This document shows, in pieces, positions 1 to 64,000 of a stretch of 64,000 nt of DNA. Numbering within the stretch: position 1 is the stretch's first letter; each line of letters opens with the position of its first letter. The notes beneath the pieces are model-generated. The model was not told the DNA's origin and ran no database searches. It worked only from the letters and a program-made list of their open reading frames with translations. Position numbers and translations under genes: made by a program. The stretch comes from an uncultured Alistipes sp. (GTDB lineage: Bacteria > Bacteroidota > Bacteroidia > Bacteroidales > Rikenellaceae). The DNA is taken from assembly GCA_944321185.1 (NCBI GenBank), contig CALUKH010000006.1:19594-83593 (forward strand). Direction: 5' to 3'.

Positions 1-1370
1 TCGTTCAGTTCGCGGTCGGCAATGGTGTTGTCCCAGAACTTCGATTCGTCCCAGATCAGTTCGCCGGTCTGCTTGTCGCGGCCCGAGACGTAGCGGTTGT
101 AGAGCCGGTAGGTGTAACCGTCGTTGTCGAAGGGCGAGAAGATGGGGAGCACCTCGTAGTACTCGTGCGAAGGCGAGAAGATGTCGTTGATGTTGTACGA
201 GGCGGAGAGCATCGGCCGGAACGTAAGCCGGCGTCCCAGTTTGTAGGTGTTGTTCAACCGGGCCGTGATACGCTGTTGGGTATTGCCCTTGACCGAGGCC
301 TGTTCGCGGTAGTAGGAGGCCGAGAAGTAGTTGGCCGTGTGTTCGTTTCCACCCGAGATCGAGACATTGGCCAGGAAGTTCTGCCCCAGACCGAAGTAGA
401 GGTCGGGCCAGTAGGTATCGGTGGTCGAGTAGCTGTTCATCTCGTTGTCCTGATAGGGGAACAACGTCGGGTCGTTGCCGCCGTTGACCCAGGCCTCCTG
501 GGCATAGGCCATGTACTGTGCGGCGTTGAGCGTCTTGAAGCGGGTGCTCTCGTCGATGGCCGAGACGCCGTACCGGAGTGTGGCCTTGACCGTGGCGGGA
601 CCGCTGTTCAGACGACCGCGCTTGGTGGTGACCAGGATGACGCCGTTGGCGCCGTCGGCACCGTAGATCGAGACTTCGGAGGCATCCTTCAGCACGGTGA
701 TCGACTCTACGTCCTCGGGGTTGATGAACGACAGCGGCGAGACAGTCGAATCGAATCCGGGGATGGTGTTGGTTCCGGTACCCGTGTAGATGGGTACACC
801 GTCGACGATCCACAACGGTTCGTTCGAGGCGCTGAGCGAGGCTTCGCCGCGGATACGGATTTCGTAACGCGAGCGCACCGAGGTCGGGCCGTCGGTATTG
901 GGCGTGATGTCCATACCGGGGACCATACCGTCGAGGATATTGTCCAGACGGGTCACCGGCTTGAATTCCAGATCCTTGGCATTGACCTGGAAGGCGCTTC
1001 CGACCAGATCCTCGCGCTTCTGCACGCGGCCGTATCCCTGAACGACGACGGCATCGATATCCGTATCGCTCTGCATGCGGACGTTGAGCATCTCCATCGA
1101 TTCGGTGACGTTCATGTTGCGGGTCTTCATGCCCACATAGGAGAAGGTGACGGTTGCAGTGGGGCGATTGCCCAGCGAGAGCGTGTAGTTGCCCTGCGTA
1201 TCGGTGGTTGTGCCCAGGGAGGTACCCTTGACGAAGACGCTCACACCGATCAGCGGAACGCCCTGTTCATCGACAACGCGGCCTTTGATGAATCTGCCGT
1301 TCTGAGCCAGACCCGTACTGACAGCCAGCGTAGCAAGCAGGACAAGACAGAGGTTTAGAAATCGTTTCAT
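1..1370 (-). CDS. SusC/RagA-family TonB-linked outer-membrane receptor, N-terminal 456 codons (partial)
   Basis: The gene runs off the left edge, so only the N-terminal half is present. It starts at an ATG at 1370 with a signal peptide (MKRFLNLCLVLLATLAVS, ending near LAQ at residue 23). A carboxypeptidase-regulatory-like beta domain follows (GRVVDEQGVPLIGVSVFVKG, about residues 28-105), then the TonB plug. The plug ends in the family signature GADGANGVILVTTKRG near residues 236-252, after which the barrel begins. SusC proteins form TonB-driven pores for glycans or peptides together with a SusD lipoprotein, which would lie outside the window. The substrate cannot be read from this part. A hairpin and a DUF5118-like remnant lie directly upstream. 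Confidence 0.95.
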   Translation of the reverse strand, partial: MKRFLNLCLVLLATLAVSTGLAQNGRFIKGRVVDEQGVPLIGVSVFVKGTSLGTTTDTQGNYTLSLGNRPTATVTFSYVGMKTRNMNVTESMEMLNVRMQSDTDIDAVVVQGYGRVQKREDLVGSAFQVNAKDLEFKPVTRLDNILDGMVPGMDITPNTDGPTSVRSRYEIRIRGEASLSASNEPLWIVDGVPIYTGTGTNTIPGFDSTVSPLSFINPEDVESITVLKDASEVSIYGADGANGVILVTTKRGRLNSGPATVKATLRYGVSAIDESTRFKTLNAAQYMAYAQEAWVNGGNDPTLFPYQDNEMNSYSTTDTYWPDLYFGLGQNFLANVSISGGNEHTANYFSASYYREQASVKGNTQQRITARLNNTYKLGRRLTFRPMLSASYNINDIFSPSHEYYEVLPIFSPFDNDGYTYRLYNRYVSGRDKQTGELIWDESKFWDNTIADRELN

Positions 1371-1389
1371 AGGCAGTATGGGTTATGGA

Positions 1390-1408
1390 CGGAGCCGTCG
1401 CGGCTCCG
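1390..1408 (-). other. Hairpin in the leader of the susC-like gene
   Basis: A perfect 7-bp inverted repeat (CGGAGCC / GGCTCCG) with a 5-nt loop lies about 20 nt upstream of the susC-like ATG. No U-tract follows in the gene's direction, so it is not a standard intrinsic terminator. It may be a leader structure or a processing site. Confidence 0.5.
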
Positions 1409-1415
1409 CAGTTAA

Positions 1416-1664
1416 TCAATTCGTTGCGAGGTCCATACGCGGAATCTCGATATAGAGTTTGCCACCGACCTTGTGCAGGGTCGGGACGGGAGCCTGGGCC
1501 GTCACGCAGCCCTTCTCCTTCGAGAGGGTCTTCTTGAACTTCGAAACCGGGGAGTTCGCGGCCTCGGCCTGTTCGGTCTTGTCCTTCTTTTTGGACCGCT
1601 TCTTGGCCCATGTCGGGCCTTGCCCGATGAGCAGGAAACATACTACCGATATAGTAAAAAAGGG
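1416..1664 (-). pseudogene. Start-less remnant of a DUF5117/DUF5118-type zinc metalloprotease N-terminus
   Basis: On the minus strand a frame opens after a TGA at 1665-1667 and stays open for 82 codons to a TGA at 1416-1418. It reads as the hydrophobic tail of a signal peptide (ISVVCFLLIGQGPTWA), a lysine-rich linker (KKRSKKKDKTEQAE) and then VSKFKKTLSKEKG...LHKVGGKLYIEIP. That pattern resembles the N-terminus of secreted DUF5118/DUF5117 metalloproteases of Bacteroidota. No ATG, GTG or TTG sits where the signal peptide should begin, and the frame ends inside the DUF5118 motif. I read it as a degraded fragment. A short leader peptide is the alternative. The family match is from memory of its N-terminal pattern. 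Confidence 0.45.
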
Positions 1665-1690
1665 TCAATTTATACTACATATGGTTTTTG

Positions 1691-1698
1691 CAAATATA
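1691..1698 (-). promoter_or_regulatory. Possible Bacteroidota -7 box (TATATTTG) upstream of the susC-like gene
   Basis: The minus strand reads TATATTTG, matching TAnnTTTG. It sits in an AT-rich stretch about 320 nt upstream of the susC-like ATG and just upstream of the DUF5118-like remnant. No convincing TTTG -33 box stands at the usual distance. Confidence 0.4.
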
Positions 1699-2079
1699 AA
1701 GATTAATTTTATAAACTTATTCGCATCCGGTAAAAAATCTGGCCGGGTTATGATGGAGGTTAACCGGTTGCCGGAGTTGTGTGGATAAAGGAATCAGGTG
1801 TGAAAGAGGGTGTATGTAGTTTGTTTCTTAGCAAATTAGATCATCCATTTTGAGCCGGACTGGCTGTCGTCTGACCGCGATCGACCTCGACGGGAAAATA
1901 TTTTTGCTTGCGGATTGTTTCGAAGCCTTGCCGCTTCAACGGGTCCTGTCGTTCGTTCCGGTGGCGGATTGCGACGGTCGCGGCTCTTCGGCTCTTCGGA
2001 ATGGGGCGCCGGGGCGGGACCCTCCTGATGCGGCGGTTGCACGGAGCGGTGCAAATCGACAAGGTGGTCGGAATGTGTT

Positions 2080-2124
2080 GGAGCAGGGCTCCGGACGGAA
2101 TGCACCCATCCGAAACCCTGCTCC
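2080..2124 (-). terminator. Inverted repeat downstream of the efflux operon, possible terminator
   Basis: A 9-bp perfect inverted repeat (GGAGCAGGG / CCCTGCTCC) encloses 27 nt and lies about 30 nt past the tolC-like stop. There is no clear U-tract, so termination is inferred from position only. Confidence 0.4.
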
Positions 2125-2155
2125 GCGGGATGATTTTGTGGAGGATATGCCCTCC

Positions 2156-3328
2156 TTACAGCTCGTTTTTGAGAAGCTCGGCCACAGCCCCCTGGTATTG
2201 ACGCTCGATGGACATGTAGTTCTGCAGATTCCGGTAGATACCGTCGGCCTCGACGTAATAGTCGATCACCGAGATCTCGCCCTTCTCGACCGCCGTGCGC
2301 AGCAGTTCGAGCGTCTGGTAGAGCAGCTCCACGTCGTAGGTTTCGGCCGCCTTGCCCAGGGCCTGCAACTCCTGGATCCGGGCCCGGACCCGATTCTCGG
2401 TCTGCATGCGGGCGTTCTCCAGCTGGAGCTGCGTGCCGGCATGCTGGGCCCGGGCGATGCGCACCTTGCGCTGGCTGGAGAAGAGCGGGAAGGAGGCTCC
2501 GATCAGAAATCCGTTCCGGGCCTCGTTCATCTCCGTGTTCCGGCGGTATCCGACCTCCAGTTTGGGGATCCAGTTCTGGCGGTTGACGCGGATCTCCTGG
2601 GCAGCGGCCTGCTCCGAGGCCTGGAACGTACGCAACGCATAGTCCGATGCCACCGCCTCGTTGTAGATCTTCTCATAATCTGCCGTGAGGAGCCCCGTGC
2701 CGTACTCCGTCGGTTCGAGGGTCAGCGGGGTGTTCCCGTTGAGTGCCAGCAGCTCCTGCAGGGCCGTCAGACGGGCCGTTTCGGCCTGTGTCAGTTCGGT
2801 CTGCACGTTCATCCGGTCCATCTTGATCTTGTTCACCTCGAGTTGGGTTGCATCGCCGGCCTCGAGACGTCGGGTGAAGAGCGCCAGAAGCTCTTCCGCA
2901 TTTTTTCTCCGCGATTCCAGCAATTCGCGGACCCGGTTCTGATAAACCAGATCCAGACAGAGGTTCTTGGCCTCGAGCAGGATGTCGCGGCGCGCCGTGA
3001 GGTATTGCAGATTGAGAACCTCCTTTTGCAGCCGGCCCGACTTGATCCGGGCCGCATAGAGGGTCGGGAAGTCGAATCCCTGCGTCACGACAAGTTCCGA
3101 GCTGGCCATGCCGTCGGTTCCCTTCAGATAGAAGGGGCTGTATTCGAGCGAAGGGTCATCGGGCAGGTTGCGGTTTCGGATCTCGAGTTCGGCGGCCTCG
3201 TTGGTTTTTCGGATGGCCTGCAGCTCCTTGTTGTTCTGCTCGACCTGTTCCAGGATGAGCTCGATCTGCTGGGCCTCGACATGTGCGGCCACGAGTGAAA
3301 CCAGAACCGTGACAAGTATCTTTTTCAT
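2156..3328 (-). CDS. TolC-family outer-membrane efflux protein (CusC/CzcC type)
   Basis: This 390-residue protein is the outer-membrane channel of a tripartite metal-efflux pump. The start is the ATG at 3328, which gives a clear signal peptide (MKKILVTVLVSLVAAHVEAQ). The body is the two long coiled-coil repeats of the OEP family: ELILEQVEQNNKELQAIRK near the N-terminus, and glutamine/glutamate-rich helices such as ARIQELQALGKAAETYDVEL later. Its length fits CzcC-type members. It is the last gene of a minus-strand operon after the adaptor and the RND pump, so it should complete that machine. Confidence 0.9.
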   Translation of the reverse strand: MKKILVTVLVSLVAAHVEAQQIELILEQVEQNNKELQAIRKTNEAAELEIRNRNLPDDPSLEYSPFYLKGTDGMASSELVVTQGFDFPTLYAARIKSGRLQKEVLNLQYLTARRDILLEAKNLCLDLVYQNRVRELLESRRKNAEELLALFTRRLEAGDATQLEVNKIKMDRMNVQTELTQAETARLTALQELLALNGNTPLTLEPTEYGTGLLTADYEKIYNEAVASDYALRTFQASEQAAAQEIRVNRQNWIPKLEVGYRRNTEMNEARNGFLIGASFPLFSSQRKVRIARAQHAGTQLQLENARMQTENRVRARIQELQALGKAAETYDVELLYQTLELLRTAVEKGEISVIDYYVEADGIYRNLQNYMSIERQYQGAVAELLKNEL

Positions 3329-3397
3329 GGTAAGTGTAGCTTTTTTATATATGGTATGCGTCGGCATCTCGAAGCGGGTTTGCTCTTTGGCCGGGGA

Positions 3398-6300
3398 TTA
3401 CTCTTTCGGCAGATCGTGGCGAACGATTCGGTTTTTGCGGTTGAGCCATTCGTACATGATCGGGATGATGAAGGCATTCAGGAAGGTCGAGGTCAGCAGA
3501 CCGCCCAGAATGACCTTGGCCATCGGGCTCTGGATCTCGTTGCCGGGCAGATCGCCGCGCAGAGCCAGCGGGATCAGGGCCAGGGCCGAGGTCAGTGCCG
3601 TCATCAGAATCGGGTTCAACCGGTCGAGCGAGCCGGTCAGGATGCTTTCGCGCAGCGAAACCCCCTCTTCGCGCAGCAGGTTGTAGCGGTTGATCAGCAG
3701 CATGCCGTTGCGGGTGGCGATACCGAACAGGGAGATGAATCCGATGATGGCCGGGATGCTCACCTCGCCGGTGGTGAACAGCAGCGCGAAGACGCCGCCG
3801 ATCAGGGCCAGGGGCAGATTCAGCAGGATGACGCCGCTCTCCGTGGCGTTCTTGAACTGCATGTAGAGCAGCAGGAAGATGACGACGATGCTCAGCAGCG
3901 AGGTCAGCAACAGGATGCGGCTGGCGCTCTGTTCGCTCTCGAACTGCCCGCCGTATTCGATATGGTAGCCTTCGGGCAGGGTGATCTGCGTGTCGATCCG
4001 CTGGCGGATGTCGTTGACCACGCTGCGCAGGTCGCGCCCGCTGGTGTTGGCCGAGATGACGATCTTGCGTTTGACATTCTCGCGGTTGATGGTGTTCGGG
4101 CCCGTCGAGGAGACCACCTCGGCTACCTCCGACAACGGTACCTTGCGTCCGTCGGGGCCGTCCACGATCAGATCACGGATGGCTTCGGCCCGGCCGCGGT
4201 TCTTCTCGTCGGCCCGCACGACCAGGTTGAAGCTCTTGCCGTCGACGTAGACCTGCGAGACGTTCTCGCCCGCCAGGCAGACCGTGACGAAGCGGTTGAA
4301 GTCGGCCAGCGAGATGCCGTACCGGGCCAGCATGTCGCGTTTGGGGATGATCTTCAGTTCGGGGCGTTCGATCTGTTGTTCGACGTTCAGATCGGCGATG
4401 CCGTCCACCGTCCGGATGGCCTCCTTGATCTGGTTGCCGAGTGTGAACATCCGGTTCAGGTCGTCGCCGAAGAGCTTGATGGCGATGCTGGCCTGCGTAC
4501 CGCTCAGCATGGCGTCGATGCGGTGGCTGATCGGCTGACCGATCTCGATGTTGGCCCCGACGATTGTCGAGAGTTTCTGCCGCACTTCGTCGAGCAGTTC
4601 GCGGTGCGAGCGGCCGTCGAGTTCGAACGGCGCCTCGATTTCGGAGACGTTGACTCCCAGGGCATGCTCATCGAGTTCGGCACGTCCGGTTTTGCGGGCC
4701 ACGGTCTTGATTTCGGGGATCGAGAGCAGCAACTCTTCGGCCTGACGTCCGATGCGGTCCGACTCCTCGAGCGAGATTCCGGGCAGTGAGCTGACGTTGA
4801 TCGTGAACGACCCCTCGTTGAAGGCGGGCAGGAAGCTGTGGCCCAGTGTGAAGAAGAGCCCCAGGGCCACGGCAAACAGCGCCACGGTACAGCCTACGAC
4901 ACTCTTCTTGTGGGCCAGCGCCCATTCGAGCGCCCGCAGGTAGTGCCGCTTGAGCCATACGGCGAGGAAGGCCTCCTTGGGCACGCCGTCGCCCTGTTCC
5001 ATCTTCTTGCCCAGCAGATAGCTGCACAATACGGGGGTCAGTGTCAGGGCGACGATCGTCGAGGCGAACAGCGCCACGATGAAGGCCACGCCCAGCGGGA
5101 TGAGCATCCGCCCCTCCATGCCGCTCAGGAAGAAGAGCGGCAGGAAGCTCACGACGATGATCAGCGTCGAGTTCAGGATCGGCATGCGGACCTCGCGCGA
5201 GGCGTTGAAGACGACCTCCAGGACCGATTTGCGCTCGGCAGGGGGGAGCATCCGGTTTTCGCGCAGGTGTTTCCAGACGTTCTCCACGTCGACGATGGCG
5301 TCGTCGACCAGCGAACCGATGGCAATGGCCATGCCGCCCAGACTCATCGTGTTGATACTCAGGCCGAGATAGTGGATTACCAGCAGCGAGATCAGCAGCG
5401 ACAGCGGCAGCGTCACGAGCGAGATTACCGTCGTTCGCACGTTGGCCAGGAAGAGGAAGAGGACCAGCACCACGAAGATGGCCCCTTCGTAGAGCGACTC
5501 CTTGACGTTGGCGATCGAACTGTCGATGAAGTGCGACTGGCGGAAGATGTCGGTCGAGACGTGGACGTCGGCCGGGAGGTTGCGTTGCAGATCCTTCAGC
5601 GCTGTTTCGAGCCGTTCGGTCAGTTCGATGGTTCCGGTATTGGGCTGTTTGGTGACGGTGAGCAGCACGGCGGGCTTGCCCTTCTCCGAGGCGAGGCCCA
5701 GTCGCGGCTGTTGGGCGCCGATCTTCACGTCGGCGATGTCGGCCAGCGTGACCGGCACGCCGTTGCGGGTCTTGACCACCGCTGCGGCGATCTGGTCCAC
5801 GTCGTCCGTAGCCACGACGCCGCGGACGATGTATTCGTTGCCGAATTCGTAGATCACGCCGCCGTTCGTGTTTTGGTTCATCCGGTCGGTGGCCTCGAGC
5901 AGCTCCTGGAGCGAGACTCCGAAGTGTTTCATCTTTTCGGGGTGGATCAGGATCTGATACTCCTTGATGTCGCCGCCGAGCACCGCTACCTGGGCCACGC
6001 CTCCCGTGGAGAGCAGCCGCGGACGGATGGTCCAGTCGGCGATCGTGCGCAGATCGAGCATCGAGGTGCTGTCGGCCGTGAGCCCGACGATGAGCACCTC
6101 GCCCAGGATCGAGGATTGCGGTCCCAGCGTCGGACGTCCCACGTTGGAGGGCAGTTCACCGTCGATGGTGGCGAGCTTCTCCGAGACGATCTGACGGGCC
6201 AGATAGATGTCCGTATCCCAGTCGAACTCCACCCAGACGACCGAGAATCCGGTCGTGGACGACGAGCGTACGCGGCGGACGTGGGTGGCGCCGTTGACGG

Positions 6301-6514
6301 CCGTTTCGATCGGGAAGGTGACCAGTTGTTCGACCTCCTCGGCGGCCATGCCGTTGGCTTCGGTCATGACCACGACCGTGGGGGCGTTCAGATCGGGGAA
6401 GACATCCACCTCCGCATGGTTGGCCGTATAGGTGCCGGCGATGACCAGCACGACGGCCGCCACCAGGATCAGCAGCCGGTTCTGGAGCGAAAATCGGATA
6501 ATTCGATTCAGCAT
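3398..6514 (-). CDS. CusA/CzcA-family heavy-metal efflux RND transporter
   Basis: This 1038-residue inner-membrane proton-driven pump has the classic RND plan of twelve membrane helices and two large periplasmic loops. The N-terminus begins LNRIIRFSLQNRLLILVAA. The heavy-metal signature in helix 4, GMAIAIGSLVDDAIVDVEN, lies near residues 391-410 and carries paired aspartates. Length fits the HME-RND family (about 1020-1060). The metal cannot be assigned from sequence. The His-rich adaptor next door is compatible with divalent ions such as Zn, Co or Ni, and Cu/Ag is possible. It lies between the adaptor gene (13-nt gap) and the tolC-like gene. Confidence 0.93.
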   Translation of the reverse strand: MLNRIIRFSLQNRLLILVAAVVLVIAGTYTANHAEVDVFPDLNAPTVVVMTEANGMAAEEVEQLVTFPIETAVNGATHVRRVRSSSTTGFSVVWVEFDWDTDIYLARQIVSEKLATIDGELPSNVGRPTLGPQSSILGEVLIVGLTADSTSMLDLRTIADWTIRPRLLSTGGVAQVAVLGGDIKEYQILIHPEKMKHFGVSLQELLEATDRMNQNTNGGVIYEFGNEYIVRGVVATDDVDQIAAAVVKTRNGVPVTLADIADVKIGAQQPRLGLASEKGKPAVLLTVTKQPNTGTIELTERLETALKDLQRNLPADVHVSTDIFRQSHFIDSSIANVKESLYEGAIFVVLVLFLFLANVRTTVISLVTLPLSLLISLLVIHYLGLSINTMSLGGMAIAIGSLVDDAIVDVENVWKHLRENRMLPPAERKSVLEVVFNASREVRMPILNSTLIIVVSFLPLFFLSGMEGRMLIPLGVAFIVALFASTIVALTLTPVLCSYLLGKKMEQGDGVPKEAFLAVWLKRHYLRALEWALAHKKSVVGCTVALFAVALGLFFTLGHSFLPAFNEGSFTINVSSLPGISLEESDRIGRQAEELLLSIPEIKTVARKTGRAELDEHALGVNVSEIEAPFELDGRSHRELLDEVRQKLSTIVGANIEIGQPISHRIDAMLSGTQASIAIKLFGDDLNRMFTLGNQIKEAIRTVDGIADLNVEQQIERPELKIIPKRDMLARYGISLADFNRFVTVCLAGENVSQVYVDGKSFNLVVRADEKNRGRAEAIRDLIVDGPDGRKVPLSEVAEVVSSTGPNTINRENVKRKIVISANTSGRDLRSVVNDIRQRIDTQITLPEGYHIEYGGQFESEQSASRILLLTSLLSIVVIFLLLYMQFKNATESGVILLNLPLALIGGVFALLFTTGEVSIPAIIGFISLFGIATRNGMLLINRYNLLREEGVSLRESILTGSLDRLNPILMTALTSALALIPLALRGDLPGNEIQSPMAKVILGGLLTSTFLNAFIIPIMYEWLNRKNRIVRHDLPKE

Positions 6515-6526
6515 GGTGCGACGCGA

Positions 6527-7708
6527 TTAATGGTTGTGGGTATGGGCCGGGATCATGTTGCTGGCCGAGGCCAGTTTGACGTGAATGGCCCCCTGGGTGA
6601 CGACCTGCTCGCCGCCCTGGAGTCCGCCGAGGATCTCCACGCGTTCACCGTCCGAGGCTCCGGTGCGCACCTCCTGCTTGCGGTAGCACTCCTCGTCGAG
6701 CTGCAGGTAGACGAAGTAGACGCCCTGCTCCTCGGTGAGGGCCGTGACGGGGAGGCTGATGACGTCGTGACGGGGGGCGGCAAGCAGCCGGACTTCGGCG
6801 AAGGTTCCGGGCAGCAGCTCCTTGTCGGCCTTCATTTCGAAGGTCACGGGCACGTATCCCGCCGCATCGGCGGTGCTTCTGCCATAGGCCAGCATGCGGC
6901 CGTTGAGCTGCTGCGTGTCGAAAAAGTGCTCCGAGCACGAGGGTTTGAAACGGGCGGCGACGACCTTGTCGAGCGAAGCGTAGTAGCGTTCCGGCACGTC
7001 GACCTTCAGGTAAAGACGCCGGTTTCGGGTCAGCCGTGCCAGGGGCTGCCCGGTGGAGACGTAGTCGCCCGTCTGGACCAGACAGGCGGTCACCGAGCCG
7101 CTGACGGGGCTCTTGACGACATTCCCCTGACCGCTGCGGGAGCGGGTGACGGCTTCGTAGGCGATTCTGGCGGTTTCGTAATTGTTCTTGGCGGCATTGT
7201 ACTCCTTCTGGGAGACGATCTTCTCGTCGATGAGGCTGCTGACCCGTTCGAACTCCTTGCGGGCCGTTTCGTAGGCGATGGCGGCGCGTTCGATCGGGTC
7301 ACCGTCCTGGAGATTGCGGGCCGAGACGGCAAAGAGCTCCTCACCGGCCCCGACCGTGCTTCCCTCGACGATCGGGCGCAGAAACGTCACCAGGCCCGAT
7401 ACCGGAGCCACGATCAGCGTCTGGTCTTCGGTTGCGGGGAGAATCGTTCCGCTGGCGGGGATGACGCTGTGAAAGTCACCCGGCGTGATGCGTTCGACGA
7501 CCACGCCGGCAGCCCGGGCCTTTTCGGCCGGCAGGACGATTTCGTCCGCATGGGCATGTTCTCCCGATTCGTCTGCGTGCATCTCCTGTTCCTCCAGTTC
7601 ATGGTCATGTTCGTGGCCATGTGTCTCCTTTGCGCCACCTGCGTTCCCATGGCACGAGGCCATGAGCACTGCGCAGAGCATTCCGACCAATAGGTTTCCC
7701 GTTTTCAT
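6527..7708 (-). CDS. RND efflux periplasmic adaptor (CusB/CzcB type), His-rich lipoprotein
   Basis: This 393-residue membrane-fusion protein bridges the RND pump and the TolC-like channel. The start at 7708 gives a lipoprotein signal peptide with lipobox cysteine 19 (VLMASC). Residues about 27-52 are rich in His, Glu and Asp (HGHEHDHE, GEHAHADE), a likely metal-sensing or delivery segment. Then come the beta-barrel/lipoyl halves (VIPASGTILP, VSGLVTFLRPIVEGSTVGAG), a helical hairpin (ERVSSLIDEKIVSQKEYNAAK) and the C-terminal beta domains (GLQGGEQVVTQGA). It is first in the operon and has its own promoter. Confidence 0.92.
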   Translation of the reverse strand: MKTGNLLVGMLCAVLMASCHGNAGGAKETHGHEHDHELEEQEMHADESGEHAHADEIVLPAEKARAAGVVVERITPGDFHSVIPASGTILPATEDQTLIVAPVSGLVTFLRPIVEGSTVGAGEELFAVSARNLQDGDPIERAAIAYETARKEFERVSSLIDEKIVSQKEYNAAKNNYETARIAYEAVTRSRSGQGNVVKSPVSGSVTACLVQTGDYVSTGQPLARLTRNRRLYLKVDVPERYYASLDKVVAARFKPSCSEHFFDTQQLNGRMLAYGRSTADAAGYVPVTFEMKADKELLPGTFAEVRLLAAPRHDVISLPVTALTEEQGVYFVYLQLDEECYRKQEVRTGASDGERVEILGGLQGGEQVVTQGAIHVKLASASNMIPAHTHNH

Positions 7709-7745
7709 GATTTTGCTTTCTGGTTTGTTTCGTTTTTTAGTGAGG

Positions 7746-7753
7746 CAAAAATA
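7746..7753 (-). promoter_or_regulatory. -7 box (TATTTTTG) for the metal-efflux operon
   Basis: The minus strand reads TATTTTTG (TAnnTTTG) 37 nt upstream of the adaptor ATG. A TTTG lies upstream at 7780-7783, but about 26 nt away rather than the usual 19-20. Confidence 0.6.
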
Positions 7754-7765
7754 GCATGAAAAAAA

Positions 7766-7780
7766 TGCAATCGGATTGCA
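7766..7780. promoter_or_regulatory. 15-bp palindrome in the efflux-operon promoter (possible operator)
   Basis: TGCAAT-CGG-ATTGCA is a perfect 6+3+6 inverted repeat lying directly upstream of the -7 box, where RNA polymerase would bind. Its position suits a metal-responsive repressor or activator. No regulator gene is adjacent, so the partner is unknown. Confidence 0.45.
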
Positions 7781-7965
7781 AAGATGTCGATTGCCCCCCC
7801 CCGTGAAAAGGTCTTTTTTATGGGATAATTTTCGAACGCAGGGCTGCGTGGATGAGCGGTTCCCGGCCGGTGGCGGTCCGTCGTGGACGGCCGTTTTCCG
7901 GTCCGGCGCAGCGATGCCTTTCCGCCCGGCAATCACATGACGGAGCCTGCCAGCCCGTTCGTCGG

Positions 7966-8700
7966 TCAGATCTCCGCGAAGAGGTCGAGCTGGTGGAGCA
8001 GCGTGAAGAGGATGAATGCCCCGATAATCAGGCAAAGAATCACCAGCAGGCTGTTCAGCACGCGTACCGAGGGTTTCGTGATCCTGTTTTCGTGGGCCTG
8101 GATGTACTCCCGGAAGAAGAGGTAGAGGGCCGGGACGATGCTGCAGGCCATCAGATAATCCTCCGGGATGCCGAAGAAGTAGACCTTCGACAGCCCGATC
8201 AGGGCCCAGTGGCAGAGGAACATGGCCAGCACGATGTTGATGCGTTCGGAGAAGGCCAGCATCACGCCGATGGTGAAGACCGCCACCGAGCAGGGCATCA
8301 CCGGCGAGGTGATCTCCGGGAACGAGCGTCCCAGCGCCAGCGAGCAGAGCGGGTAGAGGAACGGCATGGCGAACAGCACCCGGGCGAAGATCGTATGGTG
8401 CCCGGTCCGTTCGAGCGAAGCGTGCTTGACCAGCAGGTCGTAGAGCCAGATGCAGCCCATGATGGCCCAGAACAGCGCCTGGGGACTGTGATACTGGCGG
8501 GGTTCGCAGTAGACGAGGAAGTAGACCCCGGCAATCCAGAAGTTGAGTGCGGCCATGTAGAGTTTCATGGCGATCCGCACGCCGCGCGACGGTCGTTTGA
8601 CGAGCAGCGTCGTGAGCAGCACGCCGATGCCGGTCAGCACCAGTTGGGCGGGCCATGTGGCGGCGTTGTAGGCGGCTATCGTATTCCAGAAGGTTTCCAT
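7966..8700 (-). CDS. DUF6064-like integral membrane protein
   Basis: This 244-residue protein is almost entirely hydrophobic, with about seven predicted membrane segments. The N-terminus (FWNTIAAYNAATWPAQLVLTG) and the YFLVYCEPRQYHSPQALFWA region resemble the DUF6064 family, whose function is not known to me. Its stop follows a region with no further gene on this strand until the efflux operon. The upstream yjjB-like gene ends 12 nt before its start, so the two are probably cotranscribed. No catalytic motif is visible. Confidence 0.7.
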   Translation of the reverse strand: METFWNTIAAYNAATWPAQLVLTGIGVLLTTLLVKRPSRGVRIAMKLYMAALNFWIAGVYFLVYCEPRQYHSPQALFWAIMGCIWLYDLLVKHASLERTGHHTIFARVLFAMPFLYPLCSLALGRSFPEITSPVMPCSVAVFTIGVMLAFSERINIVLAMFLCHWALIGLSKVYFFGIPEDYLMACSIVPALYLFFREYIQAHENRITKPSVRVLNSLLVILCLIIGAFILFTLLHQLDLFAEI

Positions 8701-8712
8701 TTCGGCGAGGGG

Positions 8713-9318
8713 TTATTTCGACGCATGGTCCGGGGTGTTCGGGTCATCGGATTGCGGCCTGTGGGGTGTGGCGCTTTCGGGCATGGGGCCGGATGCGGGA
8801 TTCGTGGGCTCGTCGTTGCGGATTCCGGGTCTTCGGCGGCGCGTGAGCGAGAAGGCCTGGTGGTTGAAGACGAAGATCGGCAGGGTGGCGCCGGCGGCCA
8901 GCAGGGCGATGACGCTCAGCGACACGGTGGCATTCAGGAAGAAGAGCTGCATGTACTGCATGCCCTGACCGGGGTCGTTGAGCGACTGCAGGAACATGAT
9001 CAGCGAGAAGACGGTCTTGTAGGCGTAGATGCCGGGGACCATGGGCAGCAGGGCCGGGATGTAGAGGACCGTCATCGGGCAGCGGACACCGCGACCGAGC
9101 CAGAGGCTTCCGAATCCGATGACCATGGCGGCGCAGAGCGAGGCCGAGGCGATGTCTACGCCGGCGTAGTTCATCATCGAGAAGCGCAGGGCGTGGCCGA
9201 CGGCGGCCAGCAGGGCGATGCGCGGGAAGGCCCGCATCGGGGGGTCGGAGATGGCGCCGAATCCGATGGCGGCCACGGCTGCGAAGAGCCCGTCGAGAAG
9301 GATGTCCAGGGCGATCAT
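8713..9318 (-). CDS. Threonine/serine exporter ThrE family, C-terminal half (YjjB-like)
   Basis: This 201-residue membrane protein corresponds to the DUF3815 half of ThrE-type transporters (E. coli YjjB). The start at 9318 overlaps the upstream yjjP-like gene by 4 nt, which indicates translational coupling. About five membrane helices are visible, including the family segment MTVLYIPALLPMVPGIYAYK. It has an extra C-terminal tail of about 45 polar, Pro- and Arg-rich residues (from about TRRRRPGIRNDEP) not expected in YjjB. In E. coli YjjP and YjjB act together and have been linked to succinate export. ThrE of Corynebacterium exports Thr/Ser. The substrate here is open. Confidence 0.85.
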   Translation of the reverse strand: MIALDILLDGLFAAVAAIGFGAISDPPMRAFPRIALLAAVGHALRFSMMNYAGVDIASASLCAAMVIGFGSLWLGRGVRCPMTVLYIPALLPMVPGIYAYKTVFSLIMFLQSLNDPGQGMQYMQLFFLNATVSLSVIALLAAGATLPIFVFNHQAFSLTRRRRPGIRNDEPTNPASGPMPESATPHRPQSDDPNTPDHASK

Positions 9319-10082
9319 AGCAGCGAATCTTTGACCATGACGAGTGTGGCGGCCAGTCCGATGGCGATGCAGATGATCAGCAGCAGGGCATTGATCAGAC
9401 GGCTGCAGCCGATCAGGATATGGCCTTCGACGATATCGATGACGCCGTTGATGAGCGGCACGCCGGGGACCAGATAGAGGACGCTTGTGGCCAGTGCCGT
9501 TTCGGCCGTGCAGTCGAAGCGCAGGGCGGCCGAGGCGCACAGCGATGCCATGAAGGCCGAGATGATGAAGATCAGAAAGTGGTTGAGGCCGTGGGCCTGC
9601 ATGCGCTGTTTGGCGGCGTAGCCGACGAGCGTCGAGGTGAAGACGATGGCCATGGCGGTCCAGTCGCCGCCGAACAGCCGGCAGAACGAGGCGTTGGCCA
9701 GCCCGACGGTCAGCAGCACGAAGATTGGGTCGATCAGCGGTTTGGCGGTGAGTTCGTCGTAACGGCGGCGGATTTCGGCCAGCGGGAGGTGGTCGTCGAG
9801 GGCATCCCAGCTCAGGGCACTCAGGTCGGAGTTTCGTTCGAAACTGATCGGCAGCGACGGGATGCGCACCACGCGGGTAAGGGCTTCGCCCGAATCGTCG
9901 TCGCGGACGGTGAGGATCGTGCTGCGCTGGAAACTCGACAGCTGGACGTCGACCCCGAGCGATTGACCGATTCGCTGCGAGTTCCGGATGGCGCGTGAGG
10001 TATGGACGCCCGATCCGAGCAGATAGGTCGCATATTCGGCGATGAAGTCGAGGATTTCGGTCAGTTCGTGCCTGGTTTTCAT
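9315..10082 (-). CDS. Threonine/serine exporter ThrE family, N-terminal half (YjjP-like)
   Basis: This 255-residue protein matches the DUF1212 half of ThrE (E. coli YjjP). A soluble N-terminal region (LDFIAEYATYLLGSGVHTSR) precedes membrane helices containing the conserved YLVPGVPLINGVIDIVEGH motif. It is coupled to the yjjB-like gene by a 4-nt overlap, giving a split two-subunit carrier in the inner membrane. A TAAATTTG -7 box ends only 8 nt upstream of the ATG, so the mRNA should have almost no leader. Confidence 0.9.
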   Translation of the reverse strand: MKTRHELTEILDFIAEYATYLLGSGVHTSRAIRNSQRIGQSLGVDVQLSSFQRSTILTVRDDDSGEALTRVVRIPSLPISFERNSDLSALSWDALDDHLPLAEIRRRYDELTAKPLIDPIFVLLTVGLANASFCRLFGGDWTAMAIVFTSTLVGYAAKQRMQAHGLNHFLIFIISAFMASLCASAALRFDCTAETALATSVLYLVPGVPLINGVIDIVEGHILIGCSRLINALLLIICIAIGLAATLVMVKDSLL

Positions 10083-10090
10083 ACGTGGGG

Positions 10091-10098
10091 CAAATTTA
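10091..10098 (-). promoter_or_regulatory. -7 box (TAAATTTG) for the thrE-like operon, near-leaderless
   Basis: TAAATTTG on the minus strand ends 8 nt before the yjjP-like ATG at 10082, so transcription should begin within a few bases of the start codon. No good -33 box was seen. Confidence 0.6.
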
Positions 10099-10132
10099 AC
10101 GTTTTTCGCTCAAACCTATACCTTTGACAGCG

Positions 10133-10171
10133 AAAAAAATAGCGCCGTTCCACGCGAAGGGGGAACGGCGC
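10133..10171 (-). terminator. Intrinsic terminator for nrdDG
   Basis: On the minus strand a 10-bp stem (GCGCCGTTCC / GGAACGGCGC) with a 10-nt loop is followed by TATTTTTTT. It lies about 100 nt beyond the nrdG stop and faces the right way to end the nrdD-nrdG transcript. Confidence 0.85.
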
Positions 10172-10187
10172 AGTGCGGAACGTTCGG

Positions 10188-10266
10188 CGGGAGCCGGAAA
10201 GCGGGGTCGTATGGCAGACGACACGTCGGGGTTTTACTAATCTCTTGGCAGTCTTTCCGGCTCCCG
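10188..10266. repeat. 14-bp perfect inverted repeat with 51-nt centre, downstream of nrdG
   Basis: CGGGAGCCGGAAAG (10188-10201) is exactly complementary to 10253-10266. The pair lies between the nrdG stop and the terminator and could form a long hairpin in the nrdDG 3' UTR. The centre has no open frame of note. Confidence 0.7.
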
Positions 10267-10272
10267 GGAACT

Positions 10273-10743
10273 TCAGATGGCGCGTCGGCGGAAACGGGCG
10301 GTGATGTCGGTCATCCGTCCGTCGACGACGTGGTAGAGACGCTGGTTGGTCGAGGGTGACGTGAGCGGGCCGCAGGCTTCGATCCAGGGGCCGAGCTTGA
10401 TGTAGTCGAACGCCTCGGGGGATACCCCTTCGGGCAGCCGCTCCCGCCCCGAGTACCATCCCGCGCGCAGCCGGGGCCACGTGCGGTGCACCCAACGGGC
10501 CAGCCGTTCCACCTCCTCCGGTGCGGCGTCGCCGCCCATGAAGCAGACACAGGTGACCGTGCGGCCGTAGCGGTCGAGCAGGGCGGCGAGCTCCCGTTCG
10601 TCGAGCTTTCGTCCCGCATCGCGCTGCAGGTGGGGGCTGTGACACCCCGGGCAGCGGTTCGGACAGCCCGTGAGGTTGATGGCCAGGGTCGTCTCGTCGG
10701 GGATCTCGGCGAAGACGATGTCGAAGTTATGATAGCGCAGCAT
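10273..10743 (-). CDS. nrdG: Anaerobic ribonucleotide reductase activating protein NrdG
   Basis: This 156-residue radical-SAM enzyme installs the glycyl radical on NrdD. The cluster-binding motif is C27-x3-C31-x2-C34 (GCPNRCPGC), near the N-terminus as in the family, with the glycine-rich FMGGDA motif later. Length fits NrdG (about 154-170). Its start overlaps the 3' end of nrdD by 17 nt, so the two are translated together. The transcript is controlled by an upstream cobalamin riboswitch. Confidence 0.95.
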   Translation of the reverse strand: MLRYHNFDIVFAEIPDETTLAINLTGCPNRCPGCHSPHLQRDAGRKLDERELAALLDRYGRTVTCVCFMGGDAAPEEVERLARWVHRTWPRLRAGWYSGRERLPEGVSPEAFDYIKLGPWIEACGPLTSPSTNQRLYHVVDGRMTDITARFRRRAI

Positions 10744-12841
10744 CGGACTGGGGTTTGTGGGCGTAAAAGCGGCGCGAGGCCTCCTGCTGACGCGCCGCCG
10801 AGAAGTTCGAGACGCGTTTCATGTAGCCGATCACGCGCGTGAGGTAGTCCAGATCGGTCGAGTGGCACTCGGGACATTCGTGCAGATAGCGCTTGTCGAT
10901 GTGCCCGCAGTGGTTGCAGACCGTGTTCGGGATGTTGAACGTGAAGTAGTTGCACCCCTCCTGGGCCGCCACGCGCAGCAGCTGCCGGTACTGCTCCTTC
11001 GAGAGATGCTCCTCGAGATTCATGTGCAGGGCCGAACCGCCGGTCAGGTGTTCGATGTATCGGCGGCCGTGGAGGCGGAACTTGTCGACGATGTTCAGCG
11101 AGGGATCCTCGACGGCGTAGAAGTAGGAGTTGTAACAGTCGCGCGGCACGGCGTAACCGTCCTCGCGGTCCCACTTGGCGTGTTTCACGCCGACGTTCTC
11201 CGCCGGGATCATCTCGCAGTTGAACATCAGCTCCTTCGAGCGGTATTTGCGGTTGTAGCGTTCGATGAGCCCCAGCACCTCCTCGACGAAGGCGGCATAG
11301 CGGTCGTTGTCGTCGATCGGGATGCCGAGGAATTCGGCCGCCTCGACCAGTCCGTTGATGCCGATGGTCAGATACTGCCGCGAGAGGTTGATGTATCCGG
11401 CGTCGAACAGCGGCAGCATCCCTTTGGCCTGCAGCTCCTTGAGGTTTTCGTTGTAGGCCGTCTGGACCTTGTGGGTGAGGTCGACGACCTCTTCGAGCAG
11501 CGTGAGGTAGTGCATGCCGTTGCGGGCGGCATGCTGGATGCAGCGGTTGAGGTTGATCGTCAGCACGCTCTTCGAACCGGTCGAGACGCCGCCGGCCCCG
11601 AGCGTATAGCTGAATCCGTTGTCCTGGATCTCGTTGCGCAGGCGGCAGCACGACGAGAGCGAATCGGCGTTGTCGCTCAGGTAGGTGAAGAACGAGTGGC
11701 CCTCGGCATACATTTGTGCGGTGAAGTCGCCCCATTCGGGGTCCATCACGTCGCCCTCTTTCGAGAGCAGGGCCATCGTCTCGACAGGGAAGGTCAGCAC
11801 GGTGCGCGTGCGTTCGCGGTTGAACCACCGCATGAAGCGTTTCTGCAGCCAGGAGAGCGATTCCCAGTGGGGGGCGGATCCGTCCGGGAAGCGGAACTCG
11901 CCGAACAGCGACTCGAAGTAGTAGCGGTCGTAGTAGGCGATGTTCCAGAAGACGGCCTGGAAGTTGCGCGCCCCGGTGGGCTGGTTGATCGAGTAGACGA
12001 TCTGTTCGAAGCAGTCGGTGATGACCTTGTCCAGCGTGCGCTGCTTGCGCGAGAGGTCGACCACGCGGTCGGCATGCAGGTAGTAGTCCTCGCCGTACTC
12101 CTGTTCGATGAAGTAGTTCATGTACATGAGGAATTCGGGCGTGGCGCAGGCTCCCGACAGCATCGACGAGACGATGAAGACCATGTTGACAAATCCGCCG
12201 CAGAACGACTTGAGGTTGGTCGGGCGCGTCGAGTTTCCGCCGATGGAGATCGTCCCGCCGAGCAGCCACGGATACATCGTGATCGAGGCGCAGTAGTTGG
12301 CCATCGACGTCTCGTCGTTCTTGTAGATGAAGTGGTTGTTGAGCAGGTGGAGGTACTTGTCCGCGAGTTCGCGGCCGTACATTTCGCGGATGCGGTCGGT
12401 GAGCAGGCGGCGGTTCAGGCGGATGAAGTTCTGCTTGGGCAGTTCGCCGATCAGTGTGGCGATGTTCTTGTTTTCGACGTTGGCGTTGGCGTCGTATTTC
12501 GACCCCGTGGCGGGGTTCGAGGCGGCGCAGTAGTCGGTCAGGAAGCGGAGTTTTTCGCGTTCCTCGCGATCTTCGGTGTGGCGCTGGCGGTAGAGCATGT
12601 AGCTTTTGGCCACGGCGAAGTAGCGTTCGGCCATCAGGGCCACCTCGACCTGGTTCTGAATCTCCTCGACCGACATGCCGTCGGCGACATGCACGCGGCT
12701 GAGGATCGAGGTGAGGTCGTCGTCGGTGGCGTATCCGCCCACCGCGAGGAAGGCCTTGCTGACGGCGCGTTTGATCTTTTCGACGGAGAAGGCCTCGCGT
12801 TTTCCGTCGCGCTTGACGATGTAGAGTTCCGAAATACCCAT
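10727..12841 (-). CDS. nrdD: Anaerobic (class III) ribonucleoside-triphosphate reductase NrdD
   Basis: This 704-residue cytoplasmic enzyme reduces NTPs to dNTPs without oxygen or B12. The start at 12841 gives an ATP-cone domain (MGISELYIVKRDGKREAF) at the N-terminus. The C-terminus has the zinc site C642-x2-C645 and C656-x2-C659 and then the glycyl-radical segment RVIGY, with probable radical Gly672. It is followed directly by nrdG. A 5' leader of roughly 360 nt carries a cobalamin riboswitch, so this B12-independent enzyme should be repressed when B12 is plentiful. Confidence 0.97.
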   Translation of the reverse strand: MGISELYIVKRDGKREAFSVEKIKRAVSKAFLAVGGYATDDDLTSILSRVHVADGMSVEEIQNQVEVALMAERYFAVAKSYMLYRQRHTEDREEREKLRFLTDYCAASNPATGSKYDANANVENKNIATLIGELPKQNFIRLNRRLLTDRIREMYGRELADKYLHLLNNHFIYKNDETSMANYCASITMYPWLLGGTISIGGNSTRPTNLKSFCGGFVNMVFIVSSMLSGACATPEFLMYMNYFIEQEYGEDYYLHADRVVDLSRKQRTLDKVITDCFEQIVYSINQPTGARNFQAVFWNIAYYDRYYFESLFGEFRFPDGSAPHWESLSWLQKRFMRWFNRERTRTVLTFPVETMALLSKEGDVMDPEWGDFTAQMYAEGHSFFTYLSDNADSLSSCCRLRNEIQDNGFSYTLGAGGVSTGSKSVLTINLNRCIQHAARNGMHYLTLLEEVVDLTHKVQTAYNENLKELQAKGMLPLFDAGYINLSRQYLTIGINGLVEAAEFLGIPIDDNDRYAAFVEEVLGLIERYNRKYRSKELMFNCEMIPAENVGVKHAKWDREDGYAVPRDCYNSYFYAVEDPSLNIVDKFRLHGRRYIEHLTGGSALHMNLEEHLSKEQYRQLLRVAAQEGCNYFTFNIPNTVCNHCGHIDKRYLHECPECHSTDLDYLTRVIGYMKRVSNFSAARQQEASRRFYAHKPQSDAALS

Positions 12842-12980
12842 AATGGTCCCGTAGTTAAAAGGTTGTCCTCCCGGTTGCGGACGGTGTCGGCGGCCCGGCG
12901 CAGGCTTCAGCCGCAGAGGCCGAAGACCATACGCGGCGGCACGGTCATCGGCCCCGGAGTCGTATGTACGTGTAACGTGT

Positions 12981-13010
12981 AAAAAACAGTTGTGCGGCGT
13001 CACCCCACGT
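12981..13010 (-). terminator. Possible expression-platform terminator of the nrdDG riboswitch
   Basis: Downstream of the aptamer on the minus strand, a short imperfect GC-rich hairpin (GTGGGGTG...CGCCGCAC) is followed within a few bases by TTTTTT. It could be the B12-stabilised terminator, but the stem is weak. Confidence 0.4.
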
Positions 13011-13036
13011 CCCGAGGGTTTCGTCCTGTCCGGCAA

Positions 13037-13200
13037 GGCAGGTCTTCTGACTCGCTCCCGCCGCACGCCTTCCCGTTCCAGCCGGAACAGTGGCAAAGAG
13101 TGTGCAGCCTTTTGCGGAGCTTACAGCTACGGGCATAGTCCCTGATTCACACAGGAGTTCCCTTTTGATCCCGGGCCGGCAGCCGCCGGCTGGGAACCTT
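13037..13200 (-). ncRNA. Cobalamin (AdoCbl) riboswitch upstream of nrdD
   Basis: Read on the minus strand, the element starts AAGGTTCCC and contains AAAAGGGAACTCC, CTGTAAGCTCC, the core GCCACTG, GGGAAGGCG and the end GAGTCAGAAGACCTGCC. These are the conserved blocks of the cobalamin riboswitch in their usual order and spacing. It lies between the nrdD promoter and the nrdD start, leaving about 195 nt for an expression platform. Bound cobalamin is expected to turn the gene off. Confidence 0.95.
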
Positions 13201-13209
13201 GCTCGGGAA

Positions 13210-13239
13210 CAAAGATAGGAAGAGTTTCGGGACGGACAA
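13210..13239 (-). promoter_or_regulatory. nrdD: Promoter for the riboswitch-nrdDG transcript
   Basis: On the minus strand TTG (13237-13239), 19 nt, then TATCTTTG (13210-13217) match the Bacteroidota -33/-7 pattern. The predicted start site is a few bases before the riboswitch. Confidence 0.8.
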
Positions 13240-13302
13240 GCCCCCGGGCCGAAATTTTAATGAACAAAATATGAACATTGCCGCAATCCGAAGAAAATTT
13301 CC

Positions 13303-13310
13303 TACCTTTG
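13303..13310 (+). promoter_or_regulatory. -7 box (TACCTTTG) for the GT39-like gene, near-leaderless
   Basis: TACCTTTG ends 7 nt before the ATG at 13318. A TTG lies 22 nt upstream of the box. The mRNA should start almost at the start codon. Confidence 0.65.
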
Positions 13311-13317
13311 CCGCGGT

Positions 13318-15030
13318 ATGAAAGCATCGCTCAAAACGAGATACGCCGCGTGGGGACCCGACATGCTGGTCCTCTTCTGGCTCGGAATCTGGTGGCTTTG
13401 CAACGTCGTGCAGGCGGGGTTCACCCAGCTGGCCAACGACGAAGCCTACTATCACATGTTTGCCGAACACCTCGCCTGGGGCTATTTCGACCATCCGCCC
13501 GTGACGGCGCTGCTGGTCTGGCTGGGCGAACACCTCTTCGGCGGCGAACTGGGCGTACGCTTCTTCTTCACGCTGCTGCAACCGCTCTACCTGTGGGTGC
13601 TGTGGCGGCTGATCCGCCCCGTCGGGGCCACGCGCCGCGATGCCACGCTCTACGGTACGATCACCGGTGCGATGCTCATGCTGCAGCTCTACGGCTTCAT
13701 CGCCGTGCCCGACGGACCGCTGCTCTTCTCTTCGGCACTCTTCCTGTGGGCCTACCGCCGCTTCACCGAGGAGCGGCGCGGCGCCTGGTTCTGGATGGGC
13801 TGCGCCATGGCCCTGATGGCCTACAGCAAGTACCACGGCGCCCTGGTGGTGATCTTCGCGCTGGCTGTGACGCCCCGCCGCTTCTACCTGCGTCCGGGGC
13901 TCTACCTGAGCGGGGTGGTGGCACTGCTGCTGCTCGTTCCGCATCTGCTCTGGCAGTATCACCACGATTGGGCTTCGTTCGCCTATCACCTTTCGGGGCG
14001 CAATGCCATGTTCCGCGTGAGCTACGTCACGGACTTCCTGGCCAACATGCTCGTGGTCTTCAACCCCTTCTTCGTACCGCTGTGGGTCCAGGCCTGGCGC
14101 AAGACTTCGTGCCGAACCCCCTTCGAACGGCTTCTGAGGCTGTTGCCCGTGGGCTTCATCGGCTTCTTCCTGCTTTCGTCGCTGCGCGGATATGTGCAGC
14201 CGCAGTGGGTCATCGTCTCGACGTTCGGACTGGTGTGGCTGCTGTTCGACTACGCGCGGCGTCATGCGCGTACGCGCCGCTATGTCATGCGGGCCGGCCT
14301 GACGACCATCGCCCTGGTTGCCGTGGTGCGTCTGGTGATGATCTTCAACCCCACGGGCATCCGCTTCGAGGTGTTCTACAATCCGGAGAGCTACGGCGCC
14401 ATTGCCGAGGAGGCCGACGGTCGCCCGGTGGTCTTCTTCCACGGTTACGCCACGGCGGCCAAATACGCCTTCTATACCGGCGGCGAAGCCTATTGCCAGC
14501 CCAATATCCGCTATCGGACCCACCAGTGGCAGTTCCGCGACGACGACCGCCGCTTCACGGGACGCGAGGTTCTCGTCGAGTGCCCGCCGCAGGCCGACAC
14601 GCTTCCGGGCGTACGGACCATCCGCCTGGCCAACGGACAGACCTTCACGTGGTTTGTCGATCCGTCGTTCCATCCGCTCCGCGAGGTCAACATCTCGTTC
14701 GAGGGGCTTCCGGCACGGGTCAGACCGGGCGAGGAGCTGCTCCTGACGTTACGCGTGGAGAATCCCTATCCCTACGAAATCCGGGTCGGCGAGGGGGACG
14801 ATGCGCAGTTGCACATCCTCTGGAAACACGGCCGCTTCCGGGTCGATGAGTTCCCGACCGGAGCCTGCTTCACGCTGCCGGCCGGGGCGACCGTGCCGTT
14901 GACGCTTCGCTTCCGCGTTCCGGAACAGCTCTCCGGCGAGAGCTTCGACGTCGGTTTCGCCCTGTGCCGGACGGGGTACACCAACTGGTTCAACGGAAAA
15001 CCCCGCTCGACGGAGGTCGATGCCAAATGA
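13318..15030 (+). CDS. GT39/PMT-like membrane glycosyltransferase (ArnT-like)
   Basis: This 570-residue integral membrane enzyme probably transfers a sugar from a polyprenyl-phosphate donor on the outer face of the inner membrane. The first loop has the family acidic motif NDEAYY (D41-E42) followed by FDHPP, typical of PMT_2/ArnT-like GT-C enzymes. Roughly ten or more membrane helices follow. The C-terminal 120 residues look like a soluble beta-sandwich (LLLTLRVENPYPYEIRVGEG), probably periplasmic. It overlaps or abuts a gtrA gene. A polyprenol-phosphate hexose synthase lies convergent nearby and could make its donor. Confidence 0.85.
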   Translation: MKASLKTRYAAWGPDMLVLFWLGIWWLCNVVQAGFTQLANDEAYYHMFAEHLAWGYFDHPPVTALLVWLGEHLFGGELGVRFFFTLLQPLYLWVLWRLIRPVGATRRDATLYGTITGAMLMLQLYGFIAVPDGPLLFSSALFLWAYRRFTEERRGAWFWMGCAMALMAYSKYHGALVVIFALAVTPRRFYLRPGLYLSGVVALLLLVPHLLWQYHHDWASFAYHLSGRNAMFRVSYVTDFLANMLVVFNPFFVPLWVQAWRKTSCRTPFERLLRLLPVGFIGFFLLSSLRGYVQPQWVIVSTFGLVWLLFDYARRHARTRRYVMRAGLTTIALVAVVRLVMIFNPTGIRFEVFYNPESYGAIAEEADGRPVVFFHGYATAAKYAFYTGGEAYCQPNIRYRTHQWQFRDDDRRFTGREVLVECPPQADTLPGVRTIRLANGQTFTWFVDPSFHPLREVNISFEGLPARVRPGEELLLTLRVENPYPYEIRVGEGDDAQLHILWKHGRFRVDEFPTGACFTLPAGATVPLTLRFRVPEQLSGESFDVGFALCRTGYTNWFNGKPRSTEVDAK

Positions 15031-15040
15031 ACGAACAACG

Positions 15041-15409
15041 ATGATTGAGCAGTTTTTGAAATTTTGTGTGGTGGGCGGTTCGGGTGTATTCGTCGATTTC
15101 GGCATCACCTACGCCTGCAAGGAGTGGCTGCGGCTGAACAAGTACGTGGCCAATTCGCTGGGGTTCCTCTGCGCCGCAACGACGAACTACATCCTCAACC
15201 GCGTGTGGACCTTTCACAACGAAAATCCCGACATTGCGGGTCAGTATCTGCGTTTCCTGGGGATTTCGCTGGTCGGACTGGCGATCAACAACGCCACGAT
15301 CTATCTGCTGCACGGGCGCTTCCGGCTGAATTTCTACCTGGCCAAGCTCTTCGCCATCGGTGTGGTGACCTTCTGGAACTTCTTCATGAACTACTTCTTC
15401 ACGTTCTGA
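15041..15409 (+). CDS. GtrA family membrane protein (possible lipid-linked sugar flippase)
   Basis: This 122-residue protein has four membrane helices in the GtrA pattern: FLKFCVVGGSGVFVDFG at the start, NYILNRVWTFHN in the middle, and FWNFFMNYFFTF at the end. GtrA-type proteins are thought to flip polyprenyl-phosphate-linked sugars. I chose the ATG at 15041. An in-frame ATG at 15020 would add seven residues and overlap the preceding gene. It follows the GT39-like gene closely, so a shared transcript is likely. Confidence 0.9.
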   Translation: MIEQFLKFCVVGGSGVFVDFGITYACKEWLRLNKYVANSLGFLCAATTNYILNRVWTFHNENPDIAGQYLRFLGISLVGLAINNATIYLLHGRFRLNFYLAKLFAIGVVTFWNFFMNYFFTF

Positions 15410-15466
15410 CGGCCGACGATCGGGAAACACCCTCTTCCGCCGATTCTGACCCCTCCCTGTACCCTG

Positions 15467-15495
15467 AAAAGGCCCCGGAATTTCCGGGGCCTTTT
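15467..15495. terminator. Bidirectional intrinsic terminator
   Basis: AAAAGGCCCCGGAA is followed directly by its complement ending CCTTTT, giving a GC-rich stem flanked by A and T runs on both sides. It lies between the convergent gtrA and GT87-like genes and can serve both strands. Confidence 0.9.
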
Positions 15496-15523
15496 CAATC
15501 GTGTGTCGGGAGATTCGGAACCT

Positions 15524-16750
15524 CTATCGAAGACCGATGAGCCGGCACTCCTTCGAGAGCGACTCGGGCGTTCGGATGAAGGCCGTCCAGCAGATCCGCA
15601 GCCAGAGGTAGAGCAGCAGCCAGAGGTTGAGCTGCCATCCGTAGAAGAACTCCATGACGGGCATCGGGCAGATCACGTCGACGGGCATGACCACCACCAC
15701 GATGAACGTGGCCCAGTAGACGATGCGGTCAAGCGTGTTGAGTGCTCGGCCGTGCTTCATGCTCCAGTACCAGAACTGGTAGGCGATCAGCGTAATGACA
15801 TAGGTGTGTCCCTCGCTCGAGTTGCTGAAGAGGATGACGTAGCCCATCAGCACGGCCAGCGCGGCCAGCCGGAAGAAGGGCTGTCCCCACTTGCGGCGGT
15901 TGGCCACCAGCCCGACGGCCAGTGCGGCCAGTACGCCGATCTGAATGGCCATCTGGTAGCGCAGCAGCCCGAACGGCCGCAGATAGAAGATGTTCATCCA
16001 CGTGCGGGTGTCCTTGTGCTCGGTCAGCGCGGCGACCCACTTGCCGTAGTAGGCGGGCAGTTCGGCGAAGGGCATGTTGACGGCCGGGGCCACGAGCAGC
16101 ACCGCGCCGATGGCGACGGCATAGCCGACGTTTCGCCAGAAGTGGGGATAGCAGAGCAGCAGTCCGAGCTGGAAGATGCCGTAGACCTTCGTGAACCCGG
16201 AGATCATCATCAACAGCACGGCCCAGAAGGCCTTGTCGCGTTCGAGCAGCGAGTAGGCGAAGAGGAACATGTAACCCACGGCGACGTTGTACTGAAACGA
16301 GAGCTGCGTGCAGGCCAGGATCAGGAACGTGTAGAGAAACGACTTGCACTTTTCGTCGCGCGTGAAGCGGCCCGGGAGGGTGAAGATCGCCACGAACCAC
16401 ATCGTGAAGTTGAAGAGGTTCCAGACGAAGGGTCCGAGCCATGCGGGCAGGTAGGCGAACGGTGCGAAGAGGATGTTGAACAGCGGTCCGTAGAGGAAGT
16501 AGTCGAGCTGGGGCATGGCCTGCGACCAGCTCTCGCCGTAGGGGGCGATGTGCTGCCAGAAGAGCTTCGTCGATTCGGCGAAGATCATGAAGTTGCGCTG
16601 CCGGTCGCGGGCCACCTCCGAGAAGGTGAGGGCTACGACGAGCAGCATGCCGAGGATGTAGAGGTTCCGCGGGTTGAGGAAGAAGTCGCCGATGCGTCTC
16701 CAGAGGGATCGTTCGACGCCCGGTTGGGGCTTGACGACGGGTTGAACCAT
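15524..16750 (-). CDS. GT87-like (DUF2029) polytopic glycosyltransferase
   Basis: This 408-residue membrane protein has about ten hydrophobic helices and the DUF2029/GT87 layout, including a conserved loop near the N-terminus (PYGESWSQAMPQLDYFLYGPLF). GT87 enzymes are polyprenol-phosphate-mannose-dependent transferases acting on the periplasmic side. It follows a polyprenol-monophosphomannose-type synthase by 18 nt on the same strand, which supports use of that product. The acceptor is unknown. Confidence 0.82.
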   Translation of the reverse strand: MVQPVVKPQPGVERSLWRRIGDFFLNPRNLYILGMLLVVALTFSEVARDRQRNFMIFAESTKLFWQHIAPYGESWSQAMPQLDYFLYGPLFNILFAPFAYLPAWLGPFVWNLFNFTMWFVAIFTLPGRFTRDEKCKSFLYTFLILACTQLSFQYNVAVGYMFLFAYSLLERDKAFWAVLLMMISGFTKVYGIFQLGLLLCYPHFWRNVGYAVAIGAVLLVAPAVNMPFAELPAYYGKWVAALTEHKDTRTWMNIFYLRPFGLLRYQMAIQIGVLAALAVGLVANRRKWGQPFFRLAALAVLMGYVILFSNSSEGHTYVITLIAYQFWYWSMKHGRALNTLDRIVYWATFIVVVVMPVDVICPMPVMEFFYGWQLNLWLLLYLWLRICWTAFIRTPESLSKECRLIGLR

Positions 16751-16768
16751 GTGCGTGGGGCGATCGGC

Positions 16769-17491
16769 TTAGCGGCGTTTGTGGATTTTGCGCAGCGGCA
16801 GCCCGAGCACGCCGAAGAAGGCTTCGCGGAAGATGCCGCCCGACATTTTCGAGACGCCCTCGCAGCGTTCGACGAAGATGATCGAGACCTCGTGCAGACG
16901 CAGTCCGAGGCGCCAGGCCGTGTATTTCATCTCGATCTGGAATCCGTAACCCTTCATGCGGACGGCATCGAGGTCGATGGTCTCCAGCGCACGGCGCGAG
17001 TAGCAGACGAATCCGGCGGTGGCGTCGCGCAGCGGCATGCGGGTGACCGTGCGCACGTAGACCGAGGCGAAGTAGGACATCAGCAGCCGTGACATGGGCC
17101 AGTTGACGACGTTGACCCCCTTGACGTAGCGCGAACCGACGACCACGTCGTAATTGCCCTCGACGGCGGCACGGTAGAGGCGGACCAGATCGTCGGGGTT
17201 GTGCGAGAAGTCGCAGTCCATTTCGCAGATGTAGTCGAAACCGTTTTCGAGGCCCCACCGGAATCCGGTCAGATAGGCCGTGCCGAGGCCTTGTTTTCCG
17301 GTGCGTTCGATGAGGTGGAGCGTAGCGGGGAACTCCTTCTGACGCTCCTTGACGATCGAAGCCGTTCCGTCGGGCGAGCCGTCGTCGATGACGAGCATTT
17401 CGAACGGTTCGGGCAGGGAGAAGACCTTCGAGATCATCTTCGAGATGTTCTCCTTTTCGTTGTAGGTCGGGATGATGACGAGTTTTCGCAT
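16769..17491 (-). CDS. Polyprenol monophosphomannose synthase-like GT2 (DPM1 type)
   Basis: This 240-residue cytoplasmic or membrane-associated GT-A enzyme should move a hexose, probably mannose from GDP-mannose, to a polyprenyl phosphate. The start at 17491 gives MRKLVIIPTYNEKENI. The nucleotide-binding MLVIDDGSPDGT and the catalytic region MDCDFSHNPDDL are typical of DPM1. RYVKGVNVVNWP and the RDATAGFVCYSR motif also match. No C-terminal membrane anchor is present, as in DPM1. A TATCTTTG box lies upstream. Confidence 0.93.
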   Translation of the reverse strand: MRKLVIIPTYNEKENISKMISKVFSLPEPFEMLVIDDGSPDGTASIVKERQKEFPATLHLIERTGKQGLGTAYLTGFRWGLENGFDYICEMDCDFSHNPDDLVRLYRAAVEGNYDVVVGSRYVKGVNVVNWPMSRLLMSYFASVYVRTVTRMPLRDATAGFVCYSRRALETIDLDAVRMKGYGFQIEMKYTAWRLGLRLHEVSIIFVERCEGVSKMSGGIFREAFFGVLGLPLRKIHKRR

Positions 17492-17520
17492 GACGTATCT
17501 GCGTAAATGGTTTGGAAAAA

Positions 17521-17528
17521 CAAAGATA
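17521..17528 (-). promoter_or_regulatory. -7 box (TATCTTTG) for the DPM1-like/GT87 pair
   Basis: TATCTTTG on the minus strand lies 29 nt upstream of the ATG at 17491, in the gap after the alkD-like stop. No -33 box at the standard distance was found. Confidence 0.6.
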
Positions 17529-17561
17529 CGATTATTTTTCAAATTCCGATCAGCGGGGCGG

Positions 17562-18251
17562 TTATTTTACGGGGCGGCGGAGGCTTCGGGCCAGCGCCTT
17601 GTCCTGCTCGGAGACGCGCAGCGACTCGACGATCTTCTGCAGCGACTTGTTGAAGGTCCACTCGTCGAGCGGGCAGTCGTCCTCCAGCCAGCGGCGCATC
17701 CGTTCGGGGAATCGGACGAAGGCCACCGATACGGCCCAGGCGACCCCCATGCGGGCGTAGTAGGCCTCGTGGCGGACGTCGGCCAGATGGCGGAGCAGCG
17801 CTTCGAGATGCTCCCCGTCGATGAAGTTGGCGGTGGTCATGACCACGGCGAAACGCACCTCAAACTCGTGCGGCGACGTGAAATAGGGTTGGATGAAGCG
17901 CCACATCGGGTCGCGTTCCGCGGGGCGGAGCTTCCAGCAGAAGCAGTCGCACTGGGCCCAGTTGGTGATCTTGGGGACGAAGCGGGCGACCCACTCGAGT
18001 TTTTCGTCGATCGGGCAGCGGGCATATCCGATGACCATTCCCTGCAGCAGACGCTCTTCGTGGTAGAGCGCATCGTCGCAGCGGACGACCTCGCGCCACG
18101 TGTCGCTGCGGGCGATCTCGCGGGCCAGTTTGCGCAGGCGGGGGATGCGGATGCCGATCGTGGGGCCGATTCCGGGGATCAGCGAGGCGTTGAAGTCGCG
18201 GTAGGCGGGGTCGGCCATGGCATGGAGTTGTTCGCGCAGGGTGTTTGTCAT
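17562..18251 (-). CDS. AlkD-like DNA alkylation repair protein (HEAT-like)
   Basis: This 229-residue protein matches the AlkD family of HEAT-repeat DNA glycosylases that remove alkylated bases. The start at 18251 gives MTNTLREQLHAMADPAYRDF. Family features include IPGIGPTIGIRIPRLRKLAREI, the WAQCDCFCWKL region and the WEVRFAVV-like helix (EFEVRFAVVM). Length is typical (about 220-240). It lies 118 nt after the cobalamin-receptor gene on the same strand. Confidence 0.9.
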   Translation of the reverse strand: MTNTLREQLHAMADPAYRDFNASLIPGIGPTIGIRIPRLRKLAREIARSDTWREVVRCDDALYHEERLLQGMVIGYARCPIDEKLEWVARFVPKITNWAQCDCFCWKLRPAERDPMWRFIQPYFTSPHEFEVRFAVVMTTANFIDGEHLEALLRHLADVRHEAYYARMGVAWAVSVAFVRFPERMRRWLEDDCPLDEWTFNKSLQKIVESLRVSEQDKALARSLRRPVK

Positions 18252-18369
18252 GATTGCGGATGTTTTCGGGGTGAGGTGTGAATCTGCGGTCGGTTGGGCA
18301 TTGGACGCGGTCGACAGGGATGCCGAAGCGGTGGTTTCAGCCCGTGGGGGCCGGCGGCGGGGTGGCGAA

Positions 18370-20424
18370 TCATCGTTTTCCGAATTTCGGCGTGATGCCG
18401 ACGTACACGGCGGCATTCAATCGCGGCATGGGACGCCCCAGCACCGACTGGTACTCCTCGTTGAAGAGGTTGTAGATGCACCCCTTGATCGAGAGCGAGA
18501 TCCGCCGCAGTTCGAGGCTCTTCTCCAGGGCGATGTCGTTCATGATGTAGGGGGCGACGCGGCCCAGGGCCCCGAGGTCGTTGTTCGACATGGTGAAGCG
18601 TTCGCTGTACCACTGCCATTTGTAGCTCAGCACCCAGCGTCGCCACGAGGCCCGCGCCGTGAAGGCGCCCGACCACACCGGAATGTAGACCAGCTGTTTG
18701 CCGACCGATTCGTCGGCCTCGGAGAACTTGTCGCCGCGGTTGATCGAGCGGGTCCAGGCCAGATTGCCGTCCACGGCGAAGTGCCATCCCGAGGCGGTCG
18801 AGGTCGAGGCCGTGATCTTGCCTTCGGCGCCGTAGCTGTGTACGCGGCGGATGTTGATCGGGGTGTAGACCCCCTGCTTGGCGGTGGCGATCCAAAGGAT
18901 CCAGTCGTCGATGCGCGAGTCGAAGAGCGTGGCCGAGAGGCGCAGTGCGCTGCGGCGGCTCTTGAGCGACGATTCGACGCCGGCATCCCACGTCCAGCCC
19001 CGTTCGGGATCGAGATCGGGGTTGCCGCCCGGCTGGAAGTAGAGGTCGTTGAGCGAGGGGTATCGGTAGTTGCGGGCGGCCGAGGCCTTGAGCAGCACGT
19101 TGCCGCGCCGCGAGAGCTGCCAGTCGACGAACAGCGCCGGGATGAGCGGGGTCGAGCGGTCGCCGTAGAGTTCCCAGCGCAGGTCCAGCGCCACGCCCAG
19201 CCGCTCCACGGGACGCCATTTGGCCGAGGCGAAGGCCGAGAGTTCGAACCGTTGCTGACGGTAGAGCGTGTCGGCGCGGCGTCCCGTCGTGGCGTCGATC
19301 ACCGAGAGGTCGCCGCTGTGGACACGGTGCTGATGGCCCGAGAGGTTGGCCGTCACGAGCCACCGCTCGTTGGGGGCGTATTCGGCCTCGGCCCGCACGA
19401 AGAGGGTGTGGATCCGGCTTCGGGCATCGGTCACGGGGATGAAATCGCCCGCCCCGTCGGGATCCGACTCCATGCGGTAGCGCAGGTCGTCGTAGGTGTA
19501 GCCCGCGCGGGCGCCCGCCTTCAGACGTCCGAAGAGCCTCTCCCACGAAACCACCGCCCGCAGCGTGCGTTCGGCCTGCGAGTTGCGTTTTTCGCGCGTC
19601 GAGTTGCGGTCCGAGGAGAGCAGGGCCAGGCCGCGGTCGGTATCCAGATACCAGGCCGCCAGCGAGAATCGGTCGCCGCGATCCGACGTGTAGTAGAGCT
19701 CCTGGAGCAGATGCAGGTCGCGGAAGGCGCCGTTGCGGTTGCGGACCAGCGGGTAGTAGTCGCCGATGATCTGCCCGTCGGCATCGGTGACGAACTGTTT
19801 GGAGTCGTAGTTGCGGTAGCGGAAGTCGTTCCTGGAGGTGCTGACCAGCACGCGGGTCGAGCTGCTCCAGCGGCGGCCGCGGTAGCTTGCGCGGAGGAAC
19901 TCGTCGAAGGTGGTGAACGATCCGTAGCCCTGGATGTAGCGCAGCGAGAAGCCTTCCTGGTCGGGTTCGCGCGTGGCGAGGGTGATGGCGCCGCCCAGAC
20001 CGCCGCCGGTGATTCCCACCGAACTGGCGCCGTGGTAGATCGCCGCGCGGTCGACGAAGTAGGAGGGGATGAGCGAGAAGTCCACCTGACCGAGCATCGG
20101 CGAGTTGACCTTCATGCCGTTCCAGGTGACCTGCGTATGGGAGGGGGCCGTGCCGCGGAACGAGGCCGTGGAGAGCGTGGCGCGGCCGTAGGACTTGATG
20201 AAGAGGGTCGAACCGGCGCTCAGGGCGTCGGCCAGCGACGAGGAGATGTTCTCGCGCAGGATGGCGCTGTCGAGAACGGTGCGCTGTACGCCGATCTCCT
20301 TCATGGGACGCTGTCCGGCGATCTCGACCTGTTCGATGGCCACGGTGCGGGCCGTCGAATCGCGCTGTGCGCGGAGGGACCCCGCGCACAGCAGCATGGC
20401 AACTATGGCGACGATCCGGATCAC
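18370..20424 (-). CDS. TonB-dependent outer-membrane receptor of the cobalamin locus (BtuB-like)
   Basis: This 684-residue receptor lacks the carboxypeptidase-like N-domain and begins directly with a signal peptide (MIRIVAIVAMLLCAGSLRAQ). The only start giving that peptide is a GTG at 20424, placed 2 nt after the upstream gene's stop. The plug follows (VEIAGQRP, ADALSAGSTLFIKSYG, GGGLGGAITLATREP) and then a 22-strand-type barrel to the C-terminus. It is the third gene of an operon behind a cobalamin riboswitch, after a BtuG-like lipoprotein, so corrinoid import is the inferred role. The sequence alone only shows a small-ligand TonB receptor. Confidence 0.88.
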   Translation of the reverse strand: MIRIVAIVAMLLCAGSLRAQRDSTARTVAIEQVEIAGQRPMKEIGVQRTVLDSAILRENISSSLADALSAGSTLFIKSYGRATLSTASFRGTAPSHTQVTWNGMKVNSPMLGQVDFSLIPSYFVDRAAIYHGASSVGITGGGLGGAITLATREPDQEGFSLRYIQGYGSFTTFDEFLRASYRGRRWSSSTRVLVSTSRNDFRYRNYDSKQFVTDADGQIIGDYYPLVRNRNGAFRDLHLLQELYYTSDRGDRFSLAAWYLDTDRGLALLSSDRNSTREKRNSQAERTLRAVVSWERLFGRLKAGARAGYTYDDLRYRMESDPDGAGDFIPVTDARSRIHTLFVRAEAEYAPNERWLVTANLSGHQHRVHSGDLSVIDATTGRRADTLYRQQRFELSAFASAKWRPVERLGVALDLRWELYGDRSTPLIPALFVDWQLSRRGNVLLKASAARNYRYPSLNDLYFQPGGNPDLDPERGWTWDAGVESSLKSRRSALRLSATLFDSRIDDWILWIATAKQGVYTPINIRRVHSYGAEGKITASTSTASGWHFAVDGNLAWTRSINRGDKFSEADESVGKQLVYIPVWSGAFTARASWRRWVLSYKWQWYSERFTMSNNDLGALGRVAPYIMNDIALEKSLELRRISLSIKGCIYNLFNEEYQSVLGRPMPRLNAAVYVGITPKFGKR

Positions 20425-20426
20425 GT

Positions 20427-21365
20427 TTATTCGGTTCGGGTGACGGTGCGGTAGCAGCCCACGCCGCACACTTCGGTCGAGAGTTCGCCTACGCCGCCGT
20501 CGGCCTTGCCGTTCACGCCGGTCTGGATGCGGATGAAGTCGATCTGGGGGAGGTTGGCCGGGTTTCCGTCGGCATCCACGGCGTTCGAGATCCAGAAGCG
20601 GTTCTTCGTTCCCGAGCCGTCGATCGTCGAGGCGTTGTCGGCATATCCCCAGGCGAAGGCGTGCATGACGTACTTGTTGCTCGCCTCGTCGAAGGTGACG
20701 TTGTCCGGCAGGCGGCTTCCCGTGTAGGTCAGCCGGTCGACCCACGCCGGGATGTAGCTCTGCGTGTGGATCGTGCGGTCGATCGTGCCGCTGTCGCCGA
20801 GGTTGTCGCTCCAGGCGACGGTGCCGTCCGCCTGCGCCGTGTAGGTGATTTCGTAGCCGTGCGTGGAGGCGTCGTATTCGCTGCCCCTGAGTTCGTACCA
20901 GGTTTCGCCGGCGGGCGATCCGTCGCCGTCGGCATCCTGCGCCACGGAGACGATTCCCGGTTCGGAGGAGCCGTTGAAGGCATTCCCCGTGACGTAGAGT
21001 TCATACTCCGCGCCGCCCGAATTGGGCACCGGTTCGTCGAATCCCAGAATGATGTATCCGCCCCATCCGCCGAGCGAGACGAATCCGTAGGTGATGCTCT
21101 CCGTGTCCGAATCGGGTGTTCCGCCCTGGGTCAGACGGGCCGAGGCGTAGGCGGCGGCCTCTTCGGGCGAGGTGATCGGCGTCGAGGGGAATCCGGCCAG
21201 CGAGCTGTTGATGAACTGCCCCGGAGCGGGCGAGTATTCGAGGACCTTCGTGGTGGGGATCTCCTCGCGGACGGTGGTGATCGTCTCACTCGAATTGCAG
21301 GCCGTGGCAGCCAGCAGGAGCCATGCGGCCTGGATTTTCAACGGAATGGATCTCTTTTTCTTCAT
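20427..21365 (-). CDS. Surface lipoprotein of the cobalamin-uptake operon, fold unassigned
   Basis: This 312-residue lipoprotein has the signal MKKKRSIPLKIQAAWLLLAATAC, with its lipobox at the final cysteine. An ATG two codons earlier (21371) is also possible. The mature part is rich in Gly, Asp and aromatic residues (FVSLGGWGGYIILGFDEPVP, YELYVTGNAF, QDADGDGSPAGETWYEL), suggesting a calcium-binding beta-sandwich or jelly roll exposed on the surface. It sits between the BtuG-like gene and the receptor under a B12 riboswitch, so it may help capture corrinoids, as BtuH does in Bacteroides. I cannot confirm that it is BtuH by sequence. Confidence 0.75.
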   Translation of the reverse strand: MKKKRSIPLKIQAAWLLLAATACNSSETITTVREEIPTTKVLEYSPAPGQFINSSLAGFPSTPITSPEEAAAYASARLTQGGTPDSDTESITYGFVSLGGWGGYIILGFDEPVPNSGGAEYELYVTGNAFNGSSEPGIVSVAQDADGDGSPAGETWYELRGSEYDASTHGYEITYTAQADGTVAWSDNLGDSGTIDRTIHTQSYIPAWVDRLTYTGSRLPDNVTFDEASNKYVMHAFAWGYADNASTIDGSGTKNRFWISNAVDADGNPANLPQIDFIRIQTGVNGKADGGVGELSTEVCGVGCYRTVTRTE

Positions 21366-21381
21366 GAGCATTGCATCGGTT

Positions 21382-22419
21382 TCAGAATCGTTTGAAGCAG
21401 AAGCTGCCGGGGATAACCCCCACGCGGAGCGTATCGACGGGCAGCCCCTCGTCGGTGAAGCGGTAGACGACGCCGTTCTGGACATAGTCGATGGCGTCGG
21501 CGACGTAGACTTCGCCCGTGTCGGGATCGACCCCGAGTCCGTAGTAGAGCGTTCCGGCGTAGGGCAGGAAGGGCTCGGCGGGGAGCGATTCGGCCTGGGT
21601 CGGCATGCGCCACACGTCGCGGGCGATGAAATAGAGGCGGTCGTTGCGCTCGTCGAGGGTCAGTTTCGAGGGCGGACGGTCGGCCGGGAGTTCGAAACGC
21701 CGCTCGATCTGCAGCGTTGCGGCATCGATCCGCCACAGGGCCGGGGCTTCGCCCGTGCGGCCGTCGGTGGCGGTCCAGAGTTTGCCGTGGCGGTCGAGCA
21801 GCAGCGAGTTGGGCTGCCACCCCACGGTGAGCGAATCGACGAGGCGTTCCGTGCGAGTGTCGATGACCAGGATCTTGTTGTCGTACGACCAGCAGTTGAC
21901 ATAGACGCGATCGCCGGCCAGGACCATCTGTTCGGTCGAGCGGTGGCCGTTCATGGCGATGCGCGAGCGGATGCGGTTGGTGCGGGGGTCGACGACCGTG
22001 ATCCGCGGGTCGTAGAGGTCCGAGACGTAGGCCGTCTCTTCGTCGACGAAGAGGATGTGGCGCGGCGAAACGACCTCTTCGATGAGGCCCGTGATGCGGA
22101 ACGTCGCGGGGTCGATGCGGTAGATCACTCCCGAATTGTTGACCACGACGTATCCCGCATCCTCATGCAGGGTCATCGACTGGGCCACATCGCCGAGTTT
22201 CATGCCGTTGGCCCGCAGGAAGACGTTGTTTTCGAGGTGTCGGGTCGCGGGGTCGTAATACGACAGCGAGGCGTTGTCCCACATGAAGTTGCCTTCGCAG
22301 AGGATGAACACGCCGCGGCCCGAAGCGTCGAACGCCTCTTCGGGCTGGGGGCCGTACTCCATGCAGGCTCCGAGCAGGAGCGCCAGGCTCGCTGCGATAT
22401 GTTGCAGGATATGCTTCAT
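21382..22419 (-). CDS. BtuG-like surface beta-propeller lipoprotein (cobalamin capture)
   Basis: This 345-residue lipoprotein has a signal ending LLLGAC. The rest is a run of about seven YncE-like beta-propeller blades, with repeated patterns such as VVVNNSGVIYRIDPATFRI, YVSDLYDPRITVVDPRTNRI and LVIDTRTERLVDSL. BtuG of Bacteroides is a propeller lipoprotein that caps the BtuB receptor and binds cobalamin tightly. First place in an operon behind a cobalamin riboswitch, followed by a TonB receptor, makes the same role very likely. It should sit on the outer face of the outer membrane. Confidence 0.88.
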   Translation of the reverse strand: MKHILQHIAASLALLLGACMEYGPQPEEAFDASGRGVFILCEGNFMWDNASLSYYDPATRHLENNVFLRANGMKLGDVAQSMTLHEDAGYVVVNNSGVIYRIDPATFRITGLIEEVVSPRHILFVDEETAYVSDLYDPRITVVDPRTNRIRSRIAMNGHRSTEQMVLAGDRVYVNCWSYDNKILVIDTRTERLVDSLTVGWQPNSLLLDRHGKLWTATDGRTGEAPALWRIDAATLQIERRFELPADRPPSKLTLDERNDRLYFIARDVWRMPTQAESLPAEPFLPYAGTLYYGLGVDPDTGEVYVADAIDYVQNGVVYRFTDEGLPVDTLRVGVIPGSFCFKRF

Positions 22420-22490
22420 CCTCTCCTCTGTTCCGTCTTTGCAACCGGTTCCTGTCTTTGGGTCGTGACCGGCCCCGATTCCGAAATATC

Positions 22491-22506
22491 AGCCCGTTGC
22501 CGGGCT
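22491..22506 (-). other. GCAA-loop hairpin in the btu leader
   Basis: AGCCCG-GCAA-CGGGCT on the minus strand forms a 6-bp stem with a stable GNRA-type loop, between the riboswitch and the BtuG-like start. Related AGCCCGGC motifs recur just upstream. It may be part of the expression platform. Confidence 0.45.
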
Positions 22507-22689
22507 TCGTTTTCGGCCGGGCTGTTTCCGGGCAGCCGGGCTTTGTCCCCGATGGGTCGGGTTCCGCCTGTCGGTTGTCTGACGCCGTCCTTCGGTGAAG
22601 ATCCTCTTCCCCCGGGCGGGGTGTCGGCGAAAGGAGTGAAGATTCTCGTCGTACCCCATTCTCCGCAGGGTTTCGGGCTGAAGGGCGAC

Positions 22690-22857
22690 GGCAGGTCTTC
22701 TGACTCGTTACCGGACCGACGCCTTCCCGTCCCTGAGGGGGACAGTGGCCGAGCGTGTCGGGCCGCGGGTTGTAACTCACAGCAGCGGGAACTGTTGCCG
22801 ATTTGCACGGCATTCCCATTTAATCCGGACGACCGTGCGGCCGCCCCGGAACCGTTG
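22690..22857 (-). ncRNA. Cobalamin riboswitch upstream of the BtuG-like operon
   Basis: On the minus strand the element reads AACGGTTCCGG, TTAAATGGGAA, GCTGCTGTGAGTT, the core GCCACTG, GGGAAGGCG and GAGTCAGAAGACCTGCC. This is the complete ordered set of cobalamin-riboswitch blocks. About 270 nt separates it from the BtuG-like ATG. It should shut off uptake-gene expression when cobalamin is abundant. Confidence 0.95.
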
Positions 22858-22862
22858 CGCGA

Positions 22863-22870
22863 CAAAAGTA
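22863..22870 (-). promoter_or_regulatory. -7 box (TACTTTTG) for the btu operon
   Basis: TACTTTTG on the minus strand lies directly before the first riboswitch block, placing the transcription start at the edge of the aptamer. The -33 box is unclear. Confidence 0.65.
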
Positions 22871-22913
22871 CGCTTTTTTCCGCGGAACACCATGACGTTT
22901 CCGGCAAAAAGGT

Positions 22914-22921
22914 TATCTTTG
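22914..22921 (+). promoter_or_regulatory. -7 box (TATCTTTG) for the GNAT/AsmA-like pair
   Basis: TATCTTTG lies 14 nt upstream of the GNAT start at 22936 and is divergent from the btu promoter about 45 nt away. Confidence 0.6.
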
Positions 22922-22935
22922 TAAAAAATAACCGG

Positions 22936-23379
22936 ATGATGAGACTTACCGTTGAACGGGCGACGGCCTGTACACCGGCGTTGCAACAGGCGTTGGGGGT
23001 GTTGATGCCGCAGTTGTCGGGGCGTCTTTCGGCGCCGCCCGAGGAGCGGTTGCACCGGCTGCTGGAGCATCCGACCACGGCGCTGTTCATCGCCCGTGAC
23101 GGGGAGCGCATCGTGGGGACGCTGACGCTGGTGTGGTACGACCTGCCGTCGGGACGCCGGGCTTGGATCGAGGATGTGGTGGTCGATGCCGCGGCGCGCG
23201 GCTGCGGAGCCGGGCGGGCGCTGGTCGAGGCGGCCCTGCGTCAGGCGGCCGAAGTCGGCGCCGAACGGGTCCTGCTTACCTCCAATCCGGCGCGTACGGC
23301 AGCCCGGGCCCTCTACCGGAGTTGTGGATTCCATGAGGCGGAAACCTCGGTTTTCGTCTCCAATATGCATAGAGAATGA
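22936..23379 (+). CDS. GNAT-family N-acetyltransferase
   Basis: This 147-residue protein has a single acetyltransferase fold. The acetyl-CoA pyrophosphate loop is GCGAGRA, preceded by the beta4 strand AWIEDVVVDAAAR, and the C-terminal motif ALYRSCGFHEAE is typical of GNATs acting on amino groups. Two adjacent ATGs (22936 and 22939) are possible starts. The stop overlaps the next gene by 4 nt (ATGA), so the two are coupled. The substrate cannot be inferred. Confidence 0.88.
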   Translation: MMRLTVERATACTPALQQALGVLMPQLSGRLSAPPEERLHRLLEHPTTALFIARDGERIVGTLTLVWYDLPSGRRAWIEDVVVDAAARGCGAGRALVEAALRQAAEVGAERVLLTSNPARTAARALYRSCGFHEAETSVFVSNMHRE

Positions 23380-26066
23380 AAAAGTTCGTGAAGATTCTGG
23401 CCACGGTCGTGGTGGTCATTCTGGTGATTGCACTGATCGTGCCGATCGCCCTGCGCGGCAAGATTGCCGACATCGTGAAAAAGGAGGCCAACGCCATGCT
23501 GACGGCAACGCTCGACTTCGAGAAACTCGACATCAGTCTTCTGCGACATTTCCCCAATGCATCGGTCGACCTGAAGGGGCTGACGCTGGTTGGTGCCGAG
23601 GAGCCCTTCGTGGGGGATACGATCGTGGCGGCACGGCGCATTTCGGTGGTCGTGAACCTCATGTCGCTCTTCGGCGACAGCGGGTTCGAGGTGACGAAGG
23701 TGATCCTGGCCGATCCGGCGCTGCATGCCCGCAAACTCTCCGACGGCACCGTCAACTGGGACGTGATGCGCCCCTCGGAGGAGGAGCCGGCCGTGGAAGA
23801 AGAGGAGCCGGCTGCGGAGGAGCCGTCGTCGTTCCGCCTTTCGGTGCGGGATTTCCGCATCTCGGGGGCCACGATCCGCTACGAGGATGACTCGACGCGG
23901 ATGAGCTTCTCGACCGATCCGCTGACGCTGCGCCTGCGCGGCGACATGTCGGCCGAACGCACGAATCTCGATCTGCGGCTGAAGAGCGAACGCACGAATT
24001 TCGTTTCGGGCGGCATTCCGCTGCTGAGCGACGTGGAGGCCGAACTGGTGGCGGTGATCGACGCCGACCTGGCCCACAAGCGTTTCACCTTCTCGCGCAA
24101 TACGTTCCGGCTGAATGCCATCCAGATGGGGCTCGACGGCTGGGTCGAGATGAAGGATGATGCCGTGGCGATGGATCTCACGGCGGGATGCGAGGCCGTG
24201 CAGTTCAAGGACGTGCTGTCGCTCATCCCGGCCTTCTACACGCGGGAGTTCAAGAGCCTGACGGCCGGTGGCGAACTCGACCTGTCGCTGTGGGCCCGCG
24301 GCCAGATGCAGGGGTCGGAACTGCCGGCCTTCGAACTGAAGGCCGAGGTGCGCAACGGCAGTTTCCAGTATGCCTCGCTGCCGAAGGCCGTCACGGATAT
24401 CAACCTTGCGGCCCGTATCTCCAATCCGGGCGGCGTGATGGACCGTACGGAGATCGACCTGTCGAAATTCGGTCTGCAGATGGCCGGCAATTCGGTGGCG
24501 GCGACCTTCTATGCCACCAACCTGGCGAGCGATCCGACGTTCCGCCTGACGGCCGACGGCAAGGTTGACCTGGGGGCCGTCAAGGAGGTCTACCCGTTGG
24601 AGAAGGGGGTCGAACTGGAGGGCCGCATCACGGCCGACGTGAAGCTCTCGGGGCGGATGTCCGACATCGAGAAGAACCGCTACGAACGGCTCGGTGCCCA
24701 GGGAACGTTCGTTCTCGAGGCGCTGGGGCTGACGCTCGAGAATCTGCCGCCGGTGGAGATCCGCCGGGCTGCGGCGACGATCACGCCGGAGGCCATGACC
24801 CTCGGGGAGTTCGGGCTGACGGTCGGACAGAGCGACCTGCAGGCCAACGGTCAGTTGAGCGGTTACCTGGGCTACCTGCTGCGCGGTGAGGAGCTTTCGG
24901 GACGCCTCTACGTGAAGTCCGACCTGCTCGACCTGAACGAGATCATGGCGGCACTGCCGGGCGGTGAGAGCGATGATGCCGCCGCTGCGGAGGAGATGCC
25001 GGACGACGCCGTACAGTCCGACACGACGGCTACGGCCCTCGTCGTCCCGCGCAATCTGCGGCTTTCGCTCAATACCGAGCTGAAGAAGGTCCTCTTCGAG
25101 AAGATGACCATCGAGAATATTTCGGGCGAAATGAGCATGGCCGACGGCACGCTTTCGCTCGACGGACTGTCGCTGGGGATCTTCGGCGGCCGGGCCTCGG
25201 CCTCGGCCAGCTACTCGACGGCCGCGGATCCGGCTCGCCCGGCCCTGAAACTCAAGGCCGACTTTGCGAATGCTTCGTTCCAGCGTACGTTCGAGGAGCT
25301 GGAGATGGTGCAGCAGCTGGTGCCGATCTTCGCCAAGACGGGCGGCGACTATTCGCTGTCGCTGAACCTCGCCACGACGCTCGATGCCGCCATGTCGCCC
25401 GACCTCAAGACGCTGACGGCTACGGGTGAGATCCGCTCGGAGAATATCCACATCCAGAATATCAAGGCCTTCGAGGCGATGGCCGAGGCGTTGAACAACG
25501 ACAAGCTGCGTCAGATCGAGGCCAAGGATGTGAAGATCCGCTTTGAGATCCTCGACGGACGGGTGAAGACCGAGCCGTTTGACCTGAAGATCGGCGACGT
25601 CGGGGTCAACCTGTCGGGTTCGACGGGGCTCGATCAGACGATCGACTACCAGGCCAAGGTGGCCATTCCGGGCGGCGGCGTGCTGCAGAACGTGGCCGTG
25701 AACATCGGCGGTACGTTTACCTCGCCGAAGATCACGCTCGGGGTGAAGGAGGCCGTCCAGGAGGCCGTTACCAACGTGGTCAACGAGCAAATCCAGAAGC
25801 TCACGGGCAGCGAATCGCTTTCGGAGGAGATTGCCAAACAGGCCGAGAATCTGCGTGAGGAGGCCCGGAAGGCGGGTCAGAAGCTCGTCGAGGCGGCTCA
25901 GGAGCAGAGTGACAAGCTGGTCGAGGAGGCCTCGAAGAAGGGCACGCTGGCCAAACTGGCGGCCCAGAAGGCTGGTGAGAAGCTGGTTGAGACGGCCCAG
26001 AAACAGGCTGCCAACCTCGAAGCCGAAGCCGAAAAGCAGATCGAAAAACTCACCTCCGGCAAGTAA
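23376..26066 (+). CDS. AsmA-like (DUF748-type) envelope protein
   Basis: This 896-residue protein has one N-terminal membrane helix (FVKILATVVVVILVIALIVPIAL) followed by a long periplasmic beta-rich region. Its ISLLRHFPNASVDLKGLTL start is typical of AsmA-family proteins, which form lipid-carrying bridges between the membranes. An AsmA C-terminal-like segment lies near residues 580-790. The last 85 residues (about 812-896) are unusual: an Ala/Glu/Lys-rich amphipathic helix or coiled coil with repeated KLVE and AQKQA units. It is coupled to the GNAT gene by a 4-nt overlap and followed by a strong terminator. Confidence 0.85.
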   Translation: MKKFVKILATVVVVILVIALIVPIALRGKIADIVKKEANAMLTATLDFEKLDISLLRHFPNASVDLKGLTLVGAEEPFVGDTIVAARRISVVVNLMSLFGDSGFEVTKVILADPALHARKLSDGTVNWDVMRPSEEEPAVEEEEPAAEEPSSFRLSVRDFRISGATIRYEDDSTRMSFSTDPLTLRLRGDMSAERTNLDLRLKSERTNFVSGGIPLLSDVEAELVAVIDADLAHKRFTFSRNTFRLNAIQMGLDGWVEMKDDAVAMDLTAGCEAVQFKDVLSLIPAFYTREFKSLTAGGELDLSLWARGQMQGSELPAFELKAEVRNGSFQYASLPKAVTDINLAARISNPGGVMDRTEIDLSKFGLQMAGNSVAATFYATNLASDPTFRLTADGKVDLGAVKEVYPLEKGVELEGRITADVKLSGRMSDIEKNRYERLGAQGTFVLEALGLTLENLPPVEIRRAAATITPEAMTLGEFGLTVGQSDLQANGQLSGYLGYLLRGEELSGRLYVKSDLLDLNEIMAALPGGESDDAAAAEEMPDDAVQSDTTATALVVPRNLRLSLNTELKKVLFEKMTIENISGEMSMADGTLSLDGLSLGIFGGRASASASYSTAADPARPALKLKADFANASFQRTFEELEMVQQLVPIFAKTGGDYSLSLNLATTLDAAMSPDLKTLTATGEIRSENIHIQNIKAFEAMAEALNNDKLRQIEAKDVKIRFEILDGRVKTEPFDLKIGDVGVNLSGSTGLDQTIDYQAKVAIPGGGVLQNVAVNIGGTFTSPKITLGVKEAVQEAVTNVVNEQIQKLTGSESLSEEIAKQAENLREEARKAGQKLVEAAQEQSDKLVEEASKKGTLAKLAAQKAGEKLVETAQKQAANLEAEAEKQIEKLTSGK

Positions 26067-26089
26067 TTCGACCGGGTGGGGGAGATGCA

Positions 26090-26127
26090 GCGGGGCGCCG
26101 ATCTCGAAGATCGGCGCCCCGCTTTTT
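26090..26127 (+). terminator. Intrinsic terminator after the AsmA-like gene
   Basis: A 15-bp perfect stem (GCGGGGCGCCGATCT and its complement) with a 3-nt loop is followed by TTTTT, 23 nt after the stop codon. Confidence 0.93.
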
Positions 26128-26153
26128 CGAAGAACAGGTCCGGCTGCCGGGCC

Positions 26154-26462
26154 TCAGAGAGCTTCGATCCGATACCCGTCGGGCAAGAGCGAGGCCCACT
26201 CCGGATGGCGACGGATGAAGTGAATGATGTAGGAGCACTGCGGGATGATGCGCTCGCCGCGGCGGCGGAACTCTCCGAGTGTCGCCTCGACCAACTGACG
26301 GGCAATGCCCTGCCCCTCGAAGGCGGGCGGCACCTCGGTGTGGGTCAGCCGGTAGCCCTGCGGCGAGGGGACGTAGTCGATGAAGGCCCGGGCACCGTTG
26401 CCCAGATCGAATGCGTAACGGTCGTTCACCGTGTCGTGGATGAGTGTGTAGTGTTTTTCCAT
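26154..26462 (-). CDS. Small GNAT-family acetyltransferase (COG2388/YjdJ type)
   Basis: This 102-residue protein is a minimal GNAT. RLTHTEVPPAFEGQGIARQL carries the acetyl-CoA loop EGQGIA, and IIPQCSYIIHFIRRHPEW is the conserved C-terminal stretch of the YjdJ/GTLF-like small acetyltransferases, ending in a HPEW-type motif. The length is typical for this subgroup (about 90-105). It stands alone on the minus strand, divergent from mutY. The substrate is unknown. Confidence 0.88.
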   Translation of the reverse strand: MEKHYTLIHDTVNDRYAFDLGNGARAFIDYVPSPQGYRLTHTEVPPAFEGQGIARQLVEATLGEFRRRGERIIPQCSYIIHFIRRHPEWASLLPDGYRIEAL

Positions 26463-26513
26463 TTTTTTCGGTTTGAAATCGTTGCGGACCGCACAAATTC
26501 GGTTCCGAAATCG

Positions 26514-26521
26514 TATTTTTG
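26514..26521 (+). promoter_or_regulatory. mutY: -7 box (TATTTTTG) for mutY, near-leaderless
   Basis: TATTTTTG ends 9 nt before the ATG at 26531, so the transcript should have only a few untranslated bases. Confidence 0.6.
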
Positions 26522-26530
26522 TCCTCCGTT

Positions 26531-27586
26531 ATGAGTGCCGTTTCCGATATTTTGCTCGCCTGGTACGCCCGCGAAGGGCGCGATCTGCCGTGGCGTCGCA
26601 CGCACGATCCCTACCGCATCTGGCTTTCGGAGGTGATTCTCCAGCAGACCCGCGTGGCGCAGGGCATGGCCTACTATGAGCGCTTTGTGGCGCGATTCCC
26701 GGATGTCGTGTCGCTGGCCGCCGCCTCCGAAGACGAGGTGCTGCGCCTCTGGCAGGGGCTCGGCTATTACAGCCGTGCGCGCAATCTGCTGGCTGCGGCC
26801 CGCGAGGTGGTCGGACGCTTCGGCGGTGAGTTCCCCCGCACGCCGGAGGAGGTGCGCTCGCTGCCCGGCGTGGGCGACTACACGGCGGCGGCCATCTGTT
26901 CGGCGGCCTACGATACGCCGTGCGCCGTCGTGGACGGCAATGTCTACCGGGTTCTGTCGCGACTGTTCGACATCGATCTGCCCATCGACACCACGGCCGG
27001 CCGCCGGGCCTTTGCCGCCTTGGCCCGCGAACAGCTCGACAGCCGTCAGCCGGGGCGTTACAACCAGGCGATCATGGATTTCGGCGCCTTGCAATGCGTC
27101 CCCGCCTCGCCGCATTGCGAGGTGTGCCCGCTGGAGGATCGCTGCCTGGCCCGTGCGGCCGGCACGGTGGACCGGCGTCCCGTCAAGCAGGGGCGTACGC
27201 ACCAGCGTGACCGTTGGTTCAACTACCTGCACGTCACCTCCGGCGGGCGGACGCTGCTCTGCCGCCGTGACGGACGCGACATCTGGCAGGGGCTCTACGA
27301 GTTCCCGATGATCGAGACCGCAGCGCCGGCCGAGCTCTCGCAACTGACGGACGATCCCCGCTTCGTCGAGTGGCTGGGCGACGGAACGTGGCAGCTGCTG
27401 CGGACGGTGTCGCTTCCTGTGCACCAACTCTCGCACCAGCGGATCCATGCCCGCATCTTCCGCATCGAGACTCCGACGCTCACGCCAACCGCCGAATCGA
27501 TTGCCGTTCCGACCGACCGGCTTGGCGAACGGGCCCTTCCGCGGCTGTTGGACCGCTACCTCTCGTCCGACGACGCTATCTTATAA
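26531..27586 (+). CDS. mutY: A/G-specific adenine DNA glycosylase MutY
   Basis: This 351-residue base-excision enzyme removes adenine opposite 8-oxoguanine. The catalytic region has E34 in SEVILQQTRV. The helix-hairpin-helix is LPGVGDYTAAAI, followed by the active-site aspartate in VVDGNVYRVLSR. The 4Fe-4S site is C189-x6-C196-x2-C199-x5-C205. The C-terminal Nudix-like 8-oxoG recognition domain follows (DRWFNYLHV, LYEFPMIE). The start is the ATG at 26531. The 3' end overlaps the convergent exchanger gene by 11 nt. Confidence 0.96.
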   Translation: MSAVSDILLAWYAREGRDLPWRRTHDPYRIWLSEVILQQTRVAQGMAYYERFVARFPDVVSLAAASEDEVLRLWQGLGYYSRARNLLAAAREVVGRFGGEFPRTPEEVRSLPGVGDYTAAAICSAAYDTPCAVVDGNVYRVLSRLFDIDLPIDTTAGRRAFAALAREQLDSRQPGRYNQAIMDFGALQCVPASPHCEVCPLEDRCLARAAGTVDRRPVKQGRTHQRDRWFNYLHVTSGGRTLLCRRDGRDIWQGLYEFPMIETAAPAELSQLTDDPRFVEWLGDGTWQLLRTVSLPVHQLSHQRIHARIFRIETPTLTPTAESIAVPTDRLGERALPRLLDRYLSSDDAIL

Positions 27587-28550
27587 GGTATGCGATGTAG
27601 AGGGCATAGATGATGAGGAAGAGCGCCCCCTCCCAGCGGTCGATGGCCCGTCGCCGGAAGGTGAAGGCCGCCAGGAAGAGTACGACCGAACTCAGCAGCA
27701 CGACCAGCAGGTCGACCAGCGTGATGCCGCCCATCGTCAGCGGATGGATCGTGGCACTCAGACCCAGAATCAACAGGATGTTGGCGATGTTCGACCCGAT
27801 GACGTTTCCGAGGGCCATGTCGCTCTTGCCCTTGACGAGCGAGACGACCGACGAGGCCAGTTCGGGAAGCGACGTGCCGCCGGCCACGAGCGTGATGGCG
27901 ATCAGCGATTCGCTGATGCCCATGCGGCGGGCCAGGGCCGTGGCGTTGTCGAGGAACATCTCGCCGCCGAAGATCAGCCCGGCCAGTCCGCCGAGGATCA
28001 TCACGGCCATGAGCCATCCGGCCATCGGACGGCGGGTGTCGGCCGGCGTGTTGCCGGCCGACTCGGAAGCCGAGGGGGCGGCGGTGCGTCCCGTGGAGCG
28101 GATCGTGTAGGTCATCAGCAGCAGGTAGATCACCAGCATCAGCACGCCGTCGAGCCGTCCGATGCGGTCGGCGGCTCCGGTGCGGAACCAGCTGTCCATG
28201 GCCAGGATCAGCAGCAGCAGCGACGTGGCGACGCCGAACGGAATGTCGCGGCGGATGTTGCCTGCCGTGAGGGGCATCGGGCGGATCAGCGCGCAGACGC
28301 CCAGAATTAGAAAGACGTTGAAGATGTTCGATCCGACGACGTTGCCGATCGCCACGTCGCTCTTTCCGGCGATGGCCGAGAGCACCGAGACGACCAGTTC
28401 GGGCGTTGAGGTTCCGACGGCAACGATCGTCAGTCCGATGATGAATTCCGGGACGCGGAAGCGCTGGGCCAGCGCCGCCGATCCGTCGGTGAGAAAATTG
28501 GCGCCGGCAAGAATCAGTGCCAGGCCGATCAGAAGCAGAAGTATATCCAT
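27576..28550 (-). CDS. Calcium/sodium antiporter (CaCA family, YrbG-like)
   Basis: This 324-residue membrane exchanger has two inverted five-helix repeats, each with the alpha-repeat ion-binding motif: VAVGTSTPELVVS with GNVVGSNIFN in the first half, and VAGGTSLPELASS with GNVIGSNIAN in the second. These Glu and Asn residues form the cation sites of YrbG-type Na/Ca exchangers. A polar loop (TAAPSASESAGNTPAD) joins the halves. It is convergent with mutY and lies 23 nt after the zupT-like gene on the same strand. Confidence 0.93.
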   Translation of the reverse strand: MDILLLLIGLALILAGANFLTDGSAALAQRFRVPEFIIGLTIVAVGTSTPELVVSVLSAIAGKSDVAIGNVVGSNIFNVFLILGVCALIRPMPLTAGNIRRDIPFGVATSLLLLILAMDSWFRTGAADRIGRLDGVLMLVIYLLLMTYTIRSTGRTAAPSASESAGNTPADTRRPMAGWLMAVMILGGLAGLIFGGEMFLDNATALARRMGISESLIAITLVAGGTSLPELASSVVSLVKGKSDMALGNVIGSNIANILLILGLSATIHPLTMGGITLVDLLVVLLSSVVLFLAAFTFRRRAIDRWEGALFLIIYALYIAYLIR

Positions 28551-28573
28551 TTTTCAGCGTTTGGTTTGCGGAT

Positions 28574-29377
28574 TCATGCGAGCAGCAGCAGGCTGACGGC
28601 CATCAGGGCCATGCCGGCCACCACGCCGTAGATCGACGTGTGGGCCTCGCCGTATTCGCGGGCGGCCGGGAGGAGTTCGTCGATCGAGATGAAGACCATG
28701 ATGCCGGCCACTCCGGCCAGGATGCACCCCATGAGCGTTGGCGACATGAAGGGCATCAGCACCAGGTATGCGAGCAGTGCTCCGACCGGTTCGGCCAGAC
28801 CCGAGAGCAGCGACAGTCGGAAGGCCTTTCCGCGGTCGCCCGTGGCGTAGTAGACCGGGATCGAGACGGCAATACCCTCGGGGATGTTGTGGATGGCGAT
28901 GGCCACGGCGATGGCCACGCCGAGCGTGAGGTTGTCGACCGCCGAGGTGAAGGTGGCGATGCCCTCCGGGAAGTTGTGGATGCCGATGGCCAGGGCCGTC
29001 ATGACGCCCATGCGCATGAGCCGCGGGTTGCGCGGACGGTGGTCCATCTCCTCGACCAGATGGGCTTCGTGGGGATTCTCGAACGAGGGGACCAGCCGGT
29101 CGATGATGCCGATCAGCAGGATCCCGGCGAAGAAGCTCGCAACGGTGATCACTCCGCCGAGGCGTGTGCCCCATTCCGAGGTGAGGGCGAGCCCCGCCTC
29201 GTGGAAGAGTTCGACGAACGAGACGTAGATCATCACGCCGCCCGAAAGACCGAGCGAGAATGAAAGCAGGCGTTTGTTGGTGCGTTTGGCCAGGAAGGCG
29301 ATGGCGCTGCCGATTCCGGTGGCCAGGCCGGCACCGAGTGTGAGCAGCAGCGGGACGAGTATCTGGTGGGTCTGCAT
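28574..29377 (-). CDS. zupT: ZIP-family metal transporter (ZupT-like)
   Basis: This 267-residue transporter imports divalent metals such as zinc or iron. The start at 29377 gives [21 protein letters not shown]. Eight membrane helices are visible. Helices 4 and 5 carry the paired metal motifs [12 protein letters not shown] and [12 protein letters not shown], diagnostic of ZupT, and FVELFHEAG is in helix 2. It has a leader of about 165 nt with degenerate repeats. Along with the Na/Ca exchanger downstream it forms a small cation-transport unit. Confidence 0.94.
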
Positions 29378-29425
29378 GTTGCAAGCGTTTTTTTTCGGTT
29401 TGGCGATCGGATCCGGACCTTTTTG

Positions 29426-29539
29426 CGGCGAGATTCTTCCGGCGCGGCGAGATTCTTCCGGCGACGGGGGACCTTCCAGCGGCGACATCCTCTCAGCGGC
29501 ATTCTCTCTGGGGCGGTCTTCTCAGCGGCGACCGATCGG
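29426..29539 (-). repeat. Degenerate short repeats in the zupT leader
   Basis: The 5' leader contains two near-perfect copies of CGCCGGAAGAATCTCGCCG-like sequence and further looser copies built on TCGCCGCTGAGAAG or GCCGCTGAGAGG. Units are about 14-21 nt with drift. No gene overlaps this stretch. Confidence 0.6.
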
Positions 29540-29548
29540 TTACGCATG

Positions 29549-29556
29549 CAAAGATA
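29549..29556 (-). promoter_or_regulatory. zupT: -7 box (TATCTTTG) for the zupT-like gene
   Basis: TATCTTTG on the minus strand lies 171 nt upstream of the zupT ATG, giving a long leader that contains the degenerate repeats. A TTTG is present only 12 nt upstream of the box, which is shorter than usual. Confidence 0.55.
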
Positions 29557-29720
29557 GTGCATCCGTTGCAAAAAAACGATCGCAGCGAATCGGTATTTCC
29601 TATGCGGGTATCATTCCGGCTGATCGGACGGTCGTGTCACGTGCCCCGGCCGGCCGCGGGCACTCCTTCCCCGGAAAGTGGGGCCGGTTGGCGGAATGTT
29701 GAAAAAAAATCCGGAAAAGG

Positions 29721-29752
29721 TTTGCACACCCGCCGAAAAACCCCTACCTTTG
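29721..29752 (+). promoter_or_regulatory. pyrC: Promoter of the pyr operon
   Basis: TTTG (29721-29724), a 20-nt spacer and TACCTTTG (29745-29752) form a near-ideal Bacteroidota promoter. The predicted start near 29757-29760 leaves a leader of about 165 nt before pyrC. Confidence 0.88.
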
Positions 29753-29779
29753 TACCAATTATAGCAAGACCCGAATCCC

Positions 29780-29881
29780 ATGACGTGCAACCCCCATATC
29801 CCGATGGCGCAGAAGTTCTGGCAAAAGGATTATTGGTCGGGGTTCCAGTCTCCGAAGGATGCGGGTTTTATCGTTTGTTAG
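29780..29881 (+). CDS. Putative 33-residue leader peptide of the pyr operon
   Basis: The frame starts about 22 nt after the predicted transcription start and encodes MTCNPHIPMAQKF, then a WQKDYWSGF stretch, ending AGFIVC. Its UAG stop is the first three bases of the terminator stem. The mRNA just before the stop is U-rich (GGGUUUUAUCGUUUG), where polymerase could pause when UTP is low. This matches the layout of the E. coli pyrBI leader. Translation is not proven and no Shine-Dalgarno sequence is visible. Confidence 0.55.
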   Translation: MTCNPHIPMAQKFWQKDYWSGFQSPKDAGFIVC

Positions 29882-29910
29882 GGTAACTGTTTCGGTTGCC
29901 CTATTTTTTT
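29879..29910 (+). terminator. Attenuator (intrinsic terminator) in the pyr leader
   Basis: TAGGGTAAC (29879-29887) pairs with GTTGCCCTA (29895-29903), with one G-U pair and a 7-nt loop. Seven T follow directly. It ends 14 nt before the pyrC ATG, so it must be passed for the operon to be expressed. Confidence 0.85.
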
Positions 29911-29924
29911 ATGTGACCGAGCCG

Positions 29925-31202
29925 ATGAAGACCTTTTATGAAAATGCCGAAATCTACCGCGGAGGACACTTCGCGAAGGGGCGTCTGGTCGTGGAAGAGG
30001 GGCGTGTAGTAGCCGATTGCGAGCCGCAGCCGGGTGACCGGCGGGTGGATCTTTCGGGACTGTACCTCGTTCCGGGACTGGTCGACGTGCATGTCCACCT
30101 GCGCGAACCGGGATTCCCGCAGAAGGAGACCATCGCCACGGGTACGGCCGCCGCAGCCCATGGAGGCTACACGACGGTCTGCTCGATGCCCAACCTGAAT
30201 CCGGCCCCCGATACGCCCGAACACCTCGAAGAACAACTCGCGCTGATCCGCCGCGATGCCCTGGTGCGGGTGGTTCCCTACGGTACGATCACCCTCGGAC
30301 AGCGCGGCTGCGGCGAACTGGCCGATTTCGAGGCGCTGGCCCCCTACGTGGCGGGCTTCTCGGATGACGGACGCGGCGTGCAGTCGGCCGAACTGATGGA
30401 GGAGGCGATGCGGCGTGCCGCGGCGGTCCACAAACCGATTGTGGCCCACTGTGAGGTCGACGAACTGCTCCGTGGCGGATATATTCATGACGGTGTCTAT
30501 TGCCGCGAGCATGGCCACCGGGGCATCTCGTCGGAGAGCGAGTGGCGGCAGGTCGAGCGCGACATCGCCCTGGCCGAACGCACCGGCTGCCAGTATCACG
30601 TCTGCCACGTCTCGACCAAAGAGAGCGTCGAACTGGTGCGTCAGGCCAAGGCACGCGGACTGAAGGTGAGCTGCGAGACCGGCCCCCATTACCTGCTGCT
30701 CTGCGACGAGGATCTGCAGGAGGACGGACGCTTCAAGATGAACCCGCCGCTGCGCAGCCGTGAGGATCGCCAAGCACTGATCGAAGGGATTCAGGACGGC
30801 ACGATCGAGGCCATCGCCACGGACCACGCTCCGCATACGGCCGAAGAGAAGTCGCGCGGTCTGGAGCGCAGCGCCATGGGCATCGTCGGTCTGGAGACGG
30901 CCTTCCCGCTGCTGTATACATACCTGGTCAAGCGGGGCGTCCTGACGCTGGAACGCCTCGTGGAGCTGATGTCGGTCCAGCCGCGGCGGCTCTTCTCGCT
31001 CGAGGGGGGCATCGCGACGGGCGACAAGGCCGACTTCACGGTGCTGGATCTCCATGCCCACTATGCCATTGACCCCGCGACGTTCCGCTCGAAGGGCCAT
31101 GCCACGCCGTTCGCCGGCTGGGAGGTCGACGGACGTGCGGTGATGACCGTCGTGGACGGCCGCGCGGTTTACGATACGCTGACAACGAATTCAATCAGAT
31201 AA
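29925..31202 (+). CDS. pyrC: Dihydroorotase (PyrC, class I type)
   Basis: This 425-residue zinc enzyme cyclises N-carbamoyl-aspartate to dihydroorotate, the third UMP step. The ATG at 29925 follows the attenuator. Metal ligands H56 and H58 lie in VDVHVHLREPG. Later motifs are IVAHCE, YHVCHVSTKES and the catalytic-aspartate region AIATDHAPHT. The length and the HVHLREPG motif fit the amidohydrolase-type dihydroorotase of multi-enzyme pyr operons rather than E. coli PyrC. First gene of the operon. Confidence 0.96.
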   Translation: MKTFYENAEIYRGGHFAKGRLVVEEGRVVADCEPQPGDRRVDLSGLYLVPGLVDVHVHLREPGFPQKETIATGTAAAAHGGYTTVCSMPNLNPAPDTPEHLEEQLALIRRDALVRVVPYGTITLGQRGCGELADFEALAPYVAGFSDDGRGVQSAELMEEAMRRAAAVHKPIVAHCEVDELLRGGYIHDGVYCREHGHRGISSESEWRQVERDIALAERTGCQYHVCHVSTKESVELVRQAKARGLKVSCETGPHYLLLCDEDLQEDGRFKMNPPLRSREDRQALIEGIQDGTIEAIATDHAPHTAEEKSRGLERSAMGIVGLETAFPLLYTYLVKRGVLTLERLVELMSVQPRRLFSLEGGIATGDKADFTVLDLHAHYAIDPATFRSKGHATPFAGWEVDGRAVMTVVDGRAVYDTLTTNSIR

Positions 31203-31214
31203 GGACAGACAAGG

Positions 31215-32306
31215 ATGAAAGCATTTACGAAAAAGATCGTCCTGGAGGACGGCCGCGAGTTTTACGGATACGGTTTCGGATCCGACCGCGAGGCCATCAA
31301 CGAGATCGTCTTCAATACCTCGATGGTGGGGTATCAGGAGATCATGTCCGATCCGTCGTACACGGATCAGATGGTCGTGATGACCTACCCGCTGATCGGC
31401 AACTACGGTATGGCCGACGAGGATTACGAGACCAAGACGCCGACCATCGGCGGAATGATCGTCCGGGAGTACAACGACCTGCCGTCGAACTTCCGCTACA
31501 CGAAGACGCTCAACGAGGTCTTTGAGGAGTATGACATCCCGGCCATCTCGGGCATCGACACCCGGACGCTGACACGCATCATCCGCGACGAGGGCAGCCA
31601 GAAGGTGATCATCACCGACGCCGCCACGCCCCGCGACGAGGCTCTCGCCCGGCTGCGGGCCTACGAAATGCCCCACGACATGGTTTCGCGCGTGAGCTGC
31701 CGGAAACGCTGGCTGTCGCGCGTGGCCAACCACAAGTTCGACGTGGTGGCCATCGACTGCGGCATCAAGTACAACATCGTGCGGCAGTTGAACCACGTGG
31801 GTTGCAACGTCACGGTGATGCCCTACAACTCGACGCTGGAGGAGATCCTTGCCTTCCATCCCGACGGAATCCTCTTCTCGAACGGCCCCGGCAACCCGGA
31901 GGACGTACAGCCGGTCATCGAACTGATCCGCCGGCTGCGGGGACGCCTGCCGCTCTTCGGCATCTGCATGGGCCATCAGCTGATCTCGCTGGCCTACGGC
32001 GCGCGGACCTTCAAGATGAAGTTCGGCCACCGCGGCGCCAACCACCCGGTCAAGAACCTGCAGACGGGCAAGATCGAGATCACGAGCCAGAACCACAGCT
32101 ATGCCGTGGACATCGATTCGCTGAAGGGTACGGGGCTGACCCTTACGCATGTGAACCTGCTGGACGGTACGGCCGAAGGCGTGGAGTGCGCCGAGGAGCG
32201 GGTCTTCTCGACACAGTATCACCCGGAGAGCGCCGCAGGTCCCCAGGACAGCACCTATCTGTTCAATAAGTTCACCAAAATCATGGAGGAGTACAAAAAT
32301 GCCTAA
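31215..32306 (+). CDS. carA: Carbamoyl-phosphate synthase small subunit CarA
   Basis: This 363-residue glutaminase subunit supplies ammonia to CarB. The N-terminal half is the small-chain domain ([28 protein letters not shown]). The C-terminal half is a class I glutamine amidotransferase with nucleophile Cys251 in GICMGHQ and the His-Glu pair in YHPES. It starts 12 nt after pyrC and overlaps carB by 8 nt. Confidence 0.98.
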
Positions 32307-35300
32307 GAGAAAAGATATCAAGAAGGTGATGGTGATCGGGTCGGGCCCGATCGTGATCGGTCAGGCCGCGGAGTTCGACTACGCGGGCACGCAGGCCTGT
32401 CTGGCCCTCAAGGAGGAGGGATACGAGGTGATTCTGGCCAACTCGAACCCCGCCACGATCATGACCGATACGCACATTGCGGACAAGGTCTACATGGAGC
32501 CGCTGACGCTGGAGTACGTCGCCAAGATCATCCGCTACGAGCGTCCCGACGCTATTGTTCCGGGACTGGGCGGACAGACGGGTCTGAATCTGGCGGTGCA
32601 GCTGGCCAAGAAGGGCATTCTGAAGGAGTGCCAGGTGGAGATCCTGGGTACGTCGTTCGATTCGATCGAGCGGGCCGAGGACCGCGAACTCTTCAAGGAG
32701 CTGTGCCAGTCGCTGGGCGAACCGGTACTCCCGTCGGAGGTGGCCTCGTCGGTGGACGAGGCGGTGGAGATTGCCGCCAAGATCGGCTATCCGGTGGTGC
32801 TGCGTCCGGCCTTCACGCTGGGCGGTACGGGCGGCGGCTTTGCCGACGATGAGGCGCAGCTGCGCGAAATGATGCGCCATGCCCTGTCGCTCTCGCCCGT
32901 ACATCAGGTGCTTGTCGAGAAGAGTATCAAGGGATACAAGGAGATCGAGTTCGAGGTGATGCGCGACCACAACGATACGGCCATCAGCATCTGCTGCATG
33001 GAGAACATCGATCCGGTGGGCATCCATACGGGCGACTCGATCGTCGTGGCCCCGAGCCAGACGCTGACCAACAAGGAGTTCCAGATGCTGCGCGACTCGG
33101 CGCTGAAGATCATCCGTGCGCTGAAGATCGAGGGCGGCTGCAACGTGCAGTTCGCACTGGATCCGCTGTCGTTCAAATACTTCCTCATTGAGGTGAACCC
33201 GCGTGTGTCGCGATCGTCGGCCCTGGCCTCGAAGGCCTCGGGATACCCGATTGCCCGCGTGAGTGCGAAGATCGCCGTGGGGCTGACGCTCGACGAAATC
33301 CGCATCGCCAATACGCCGGCCTCGTTCGAGCCGACGCTGGACTACGTGGTGACGAAGATCGCCCGCTTCCCGTTCGACAAGTTCTCCGATGCCTCGAACA
33401 AGCTCGGCACGCAGATGAAGGCTACGGGCGAGGTGATGTCGATCGGCCGCACGATGGAGGAGTCGCTCCTGAAGGCCGTCCGCTCGCTCGAGACGGGCGT
33501 CTGCCACATCTACCACAAGAAGTTCGATTCGTGGTCGAACGACGACCTGCTCGACTACATCAAGATCGGTACGGACGACCGTCTGTACGCCATCGCACAG
33601 CTGATCCGCGGCGGAGTCGACCTGGCGCTGATCTACGACAAGACGAAGATCGACATGTTCTTCCTCGAGAAGTTCAAGAACATCGTCGAGTTCGAGAAGG
33701 TGATCCGCGCCCATCCGATGGACGTCGAGACGCTGCGCGACGCCAAGCGCATGGGCTTCAGCGACAAGTATATCGGTCAGCTGTGGGGCCTTTCGCAGCA
33801 TGAGATGTACCGTCTTCGCGAGAAGCACGATATCTTCCCCGTCTACAAGATGATCGATACGTGCGCCAGCGAATTCGACTCCTACGTGCCCTACTTCTAC
33901 TCGACCTACGAGCAGGAGAACGAGTCGAAGGTGAGCGACAAGAAGAAGATCATCGTGCTGGGTTCGGGCCCGATCCGCATCGGACAGGGCGTCGAGTTCG
34001 ACTACTCGACGGTGCACGCCATCTGGTCGATCCGCGAGGCGGGCTACGAGGCCATCATCATCAACAACAACCCGGAGACCGTCTCGACCGACTACACGAC
34101 CAGCGACAAACTCTACTTCGAACCGCTGACGGTCGAGGATGTGATGAACGTCATCCACCTGGAGCATCCGGAAGCCATCGTGGTGTCGCTCGGCGGACAG
34201 ACGGCCATCAACCTGGCCGAACCGCTGGCCGAGCTGGGCGTGCCGATCATCGGCACGGACTGCGAGGCGATCCGCAATGCCGAGGATCGCGGCTGCTTCG
34301 AGCGCATCATGGAGGAGCTGGGCATCCCGCAGCCGGAGGCCGAGGCCGTGACGGACATCGAAGCCGGCGTACGGGCGGCGGCACGGATCGGTTATCCGGT
34401 GCTGGTGCGTCCGAGCTACGTGCTGGGCGGCCGCGCCATGCAGATCGTCTCGAACGAGGAGCGGCTGCGCCACTACCTGCAGACGGCCGTGGAGGTGAAC
34501 GTCGACCAACCGGTGCTGGTCGACCGCTACATCCTGGGCAAGGAGCTCGAGGTTGATGCCATCTGCGACGGAAAGGATGTCTTCATCCCGGGCATCATGG
34601 AGCATGTCGAGCATACGGGTATCCACTCGGGCGACTCGATCAGCGTCTATCCGACCTTCAGCGTCAGCCAGCGGGCCAAGGACAAGATCATCGACTACAC
34701 GGTGCGGCTGGGTCTGCGGATCGGCATCGTGGGTCTGTACAACATCCAGTTCATCGTGGCGGGCGACGACGACGTCTATGTCATCGAGGTCAACCCGCGC
34801 TCGTCGCGTACGGTACCGTTCCTCTCGAAGTCGACCGGCGTGCCGATGGCCCACATCGCCACGCAGGTGATCCTGGGCAAGTCGCTGCGCGAGTTGGGTT
34901 ACAGCGAGGTCTACGGCCATGAGAAGGATCGCTGGTATGTGAAGGCTCCGGCCTTCTCGTTCGCGAAGATCCGCGGCATGGATTCCTACCTTTCGCCGGA
35001 GATGAAGTCGACGGGCGAGGCGATCGGCTACGACGACAAGCTGACGCGGGCGCTCTACAAGGCGCTGCAGGCCACGGGCATGCACGTCTCGAACTACGGA
35101 ACGATCTTCGTGACGATCGCCGATCAGGACAAGCCGCAGGCGCTGCCGCTCGTCAGACGCTTCTACGACCTGGGCTTCAACATCGAGGCGACGACCGGCA
35201 CGGCAGAGTTCCTGCGCGAGCACGGCATCCGCACGCGTACGCGCCGCAAGCTGAACGAGGGCAGCACCGAGATCATCGATGCCCTGCGTCAGGGACATAT

Positions 35301-35481
35301 CAGTTACGTCATCAATACGATCGACATCAACCAGCACAACACGCGCCTGGACGGTTATGAGATCCGCCGCACGGCCGTCGAGAACAACGTGACGGTCTTC
35401 ACGGCACTCGAGACGGTGAAGGTGCTGCTGGACGTGCTGGAGGAGATCACGCTGCGGGTCTCGACGATCGATGCAAAATAG
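32299..35481 (+). CDS. carB: Carbamoyl-phosphate synthase large subunit CarB
   Basis: This 1060-residue subunit makes carbamoyl phosphate from bicarbonate, ammonia and two ATP. It has two homologous halves, each with a preATP-grasp and ATP-grasp domain: [19 protein letters not shown] near residue 14 and [18 protein letters not shown] near 551. A C-terminal MGS-like allosteric domain ([20 protein letters not shown]) is the site where nucleotides such as UMP usually regulate. Length matches the family (about 1060-1075). Confidence 0.98.
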
Positions 35482-35496
35482 CGGGACCTGGAAGCG

Positions 35497-36237
35497 ATGT
35501 ACAAGAAGGGAATCTATCGCATCGAGGCGAACGAACGGCTGACGGAGACGGTCTGGCGCATGACGCTGACGGGCGACACGCAGTGGATCACGGCTCCCGG
35601 ACAGTTCGTCAACATCGCCCTCGAAGGCAAATACCTGCGTCGTCCGATCTCGGTGTGCGACTGGGACGAGGAACGGATCGTGCTGATCTACAAGGTAGTC
35701 GGCGAGGGTACGGCGCAGATGAGCCGCATGAAGGCCGGTGAGGAGCTCGACCTGCTGACGGGGCTCGGAAACGGCTTCTCGACGCGCAACGACGCCCGCC
35801 GGCCGCTGCTGGTGGGTGGCGGCGTGGGGGTGCCTCCCCTCTACGGACTGGCGCGGCAGCTGCTCGCGGCGGGCAAACCCGTCGAGGTGGTGCTGGGCTT
35901 CAACACCGAAAAGGAGATCTTCTATGAGGAGGAGTTTCGGCAGCTGGGCTGCGGTGTCACGGTGGCGACGGCCGACGGTTCGCGCGGCGTCAAGGGCTTC
36001 GTGACGACGGCCATCGCCGAGACCGGACTGAAATTCGACTATTTCTACGCCTGCGGACCGCTGCCGATGCTCCATGCGCTCTACAACGCCGTGGAGCAGG
36101 ACGGTCAGCTGTCGTTCGAGGAGCGCATGGGGTGCGGATTCGGCGCCTGCATGGGCTGCTCGTGCAAAACCAAGTACGGCAACAAGCGCATCTGCAAGGA
36201 GGGCCCCGTACTGGAGAAAGGAGAGATCATATGGTAG
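35497..36237 (+). CDS. pyrK: Dihydroorotate dehydrogenase electron-transfer subunit PyrK
   Basis: This 246-residue flavin/iron-sulphur subunit passes electrons from dihydroorotate oxidation to NAD. The FAD site is LRRPISVCDW, the NAD-binding loop is VGGGVGVPPLYGLARQL, and the 2Fe-2S ligands are in MGCGFGACMGCSCKT and RICKEGPVL. It is typical of the PyrDB/PyrK complex of anaerobes. It overlaps pyrD by 7 nt. Confidence 0.97.
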   Translation: MYKKGIYRIEANERLTETVWRMTLTGDTQWITAPGQFVNIALEGKYLRRPISVCDWDEERIVLIYKVVGEGTAQMSRMKAGEELDLLTGLGNGFSTRNDARRPLLVGGGVGVPPLYGLARQLLAAGKPVEVVLGFNTEKEIFYEEEFRQLGCGVTVATADGSRGVKGFVTTAIAETGLKFDYFYACGPLPMLHALYNAVEQDGQLSFEERMGCGFGACMGCSCKTKYGNKRICKEGPVLEKGEIIW

Positions 36238-37178
36238 AGAAACAGATCGCACAGAGCGAAACCACGCCGGGAATCGATACTTCTGTCGAGTTGTGCGGCC
36301 TGCGGCTGGACAATCCGGTCGTACCGGCCAGCGGCACGTTCGGCTACGGCAACGAATTCAAGGATTTCTACGACATCAACATCCTCGGGTCGTTCTCGTT
36401 CAAGGGGACGACGCGCGAGCCGCGCTTCGGCAACCCCACGCCCCGCATCGCCGAGTGTACGGCGGGCATGATCAACGCCGTGGGGCTTCAGAACCCGGGC
36501 ATCGATGCCGTGATCCGTCAGGAGTTGCCGCGTCTGCGGAGCTTCTTCCGCAAGCCGGTGATCGCCAACATCTCGGGCTTCTCGGTCGAGGAGTATGCCT
36601 ACTGCTGCGAGCGGATCGACAAGCAGGAGCAGGTTGGAATCATCGAGGTGAATGTCTCGTGCCCGAACGTGCGCCACGGCGGCATGTCGTTCGGTACGAG
36701 CCCCGAGGCGGCTGCCGAGGTGACGCGTGCCGTGAAGGCCGTGACCACCAAACCGGTCTTCATCAAACTCTCGCCCAACGTCACGGACATCGTCGCCATC
36801 GCCCGGGCCTGTGAGGAGGCGGGTGCCGACGGCATCTCGCTGATCAACACGGTGCTGGGCATGCGTATCGACGTGGCGCGCCGGCGTGCGGTGATCGCCA
36901 ATACGATGGGCGGATTTTCGGGCCCGGCGATCTTCCCGCTGGCCGTGCGGATGGTCTACCAGGTGGCCCGCGCCTGCCGGATTCCGGTCATGGGTTGCGG
37001 CGGCGTGCAGTCGGCGCGCGACGTGATCGAGATGATGATGGCCGGCGCCACGGCCGTGCAGGTCGGCGCCGCCAACCTGGTGAATCCCTACGCCTCGAAG
37101 GAGATTGTCGAGGCCCTGCCCGGCGAGATGCGCCGCCTGGGTATCGAACGTTTGTCGGATATTATCGGAATAGCTTGA
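36231..37178 (+). CDS. pyrD: Dihydroorotate dehydrogenase catalytic subunit, class 1B (PyrD)
   Basis: This 315-residue FMN enzyme oxidises dihydroorotate to orotate and works with PyrK. The ATG at 36231 overlaps the pyrK stop. Family motifs are [13 protein letters not shown], the catalytic cysteine in [16 protein letters not shown], and the FMN-phosphate loop [12 protein letters not shown] class 1B enzyme uses NAD, consistent with an anaerobic gut lifestyle. Confidence 0.98.
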
Positions 37179-37186
37179 AAAACAAT

Positions 37187-37891
37187 ATGGAACGAGACGT
37201 AATCATCGCCTGCGACTTCAAGTCCGCAGAAGACACCTTTCGCTTCCTCGACCTCTTCCGGGACGAGGCGCGCAAACCCTTTCTGAAGATCGGCATGGAG
37301 CTCTTCTACGCCGAGGGCCCGTCGATCGTACGGGAGATCAAGCGCCGCGGGCACAAGATCTTCCTCGATCTGAAGCTTCACGACATCCCCAACACGGTGA
37401 AGAAGGCGATGGCGGTGCTGTCGCGACTGGATGTGGACATGTGCAACGTCCATGCCGCCGGTACGATCGAGATGATGCGTGCGGCCCGCGAGGGGCTGAC
37501 GCGCGAGGACGGCACGCGTCCGCTGCTGATCGCCGTGACGCAGCTCACTTCGACCAGCGAGGAGCGCATGCAGCGCGAACTGTTGATCGGCGCCTCGATC
37601 AACGACACGATCGTCCACTATGCACGCAACACGCGCGAGGCGGGTCTGGACGGTGTGGTCTGCTCGCCGCTCGAGGCGGGAATGGTCCACGAGGCGTGCG
37701 GCCGTGATTTCCTGACCGTTACGCCGGGCGTTCGCTTCGCCGACGGTGACGTGGCCGACCAGGTGCGCGTGACGACCCCGGCCCGGGCCCGCGAAATCGG
37801 CTCGGACTTCATCGTCGTCGGACGCCCGATCACGGCGGCGCCGGATCCCGTGGCGGCCTACCATCGCTGCGTGGCCGAATTCGTGGGTTGA
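37187..37891 (+). CDS. pyrF: Orotidine-5'-phosphate decarboxylase PyrF
   Basis: This 234-residue TIM-barrel enzyme converts OMP to UMP, the last step. The start is the ATG at 37187, giving [13 protein letters not shown]. The catalytic Lys-Asp array is [13 protein letters not shown], and the phosphate-binding loop is FIVVGRPIT. Length fits the type 1 family. It lies 8 nt after pyrD. Confidence 0.97.
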
Positions 37892-37960
37892 CGGTGGCGG
37901 CGAAGTCCGTTGCGGCGGGCTTTTTGATGCGTGACCGTGTATGAAAAAAGACGAAAAAAC

Positions 37961-38218
37961 ATGAAACCCGTAAAATTGTTCTATCTGAAGACGTGCCCCT
38001 TCTGCAAGAAGGCGTTGCGTTACATCGAAGAGGCCAAGAAGGCCCATCCGGAGCTGGCACCCGTTGAGATCGAGATGATCGAGGAGTCGGAGGAGCCCGA
38101 CGTGGCCGATCAGTATGATTACTACTACGTGCCGACCTTCTACGTCGACGGCGTGAAGGTTCACGAAGGGGGCATCTATCCCGACGAGGTGGAGAAGATC
38201 CTGCGTCAGGCCCTCTAA
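37961..38218 (+). CDS. Small thioredoxin/glutaredoxin-like protein inside the pyr operon
   Basis: This 85-residue protein has the redox motif C-P-F-C in LFYLKTCPFCKKAL and the cis-proline motif YYVPTFYVDG, so it is a single compact thioredoxin fold. The start at 37961 follows a 69-nt gap after pyrF, and pyrE follows 115 nt later. It is cytoplasmic, with no signal. Nothing in UMP synthesis needs such a protein. A role in reducing the PyrK iron-sulphur or PyrD flavin partners, or in redox control, is possible but only inferred from position. Confidence 0.88.
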   Translation: MKPVKLFYLKTCPFCKKALRYIEEAKKAHPELAPVEIEMIEESEEPDVADQYDYYYVPTFYVDGVKVHEGGIYPDEVEKILRQAL

Positions 38219-38234
38219 TAGGGGCGGCCGGTCG

Positions 38235-38272
38235 GCGGATGTCAAACGGGGCCGGGTGCGGATGTCAAACGG
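38235..38272 (+). repeat. 15-bp direct repeat (period 23) between the Trx-like gene and pyrE
   Basis: GCGGATGTCAAACGG occurs at 38235-38249 and again at 38258-38272. The 8-nt filler after the first copy (GGCCGGGT) resembles the sequence after the second (CTCCGGGC), so this looks like a two-unit tandem duplication. Confidence 0.8.
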
Positions 38273-38333
38273 CTCCGGGCGTGCGGCCGGGCAAGCATGA
38301 GAACAAACAGAAAAAGAGCAGCATAAAAAAATT

Positions 38334-38966
38334 ATGGAAAAAGCTATTGCAAAGGATTTGCTGTCGATCGGTGCGGTCTTCCTGCGCCCCGAACAGCCGT
38401 TTACGTGGGCCAGCGGTATCAAGAGCCCGATCTATTGCGACAACCGTCTGACGCTGACGGCTCCCGAGGTGCGCAAGCACGTCGAGGCGGGGCTGGCGGA
38501 GATCGTCCGCACGAAATACCCCGAGGCCGAGGTGCTGATGGGGACCTCGACGGCCGGCATCGCCCATGCCGCCATCACGGCGACGATCCTCGATCTGCCG
38601 ATGGGCTACGTCCGCTCGGGATCGAAGGATCACGGCCGCGGCAACCAGATCGAAGGCCGTCTGGAGAAGGGCCAGAAGGTTGTCGTCATCGAGGATCTGA
38701 TCTCGACGGCCGGATCGTGCATCGAGGTGGTCAATGCCCTGCGTGAGGCCGGAGCCGAGGTGCTGGGCGTGGCGTCGATCTTCACCTACGGGATGAAGAA
38801 GGGGCTGGACCGCCTGCGCGAGGCCAACGTCGTGAACTACAGCCTCTCGAATCTCGACGCACTGGTCGAGGTGGCCGCCGAGGAGGGATACATCAAGCCC
38901 GAGGACAAGGAGCGTCTGCTGAAGTTCCGCGACAATCCGTCGGACGAATCGTGGATGAAACACTAA
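38334..38966 (+). CDS. pyrE: Orotate phosphoribosyltransferase PyrE
   Basis: This 210-residue enzyme joins orotate and PRPP to make OMP. The PRPP-binding loop is [13 protein letters not shown], and the flexible catalytic loop is around [29 protein letters not shown] is the N-terminal substrate region. It is followed 13 nt later by pyrB. Confidence 0.97.
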
Positions 38967-38979
38967 ATCGCACATAACC

Positions 38980-40065
38980 ATGCGACATCTGATCGATCCT
39001 ACCGATCTGACGGTCCAGGAGACCGAACAGATCGTGGCCCTGGCCGAAGACATCATCGCCAACCGGGCCAAGTACAGCGAAGCCTGCAAGGGAAAGAAAC
39101 TGGCTACGCTCTTCTACGAACCCTCGACGCGTACGCGGTTGAGCTTCACCTCGGCGATGCTCGAACTGGGCGGCCAGGTCATCGGCTTCTCGGACGCCAA
39201 CTCGTCATCGGTATCGAAGGGTGAAACGGTGGCCGACACGGTTCGCGTGATCCGCTGCTTCGCCGACATCATCGCCATGCGCCACTTCAAGGAGGGGGCG
39301 CCGCTCGTGGCGTCGCAGTACGCCGGAATTCCGGTCATCAACGCCGGCGACGGCAGCCACTCGCATCCGACGCAGACCCTGACCGACCTGTTGACGATCA
39401 AGCGCGAAAAGGGACGTTTCGACCACATGACGATCGGCTTCTGCGGCGACCTGAAGTTCGGACGTACGGTTCACTCGCTCATCAAGGCGCTGTCGCGCTA
39501 CGAGGGGATCAACGTCATCCTGATCTCGCCCGAGGAGCTGCGTCTGCCCGACTACATGCTGCAGGAGATGCAGGCCAACTCGCGCATTACGTTCCGCGAG
39601 GTGCGCACGATGGAGGAGGTGATGCCCGAGCTGGACATCCTCTACATGACGCGCGTGCAGAAGGAGCGCTTCCTCGACGAGGAGGAGTTCGACCGCGTGA
39701 AGAACAGCTTCGTGCTCAACCCCGAGAAGCTGCGCACGGCCCGCAAGGATATGATCATCCTCCATCCGCTGCCGCGTGTGAACGAGATCACGCGTGCGGT
39801 GGACAACGATCCGCGGGCCGCCTATTTCCGCCAGGTGGAGAACGGCAAGTTCGTACGTATGGCGTTGATTCTGACGCTGCTGCGCTGGGCCGACGAGAAC
39901 AAGCCCTTTGCCCATACGCCGGTCTTCAACGAGGAGTACATCGTCAACGAACTGGTCTGCCCGAACCGTCGCTGCATCTCGGCCACAGAGGATGTCGATC
40001 AGTTGTTCCGGCGGATGCCCGACGGCACGTGCCGCTGCGCCTATTGCGAGGCCAAGGCCCGTTAG
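38980..40065 (+). CDS. pyrB: Aspartate carbamoyltransferase catalytic chain PyrB with fused PyrI-like zinc ribbon
   Basis: This 361-residue enzyme condenses carbamoyl phosphate and aspartate. The catalytic part shows [11 protein letters not shown], the SVSKGET loop, [14 protein letters not shown] and [11 protein letters not shown]. It is about 50 residues longer than E. coli PyrB. The extension (about 323-361) begins VCPNRRCIS and has C327-x4-C332 and C353-x2-C356. This resembles the zinc domain at the end of the regulatory chain PyrI, which contacts catalytic chains. The PyrI nucleotide-binding domain is absent and no pyrI gene is nearby. Last gene of the operon. Confidence 0.95.
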
Positions 40066-40097
40066 GACGGCGTGGGGGCCCCGGGAGATTGCCCGCA

Positions 40098-40188
40098 GAG
40101 GTTGGCTGGAAGGTTGCCGGAGGGTTGGCTGGAAGGTCGTCGGAAGGTTGGCTGGAAGGTCGTCGGAAGGTTGGCCGGGAGGTCGTCG
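40098..40188 (+). repeat. Tandem repeat, four units of 22-23 bp, after pyrB
   Basis: Units begin GAAGGTTGGCTGGAAGG and end TCGTCG, at 40098, 40120, 40143 and 40166. The middle two differ at one base, the first and last at a few. A partial fifth unit starts at 40189. The repeats lie in the spacer between pyrB and the pur promoter. Confidence 0.88.
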
Positions 40189-40251
40189 GAAGAGCCTGAC
40201 GCCAGGGTCGGACGATTGTCGATAAAATGTCGATAGAATCTCCCCGGGAAT

Positions 40252-40282
40252 TTTGAAAGTCGGTCGAAAAACGTTACTTTTG
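40252..40282 (+). promoter_or_regulatory. purE: Promoter of the pur operon
   Basis: TTTG (40252-40255), a 19-nt spacer and TACTTTTG (40275-40282) match the Bacteroidota consensus. The start site should be near 40288, leaving a leader of about 275 nt before purE. Confidence 0.88.
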
Positions 40283-40318
40283 TAACGCTATTTTAACAAC
40301 ATAGTTAGGTTAAACTCG

Positions 40319-40489
40319 ATGATTCAAGACTGCATCGCAAACAGCCTGCGGCGAAACGACTTGTTCGACCGTCGGGAGCGAGAGAAGCAGCAGGTTCAGG
40401 CCGCTGCGTTCTATTCGCAGGTGTATGTGCAGATGCAGAGTGCGCAATCCCGGGGACGGCAGCTGGTCGCGTGCAGTCTCCTCGGATAA
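40319..40489 (+). CDS. Putative 56-codon leader ORF of the pur operon
   Basis: An ATG about 30 nt after the predicted transcription start opens a 56-codon frame (MIQDCIANSLRRNDLFDRRE... ending LVACSLLG). Its TAA stop is 5 nt before the terminator-like hairpin upstream of purE. It is Arg- and Gln-rich, with a purine-rich mRNA tract (GGGAGCGAGAGAAGCAGCAG), and matches no family I know. Its placement resembles the leader peptide of the pyr operon in this window. Translation is inferred only. Confidence 0.45.
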   Translation: MIQDCIANSLRRNDLFDRREREKQQVQAAAFYSQVYVQMQSAQSRGRQLVACSLLG

Positions 40490-40494
40490 ATCCG

Positions 40495-40536
40495 GACCGC
40501 CATGACAGGCAATGTCGTGGCGGTCTGCTTTTGATT
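40495..40536 (+). terminator. Hairpin (possible attenuator) in the pur leader
   Basis: GACCGCCATGACA (40495-40507) pairs with TGTCGTGGCGGTC (40513-40525), 13 bp with one G-U pair and a GGCAA loop. The following TGCTTTTGATT is only modestly T-rich, so termination would be partial. It ends 30 nt before the purE ATG. Confidence 0.6.
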
Positions 40537-40565
40537 CGGACCAAATTTGTAATTCGATAAAGACA

Positions 40566-41036
40566 ATGAAAGTAGGCGTTATCATGGGTTCCGTGAGCGA
40601 TTACGAGGTGATGGCCGATGCCGTCCGCATGCTCGAATCGTTCGGCGTGGAGTTCGAAAAACGGGTCGTCAGTGCCCACCGTACCCCCGATCTGCTGTGC
40701 GAATATGCCAAAACGGCCAAGTCGCGCGGACTGGGTGTCATCATCGCCGGAGCCGGCGGTGCGGCTCATCTGCCGGGTATGGTCGCCGCCATGACCACGC
40801 TGCCCGTGGTGGGCGTACCGGTCAAGTCGCGTGCGCTGAACGGACTGGATTCGCTGCTGTCGATCGTGCAGATGCCGGCGGGTGTTCCCGTGGCCACGAC
40901 GGCCATCAACGGCGCCAAGAATGCTGCGCTGATCGCCGTGTCGATCCTGGCGTTGCAGGACGAGGCGCTGGCCGCCAAACTCGAGGCCTTCCGCGCCAAA
41001 CAGACCGCCGACGTACTGAAAGCCGAACTCGACTGA
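40566..41036 (+). CDS. purE: N5-carboxyaminoimidazole ribonucleotide mutase PurE
   Basis: This 156-residue class I PurE converts N5-CAIR to CAIR. Its motifs are [19 protein letters not shown] with the catalytic histidine, and [15 protein letters not shown] chose the ATG at 40566 (MKVGVIMG). An in-frame ATG at 40512 lies inside the leader hairpin and is less likely. The stop overlaps the purK start in TGATG. Confidence 0.96.
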
Positions 41037-42127
41037 TGAAGACCATCGGAATTATCGGAGGCGGCCAGCTGGGGCTGATGATCGCCGAACAGGCTCACGT
41101 GCTGGGCGTGCGGGCCGTGGCGCTCGATCCGGCGCCGGATGCTCCGGCCTTCCGGGTCTGCGACGACCACATCGTGGCGGCCTATAACGATGCCGCAGCG
41201 CTCGAACGACTGTGCCGCATGAGCGACGCCGTGACCTATGAGTTCGAAAACGTGCCGGGGGATATCCTTATCCCGCTGAGCGAGAAATACAACATCCCGC
41301 AGGGCTACAAGCCGCTCTATGATTCGCAGGACCGTGTGCGCGAGAAGAGCAATGCCCGCGACCACGGACTGCATACGCCGGGCTTCGTGGCCGTGGATGA
41401 CGAAGCGTCGTTGCGGGCCGCGGTGGCCGAGTTGGGGCTTCCGGCCGTGCTGAAGACCCGCACGCTGGGGTATGACGGGCACGGTCAGATGGTGCTCCGC
41501 AGCGAGGCCGACATCGAACGGGCGCTGCCGCTGCTGACGGTGCCCTGCATTCTGGAGGAGTTCATCGCCTTCGATTCGGAGGCCAGCATCGTCATGGTGG
41601 CCGACCGCAACCGTGTGGTGAGCTTCCCCGTGGGGCGGAACATCCACCGCGACGGGATTCTCGATCTGTCGATCGTCCCGGCGGCGGCCGATCCGGAGGT
41701 GCTTGCCCGCATGAAGGCGCAGAGCGAACGTTTCATGCGCGCGTGCGGCTACGAGGGAATTCTGGCCATCGAGTACTTCATTCGCGGAGGAGAGATCTTC
41801 TTCAACGAGATGGCGCCGCGTCCCCACAACTCGGGCCATTATACGATCGAGGGGTGTACGACCAATCAGTTCCGTGAACTGGTCCGCTACCTGGTGGGCG
41901 AGCCGTTGCAGGAGCCGCAGCTGGTGGCTCCGACCGTGATGAAGAACATCCTGGGGCAGGATCTCGACGCGGCCCGCGAGGTGGAGCGGGAGCATCGTCC
42001 GAATGTCTACGTTCACATCTACGGCAAGACCGAAAGCCGTCCGAAACGCAAGATGGGCCACATTACTTTTGTCGGCATGACGGCTGAGGCATACGAAAAG
42101 GAGTGGGCCGACCGTTTCGTGAAGTGA
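41036..42127 (+). CDS. purK: N5-carboxyaminoimidazole ribonucleotide synthase PurK
   Basis: This 363-residue ATP-grasp enzyme carboxylates AIR to N5-CAIR for PurE. The N-terminus is [29 protein letters not shown] and the metal-binding [16 protein letters not shown] are typical. The start is the ATG overlapping the purE stop by one base. A repeat-filled gap of 315 nt separates it from purL. Confidence 0.97.
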
Positions 42128-42442
42128 TCCTCCGGGGCCAATCGGGGCCGGGAGAAAAGAAGGGGGCCGACCGGGGCCGGGAGAAAAATTGACCGGGACA
42201 GGGAGAAAGAAACGATTGACCGGGGCCGGAAGGATGACTGGGCCTGATCGAGAGCCGGGCGAAGGTCCGGGAGACGAAGTAAGTTGACCGGGGCCGGGAG
42301 AAACAGAAACCGGATGGCCGACCGGAGCCGGGAGACAATGAGAGTGCCCGAAGGACGGAGAAGACCGGGGGCCCAGAGAAGGACCGGGGAGAGAAACAAA
42401 CCTGTGAGGAAACAACAAAGCAAAGTAAACCACACACAATAA
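42128..42442 (+). repeat. Purine-rich degenerate repeat array between purK and purL
   Basis: This spacer holds about eight diverged copies of GACCGGGGCCGGGAGAAA, spaced 20-40 nt apart. Clear copies are near 42143, 42166, 42190, 42216, 42286, 42320 and 42366. The sense strand is rich in G and A. Both flanking genes face the same way, and no promoter or terminator is evident. No coding frame on the sense strand is credible. Confidence 0.82.
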
Positions 42443-45400
42443 ATGAACACGACCAACTATCGTATTTTCGTCGAGAAACTGCCGCGCTTCCGGGTGGAGG
42501 CGGAGAGTCTTCGACGCGAGTTGAACACGAATCTCAACCTGTCGCTGCGCGAACTGCGCCTGCTGAACATCTACGACCTGTTCGGCTTCACGCCGGAACT
42601 GCTCGAAAAGAGCCGTTATTCGGTCTTCGGAGAGGTGGTGACCGACCAGGTGAGTGACACGTGCGACCTCGAAGGGTGCAAGTACATCGCCGTGGAGTGC
42701 CTGCCCGGACAGTTCGACCAGCGGGCCGCATCGGCCGTCGACTGCGTGCGGCTGATCGATCCCGAGGCAAAGGTGAATATCCGCTCGGCCAAGTTGCTGC
42801 TCTTCGACCCGAGTGTCACGGAGGAGGAGCTGGCCCGCATCCGCCACTATTACATCAATGCCGTCGAGTCGCGCGAAAAGGACCTTTCGGTATTGAGCGA
42901 CATGGAGCAGGCCGAGGTCAAACCCGTCCAGGTGCTGGAGGGTTTCCGGGAGATGACGGACGATGACCTCGAACCCTACTGCCAGCGGATGGGTCTGGCG
43001 ATGAATGCCGACGACCTGTACGAGGTGGTGAAGTATTTCCGCGCCGAGGGCCGCGATCCCTACGAGACGGAGCTGCGCATCCTGGATACCTACTGGAGCG
43101 ACCACTGCCGCCACACGACCTTCACGACCGAACTGGAGGGCATCACCGTCGAGGAGTCGTTCGCGCGGGAGGAGATCGAGGATTCACTGGCGCTCTACCT
43201 GCGCATCCGCCGCGAGTTGGGGCGTGAGCACAAGAGCCTCTGCCTGATGGACATCGCTACGATCGGGGCACGCTACCTGAAGAAGAAGGGGCTGCTCGAC
43301 GATCTGGAGGTCTCGGAGGAGAACAACGCCTGCTCGATCTACGTCGATGTCGACGTCGACGGCAAGACCGAGAAGTGGCTGCTGCAGTTCAAGAACGAAA
43401 CGCACAACCATCCGACCGAGATCGAACCCTTCGGCGGGGCATCGACCTGCTTGGGCGGCGCGATCCGCGATCCGCTGTCGGGCCGCAGCTACGTCTATCA
43501 GGCGATGCGCGTGACGGGTGCCGGCAACATCTACCTGCCCGTTTCGCAGACGATGGCCGGCAAACTGCCGCAGAGCGTCATTTCGAAGAAGGCCGCCGCC
43601 GGCTATTCGAGCTACGGCAACCAGATCGGTCTGGCTACGACCCACGTGCGGGAGATCTACCATGAGGACTACGTGGCCAAACGTCTGGAGGTTGGAGCCG
43701 TGGTGGGAGCCGTGAAGGCCGAGAATGTGCGTCGCGAACGTCCCGCTCCGGGCGACCGGATCATCATGTTCGGCGGACGGACGGGCCGTGATGGAATCGG
43801 CGGAGCGACGGGCTCGTCGAAGAAGCACAACGCCAAGTCGCTCGAGACGTGCGGCAGCGAGGTACAGAAGGGTAACGCCCCCGAGGAGCGCAAGCTCGAA
43901 CGGCTGTTCCGCCGTCCGGAGGTGACGCGGCTGATCAAGAAATCGAACGACTTCGGTGCGGGCGGTGTCAGCGTGGCGATCGGCGAGCTGGCCGACGGCC
44001 TGGACATCTATCTGGACCGGGTGAAGACGAAATACAGCGGTCTGAACTCCACGGAGCTGGCCATCAGCGAGTCGCAGGAGCGCATGTCGGTGGTCGTCGA
44101 GGCGAAGGACATGGAGGAGTTCATGGGCTACTGCCGCGAGGAGAATATCGAGGCGGTGCACGTGGCCGACGTGACCGACACGGGCCGCATGCGGATGTTC
44201 AACGGCGAACGGAAGGTCGTCGACCTGAGCCGCGAATTCATCGACAGTGCCGGTGCAAAACACTACGCCGAGGCGAAGGTCGGTGCCGTCGAGAACCGCA
44301 ACCCCTTCGAGCGGAAGATCGAGGGGACGACCGTAGCCGAACGCTTCGAAAACAATCTGAAAGACAACAACGTCGTCTCGCAGCGGGGTCTGATCGAGAT
44401 GTTCGACTCGACGATCGGCCGCTCGACGGTGCTGATGCCCTTCGGCGGACGCACGCAGCGCAGCGAGACGCAGGTCTCGGTGCAGAAGCTTCCGACCGAC
44501 GGATATACCGATACGGCCAGTGTGATGGCCTTCGGCTACAACCCCTTCGTGGCCAAGTGGAGCCCCTATCACGGAGCGGCTTACGCCGTGGTGGAGGCTG
44601 CGGCAAAGGTGGTGGCCGCCGGCGGCCGCTACGAACGGATGCGCTACTCGTATCAGGAGTATTTCGAGCGCATGACCAAGGATGGCGAATCGTGGGGCAA
44701 ACCGCTCGGTGCGCTGCTCGGCGCGCTGCGGATGCAGGTCGAACTGGGTCTGCCGTCGATCGGCGGCAAGGACTCGATGTCGGGTACGTTCCAGCATATC
44801 AACGTGCCGCCGATGCTGATGGCCTTTGGCATCACGACGGTCTCGGCACGGACTGTGATCTCGACCGACCTGAAGGGGGCCGGACACCGGCTCTATCTGG
44901 TGCGTCACACGCCGCGTGAGAACTGGATGCCCGATACGGCGCAGCTGAAGCGCAACTTTGCCTTCGTGAGCGACCGGATTGCCGAGGGCAAGATCCTCTC
45001 GGCATGGTCGGTGGGCTTCGGCGGCGTGGCCGAAGGTCTGGCGAAGATGGCCTTCGGAAACGGAATCGGCGTCGAGGTCCGCATGGAGGAGCCGAAACTC
45101 TACGACTACGCCTACGGTTCGATTCTGGTCGAGTGCGAGGGGACGCTGGAGTATCCCGAGGCCGAACTGGTGGGCTTCACCGTAGCCGACGAAGCGGTGA
45201 CGGTCGACGGCGTGCGCATGCCGCTCGAGGAGCTCTACCGCGCCAATACGGAGAAGTTCGCTGCGGTCTATCCCGACAAGGGTCACAATACGGGCGGCGT
45301 GATGACGTCGGAACCGGCCGAACGCCGCTTCAGCTATCCGGGCGAGGCGGTCGAGCATCCGCGGGTCTTCATTCCGGTCTTCCCCGGCACGAACTGCGAC

Positions 45401-46156
45401 TACGATACGGCCAAGGCCTTCCGGCGTGCCGGAGCCGAGGTGGAGATGGGTGTGCTGTGCAACATTGCGGGCGACGACATCCTGCGATCGATCGCGCGGA
45501 TGAAGGAGCAGATCCGCCGGGCCCACATCTTCGTGCTGAGCGGCGGCTTCTCGTCGGGTGACGAACCGGACGGCAGCGCCAAGTTCATTGTCAACGTGTT
45601 GAACAACCGGGATATCATGACGGAGATCCATGCGCTGCTGGATCGCGGCGGCCTGATTCTGGGCATCTGCAACGGCTTCCAGGCGCTGGTGAAGTCGGGC
45701 CTGCTGCCCTACGGACGGCTGGGAATGGTGACCAAGGAGTCGCCGACGCTGTTCCGCAACGACATCAACCGCCACATCTCGCAGATCGTCACGACACGCG
45801 TGGCCTCGACCAACTCGCCGTGGCTGTCGTCGTTCCACGTCGGGGATCTGCACTCGATCGCCGTCAGCCACGGCGAAGGCAAGTTCGTCGTCAGCGAACA
45901 GCTGGCCCGCGAACTGTTCGACGCCGGGCAGGTGGCCTTCCAGTATGCCGATGCCGAAGGACACCCGACGGCCGAGGCGCCGTTCAACCCCAACGGCTCG
46001 TCGTATGCCATCGAGGGTCTCGTCTCGAAGGACGGTCAGATCCTCGGCAAGATGGGCCACACGGAGCGCTACGAGGAGAACCTCTACAAGAACATTGCCG
46101 GCAACAAGCGGCAGTCGCTCTTCGAGAATGCCGTAGCCTATTTTCGTAAAAAATAA
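42443..46156 (+). CDS. purL: Phosphoribosylformylglycinamidine synthase PurL (large single-chain form)
   Basis: This 1237-residue enzyme makes FGAM from FGAR, ATP and glutamine. It has an N-terminal PurS-like region, two AIRS-like ATP-binding halves ([28 protein letters not shown]) and a C-terminal glutamine amidotransferase with nucleophile Cys1076 in GICNGFQ and the [13 protein letters not shown] end motif. Length is a little short of E. coli PurL (1295). The start is the ATG at 42443 after the repeat spacer. Confidence 0.98.
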
Positions 46157-46185
46157 AAAGAAGACAAGCATAACCGCCAGAATCG

Positions 46186-46902
46186 ATGAAACAGCTCGAA
46201 ATGCTCTACGAGGGCAAGGCCAAACAGATATTTCGCACGGATGATCCCGAGAAGATCATCATCCACTACAAGGATACCGCCACGGCATTCAACAACATCA
46301 AGAAGGCAACGATCGAGAAGAAGGGCGTGTTGAACAATGCCATCTCGTCGATCATCTACCGCGAATTGGAAAAGGCCGGGGTGAAAACCCACTTCATCGA
46401 GCAGCTCAACGACCGTGACCAGCTGTGCCGCCGGGTTTCGATCATCCCGCTGGAGGTGATCGTGCGCAACGTCATCGCCGGCTCGATGGCCCACCGGCTG
46501 GGCCTCGAGGAGGGTATCGAACCCCGGAATACGATCTACGACCTCTGCTACAAGCGCGAGGAGTTGGGCGATCCGCTCATCAACGACCACCATGCCGTGG
46601 CACTGGGTCTGGTGAGCTACGAGGAGCTGACGCAGATCTATCGCATGACGGCCCGCATCAACGAGGTCCTCAAGGCCCTGTTCGCGCGGATCAACATCCG
46701 GCTGGTGGATTTCAAGATCGAATTCGGACGTACGTCGGACGGTGAGATCGTGCTGGCCGACGAGATCTCGCCCGATACGAGCCGCCTGTGGGACATGACC
46801 ACCCACGAACGACTCGACAAGGACCGTTTCCGCCGCGATCTGGGCCGCGTGCGCGAGTCGTATGAGGAGATTCTGAAGCGTTTGCAAAAAATTACCGAAT
46901 AA
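46186..46902 (+). CDS. purC: SAICAR synthase PurC
   Basis: This 238-residue enzyme joins CAIR and aspartate. [18 protein letters not shown] at the start, [15 protein letters not shown] in the middle and [14 protein letters not shown] near the end are diagnostic. Length fits bacterial PurC. It is 29 nt after purL and 3 nt before purF. Confidence 0.98.
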
Positions 46903-46905
46903 GAA

Positions 46906-48321
46906 ATGGAGGAGATGATTCGAGATCGCGAGTTGCACGAGGAGTGCGGTGTGTTCGGCATCTACGGAGTGCCGGAGGCCGCCTCGCTCACCTATTACGG
47001 ACTGCATGCCCTGCAACATCGCGGACAGGAGGGTGCCGGTATCGTCTCGGTGGATGACAAGGGACAGTTCCGCCGCATCAAGGGGTGCGGACTGGTGACC
47101 GAGGTCTTCAACGAGGAGAAACTCGCAACGCTCAAGGGGGCAATGGCCATCGGCCACGTGCGTTACACGACGACCGGAGGCGGCGGTCTGGAGAATATCC
47201 AGCCGTTCCTCTTCCGCCACAATACGGGCGATTTCGCCATGGCCCACAACGGCAACATCGTCAATTCGGAGTTGCTGCGCACCTATCTGGAAAATCGGGG
47301 CAGCCTGTTCCAGTCGACCTCCGACAGCGAGATCCTGGCCCACCTGATCAAGAAGGAGACGCGTTATCACGACCGTCCGCGCATCTATTCGATCATCGAT
47401 GCGCTGAACATGCTCGAAGGGGCCTTCGCCTTCCTGATCATGACGGCCAACCGCATCTACGCCTGCCGCGACAAGTACGGACTGCGTCCGCTGTCGATCG
47501 GACGGCTGGGCGACGGCTGGGTCGTTTCGAGCGAGACGTGTGCGCTGGATGTGCTGGGTGCGGAGTTCGTGCGCGACGTGGAGCCGGGCGAGATCGTCAC
47601 CATCGATCAGAAGGGGCTGCGCAGCAGCGACTACTCGAAGTACAAGCGTCACGAGATGTGCTCGATGGAGTATATCTATTTCGCGCGTCCGGACAGCGAC
47701 ATCGAGGGTTGCAACGTCCACGCCTATCGCAAGGAGTCGGGACGGCTGCTCTATCGGGAGGCTCCGGCCGAGGCCGATATCGTGGTCGGCGTTCCGGATT
47801 CGAGCCTCAGCGCCGCGATGGGTTATGCCGAAGCGAGCGGTCTGCCCTACGAAATGGGTCTGATCAAGAACAAATACATCGGCCGCACGTTCATCCAGCC
47901 GACGCAGGAGCTGCGCGAAAAGGGCGTGCGGATGAAACTGTCGGCCGTGCGGTCGATCGTGCGGGGCAAGCGCGTGGTGCTGGTCGACGACTCGATCGTG
48001 CGCGGCACGACCTCGCGGCGCATCGTGGCGATGCTCAAGGAGGCCGGAGCGCTGGAGGTGCACGTGCGTATTGCCAGCCCTCCGATGATCGGACCGTGCT
48101 TCTACGGCGTCGACACGTCGACCTACGACGAGCTGATCTCGGCACGCAAGGATGTCGAAGGGGTTCGTCGCGAGATCGGGGCCGATTCGCTGGCCTTCCT
48201 CTCGCCCGAGTCGCTCTACAAGGCCGGCAACCGCAAGGAACTCTGCATGGCCTGCTTTACGGGGCGTTACCCCACGGCGCTGTACCAGTCGATGGAGGAT
48301 GCCAACAAGGACAACAAATAA
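46906..48321 (+). CDS. purF: Amidophosphoribosyltransferase PurF
   Basis: This 471-residue enzyme catalyses the first committed purine step. It begins with a 13-residue propeptide (MEEMIRDRELHEE) before the catalytic cysteine 14 of CGVFGIYG, as in the processed PurF type of Bacillus. The PRPP loop is VVLVDDSIVRGTTS. Cysteines at the C-terminus (ELCMACFTG) may serve with others as 4Fe-4S ligands. It is a usual target of purine-nucleotide feedback. Confidence 0.97.
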   Translation: MEEMIRDRELHEECGVFGIYGVPEAASLTYYGLHALQHRGQEGAGIVSVDDKGQFRRIKGCGLVTEVFNEEKLATLKGAMAIGHVRYTTTGGGGLENIQPFLFRHNTGDFAMAHNGNIVNSELLRTYLENRGSLFQSTSDSEILAHLIKKETRYHDRPRIYSIIDALNMLEGAFAFLIMTANRIYACRDKYGLRPLSIGRLGDGWVVSSETCALDVLGAEFVRDVEPGEIVTIDQKGLRSSDYSKYKRHEMCSMEYIYFARPDSDIEGCNVHAYRKESGRLLYREAPAEADIVVGVPDSSLSAAMGYAEASGLPYEMGLIKNKYIGRTFIQPTQELREKGVRMKLSAVRSIVRGKRVVLVDDSIVRGTTSRRIVAMLKEAGALEVHVRIASPPMIGPCFYGVDTSTYDELISARKDVEGVRREIGADSLAFLSPESLYKAGNRKELCMACFTGRYPTALYQSMEDANKDNK

Positions 48322-48348
48322 GTAAAACCCATAAAACCATAAACTACG

Positions 48349-49374
48349 ATGGCTCAAAGTTATGAAAAGGCCGGTGTGAATCTCGAGGCCGGTTACGAAG
48401 TGGTGCGACGCATCAAGAAACACGTGGCATCGACGGCCCGCACGGGTGTGATGGGCAATATCGGCGCCTTTGGCGGCATGTTCGACCTGGCGGCGCTGCA
48501 CGTTCAGGAGCCGGTGCTGGTGAGCGGTACGGACGGCGTGGGCACGAAGCTCAAGCTGGCCTTCCAGATGGACAAACACGATACGATCGGCATCGATGCC
48601 GTGGCGATGTGCGTCAACGACGTGCTGGCCCAGGGCGCCGAGCCGCTGCTGTTCCTCGACTACGTGGCCGTGGGTCACAACGAACCCCAGAAGATCGAGG
48701 CCATCGTGGCTGGTGTGGCCGACGGCTGCCGTCAGGCGGGCTGTGCGCTGGTGGGCGGCGAGACGGCCGAGATGCCGGGCATGTATGCCGACGGCGAATA
48801 CGATATCGCCGGCTTCACGGTGGGCGTGGTCGAGAAGTCGAAACTGATCGACGGCTCGAAGGTCCGCACGGGCGACGTGCTGGTGGGTGTGGCCTCGAGC
48901 GGAGTCCACTCGAACGGCTTCAGTCTGGTGCGCAAGATCCTGGCGGACAACTACCTGGATCTGCACAAATGCTACCCCGAACTGTCGAACAAACTGCTGG
49001 GCGAGGTGCTGCTCACGCCGACGAAGATCTATGTCAAGCAGGTTCTGGAGGTGATCCATCAGTGCGACGTCCACGGAATCAGCCACATCACGGGCGGCGG
49101 TTTCGACGAGAACATCCCGCGCATCCTGCACGAAGGCCAGGGTCTGGAGATCGACGAGGGCACGTGGGAGATTCTGCCGGTGTTCCGCTTCCTGGAGAAG
49201 TACGGAAAGGTGGCTCACCGCGAGATGTTCAACATCTTCAACATGGGTATCGGCATGGTCATCGCACTGGATCGCTCGGAGGCGCAGAAGGCCATCGACA
49301 TCCTCACCGAGCAGGGCGAACGGGCTTCGGTCATCGGTCGGGTCACCGACTCGGGCAAGGTCGTCATCCGTTAG
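48349..49374 (+). CDS. purM: AIR synthase PurM
   Basis: This 341-residue enzyme closes the imidazole ring of FGAM. Typical motifs are [44 protein letters not shown] and [13 protein letters not shown]. Length is standard (about 340). It is 4 nt before purN. Confidence 0.98.
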
Positions 49375-49378
49375 GGCC

Positions 49379-49951
49379 ATGCATCGTCTTGCAGTCTTTG
49401 CCAGCGGCAACGGAACGAATTTCGAGGCCATTGTGACGGCCTGCGAGCGGGGCGAACTGCCCGCCGAGGTGGTGCTGATGGTCTGCGACAAGCCCGGAGC
49501 ACGGGTGGTCGAACGTGCCGCACGACATGGCGTGGAGGCGTTCGTCTTCGCGCCGAAGCAGTACGCCTCGAAGGCCGACTACGAACGCGAGATCGTCGCA
49601 CGGCTGGATGCCGCCGGGGTCGAACTGGTCTGTCTGGCCGGTTACATGCGCATCGTGGGCGACGTACTGCTGGGGGCCTATGCCGGGCGGATCATCAACA
49701 TCCACCCGTCGCTGCTGCCCTCGTTCCGCGGGGCGCACGCTATCGAACAGGCGCTCGAGTACGGCGTGAAGGTCTACGGCGTGACGATCCACTACGTCGA
49801 CGCCGAACTCGACGGCGGACGCATCATCGCCCAGCGGGCCTTCCCCTACGAGGGGCACGATATCGAGGAGCTGGAGCCGATGATCCATGCGGTGGAGTAT
49901 CCGCTTTATATCGAAACGATTGGAAAATTATTGAACGCAAAAAAAGAATAG
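49379..49951 (+). CDS. purN: Phosphoribosylglycinamide formyltransferase PurN
   Basis: This 190-residue enzyme formylates GAR with 10-formyl-THF. The N-terminus is LAVFASGNGTNFEAIV. The catalytic Asn-His-Asp set is in NIHPSLLPSFRGAHA and YVDAELDGGRII. Dependence on 10-formyl-THF links it to folD at the end of the operon. No purT was seen. Confidence 0.98.
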   Translation: MHRLAVFASGNGTNFEAIVTACERGELPAEVVLMVCDKPGARVVERAARHGVEAFVFAPKQYASKADYEREIVARLDAAGVELVCLAGYMRIVGDVLLGAYAGRIINIHPSLLPSFRGAHAIEQALEYGVKVYGVTIHYVDAELDGGRIIAQRAFPYEGHDIEELEPMIHAVEYPLYIETIGKLLNAKKE

Positions 49952-49955
49952 GAAT

Positions 49956-51485
49956 ATGCGAGCATTGATCAGTGTAAGTGACAAGACGGGTGTGGTGGAG
50001 TTCGCCAAGGGGCTCCGCGCACTCGGTTGGGAGGTGATCGCCACGGGCGGCACGATGAAGCTGCTGCGCGAAAGCGGCGTGGAGGTTATCAACATCAGCG
50101 ACGTGACGGGTTTCCCGGAGATCTGCGACGGTCGCGTGAAGACGCTTCACCCGAAGGTGCACGGCGGACTGCTGGCCCGCCGCGACAACCCCGAGCACCT
50201 GAAGGCGCTGAAGGAGAACGGTATCGAATTCATCGATCTGGTCTGCGTGAACCTCTACCCGTTCCGCCAGACGATCTCGAAACCCGACGTACGGATGGAG
50301 GATGCCATCGAGAATATCGACATCGGCGGACCGTCGATGCTGCGTTCGGCCGCCAAGAACTGGGCCGACGTGACGGTGGTGTGCAATCCGGCGGACTATG
50401 AGCAGATCCTTGCAGAGATCAAGGCCGGCGGCAATACGGAGAAGGCGACGCGTCTGAAACTCTCGGCCAAGGCCTATACCCACACGGCCGAGTACGACGC
50501 CATGATCGCCACCTACATGCGCAAGCAGGCCGGTCTGAACGAGAAACTCTTCCTGGAGTTTGATCTGGTGCAGTCGCTGCGCTACGGCGAGAACCCGCAC
50601 CAGGGGGCGAAGTTCTACCGCGAGGAGCATGAGGTGCCCTATTCGCTGGCCTTCGCCCGTCAGTTGCACGGCAAGGAGCTGTCGTACAACAACATCCAGG
50701 ATGCCAATGCCGCACTGTGCATCGTGCGCGAGTTCGACCGTCCGTTCTGCGTGGGTCTGAAGCACATGAACCCCTGCGGTGCGGCCGTGGGCAAGGATGT
50801 GGTCGAGGCCTGGACGAAGGCCTATGAGGCCGACAAGGTGTCGATCTTCGGCGGTATCGTCGCCACGAACTGCACCGTAACGCGCGAAGTGGCCGAACTG
50901 ATGAAGCCCATCTTCCTGGAGATCATCATGGCGCCGAAATTCGACGAGGGAGCTCTCGAGGTGCTCTGCACGAAGAAGAACCTGCGTCTGCTGGAGGTCA
51001 ACATGGAGAAGGGAGCCGTGGATCAGAAACAGTACGTGAGCGTCAACGGCGGTCTGCTGGTGCAGGATCTCGACGTGGCGACCAAACCGGTGACGGCCGA
51101 CATGTGCGTGACGAAGGTCAAACCGGCTCCGGAGCAGATGGACGACCTGAACTTCGGCTGGCACATTGTCAAGCACGTGAAGTCGAACGCCATCGTGGCC
51201 GTGAAGGATGGCCGCACGCTGGGCGTGGGCGCCGGTCAGATGAACCGCATCGGCTCGGCCGAACTGGCTCTGAAGCAGGCCCGTGCCGCCGGTGTGACGG
51301 AGGGTATCGTGCTGGCTTCGGACGGCTTCTTCCCGTTCGACGACTGCGTGACGATGGCGGCCGAATATGGCGTGACGGCCATCGTGCAGCCGGGCGGATC
51401 GGTGCGTGACGGCGAATCGATCAGCAAGGCCGACGAGAAGGGGATCGCCATGGTCTTCACCGGCGAACGCCACTTCAAACACTGA
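49956..51485 (+). CDS. purH: Bifunctional AICAR transformylase/IMP cyclohydrolase PurH
   Basis: This 509-residue enzyme carries out the last two steps to IMP. The N-terminal cyclohydrolase part begins RALISVSDKTGVVEFAKGL with TGGTMKLL, and the transformylase part has LRYGENPHQGA, KHMNPCGAAVG and the end MVFTGERHFKH. It is 4 nt after purN. Confidence 0.98.
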   Translation: MRALISVSDKTGVVEFAKGLRALGWEVIATGGTMKLLRESGVEVINISDVTGFPEICDGRVKTLHPKVHGGLLARRDNPEHLKALKENGIEFIDLVCVNLYPFRQTISKPDVRMEDAIENIDIGGPSMLRSAAKNWADVTVVCNPADYEQILAEIKAGGNTEKATRLKLSAKAYTHTAEYDAMIATYMRKQAGLNEKLFLEFDLVQSLRYGENPHQGAKFYREEHEVPYSLAFARQLHGKELSYNNIQDANAALCIVREFDRPFCVGLKHMNPCGAAVGKDVVEAWTKAYEADKVSIFGGIVATNCTVTREVAELMKPIFLEIIMAPKFDEGALEVLCTKKNLRLLEVNMEKGAVDQKQYVSVNGGLLVQDLDVATKPVTADMCVTKVKPAPEQMDDLNFGWHIVKHVKSNAIVAVKDGRTLGVGAGQMNRIGSAELALKQARAAGVTEGIVLASDGFFPFDDCVTMAAEYGVTAIVQPGGSVRDGESISKADEKGIAMVFTGERHFKH

Positions 51486-51511
51486 TATTTACGGACCCGA
51501 AAAACGAAACG

Positions 51512-52762
51512 ATGATGAATGTGCTGGTGATCGGCGGCGGAGGCCGCGAACATGCCATTGTCGATGCGCTGTCGCGCTCGGCGAAGGTCGGAAAGATCTA
51601 CTGCGCACCGGGCAATGCGGGCATCGCCCGTCAGGCCGAGTGCGTGGCCATCCGGGAGACCGCGGTGGAGGAGTTGCGCGATTTCGCCCGCGAAAAGGGG
51701 ATCGGTCTGACGGTCGTGGGACCGGAGGTGGCCCTGGCGGCGGGTATCGTCGACTGCTTCCGCGAGGCGGGGCTGCGGATCTTCGGCCCGACGAAGGCGG
51801 CGGCGCGCATCGAATCCTCGAAGGAGTTCGCCAAGGAGCTGATGGCCCGATACGGCATTCCGACGGCCGGGTTCCGCGCCTTCACGGAGTATGCGGCGGC
51901 GCGTGACTACGTGGCCGGACGTCCGTTCCCGGCGGTGCTGAAGTACGACGGACTGGCCGCCGGCAAGGGTGTTGTCATCGCCCAGTCGATGGAGGAGGCC
52001 GATGCCGCCCTGAAGGAGATGCTGCTCGACGACAAGTTCGGCGAGGGCAAGGTCGTCATCGAGGATTACCTCGAGGGACCGGAGTTCTCGTTCATGTGCT
52101 TCGTTTCGGGGCACCGTGTTTGGCCGATGGTGCTGGCCCAGGACCACAAGCGCGCCTTCGACGGCGACAAGGGTCCCAATACGGGCGGCATGGGTGCCTA
52201 CTCGCCGCTGCCGTTCATCACGCCGGAGGACGAACGCTTCGCGCTGGAGCGGATCATGCAGCCGGTGGCTGATGCGATGGTTGCCGAGGGGTGCCCGTTC
52301 GAGGGGGTTCTGTACGGCGGTCTGATGAAGACGGCCCAGGGCATCAAGGTCATCGAGTTCAACGCCCGCTTCGGCGATCCCGAAACGGAGGTGGTGCTGC
52401 CGCGCCTGAAGAGCGATATCGTCGATATCTTCTGCGCCGTGGCCGAGGGACTCGATACGCAGTTGGAGTGGCACGACTTCGCCACGCTGGGCATCGTGCT
52501 GGCCTCGAAGGGCTATCCCGGAAGCTACGAGAAGGGCCACGAAATCAAGGGCCTGGACCGGGTTGAAGGGACGGTTTACCACATGGGCACGAAGGCCGAC
52601 GGCGGGCGGATCCTCACCAACGGCGGACGGGTGCTGTTCGTTGTGGGCCGCGGAGCCACGCTGGCCGAGGCCCGCGAGGCGGCACTGCGCGACGTGAACC
52701 GCATCGAGTGCGACAACCTCTTCCACCGGACCGACATCGGACATCGGGCATTTGAAAAATAG
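51512..52762 (+). CDS. purD: Phosphoribosylamine-glycine ligase PurD
   Basis: This 416-residue ATP-grasp enzyme makes GAR from phosphoribosylamine and glycine. The N-terminus VLVIGGGGREHAIV, VGPEVALAAGIVD, the AAGKGV loop in KYDGLAAGKGVVIA, and FNARFGDPETE are diagnostic. Two ATG codons stand together at 51512 and 51515. Confidence 0.98.
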   Translation: MMNVLVIGGGGREHAIVDALSRSAKVGKIYCAPGNAGIARQAECVAIRETAVEELRDFAREKGIGLTVVGPEVALAAGIVDCFREAGLRIFGPTKAAARIESSKEFAKELMARYGIPTAGFRAFTEYAAARDYVAGRPFPAVLKYDGLAAGKGVVIAQSMEEADAALKEMLLDDKFGEGKVVIEDYLEGPEFSFMCFVSGHRVWPMVLAQDHKRAFDGDKGPNTGGMGAYSPLPFITPEDERFALERIMQPVADAMVAEGCPFEGVLYGGLMKTAQGIKVIEFNARFGDPETEVVLPRLKSDIVDIFCAVAEGLDTQLEWHDFATLGIVLASKGYPGSYEKGHEIKGLDRVEGTVYHMGTKADGGRILTNGGRVLFVVGRGATLAEAREAALRDVNRIECDNLFHRTDIGHRAFEK

Positions 52763-52776
52763 AATCTGCACAACAT

Positions 52777-53625
52777 ATGGTAATAAGCGGTAAGGAACTG
52801 TCGGCCCGACTGAAGGCCGAGATGGCGGAGCAGGTGAAGACCTTTCCGGCCAAATATGGGCGGGTGCCCCATCTGGTGGTGATCCTCGTGGGGGACAATC
52901 CCGCCAGTGTGAGTTATGTGACGGGCAAGGCGAAGGCCTCGGAGGCGGTGGGAATCCGCAATACGACCATCCGCAAGCCCGAGTCGATTACGGAGGCCGA
53001 GTTGCTGGACATCATCACGGCGCTGAACCTCGACGACGAGGTGGACGGCATTCTGGTGCAGTTGCCCCTGCCGAAGCATATCGACGAAAACAAGGTGATC
53101 GAGGCGATCGACAAGTCGAAGGATGTGGATGGCTTCCATCCGCTGAACGTGGCGGCGCTGTGGCAGAAACAGCCCTGCACGCTGCCCTGCACGCCGAAGG
53201 GCATCATCAAGATGCTGAAGGCTGCCGGGGTGGAGATCGCCGGCAAGCGGGCCGTCGTCATCGGCCGCAGCAACATCGTCGGACTTCCGGTCTCGAAGCT
53301 GCTGCTGGACGAGAACGCCACGGTGACCATTGCCCACAGCCGCACGCGCAATCTCGGCGAGGTGACGCGTCAGGCGGAGATTCTGGTAGTAGCCATCGGA
53401 CGTCCGAAGTTCGTGACGGCCGACATGGTGGCCGACGGTGCGGTGGTGATCGACGTGGGAGTGAACCGCGACCCGGAGACGGGCAAACTGTGCGGCGACG
53501 TCGATTTTGCGGCTATCGAACCCAAGGCATCGGTCATCACGCCGGTGCCGGGCGGAGTGGGCCCGATGACGATCTGCTGCCTGATGGAGAACACGATCGA
53601 GTGCTTCCTGAAGCGCCGCAAGTAA
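52777..53625 (+). CDS. folD: Methylene-THF dehydrogenase/cyclohydrolase FolD
   Basis: This 282-residue bifunctional enzyme makes 10-formyl-THF, the one-carbon donor for PurN and PurH, which explains its place at the end of the pur cluster. Motifs include VGDNPASVSYV, ILVQLPLPKHI, KDVDGFHPLN, VIGRSNIVGLPVS and the C-terminal PVPGGVGPMT. It is followed by a bidirectional terminator. Confidence 0.97.
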   Translation: MVISGKELSARLKAEMAEQVKTFPAKYGRVPHLVVILVGDNPASVSYVTGKAKASEAVGIRNTTIRKPESITEAELLDIITALNLDDEVDGILVQLPLPKHIDENKVIEAIDKSKDVDGFHPLNVAALWQKQPCTLPCTPKGIIKMLKAAGVEIAGKRAVVIGRSNIVGLPVSKLLLDENATVTIAHSRTRNLGEVTRQAEILVVAIGRPKFVTADMVADGAVVIDVGVNRDPETGKLCGDVDFAAIEPKASVITPVPGGVGPMTICCLMENTIECFLKRRK

Positions 53626-53634
53626 TCCGACTGC

Positions 53635-53643
53635 GGGGGGGGG
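53635..53643 (+). repeat. G9 homopolymer after folD
   Basis: Nine consecutive G lie just past the folD stop in non-coding sequence. A matching C9 run occurs at 7794-7802 upstream of the metal-efflux promoter. Confidence 0.8.
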
Positions 53644-53719
53644 AGACGTGTGTCTTTTGCCTCGCCTCGGACGATGCGCCTGAAAGCAGGAGGCGGATGC
53701 TCCCCGAACCGTATGGAAG

Positions 53720-53754
53720 AAAAAGTCCGGAATCGATGAGATTCCGGACTTTTT
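53720..53754. terminator. Bidirectional intrinsic terminator between folD and the MprF-like gene
   Basis: AAAAAGTCCGGAATC is followed by a 5-nt loop and its perfect complement ending CTTTTT. The A/T flanks allow termination on both strands. It separates the convergent pur cluster and the lysyltransferase-like gene. Confidence 0.94.
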
Positions 53755-53762
53755 GTGTGTGC

Positions 53763-55166
53763 TTATTTGCGGAAGGTGGCGGTCAAAGTTTCGGGAAGCG
53801 GTTTGGAACTGTCGCGCTGCCAGATCATGGCCCGGTCGGTGGCTGTGTCGCCCGTTCCGAAATCGAATCCATCTTCCGAGACAAAGGTCGTGGGGAGCTC
53901 ACCCGTGAATCCGAAACGGCCGTAAAACTCCCGGAGCCATGCCTGGCCGGGGGTCGGGATCAGGAAGGCCGCCTCGTCGCCGCGTTCGGCAATGAGCGTC
54001 ATGGCCTGCTGCATGAGTTGCGAGGCCAGGCCGCGGTGACGGGCCGATTTGGCCGTGGCAACGCCATAGATGTAGGTCGTGCGGCCCAGTTCGGTGTCGA
54101 ACGGCAGCAGGTGGAGCATCGCCACCATGCGACCCTCCTCCACGAGGGTCAGCGCCCGCCGCCGCGAGTAGTAGCGCATCAGGAACGAATCGACGAAATC
54201 GTCGTCGTCACCGAAGGCCTCCTGCCACAACTGCTTACAGGCCAGTTCGTCGGGATGCAGATGGATGGCCGTAAACTTGTGCTGGAGGAAGGCCGGGTGG
54301 TAGGAGAGTTTGGCACGCCGCAGCCCTTCGAGACCGAGATCCTCCTCGCGGTTGATGAGCGTGAAACGCTCGGGAAGGTGCTGCGCGAAGAGTTTGTTGA
54401 TGATCGTGAAGGCGCCGTCGTACTCCGTATCGGCCTTCTCCATGTGGGTGTCGAACGTGTGGTTGTTGACCGCCGATCCGAAGGTGAAGGCCACCAGCCG
54501 GTTGCCGACGTAGATACAGCCGCCGCGAAGCCCCAGCTCCTCGAAATGTTCGAAACCGCGCTGCATGGCCCGCTGTTCGGCGCACAGTTCCGACGAATGG
54601 CCCTGTTCCGAGGAGAGTCCTTCGTGTGTTTTGCGCCAGATGCGCTCAAGAGCCATGCACTCGGCCGAACGGTCCGGGGTCAGCTCTTCGTAGTGGTAGT
54701 CGGGGTATTCGGCCTCGAAACGGTTGATATGGTTGCGTTTGGGCTGGTAGCGCCGGCCCGGAAGGGTACGCAGATCCTCGGCGTTGTAGACGTAGTCCTC
54801 CAGCGCGCGGTCCGACTCGAAGGCGAACTGCCCGGGGTGCATGCGGCGGATCATCTCGCGCCCCTCGTCCGTCAGACCGATGATGCGCAGCCGCTGACCG
54901 TGGGCATGGGCATCCTCGCGCAGCAGCGGGATGATCGGTCCGAAGTCGCCCTCGCCGACCGGCTGCATGTAGCCGATGCGGGGGCCGCCGTCGATCTGGA
55001 AGCGGATGACCAGAAATCCATCGACCTCGGCCCAGGCGCTGTGATAGACCTCCTGCCAGCAGTACATGTTGGCAAAGGCCAGGTCGCAGTTGCAGATGTC
55101 GGAGGGCATGGTGTAGCGCTCGATGACGCTGCGGTCTTCGAGACGTACGGGCTGAAATTCAATCAT
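53763..55166 (-). CDS. DUF2156 (MprF-like) domain fused to a GNAT domain
   Basis: This 467-residue protein joins two acyltransferase-type domains. Residues 1 to about 290 resemble DUF2156, the catalytic domain of phosphatidylglycerol lysyltransferase (PKRNHINRFEAEYPDY, GGCIYVGNRLVAFTFGSAVN, YDGAFTIINKLFAQHL, LINREEDLGLEGLRRAKLSY). Residues about 300-467 are a GNAT domain with acetyl-CoA loop ARHRGLASQL and LREFYGRFGF. No membrane segment is present, unlike MprF. The start at 55166 overlaps the LTA-synthase-like gene by 8 nt. DUF2156 proteins in Bacteroidota may aminoacylate other substrates, so lipid lysylation is not assured. Confidence 0.82.
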   Translation of the reverse strand: MIEFQPVRLEDRSVIERYTMPSDICNCDLAFANMYCWQEVYHSAWAEVDGFLVIRFQIDGGPRIGYMQPVGEGDFGPIIPLLREDAHAHGQRLRIIGLTDEGREMIRRMHPGQFAFESDRALEDYVYNAEDLRTLPGRRYQPKRNHINRFEAEYPDYHYEELTPDRSAECMALERIWRKTHEGLSSEQGHSSELCAEQRAMQRGFEHFEELGLRGGCIYVGNRLVAFTFGSAVNNHTFDTHMEKADTEYDGAFTIINKLFAQHLPERFTLINREEDLGLEGLRRAKLSYHPAFLQHKFTAIHLHPDELACKQLWQEAFGDDDDFVDSFLMRYYSRRRALTLVEEGRMVAMLHLLPFDTELGRTTYIYGVATAKSARHRGLASQLMQQAMTLIAERGDEAAFLIPTPGQAWLREFYGRFGFTGELPTTFVSEDGFDFGTGDTATDRAMIWQRDSSKPLPETLTATFRK

Positions 55167-57090
55167 GAACCGTGTAATTCTTGTTTTCGATATGGCTGTA
55201 GTACTGCTGCAGCAGGGCCTGGAAATTCGGCCTGAGACTGTCGGCTGTCGTGGGTTCTCCGACCGGCGAGCCTGCATCGTCGAACCGCAGCGTGCCGCCG
55301 TCGGTCAGTGCACGGAACTCTCCGTCGTAGCTTACGGACCATTGCGGGCGGCGGGGTTCGTTCAGAACGTCGCGTCCGAAGGCGAAGTAGGGCTCGCGGT
55401 TTCCGACAAGGCCCAGCAGGGTCGGCATCAGGTCGAGTTGCTGGGTGATTTCGTCGATCTGGCCGCGCAGAGCGCCGTCGGGCGTATGGATGAAGGCCAG
55501 GATGTGCATGTTGCCGGGGTAGGAGCGGGTCTTGTCGGCAAACTTTTCCGACGAGACGTGGTCGGCCACGAAGACGAAGATCGTGCGGCGGAACCACTCC
55601 TCCCCGCCGAAGCGTTCGTAGAAGCGGCGGAAGGCCTGATCGTCGTAAGCCACCCCCTTGTGGATTTTGGTGTACCCCTCGGGGAGCGAGGCGGCATACT
55701 TCTCGGGTACGACGAACGGGTGGTGCGACGAGAGGGTGAACAGCGAGGCGAAGAAGGGTTCGGGCATCGAGGAGAGCTCCTCGCCGAAGAACTGCAGGAA
55801 GGGTTCGTCCCAGATGCCCCAGTAGCCGTCGAAATCGTCGGTGCCGTGTCGAGCCTCGTAGTCTTCGCGGCTGACGAGGCGTTCGACGCCGGCCGAGCGG
55901 GCGTAGGCCCCGAATCCCATCGAGCCGTGCTCCGAACCGCAGAAAAAGGCTGTCGAGTAGCCTTGCCCGGCCAGCATGGCAGGCAGCAGGCAGCTTTGGC
56001 CCAGCGACTGCGGCATCAGCACGAAGGGGGTTCGGAACGACGGGATGCTTCCCAGTACGGAGGGCATGGCCTGAATCGAGCGCGTGCCGTTGGCATACAT
56101 CCGGCGGAAGGTCAGTCCCTCGCGCATCAGCGAATCGAGGAAAGGCGTGAAGCCCTTCTGCGGCAGGTCGGCGTAGATCTCCGGGCAGAGCCAGGCCGAG
56201 TGTTCGGCCGACATGCTCTCCAGAATGAAGACCACGATGTTGCGGCCTGCGAGGTTGAGGGCCGTGCTGTCGGCAGGCTGATGGACCGGTGTGAAGTGCA
56301 TCGGCAACTCTTCGTCGGAGAAGTAGCGCGGGAACTTGACGCTCGATGAACTTCCGGCCGTACGCAGGATGCAGAACGGGTTGCTCAGGATGAGGTTGGC
56401 CTTGCTGCTCTCCGAGGTGTAGAGCGTGGCGTTCGAGAGGGTGATCGGGCGCGTCATGCGGGTCATTCCGCCGCGCATGCCGGCGATGCTCAGTCCGGCG
56501 GCCACGGCCAGCAGAACCACTCCGCCGGCGTAGTAGGGCCAGCCGCGGCGCAGCAGGCTCTCTTCGCGCACCCGGCGGCGGTAGGCCCAGGCCAGCAGCA
56601 CGGTCAGCGCCACCCACACCAGAACAAGGTACCAGTTTTCGGCCATGAACTTCCCGACGAGCTGCAGCGAATTGTCGTTGTCGGCAAAGAAGATCTCGTC
56701 GGAAGTAAAGCGTTTTTGCGTATAGCGGAAGTAGACCGTGTCGGCGAGGTTCGTGGCTACGACCAGCAGCGAATTGACCGCGACGTAGTAGCCGAACATC
56801 ACACCGCGGTACCAGCGGCGTTCGCGCACGTGGAGCGGCAGCAGCGACAGCAGGATGAACACGCCGTCGGCATAGATGACCGACGAGGTGTCGAACTTCA
56901 GGGCTCCGGCAAGGAGCTGTGCGATCTCACCTGGCGAGAGCGGCCCGATGAGCGCCGCGTTGTAGAGGTAGAAGACCGCGCGGCAGATCATCAGCACGGC
57001 ATACAGCACGACAATCCGCCACACCAGCATGCCGAGCGGTGTGCGGATCAGTCGTCCGGGCAGATTCTCTCTCCGTGCACTTTGTTCCAT
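55159..57090 (-). CDS. LTA-synthase-like membrane phosphotransferase/sulfatase-fold protein
   Basis: This 643-residue protein has five N-terminal membrane helices and a large periplasmic alkaline-phosphatase-fold domain. The metal/nucleophile motif is in MYANGTRSIQAMPS, with probable catalytic Thr336. The DGYWGIWDEPFL and FVADHVSSE motifs carry further metal ligands. In Gram-positives LtaS polymerises glycerol phosphate on lipoteichoic acid. Gram-negative relatives add phosphoglycerol or phosphoethanolamine to glycans or lipids. It is followed, with an 8-nt overlap, by an MprF-like fusion, so joint envelope modification is inferred. Confidence 0.88.
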   Translation of the reverse strand: MEQSARRENLPGRLIRTPLGMLVWRIVVLYAVLMICRAVFYLYNAALIGPLSPGEIAQLLAGALKFDTSSVIYADGVFILLSLLPLHVRERRWYRGVMFGYYVAVNSLLVVATNLADTVYFRYTQKRFTSDEIFFADNDNSLQLVGKFMAENWYLVLVWVALTVLLAWAYRRRVREESLLRRGWPYYAGGVVLLAVAAGLSIAGMRGGMTRMTRPITLSNATLYTSESSKANLILSNPFCILRTAGSSSSVKFPRYFSDEELPMHFTPVHQPADSTALNLAGRNIVVFILESMSAEHSAWLCPEIYADLPQKGFTPFLDSLMREGLTFRRMYANGTRSIQAMPSVLGSIPSFRTPFVLMPQSLGQSCLLPAMLAGQGYSTAFFCGSEHGSMGFGAYARSAGVERLVSREDYEARHGTDDFDGYWGIWDEPFLQFFGEELSSMPEPFFASLFTLSSHHPFVVPEKYAASLPEGYTKIHKGVAYDDQAFRRFYERFGGEEWFRRTIFVFVADHVSSEKFADKTRSYPGNMHILAFIHTPDGALRGQIDEITQQLDLMPTLLGLVGNREPYFAFGRDVLNEPRRPQWSVSYDGEFRALTDGGTLRFDDAGSPVGEPTTADSLRPNFQALLQQYYSHIENKNYTVHD

Positions 57091-57215
57091 CGCGATTCCG
57101 TTTATGCCCCTTTTTATGTGCTCCTCTTTTATGTGTCTCTTGTGTGCCTCCTGGAGGCCTTTTGTGTGCTCCTTGCGCCCTCTCCCTGTGCGCCCCCTCC
57201 CTGCGACCCGGCGGA
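57091..57215 (-). repeat. Degenerate repeats upstream of the LTA-synthase-like gene
   Basis: The plus strand shows repeated TTTTATGTGCTCCT-like units with drift (TTTTATGTGTCTCT, TTGTGTGCCTCC, TTTTGTGTGCTCCT, CCTGTGCGCCCC). They fill the spacer between nadC and this gene. No promoter consensus is clear inside. Confidence 0.55.
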
Positions 57216-57253
57216 TCGGCTTGCGTCCGGGGCGGGACCGTGTGTTTTGGGGT

Positions 57254-58108
57254 TTATTCGCAGGCCTTGAGCGACATGTCGAGCGAGCGGATCTGGTGGG
57301 TCAGCGCTCCGACGGAGATGAAGTCCACCCCGCAGGCGGCATAGTCGCGCAGCGTATCGAGCGTGATGCCGCCGCTGGATTCGGTTTCGCAGCGTCCGGC
57401 GACCTTCTCTACGGCGCGGCGCGTCATCTCGGGGGTGAAGTTGTCGAACATGATGCGGTCGACGCCTCCTGCGGCGAAGACCTCGTCGATATCCTCCAGC
57501 GTGCGGACCTCGCACTCGATCGGGAGGTTCTTGCCCCGGGCCTTGAGGTATTCGCGGGCACCGGTGATGGCTTTCTGAATTCCGCCGGCGAAGTCGATGT
57601 GGTTGTCCTTCAGGAGGATCATGTCGAAGAGACCCATGCGGTGGTTCTCGCCGCCGCCCAGTTTGACGGCCATCTTGTCCAGTACGCGCATGCCGGGCGT
57701 GGTCTTGCGCGTGTCGAGCACCCGGGTATGGAGTCCTTCGAGGCGTTTGACATAGACGGCCGTCTGGGTGGCCACGCCGCTCATGCGCTGCATGATATTC
57801 AGTACGATGCGTTCGGCCTGCAGCAGCGAGCGCAGGCGTCCCGAGACGTAGAAGGCCACGTCGTCGGGTTTCACGCGCACGCCGTCGTCGAGGATCTGTT
57901 CGAAGTGCATCTCGGGGTCGAGGCGGTGGAAGACGATCCGGGCGATCTCGATACCGGCAATCACGCCCTCCTGTTTGCACAGCAGGCGCATGCGTCCGTG
58001 TTCGTCGGCGGGGATGCAGCAGAGCGACGTGTGATCGCCGTCGCCGATATCCTCCTTGATGCAGAGTTCGATCAGTTCGTCCACAAAGGGTCTGTATTCG
58101 GGTTTCAT
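57254..58108 (-). CDS. nadC: Nicotinate-nucleotide pyrophosphorylase (carboxylating) NadC
   Basis: This 284-residue enzyme joins quinolinate and PRPP to nicotinate mononucleotide in NAD synthesis. Key segments are ALCxEDxGxGD-like LCIKEDIGDGDHTS, LNIMQRMSGVAT, RKTTPGMRVLDKMAVKLGGG with the catalytic Arg/Lys, and ESSGGITLDTL. Length is standard. It has its own promoter. nadA and nadB are not in the window. Confidence 0.97.
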   Translation of the reverse strand: MKPEYRPFVDELIELCIKEDIGDGDHTSLCCIPADEHGRMRLLCKQEGVIAGIEIARIVFHRLDPEMHFEQILDDGVRVKPDDVAFYVSGRLRSLLQAERIVLNIMQRMSGVATQTAVYVKRLEGLHTRVLDTRKTTPGMRVLDKMAVKLGGGENHRMGLFDMILLKDNHIDFAGGIQKAITGAREYLKARGKNLPIECEVRTLEDIDEVFAAGGVDRIMFDNFTPEMTRRAVEKVAGRCETESSGGITLDTLRDYAACGVDFISVGALTHQIRSLDMSLKACE

Positions 58109-58136
58109 ACCTTGGCTTGTTTAGGATTTACGCTGC

Positions 58137-58144
58137 AAAGGTAA
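58137..58144 (-). promoter_or_regulatory. nadC: -7 box (TACCTTTG) for nadC
   Basis: TACCTTTG on the minus strand lies 28 nt upstream of the nadC ATG. No standard -33 box is evident. Confidence 0.6.
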
Positions 58145-58176
58145 TACTTCGCGCGCGGAAGTCGGCATGCCGGGGA

Positions 58177-58716
58177 TTATTTTTTTACCAGCAGACGTCC
58201 TTCGTACTCCATGCGGTAACTGCCGAGATTGGGCACATTGCACGTGAAGCCGATGCGGCAGACGATGTCGTCGACCGAGCCCTCGACACCGGCAAGCGCG
58301 TAGGCGGGCATGTCCTGATAGCTGTAACCGCCGCCCACTTGGTTCGGGAGCAGCACCTGCGGAACGAGGCTTTCCGACGAGAAGGCGAGCGAAGCTCCCT
58401 GGCCCGGGGTGTAGGGGATGCGGTAGATGCGCATGTCCAGTTGAGGCATCTTTTCGGCGAAGCGGGTCTTGTGCATGTAGATGACCAGCGTTTCGCGGCC
58501 GCCGGCAAACTCGAACCAGGCTTCCGGGTCCGTGAAGACGTTGCCCTCCGAATCGGTCACCGTGGCTGTTCCGTAGAAATGCATGTTGTCGCTTGTGAAG
58601 ACCCCGTCGACGATCGAGGGGTTGCTCGAGGCGTACTGGACGCCTTCGTCGGCTTCGTCGTTGCAGGCGGCCAGCGCAAGGGCCGCCAGGCTCATCATCA
58701 GCAGTTTTTTCAGCAT
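58177..58716 (-). CDS. Small secreted lipoprotein paired with a TonB receptor
   Basis: This 179-residue lipoprotein has the signal MLKKLLMMSLAALALAAC with lipobox cysteine 18. The start is the ATG at 58716, 2 nt after the receptor's stop. The mature protein alternates short beta strands (HFYGTATVTDSEGNVF, MRIYRIPYTPGQGASLAF, SYRMEYEGRLLV) and could be a calycin-like barrel, as seen in other Bacteroidota lipoproteins next to receptors. That family is a guess. It may hold the receptor's ligand on the surface. Confidence 0.8.
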   Translation of the reverse strand: MLKKLLMMSLAALALAACNDEADEGVQYASSNPSIVDGVFTSDNMHFYGTATVTDSEGNVFTDPEAWFEFAGGRETLVIYMHKTRFAEKMPQLDMRIYRIPYTPGQGASLAFSSESLVPQVLLPNQVGGGYSYQDMPAYALAGVEGSVDDIVCRIGFTCNVPNLGSYRMEYEGRLLVKK

Positions 58717-58718
58717 GT

Positions 58719-60992
58719 TCAATCGATGTTAAGGGTTAGTGTGAGGCCGAAGGTCCGGGGGCGTCCGCGCTGGACGAACTCGTGACCGATCGACTTGAAA
58801 TAGAAGACGTTGTAAACCGATCCGGAGAGGTTGCGGCCCCACAGGCCGATCGACCAGCGGCGGTGTTCGAACCGGATCGAGGCGTCGACGAGCGCGTAGA
58901 AGGGCTCCGTGAGCGAATTCTGCTCGTTCCACGCGATGGGCCCTGCCCCCTCGACACCGGCCTCGACGATCATGTCGCCCAGCCATTCGATTCCGGTCGG
59001 GTGGCTCCATGTGGCGCGGGCCGAGAGGGTATGCTGCGGTGCGTAGGGGATGCGTCGTCCGGCGTAGTCCTCCGTGCCGCTGCGGAAGCGTATGAACCGT
59101 GCGTCGGTGTATCCCCAGGCGGCGTTGAGTGTCAGATCGCGCGTCGGAGAGGCCTGCAGCGAGAGTTCGGCGCCGCGGCTGCGCGAACGTCCGGCGTTGG
59201 TCATCATGCGGCCCGTGGCCTGGCCCTCGGGGAAGACGGTCAGCTGCTGGTCGCTCACCTCGATCCAGAACAGCGCGAAGTCGCCCCGCACGGCACCGTC
59301 GAGACACGTGAAGTGGCCGCCGAACTCGAAGTTCCAGCTGTACTCCGGACGGTAGGACATCCGTTCCGACGACTGCTCGCCCACGCCCGAGAGCATGGCG
59401 CTCTGAAGCCGTTCCTGAAGCAGGTCGGAGAAGATCTGCGTGTTGAAACCTCCGGACTTGCTCCCGCGGGCAATGGAGAGGTAGAGATTGCGCATCGGGT
59501 CGAAGGCGTAGAGCGCCGTGACCTTGGGCAGCACCTCGAAGTAGGTGTTCGACAGGCGGTCCGTGTCGTCGATGGCGATGTGATGGGCCGACGGCTCGCC
59601 GCCTGAGATGCTCAGCGTGTAGTCGAGATCCGCCTGGCTGTGGTATTGCAGCTGCGTGCGCTCCAGATCGACGCGCACGCCGGCCGTCAGCAGCCAGCGT
59701 CCCAGCCGGAGCCGTGATTCGTGATAGAGGGCCGCGCCCCACGTCGGGTTGCGGAAATCCGAGAGCAGCGGCAGTTCGTCGGCCTCGATTCCGTAGCGGA
59801 GCAGATCGGGCATGCGGTTGGCGTTGTCGAGGATCAACCGTTCGATGCCCGTGCGTTTGAAGTTCACCGGCGCCTCCATCCGCTGGTGGCGGTAGAAGGC
59901 GAAGGCTCCGACGAGCCATCCGTAACGATCGTCGCCCCGCGAGCGGAGGATCAGATCCTCGCTCAGTGCATGTTCGCGCACGGCCTGGCGCAGCGTGAAG
60001 TAGGAGAGCGGCGTGAAATCCTGGTCGAGCGTCATCGCATCGTCGAGATACTGCCAGGCGGTGATCGACGAGAGGCTGTAACGCTCCCGATCGAGGCGCA
60101 GCGTCAGACCGTCGCTGATCGTCGTGCGCTGGTAGCCGCTCGGATCGTTGTAGGCGATCTGTCCGGGGCGGAGCACCGTTTCACCTGCCTCGACGATTGC
60201 TTCGCCGACGTAGGCATAGGGGTAGCCGCCCTGTTTGAGGCGTGCGAGCGAGAGCGTGTTGTCGAGCCTCAGCCCGCGGCCGTTGTCCCACTGCACCTTC
60301 CAGCGGCCGCCGGCCTGCCACTCCCGGTCGCACGTGCGGTGCGTGTATTCGTTTTCGAAGAATCCGTCCGAACGCGTATAGAAACCCGTCACGGAGAATC
60401 CCACGTCGGGGCGGGGGCGGTAGTAGGTCGAGGCCTTCAGCCGCAGGGTGTTGCCGCTGCCGTATTCGGCCAGCAGCCGCACCCCTTCGTAGGTGAGGGG
60501 CGAGAGCGTGTGGATGTTCACCACGCCGCCCATCGTGTTGCGGCCGTAGAGCGTCGACTGCGGGCCGCGCAGCACCTCGATGCGGTCGATGTCGGCCAGC
60601 TCCGTGTCGAAGGCGTTCTTGTTCATCAGCGGGACGTTGTCGACGTTGACGCCGATGACGGGCTGGTCGATCCGAGCGCCGAGCCCCCGCACGTAGATCG
60701 ACGAGGTCATGCGCGAACCGTAGTCCGGGGCGTGGAGGTTGGGCACCATGGCCGAGATCTGCTTGAGGGCCGCAATGCCGCCGCGTTCGACCTCCCGGCG
60801 GCCGAGGATCGACGACGCCACGGCCGTCGAACGCAGCACGGGCCCCTGCTTGATGGCCGTCACCTGTACGCGGTCGACCGTGATGGTCGTATCGGCCGCG
60901 ACTGCTTCGGGGGCCTCTTTGGCGGCTGCCGGCATGGCGGCCAGGGCGGTGAATCCCGCCATCAGCGGGAGAAGAACTCCTCGGATCTGCAT
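58719..60992 (-). CDS. TonB-dependent outer-membrane receptor (siderophore/small-ligand type)
   Basis: This 757-residue receptor starts at 60992 with a signal peptide (QIRGVLLPLMAGFTALAAMP). A TonB-box-like segment (DTTITVDRVQVTA) leads into the plug, which has MVPNLHAPDYGSRMTSSIYV, RGLGARIDQPVIGVNVDNVP and the RIEVLRGPQSTLYGRNTMGG signature. The barrel ends with GRPRTFGLTLTLNID. Its N-terminus lacks the SusC-type carboxypeptidase domain. The plug resembles iron-complex receptors, but the ligand is unknown. A small lipoprotein gene follows, and a LuxR-type gene lies just upstream. Confidence 0.93.
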   Translation of the reverse strand: MQIRGVLLPLMAGFTALAAMPAAAKEAPEAVAADTTITVDRVQVTAIKQGPVLRSTAVASSILGRREVERGGIAALKQISAMVPNLHAPDYGSRMTSSIYVRGLGARIDQPVIGVNVDNVPLMNKNAFDTELADIDRIEVLRGPQSTLYGRNTMGGVVNIHTLSPLTYEGVRLLAEYGSGNTLRLKASTYYRPRPDVGFSVTGFYTRSDGFFENEYTHRTCDREWQAGGRWKVQWDNGRGLRLDNTLSLARLKQGGYPYAYVGEAIVEAGETVLRPGQIAYNDPSGYQRTTISDGLTLRLDRERYSLSSITAWQYLDDAMTLDQDFTPLSYFTLRQAVREHALSEDLILRSRGDDRYGWLVGAFAFYRHQRMEAPVNFKRTGIERLILDNANRMPDLLRYGIEADELPLLSDFRNPTWGAALYHESRLRLGRWLLTAGVRVDLERTQLQYHSQADLDYTLSISGGEPSAHHIAIDDTDRLSNTYFEVLPKVTALYAFDPMRNLYLSIARGSKSGGFNTQIFSDLLQERLQSAMLSGVGEQSSERMSYRPEYSWNFEFGGHFTCLDGAVRGDFALFWIEVSDQQLTVFPEGQATGRMMTNAGRSRSRGAELSLQASPTRDLTLNAAWGYTDARFIRFRSGTEDYAGRRIPYAPQHTLSARATWSHPTGIEWLGDMIVEAGVEGAGPIAWNEQNSLTEPFYALVDASIRFEHRRWSIGLWGRNLSGSVYNVFYFKSIGHEFVQRGRPRTFGLTLTLNID

Positions 60993-61022
60993 CGTTTGTT
61001 CGGGTTTTGCGCTTTCCGGCTG

Positions 61023-61030
61023 CAAAGTAA
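61023..61030 (-). promoter_or_regulatory. Probable -7 box (TTACTTTG) for the TonB receptor gene
   Basis: The minus strand reads TTACTTTG 30 nt before the receptor ATG, one base shorter than TAnnTTTG. A TTG occurs about 21 nt upstream. It indicates a transcript separate from the upstream rlmH-luxR genes. Confidence 0.45.
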
Positions 61031-61096
61031 CGGCATGGCGCGCAAAGCTGCAATCCTTATTTATGAGGAGCGGACGTATGGCATTCGGTCGGGGCT

Positions 61097-61672
61097 TCAT
61101 AGCTCGTCGGGGTCGATCAGACCGGTAGTCAGGGCATGGATCGTCAGGCCGGCCGTGGTGCGGATGCCGAGTTTTTCCGAGAGGTTGCGCCGATGGGTGA
61201 TGACCGTCGTCAGGCTGATTTCGAGCCGGTCGGCGATCTCCTTGTTGAGGTATCCGCGGGCGATGAGCGTCAGCACTTCGTTTTCACGCTCCGAGAGGGG
61301 GCGTATCGGTTCCGTGCGGGCTGCGAGCCGGTGTTCGGGGCGGCGGACCTGCTGCTGCATGCGGATCAGGGCATGGACGAACGTCTCCTCGTCGGTGGCG
61401 ACATCGAGCCAGTGCATGCCCGGACACGGGTGTCCGTTGGTCAGCACAATGGTCCGGCGGCTGCGTTCGCGGAAGAAGTCGGCGTGGGCCGCAAAGAGCG
61501 ATGCCGTGACGAAGCAGTGGATGAAGCGGTCGGGATCCGCCTCCAGGTATGCGCGGAAGCTCCGCAGCACGACCGTTTCGGCCTGCGGAACGATCCGTTC
61601 GAGGATCGAGCGCAACCCCGCACCCACCAGTACGTGGGGTGTCAGAACGGCTATTGCGGGGGTGGGCGGCAT
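61097..61672 (-). CDS. LuxR-family regulator with degenerate receiver domain
   Basis: This 191-residue DNA-binding protein ends in a LuxR-type helix-turn-helix (about residues 125-183: LSERENEVLTLIARGYLNKEIADRL, ISLTTVITHRRNLSEKLG). The N-terminal 110 residues look like a response-regulator receiver, but the strand that normally holds the phosphorylated Asp reads FIHCFVTASL, with no acidic residue. It therefore probably does not respond to a histidine kinase. The start at 61672 is 2 nt after rlmH. The next gene downstream is a TonB receptor, a likely target. Confidence 0.85.
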   Translation of the reverse strand: MPPTPAIAVLTPHVLVGAGLRSILERIVPQAETVVLRSFRAYLEADPDRFIHCFVTASLFAAHADFFRERSRRTIVLTNGHPCPGMHWLDVATDEETFVHALIRMQQQVRRPEHRLAARTEPIRPLSERENEVLTLIARGYLNKEIADRLEISLTTVITHRRNLSEKLGIRTTAGLTIHALTTGLIDPDEL

Positions 61673-61674
61673 CG

Positions 61675-62148
61675 CTATTCGTGGTGATAGGGTTCGTTGT
61701 TCAGAATGGTGAAGGCGCGGTAGATCTGTTCGGCGAAGATCGCCCGAACGATCTGATGGGAGAAGGTCATGCGTGAGAGCGACAGTTGGGCATCGGCCCG
61801 GGCATAGACCTCGTCGGAGAATCCGTAGGGGCCGCCGATGACCAGTACGAGGCGTTTCAGACCGCTGTTCAGCCGCTTCTGCAGCCACAGGGCGAACTCC
61901 ACCGAGCGATATTCCGTGCCGCGTTCGTCGAGCAGCGTGACGTAGTCGCCGTCGGTGATCTGACGCAGGATTGCTTCGCCTTCGGCCGTGCGTTGCTGCT
62001 TGACGCTCAGGTTTTTCGTATTGCGCACGTCGGGCAGCGTCGTCACCGCGAACCGGCAGTAGTGGTTCACCCGCCGGGCGTAGAGCTCGACCAGCGAGGC
62101 GATCTCCTTCGAGTCGGTCTTGCCGATGACGATCAGTTCGATGTTCAT
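61675..62148 (-). CDS. rlmH: 23S rRNA pseudouridine-1915 N3-methyltransferase RlmH
   Basis: This 157-residue SPOUT methyltransferase modifies helix 69 of 23S rRNA. The start at 62148 gives MNIELIVIGKTDSKEI. The AdoMet knot region is LVLVIGGPYGFSDEVYARA, and the end LSRMTFSHQIVRAIFAEQIYRAF is diagnostic. It is cotranscribed between a GH2-like secreted protein and a LuxR-type regulator. Confidence 0.97.
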   Translation of the reverse strand: MNIELIVIGKTDSKEIASLVELYARRVNHYCRFAVTTLPDVRNTKNLSVKQQRTAEGEAILRQITDGDYVTLLDERGTEYRSVEFALWLQKRLNSGLKRLVLVIGGPYGFSDEVYARADAQLSLSRMTFSHQIVRAIFAEQIYRAFTILNNEPYHHE

Positions 62149-62153
62149 GGTGC

Positions 62154-63491
62154 TCAGAGGTCGCTGTTCCACTCGCCGTCGGCGTCGGAGTAGATCACCG
62201 GGCGTGACTTCTCCACCGACTTGAGCCATTCGTAGGCCTTGTACATGTTGTAGCCGTTGCCCGAGGGGCATCCCAGGTCGTAGGCCACCACGCAGGTGAA
62301 GTTGCGCGAACGGTAGTACATCGACTTCACGCGTTCGAGGTATTCGTCGACCAGCCGCGGGTCGTTCGACGGCGTACCGCCCACGCGGCGGTCATCGCGT
62401 CGCTCGGGGGCGTCGATCGCCGCACGGTCGATGACGTAGAGGCCCAGCTGATCGCACAGTTCGTAGAACCACACCGGTTGCGGATAGCTCGGGCAGATCG
62501 TATTCTTGCCCTTGGCCTTCAGGGTCTTGAGCTCCGAGAGGGTGGTTTTGCGATCGGCGGCGGCATTGTATTCGGCCTTGACCGTCTTGAGCTCCTTGCC
62601 CAGGCGCATCAGCCGGCCGTCGATGAGCTCCGTCTTGCCGAATCCCACCTTCAGGGGCATGTACTCCTTGTAGACGCCGTTGCGGCGCGTGAAGAGCATG
62701 ACGCTGTAGAGGGGCGGGTTCTTGGCCGAGGCCTCCCATTTGTTGTCGTAGGTGTGGTAGATGAGCGGCGAGTAGCGCACCGTGTCGGTCGAACGGCCGG
62801 GGATGGTGACCTCCGTCATGTTGAATTCGAGCAGTTTGCCCTGCGGCGAGTAGATGTCATACCCGACGGTGACCGGTTCGTCGTAGTTATAGGCGTTGCA
62901 GGCGATGATCTTCAGGTCGAGCATGCCGAAGTCGCGGCCCAGCGTGTCGGGCACCAGCGCGATCTCGAAATCGGCGATCGACCGGCGGTTCTGATAATAG
63001 AGGTAACTGTTCTCGAAGATCGGACGACGGCGCCCCTCTCCGTCGATGGGCAGGTGTCGGGCGCGCATCAGCACGCGGAAGTTGTTGACTCCCTGGCGCA
63101 CGTAGGGGGTCAGATCGAACTCCGAGGGGGTCAGCGGATCGTTCACCTCGGCCACCTGTTGGTCGTTGAGCCACAGCGAGTACCCGGCGCCGGGGTTTTC
63201 CAGATGGAGGAAGACGCGGCCGTCGGTCCAGGCGAACGGGATGTCGATCTTCGCACCGTAGAAGGCGCTGATCTCCCCCTCGGATGCGGTGATCAGCTCC
63301 GGGCGGAAGGCCATCCAGTAGCCGCCGGCCTCACGGTTGCGGGCATCGGCGTCGTGGCGGGCGTCGTAGGGAACCACCTCCGTGCGGTAGATTCGTCCGC
63401 CCTCGGCCAGGGGGGCGGGTTCGGAGGTCTGCTGGGCCGCGGCCGCCAGGGTGCAGGCTGTCAGGGCAGCCGTCCATATCGTTCGTTTCAT
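62154..63491 (-). CDS. Secreted GH2-like protein lacking catalytic glutamates (pseudo-glycosidase)
   Basis: This 445-residue protein has a signal peptide (MKRTIWTAALTACTLAAAA) and the GH2 N-terminal jelly roll (HLENPGAGYSLWLNDQQVAE, FDLTPYVRQGVNNFRVLM) followed by an Ig-like domain and a short piece of the TIM barrel (CDQLGLYVIDRAAID). Where beta-galactosidases have SLGNE with the acid/base Glu, this protein reads YDLGCPSGNGYN (about 403-414), so that Glu is missing. The chain ends before the nucleophile region. It probably binds glycans or acts structurally rather than cleaving. It starts the rlmH-luxR operon. Confidence 0.85.
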   Translation of the reverse strand: MKRTIWTAALTACTLAAAAQQTSEPAPLAEGGRIYRTEVVPYDARHDADARNREAGGYWMAFRPELITASEGEISAFYGAKIDIPFAWTDGRVFLHLENPGAGYSLWLNDQQVAEVNDPLTPSEFDLTPYVRQGVNNFRVLMRARHLPIDGEGRRRPIFENSYLYYQNRRSIADFEIALVPDTLGRDFGMLDLKIIACNAYNYDEPVTVGYDIYSPQGKLLEFNMTEVTIPGRSTDTVRYSPLIYHTYDNKWEASAKNPPLYSVMLFTRRNGVYKEYMPLKVGFGKTELIDGRLMRLGKELKTVKAEYNAAADRKTTLSELKTLKAKGKNTICPSYPQPVWFYELCDQLGLYVIDRAAIDAPERRDDRRVGGTPSNDPRLVDEYLERVKSMYYRSRNFTCVVAYDLGCPSGNGYNMYKAYEWLKSVEKSRPVIYSDADGEWNSDL

Positions 63492-63516
63492 CGTGTGCTG
63501 GGATATATAACTCGGA

Positions 63517-63547
63517 CAAAGGTACTTTTTTTTTGTCAAATCGCAAA
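63517..63547 (-). promoter_or_regulatory. Promoter of the GH2-like/rlmH operon
   Basis: On the minus strand TTTG (63544-63547), 19 nt, then TACCTTTG (63517-63524) form a consensus promoter. It interleaves with the divergent asnS promoter. Confidence 0.88.
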
Positions 63548-63562
63548 TAATGGCTAACTTTG
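63532..63562 (+). promoter_or_regulatory. asnS: Promoter of asnS
   Basis: TTTG (63532-63535), 19 nt, then TAACTTTG (63555-63562) match the consensus. Its -33 region overlaps that of the opposing GH2-like promoter. Confidence 0.88.
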
Positions 63563-63594
63563 GCAATTCGGAAAAACGTGTGAACTGAAATCCT

Positions 63595-64000
63595 ATGAAA
63601 ACGCAGAGAATCGCAGAAATCCTCAAATCGGGAGTCGTGGATACCGACATCGTCGTCAAAGGCTGGGTGCGCACCAAGCGCGGCAACAAGAACGTGGCGT
63701 TCATCGCCCTGAACGACGGGTCGTGCGTAAACAACATACAGGTAGTGGTCGATCTGTCGAAGATCGCCGAAGAGCAGTTGAAACCCATCACCACGGGTGC
63801 CTGCATCCGGGTCGACGGACGGCTGGTGGCCTCGCCCGGCGCCGGCCAGGGCGTCGAGGTCCAGGCCGAACGGATCGAAATCTACGGCACGGCCGATCCC
63901 GATACCTATCCCCTTCAGAAGAAGGGCCACTCGCTCGAATTCCTGCGCGACATCGCCTACCTGCGCCCGCGGACGAATACGTTCGGCGCCGTGCTGCGCA
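63595..64000 (+). CDS. asnS: Asparaginyl-tRNA synthetase AsnS, N-terminal part (partial)
   Basis: The first 135 codons are present before the window ends. The N-terminal OB-fold anticodon-binding domain reads [24 protein letters not shown] and [27 protein letters not shown]. It is followed by [29 protein letters not shown], typical of AsnS leading into the class II catalytic core. The enzyme charges tRNA-Asn. The start is the ATG at 63595, 33 nt after the -7 box. Confidence 0.96.

Follow-up and report, generated by a model that had tools for sequence, protein, structure and literature searches.

A short open reading frame ending at a conserved terminator upstream of Alistipes pyrC: probably a UTP-sensing attenuator working like that of Escherichia coli pyrBI

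In Escherichia coli, the pyrBI operon and the pyrE gene are well known to be controlled by transcription attenuation. The pyrBI leader contains a short open reading frame (ORF), pyrL, of 44 codons (locus L361 of our sample), which is read through the terminator hairpin and ends just before pyrB. At pyrE, the translated part is a full gene, rph, whose intact frame ends with a TGA codon 10 nt before the terminator stem, with TTTTT in between (L362). In strain MG1655, the truncated rph stops 39 nt before the stem; this lesion lowers pyrE expression and constitutes a natural experiment on stop position. The pyr operons of Gram-positive bacteria are likewise attenuated at a terminator that controls the full operon, a system that depends on the protein PyrR and on an antiterminator. 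In E. coli, according to the accessible parts of PMC4824070, ribosomes repress terminators located up to ~27 nt from a stop codon; a terminator in the first 100 bp of an ORF is functional except where pausing allows the ribosome to close the gap, for which pyrBI serves as the example. Within the Bacteroidota, leader-peptide attenuation has been suspected at amino-acid operons of Flavobacterium psychrophilum (PMC9723704) and in long 5′ UTRs of B. thetaiotaomicron, e.g., that of a hypothetical-protein gene (PMC7366714). These cases share with the locus described here the phylum and the presence of short ORFs in 5′ leaders, but name no pyr operon in the accessible parts of either paper. Motifs of upstream ORFs have also been described, with no pyr case from Bacteroidota in the accessible text (PMC8632094, PMC6429828). 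The initial annotation of the locus knew of no description of such a mechanism in Bacteroidota. In the openly licensed literature, as far as its texts are accessible, no attenuator of a pyr operon was found for this phylum (weak evidence of novelty).

The window analyzed here, i.e., the whole stretch of 64,000 nucleotides, is part of a draft genome, G000, of 1.97 Mb (42 contigs). The closest named relatives of this genome belong to Alistipes, its pyrC being 96% identical to that of an uncultured Alistipes record. On its plus strand, pyrC (dihydroorotase, 29925..31202; TIGR00857, 395.6 bits at a cut-off of 279.05) is the first of eight genes for UMP synthesis. The others, identified like pyrC by matches to NCBIfam models, are carA (31215..32306; TIGR01368), carB (32299..35481; TIGR01369), a pyrK-like gene for an electron transfer subunit (35497..36237; NF000799, 242.7 bits, below the cut-off of 314), pyrD (36279..37178; NF005574, TIGR01037) and pyrF (37187..37891; NF001273, TIGR01740), both with approximate starts, pyrE (38334..38966; TIGR00336), and pyrB (38980..40065; TIGR00670). 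All eight genes presumably reside on one transcript. A gap of ~440 nt without an assigned gene (37892-38333) separates pyrF from pyrE. At 29425-29462, upstream of the pyr promoter, GCGGCGAGATTCTTCCGGC occurs as two adjacent copies, close to where a zupT-like gene of the minus strand starts, and two cobalamin riboswitches are found on the minus strand at 13020-13216 and 22673-22871 (106.7 and 108.4 bits, respectively). In its best segment, Alistipes pyrC shares 56-66% identity with dihydroorotases from records that carry the label Clostridia or relatives (among L048 to L111), and only ~30% with the dihydroorotase of most other Bacteroidales sampled; this difference suggests a transferred gene that may have been brought under a new leader.

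The leader preceding pyrC begins with a promoter at 29721..29752 on the plus strand, from which transcripts are expected to start a few nucleotides downstream. Its upstream part, TTTG at 29721-29724, is presumably the second promoter element. The downstream element TACCTTTG (29745-29752) follows the pattern TAnnTTTG, which is named as the sigma A consensus for Flavobacterium in the accessible text of PMC9723704. An ORF of 33 codons plus TAG then extends from 29780 to 29881 (ATG at 29780-29782, TAG at 29879-29881). Directly 5′ of its stop lies a U-rich stretch (29866..29878), the proposed pause region, followed by a terminator hairpin (29879..29903), whose first three bases are the TAG stop codon itself, and by the U7 tract of an intrinsic terminator (29904..29910), the end of which is 14 nt away from the pyrC start codon at 29925. 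The promoter, the 33-codon ORF, the UAG at the base of the hairpin, the seven U residues and the spacing to pyrC had all been listed in the initial annotation and can be read directly in the sequence. The U-rich stretch noted there was likewise confirmed, since T accounts for 48% of the 21 nt 5′ of the stop and for 21% of the ORF body. A hairpin does lie at the stop codon, but its size required correction, as it folds into 11 pairs with a 3-nt loop rather than into 9 bp.

The geometry had been equated with that of E. coli pyrBI, and the likeness extends to the short leader ORF, the U-rich stretch and the intrinsic terminator preceding a pyrimidine gene. The placement of the stop codon, however, is intermediate between pyrBI and rph-pyrE and nearer to the latter: unlike pyrL, Alistipes leader ORFs stop between −11 and +9 nt from the start of the stem (97 counted leaders), much as the rph frame ends close to a U-rich spacer and a terminator before a pyr gene. 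In Alistipes, a short ORF like that of pyrBI goes together with a stop located at the hairpin, as at pyrE. The layout differs from rph-pyrE in that the translated part is a dedicated ORF of 20-45 codons across Alistipes, and from pyrBI in that the leader precedes a UMP operon starting with pyrC. E. coli PyrL and the Alistipes leader peptides show no similarity by eye. Some Alistipes leaders, e.g., L133, share the stem GGCGACT/AGTCGCC with the E. coli pyrE attenuator.

A search across the genus (120 relatives plus the window's own genome) located pyrC in 117 of 121 genomes, and 110 pyrC upstream regions were examined. Seven genomes with partial or weak pyrC matches (G108, G082, G109, G018, G052, G097, G102) were left out of the counts; leaders are nevertheless present by eye in the first three, one with a GTG start. 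A terminator hairpin followed by a T-run occurs in 106 of the 110 regions. The TAnnTTTG element was found upstream of the hairpin in 103 of 110 regions, and in 106 of 106 once the hairpins of L012, L118 and L157, for which the automatic choice had taken another hairpin, were set by the motif. Among the four regions without a hairpin, L024 and L123 lack upstream DNA at contig borders. In L129 (G079), which has pyrC and pyrB on one contig, the scan detected no leader hairpin, and L120 (G002) is counted as hairpin-less with its leader situated ~0.87 kb upstream of pyrC (L425), so that the count of 106 is unchanged. Repeated stretches lie within the segment separating leader and pyrC in this genome, in which, rated as 90% complete, no pyrB was found. 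An ATG-started ORF of at least 20 codons whose stop falls between −14 and +10 nt relative to the first stem G/C is present in 97 of the 106 leaders, compared with 10.6 expected from dinucleotide shuffles of the same leaders, which come from related genomes and hence are not independent cases. Nine leaders carry no such ORF (L022, L122, L160, L172, L181, L186, L187, L188, L190). By reading, L022 has a GTG-started ORF of 33 codons ending at the stem, L186, L187, L188 and L190 have GTG starts and ORFs leading into or through the hairpin, and the ORF of L181 passes through it. The leaders were sorted by eye, not from a tree, into groups A to E. Relatives carrying pyrC retain the ORF, the stop position, the U-rich end and the hairpin despite widely different leader peptides, and the retention of these four features across Alistipes supports the attenuation reading of the initial annotation. 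Since the peptides of groups A to D differ widely, the layout has outlasted much of the peptide.

The hairpin itself bears the marks of a conserved terminator. An alignment of 59 leaders out of the 106 (58 rows being distinct) shows pairing in 97.5% of the cells of a 7-bp core, and 54 cells are changed on both sides, compared with 17.3 (sd 6.7) in shuffles, none of 500 being as high; sliding the partner by 1-3 columns lowers pairing to 28-54%. Two of the five covariation measures are weak, namely the pairs with double changes (6 against 3.8 expected; 2 of 500 shuffles as high) and the pair types beyond the first, which are not unusual (12 against 10.6, reached by 88 of 500 shuffles). The median ΔG of the leader terminators is −15.0 kcal/mol. 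A generic terminator sequence can be rejected, as the group A stem pattern, allowing one mismatch at most, matches the own genome once, at pyrC; in all, 16 matches were obtained in 13 of 61 genomes, and those in G054 (C8), G002 (C3) and G009 (C99) fall on contigs other than that of pyrC.

Selection on the ORF as a reading frame is indicated by substitution patterns. With the last eight codons excluded, pN/pS in frame amounts to 0.43 in group A, 0.56 in group B and 0.52 in group D, as opposed to 1.01/1.13, 0.90/1.35 and 0.73/1.13 in the other two frames (96 ORFs kept of the 97 counted). The ORF therefore is under coding selection in the three groups with frame controls, while group C gives a weaker in-frame value of 0.69-0.79 from 5-10 pairs, without frame control. 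In the 23 aligned leaders of group A, indels within the ORF body comprise 3 nt; the exceptions are L015 and L016, in each of which a gain of 1 nt offsets a loss of 1 nt a few bases earlier. Layout and coding signal fit an ORF that would be translated up to, into or across the terminator. T content is 0.54-0.58 in the last 18 nt before the stem, compared with 0.20-0.40 further upstream, and the bias extends to third codon positions, where T makes up 0.44 of the last seven codons against 0.22 of the body in group A (28 ORFs) and 0.69 against 0.33 in the other groups (68 ORFs). Measured over the last 21 nt, T content exceeds that of the ORF body in 95 of 96 ORFs; L028 is a clear exception, lacking a U-rich end, and a run of four T is absent from the last 25 nt in 17 of the 96. 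The U-rich end is thus selected at the nucleotide (RNA) level.

Other 1-nt shifts in the aligned group A leaders are located at this U-rich end, and either resulting frame reaches a stop in the first 8 nt of the hairpin: TAG at the first stem bases in one, TAA a few bases later in the other. The window leader terminates in the TAG frame; TAA is the stop used by most of its group A relatives. The shifts change the C-terminal peptide while the stop position stays, and the final residues accordingly vary among relatives (IVC, ILFY, IIVLLG).

Taken together, the retained frame, an end tied to the hairpin, the U-rich nucleotides and the conserved terminator are best explained by ribosome-controlled attenuation. 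By default, RNA polymerase would reach the terminator before the first ribosome, the hairpin lying only ~100 nt after the leader start codon, and transcription would end. When UTP is scarce, polymerase would linger in the U-rich stretch, which would allow the leading ribosome to close up; once polymerase moves on, this ribosome would be at or near the stop codon and cover the 5′ arm of the hairpin. The terminator could then not fold, and pyrC to pyrB would be transcribed. Judged from sequence comparison, it is very probable that ribosomes translating the leader control transcription of the UMP operon by attenuation. Polymerase pausing, ribosome occlusion and UTP as the natural signal are steps that we infer, and the full UTP-sensing model, in which the leader probably works like that of E. 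coli pyrBI, is likely.

The alternative that survives best assigns the action to the leader peptide itself, a nascent-chain arrest peptide that would sense a metabolite and hold the ribosome on the hairpin, as known for TnaC and SpeFL. The pN/pS values of 0.43-0.56 do imply some constraint at the protein level, and stretches resembling FWQQDYWSG recur within group A. In addition, 37 of 96 leader peptides (20 of 28 in group A, 17 of 68 in the others) contain, within residues 3-12, a motif picked after inspection of the data, [NHDY]I[SPTALV], which only one of 96 contains within residues 13-22. This motif lies at 29786-29815 in the window and recurs also in otherwise dissimilar peptides; the attenuation model gives no account of it, and its recurrence would count against a purely passive peptide. 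In known arrest peptides, however, it is the C-terminal residues that matter most, and in Alistipes these vary and are even read in another frame between relatives. That the last residues differ while the end point of the ribosome hardly moves argues against a C-terminal arrest peptide, and beyond the N-terminal motif the peptides of groups A to D are barely alike by eye. An arrest peptide is therefore considered unlikely.

Two further alternatives are other types of switch. In amino-acid attenuation, stalling at scarce codons, e.g., those for glutamine, the substrate of CarA, would toggle between an antiterminator and the terminator. Neighboring Gln codons are present in many group A ORFs, and in L029 as well as in L170, L171, L174 and L175 of group D, complementarity of the leader to the 5′ stem arm exceeds that of most shuffles (z −2.0 to −2.8); an antiterminator may thus exist in L029 and some group D leaders. 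An antiterminator over the whole set is nevertheless rejected: complementarity to the 5′ arm is at chance across the 106 leaders (mean z 0.12 for 29 leaders of group A, 0.13 for 77 others), and no codon run common to the groups was seen, which makes this mechanism very unlikely. A terminator controlled by an aptamer or by PyrR, with an incidental ORF, would share with the Gram-positive systems the control of a full pyr operon. Without their terminators, the leaders do fold slightly better than shuffles (mean z −1.45), and group A contains a second, weaker helix within the ORF (window 29791-29842, columns 41-95 of alignment A2, with a small hairpin inside). This helix is 89.6% paired, with 15 double-change cells against 5.7 expected and none of 500 shuffles as high; its weaker measures are reached by 30 of 500 shuffles for pairs and 266 of 500 for types. 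The attenuation model leaves it unexplained; as a guess, it might be a pause hairpin. Taken alone, the leader of the window has an unremarkable folding energy (z −0.64 for 29759-29955). Known Rfam riboswitches and leader RNAs were rejected, there being no match at the gathering level at the leader and two sub-threshold ones with E-values of 1.5 and 2.9. PyrR control was rejected on one model (NF003549), for which none of 61 genomes exceeds the cut-off and 46 of the 61 have weak matches below it; 6 of 14 known genomes exceed the cut-off in a control of this model. Conservation concerns the ORF and the place where it ends, and the leaders on average do not pair with the 5′ arm beyond chance; an aptamer- or PyrR-controlled attenuator is highly improbable. 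A scan of the genome sample for further attenuators returned two weak candidates without an ORF; since it also missed the known attenuator of the window, its outcome proves nothing.

The distance between stop codon and terminator sets the pyr leader apart from ordinary genes. In 860 kb of Alistipes DNA (the window plus 40 stretches from three genomes), with ORFs of at least 150 amino acids and the pyr terminator excluded, terminators follow a stop codon within 14 nt in 3 of 58 cases, two of which are the two strands of a single two-way hairpin in L349, and within less than 20 nt in 4 of 58, with a mode at 20-30 nt. The leader terminator is hence placed where ordinary genes avoid it. Such a stand-off of ordinary terminators from stop codons is as expected where ribosomes follow polymerase. 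The Bacteroidota are absent from the phyla listed for runaway transcription, and the string ‘Bacteroid’ is absent, in the accessible text of PMC13323073; the literature search, within the accessible texts, yielded little on coupling of transcription and translation in this phylum. The stop-to-stem distances and this list fit coupling in Alistipes, short of proving it. The accessible text of PMC4833913 describes leader ORFs as aiding reinitiation and gives a peak at 11-14 bp for Bacteroidetes; here, in contrast, 43 nt separate the leader stop from the pyrC start, and a terminator lies between them. The idea that the ORF is simply a small-protein gene with its own terminator, pyrC being expressed by unregulated read-through, draws on the coding selection but can be dismissed as most improbable, given the terminator position just described, the wide differences of the peptide between groups and, off pyrC, stem-pattern matches in G054, G002 and G009 only, each with a mismatch (the search for the pair of ORF and hairpin itself was confined to regions upstream of pyrC).

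Outside Alistipes, the layout recurs in the other genus of the family that was sampled (G223, L252). Around pyrC genes of the Alistipes type, raw counts without a chance expectation give a hairpin at 10 of 14 loci (13 labelled Bacteroidia or lower, plus L252) and the promoter-ORF-hairpin arrangement at 6 of 14, three of which are not U-rich (L082, L084, L108). In Porphyromonas canoris (L044), the ORF apparently reads through the hairpin, as judged by eye. Around the distant dihydroorotase of other Bacteroidales (~30% identity), a hairpin was found at 1 of 28 loci and the ORF layout at none of 28. For pyrB of other families, 73 places exceeded the cut-off, three of which were not included, and 66 of 70 loci were located. 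A terminator lies within 260 nt upstream of pyrB at 37 of these 66, and a short leader ORF ends at it in 7 of the 37, a raw count without a chance expectation; the leaders of L306, L365 and L366 are similar by eye, the ORF of L366 reading through. At 21 of the 37 loci, the stop of a longer ORF (at least 60 codons) lies 2-23 nt before the stem, in 20 cases at less than 20 nt (limit 60 nt), compared with 1 of 15 ordinary terminators so placed (limit 150 nt) in 351 kb of such genomes, once four pyrB terminators recognized by sequence had been removed. In several families of Bacteroidales, pyrB follows a gene of ~450 codons whose stop is located 14-23 nt before the terminator, which resembles E. 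coli rph-pyrE (L302, L304, L314, L316, L319, L412 and similar loci). The upstream protein of L412, the only one tested, gave a marginal match to a CobW-type P-loop protein. In L385, a pyrB leader of Bacteroidales, a T/C-rich stretch ~30 nt before the hairpin encodes FFFFP, a resemblance to the FFFP of the E. coli peptide PyrL.

Stems of the form GCGRC/GYCGC occur in 13 of 37 pyrB terminators and in 4 of 34 terminators of other families, 3 of these 4 being pyrB terminators; the narrower GCGAC/GTCGC occurs in 1 of 107 terminator-like hairpins of the Alistipes sample. The stem GGCGACT/AGTCGCC is seen at E. coli pyrE (L362), at some Alistipes pyrC genes (L133) and in some pyrB leaders of Bacteroidales (L302, L319), a recurrence for which shared ancestry may account. 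The broad pattern GGCGRCY..RGYCGCC was present in 14 of 14 genomes, at 1-6 places each, and a backward control in 6 of 14, so that the pattern alone is not specific. It is a tentative and rather doubtful proposition that UTP-sensing, ribosome-timed attenuation is general for pyr genes of Bacteroidales, working either with a dedicated ORF (at the Alistipes pyrC operon and at pyrB of several families) or with the end of a gene preceding pyrB as in rph-pyrE, and that the GCGAC/GUCGC stem reflects functional constraint rather than chance or descent.

If the UTP-sensing attenuation model is true, it would explain how UMP synthesis is controlled in a genus without a PyrR over the cut-off, and would suggest that the strategy of pyrBI and pyrE arose more than once. 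Since the leader would work only with a ribosome close behind polymerase, it would also constitute comparative evidence of coupling between transcription and translation in Bacteroidota, and would provide a ready reporter for such coupling in a major phylum of the human gut.
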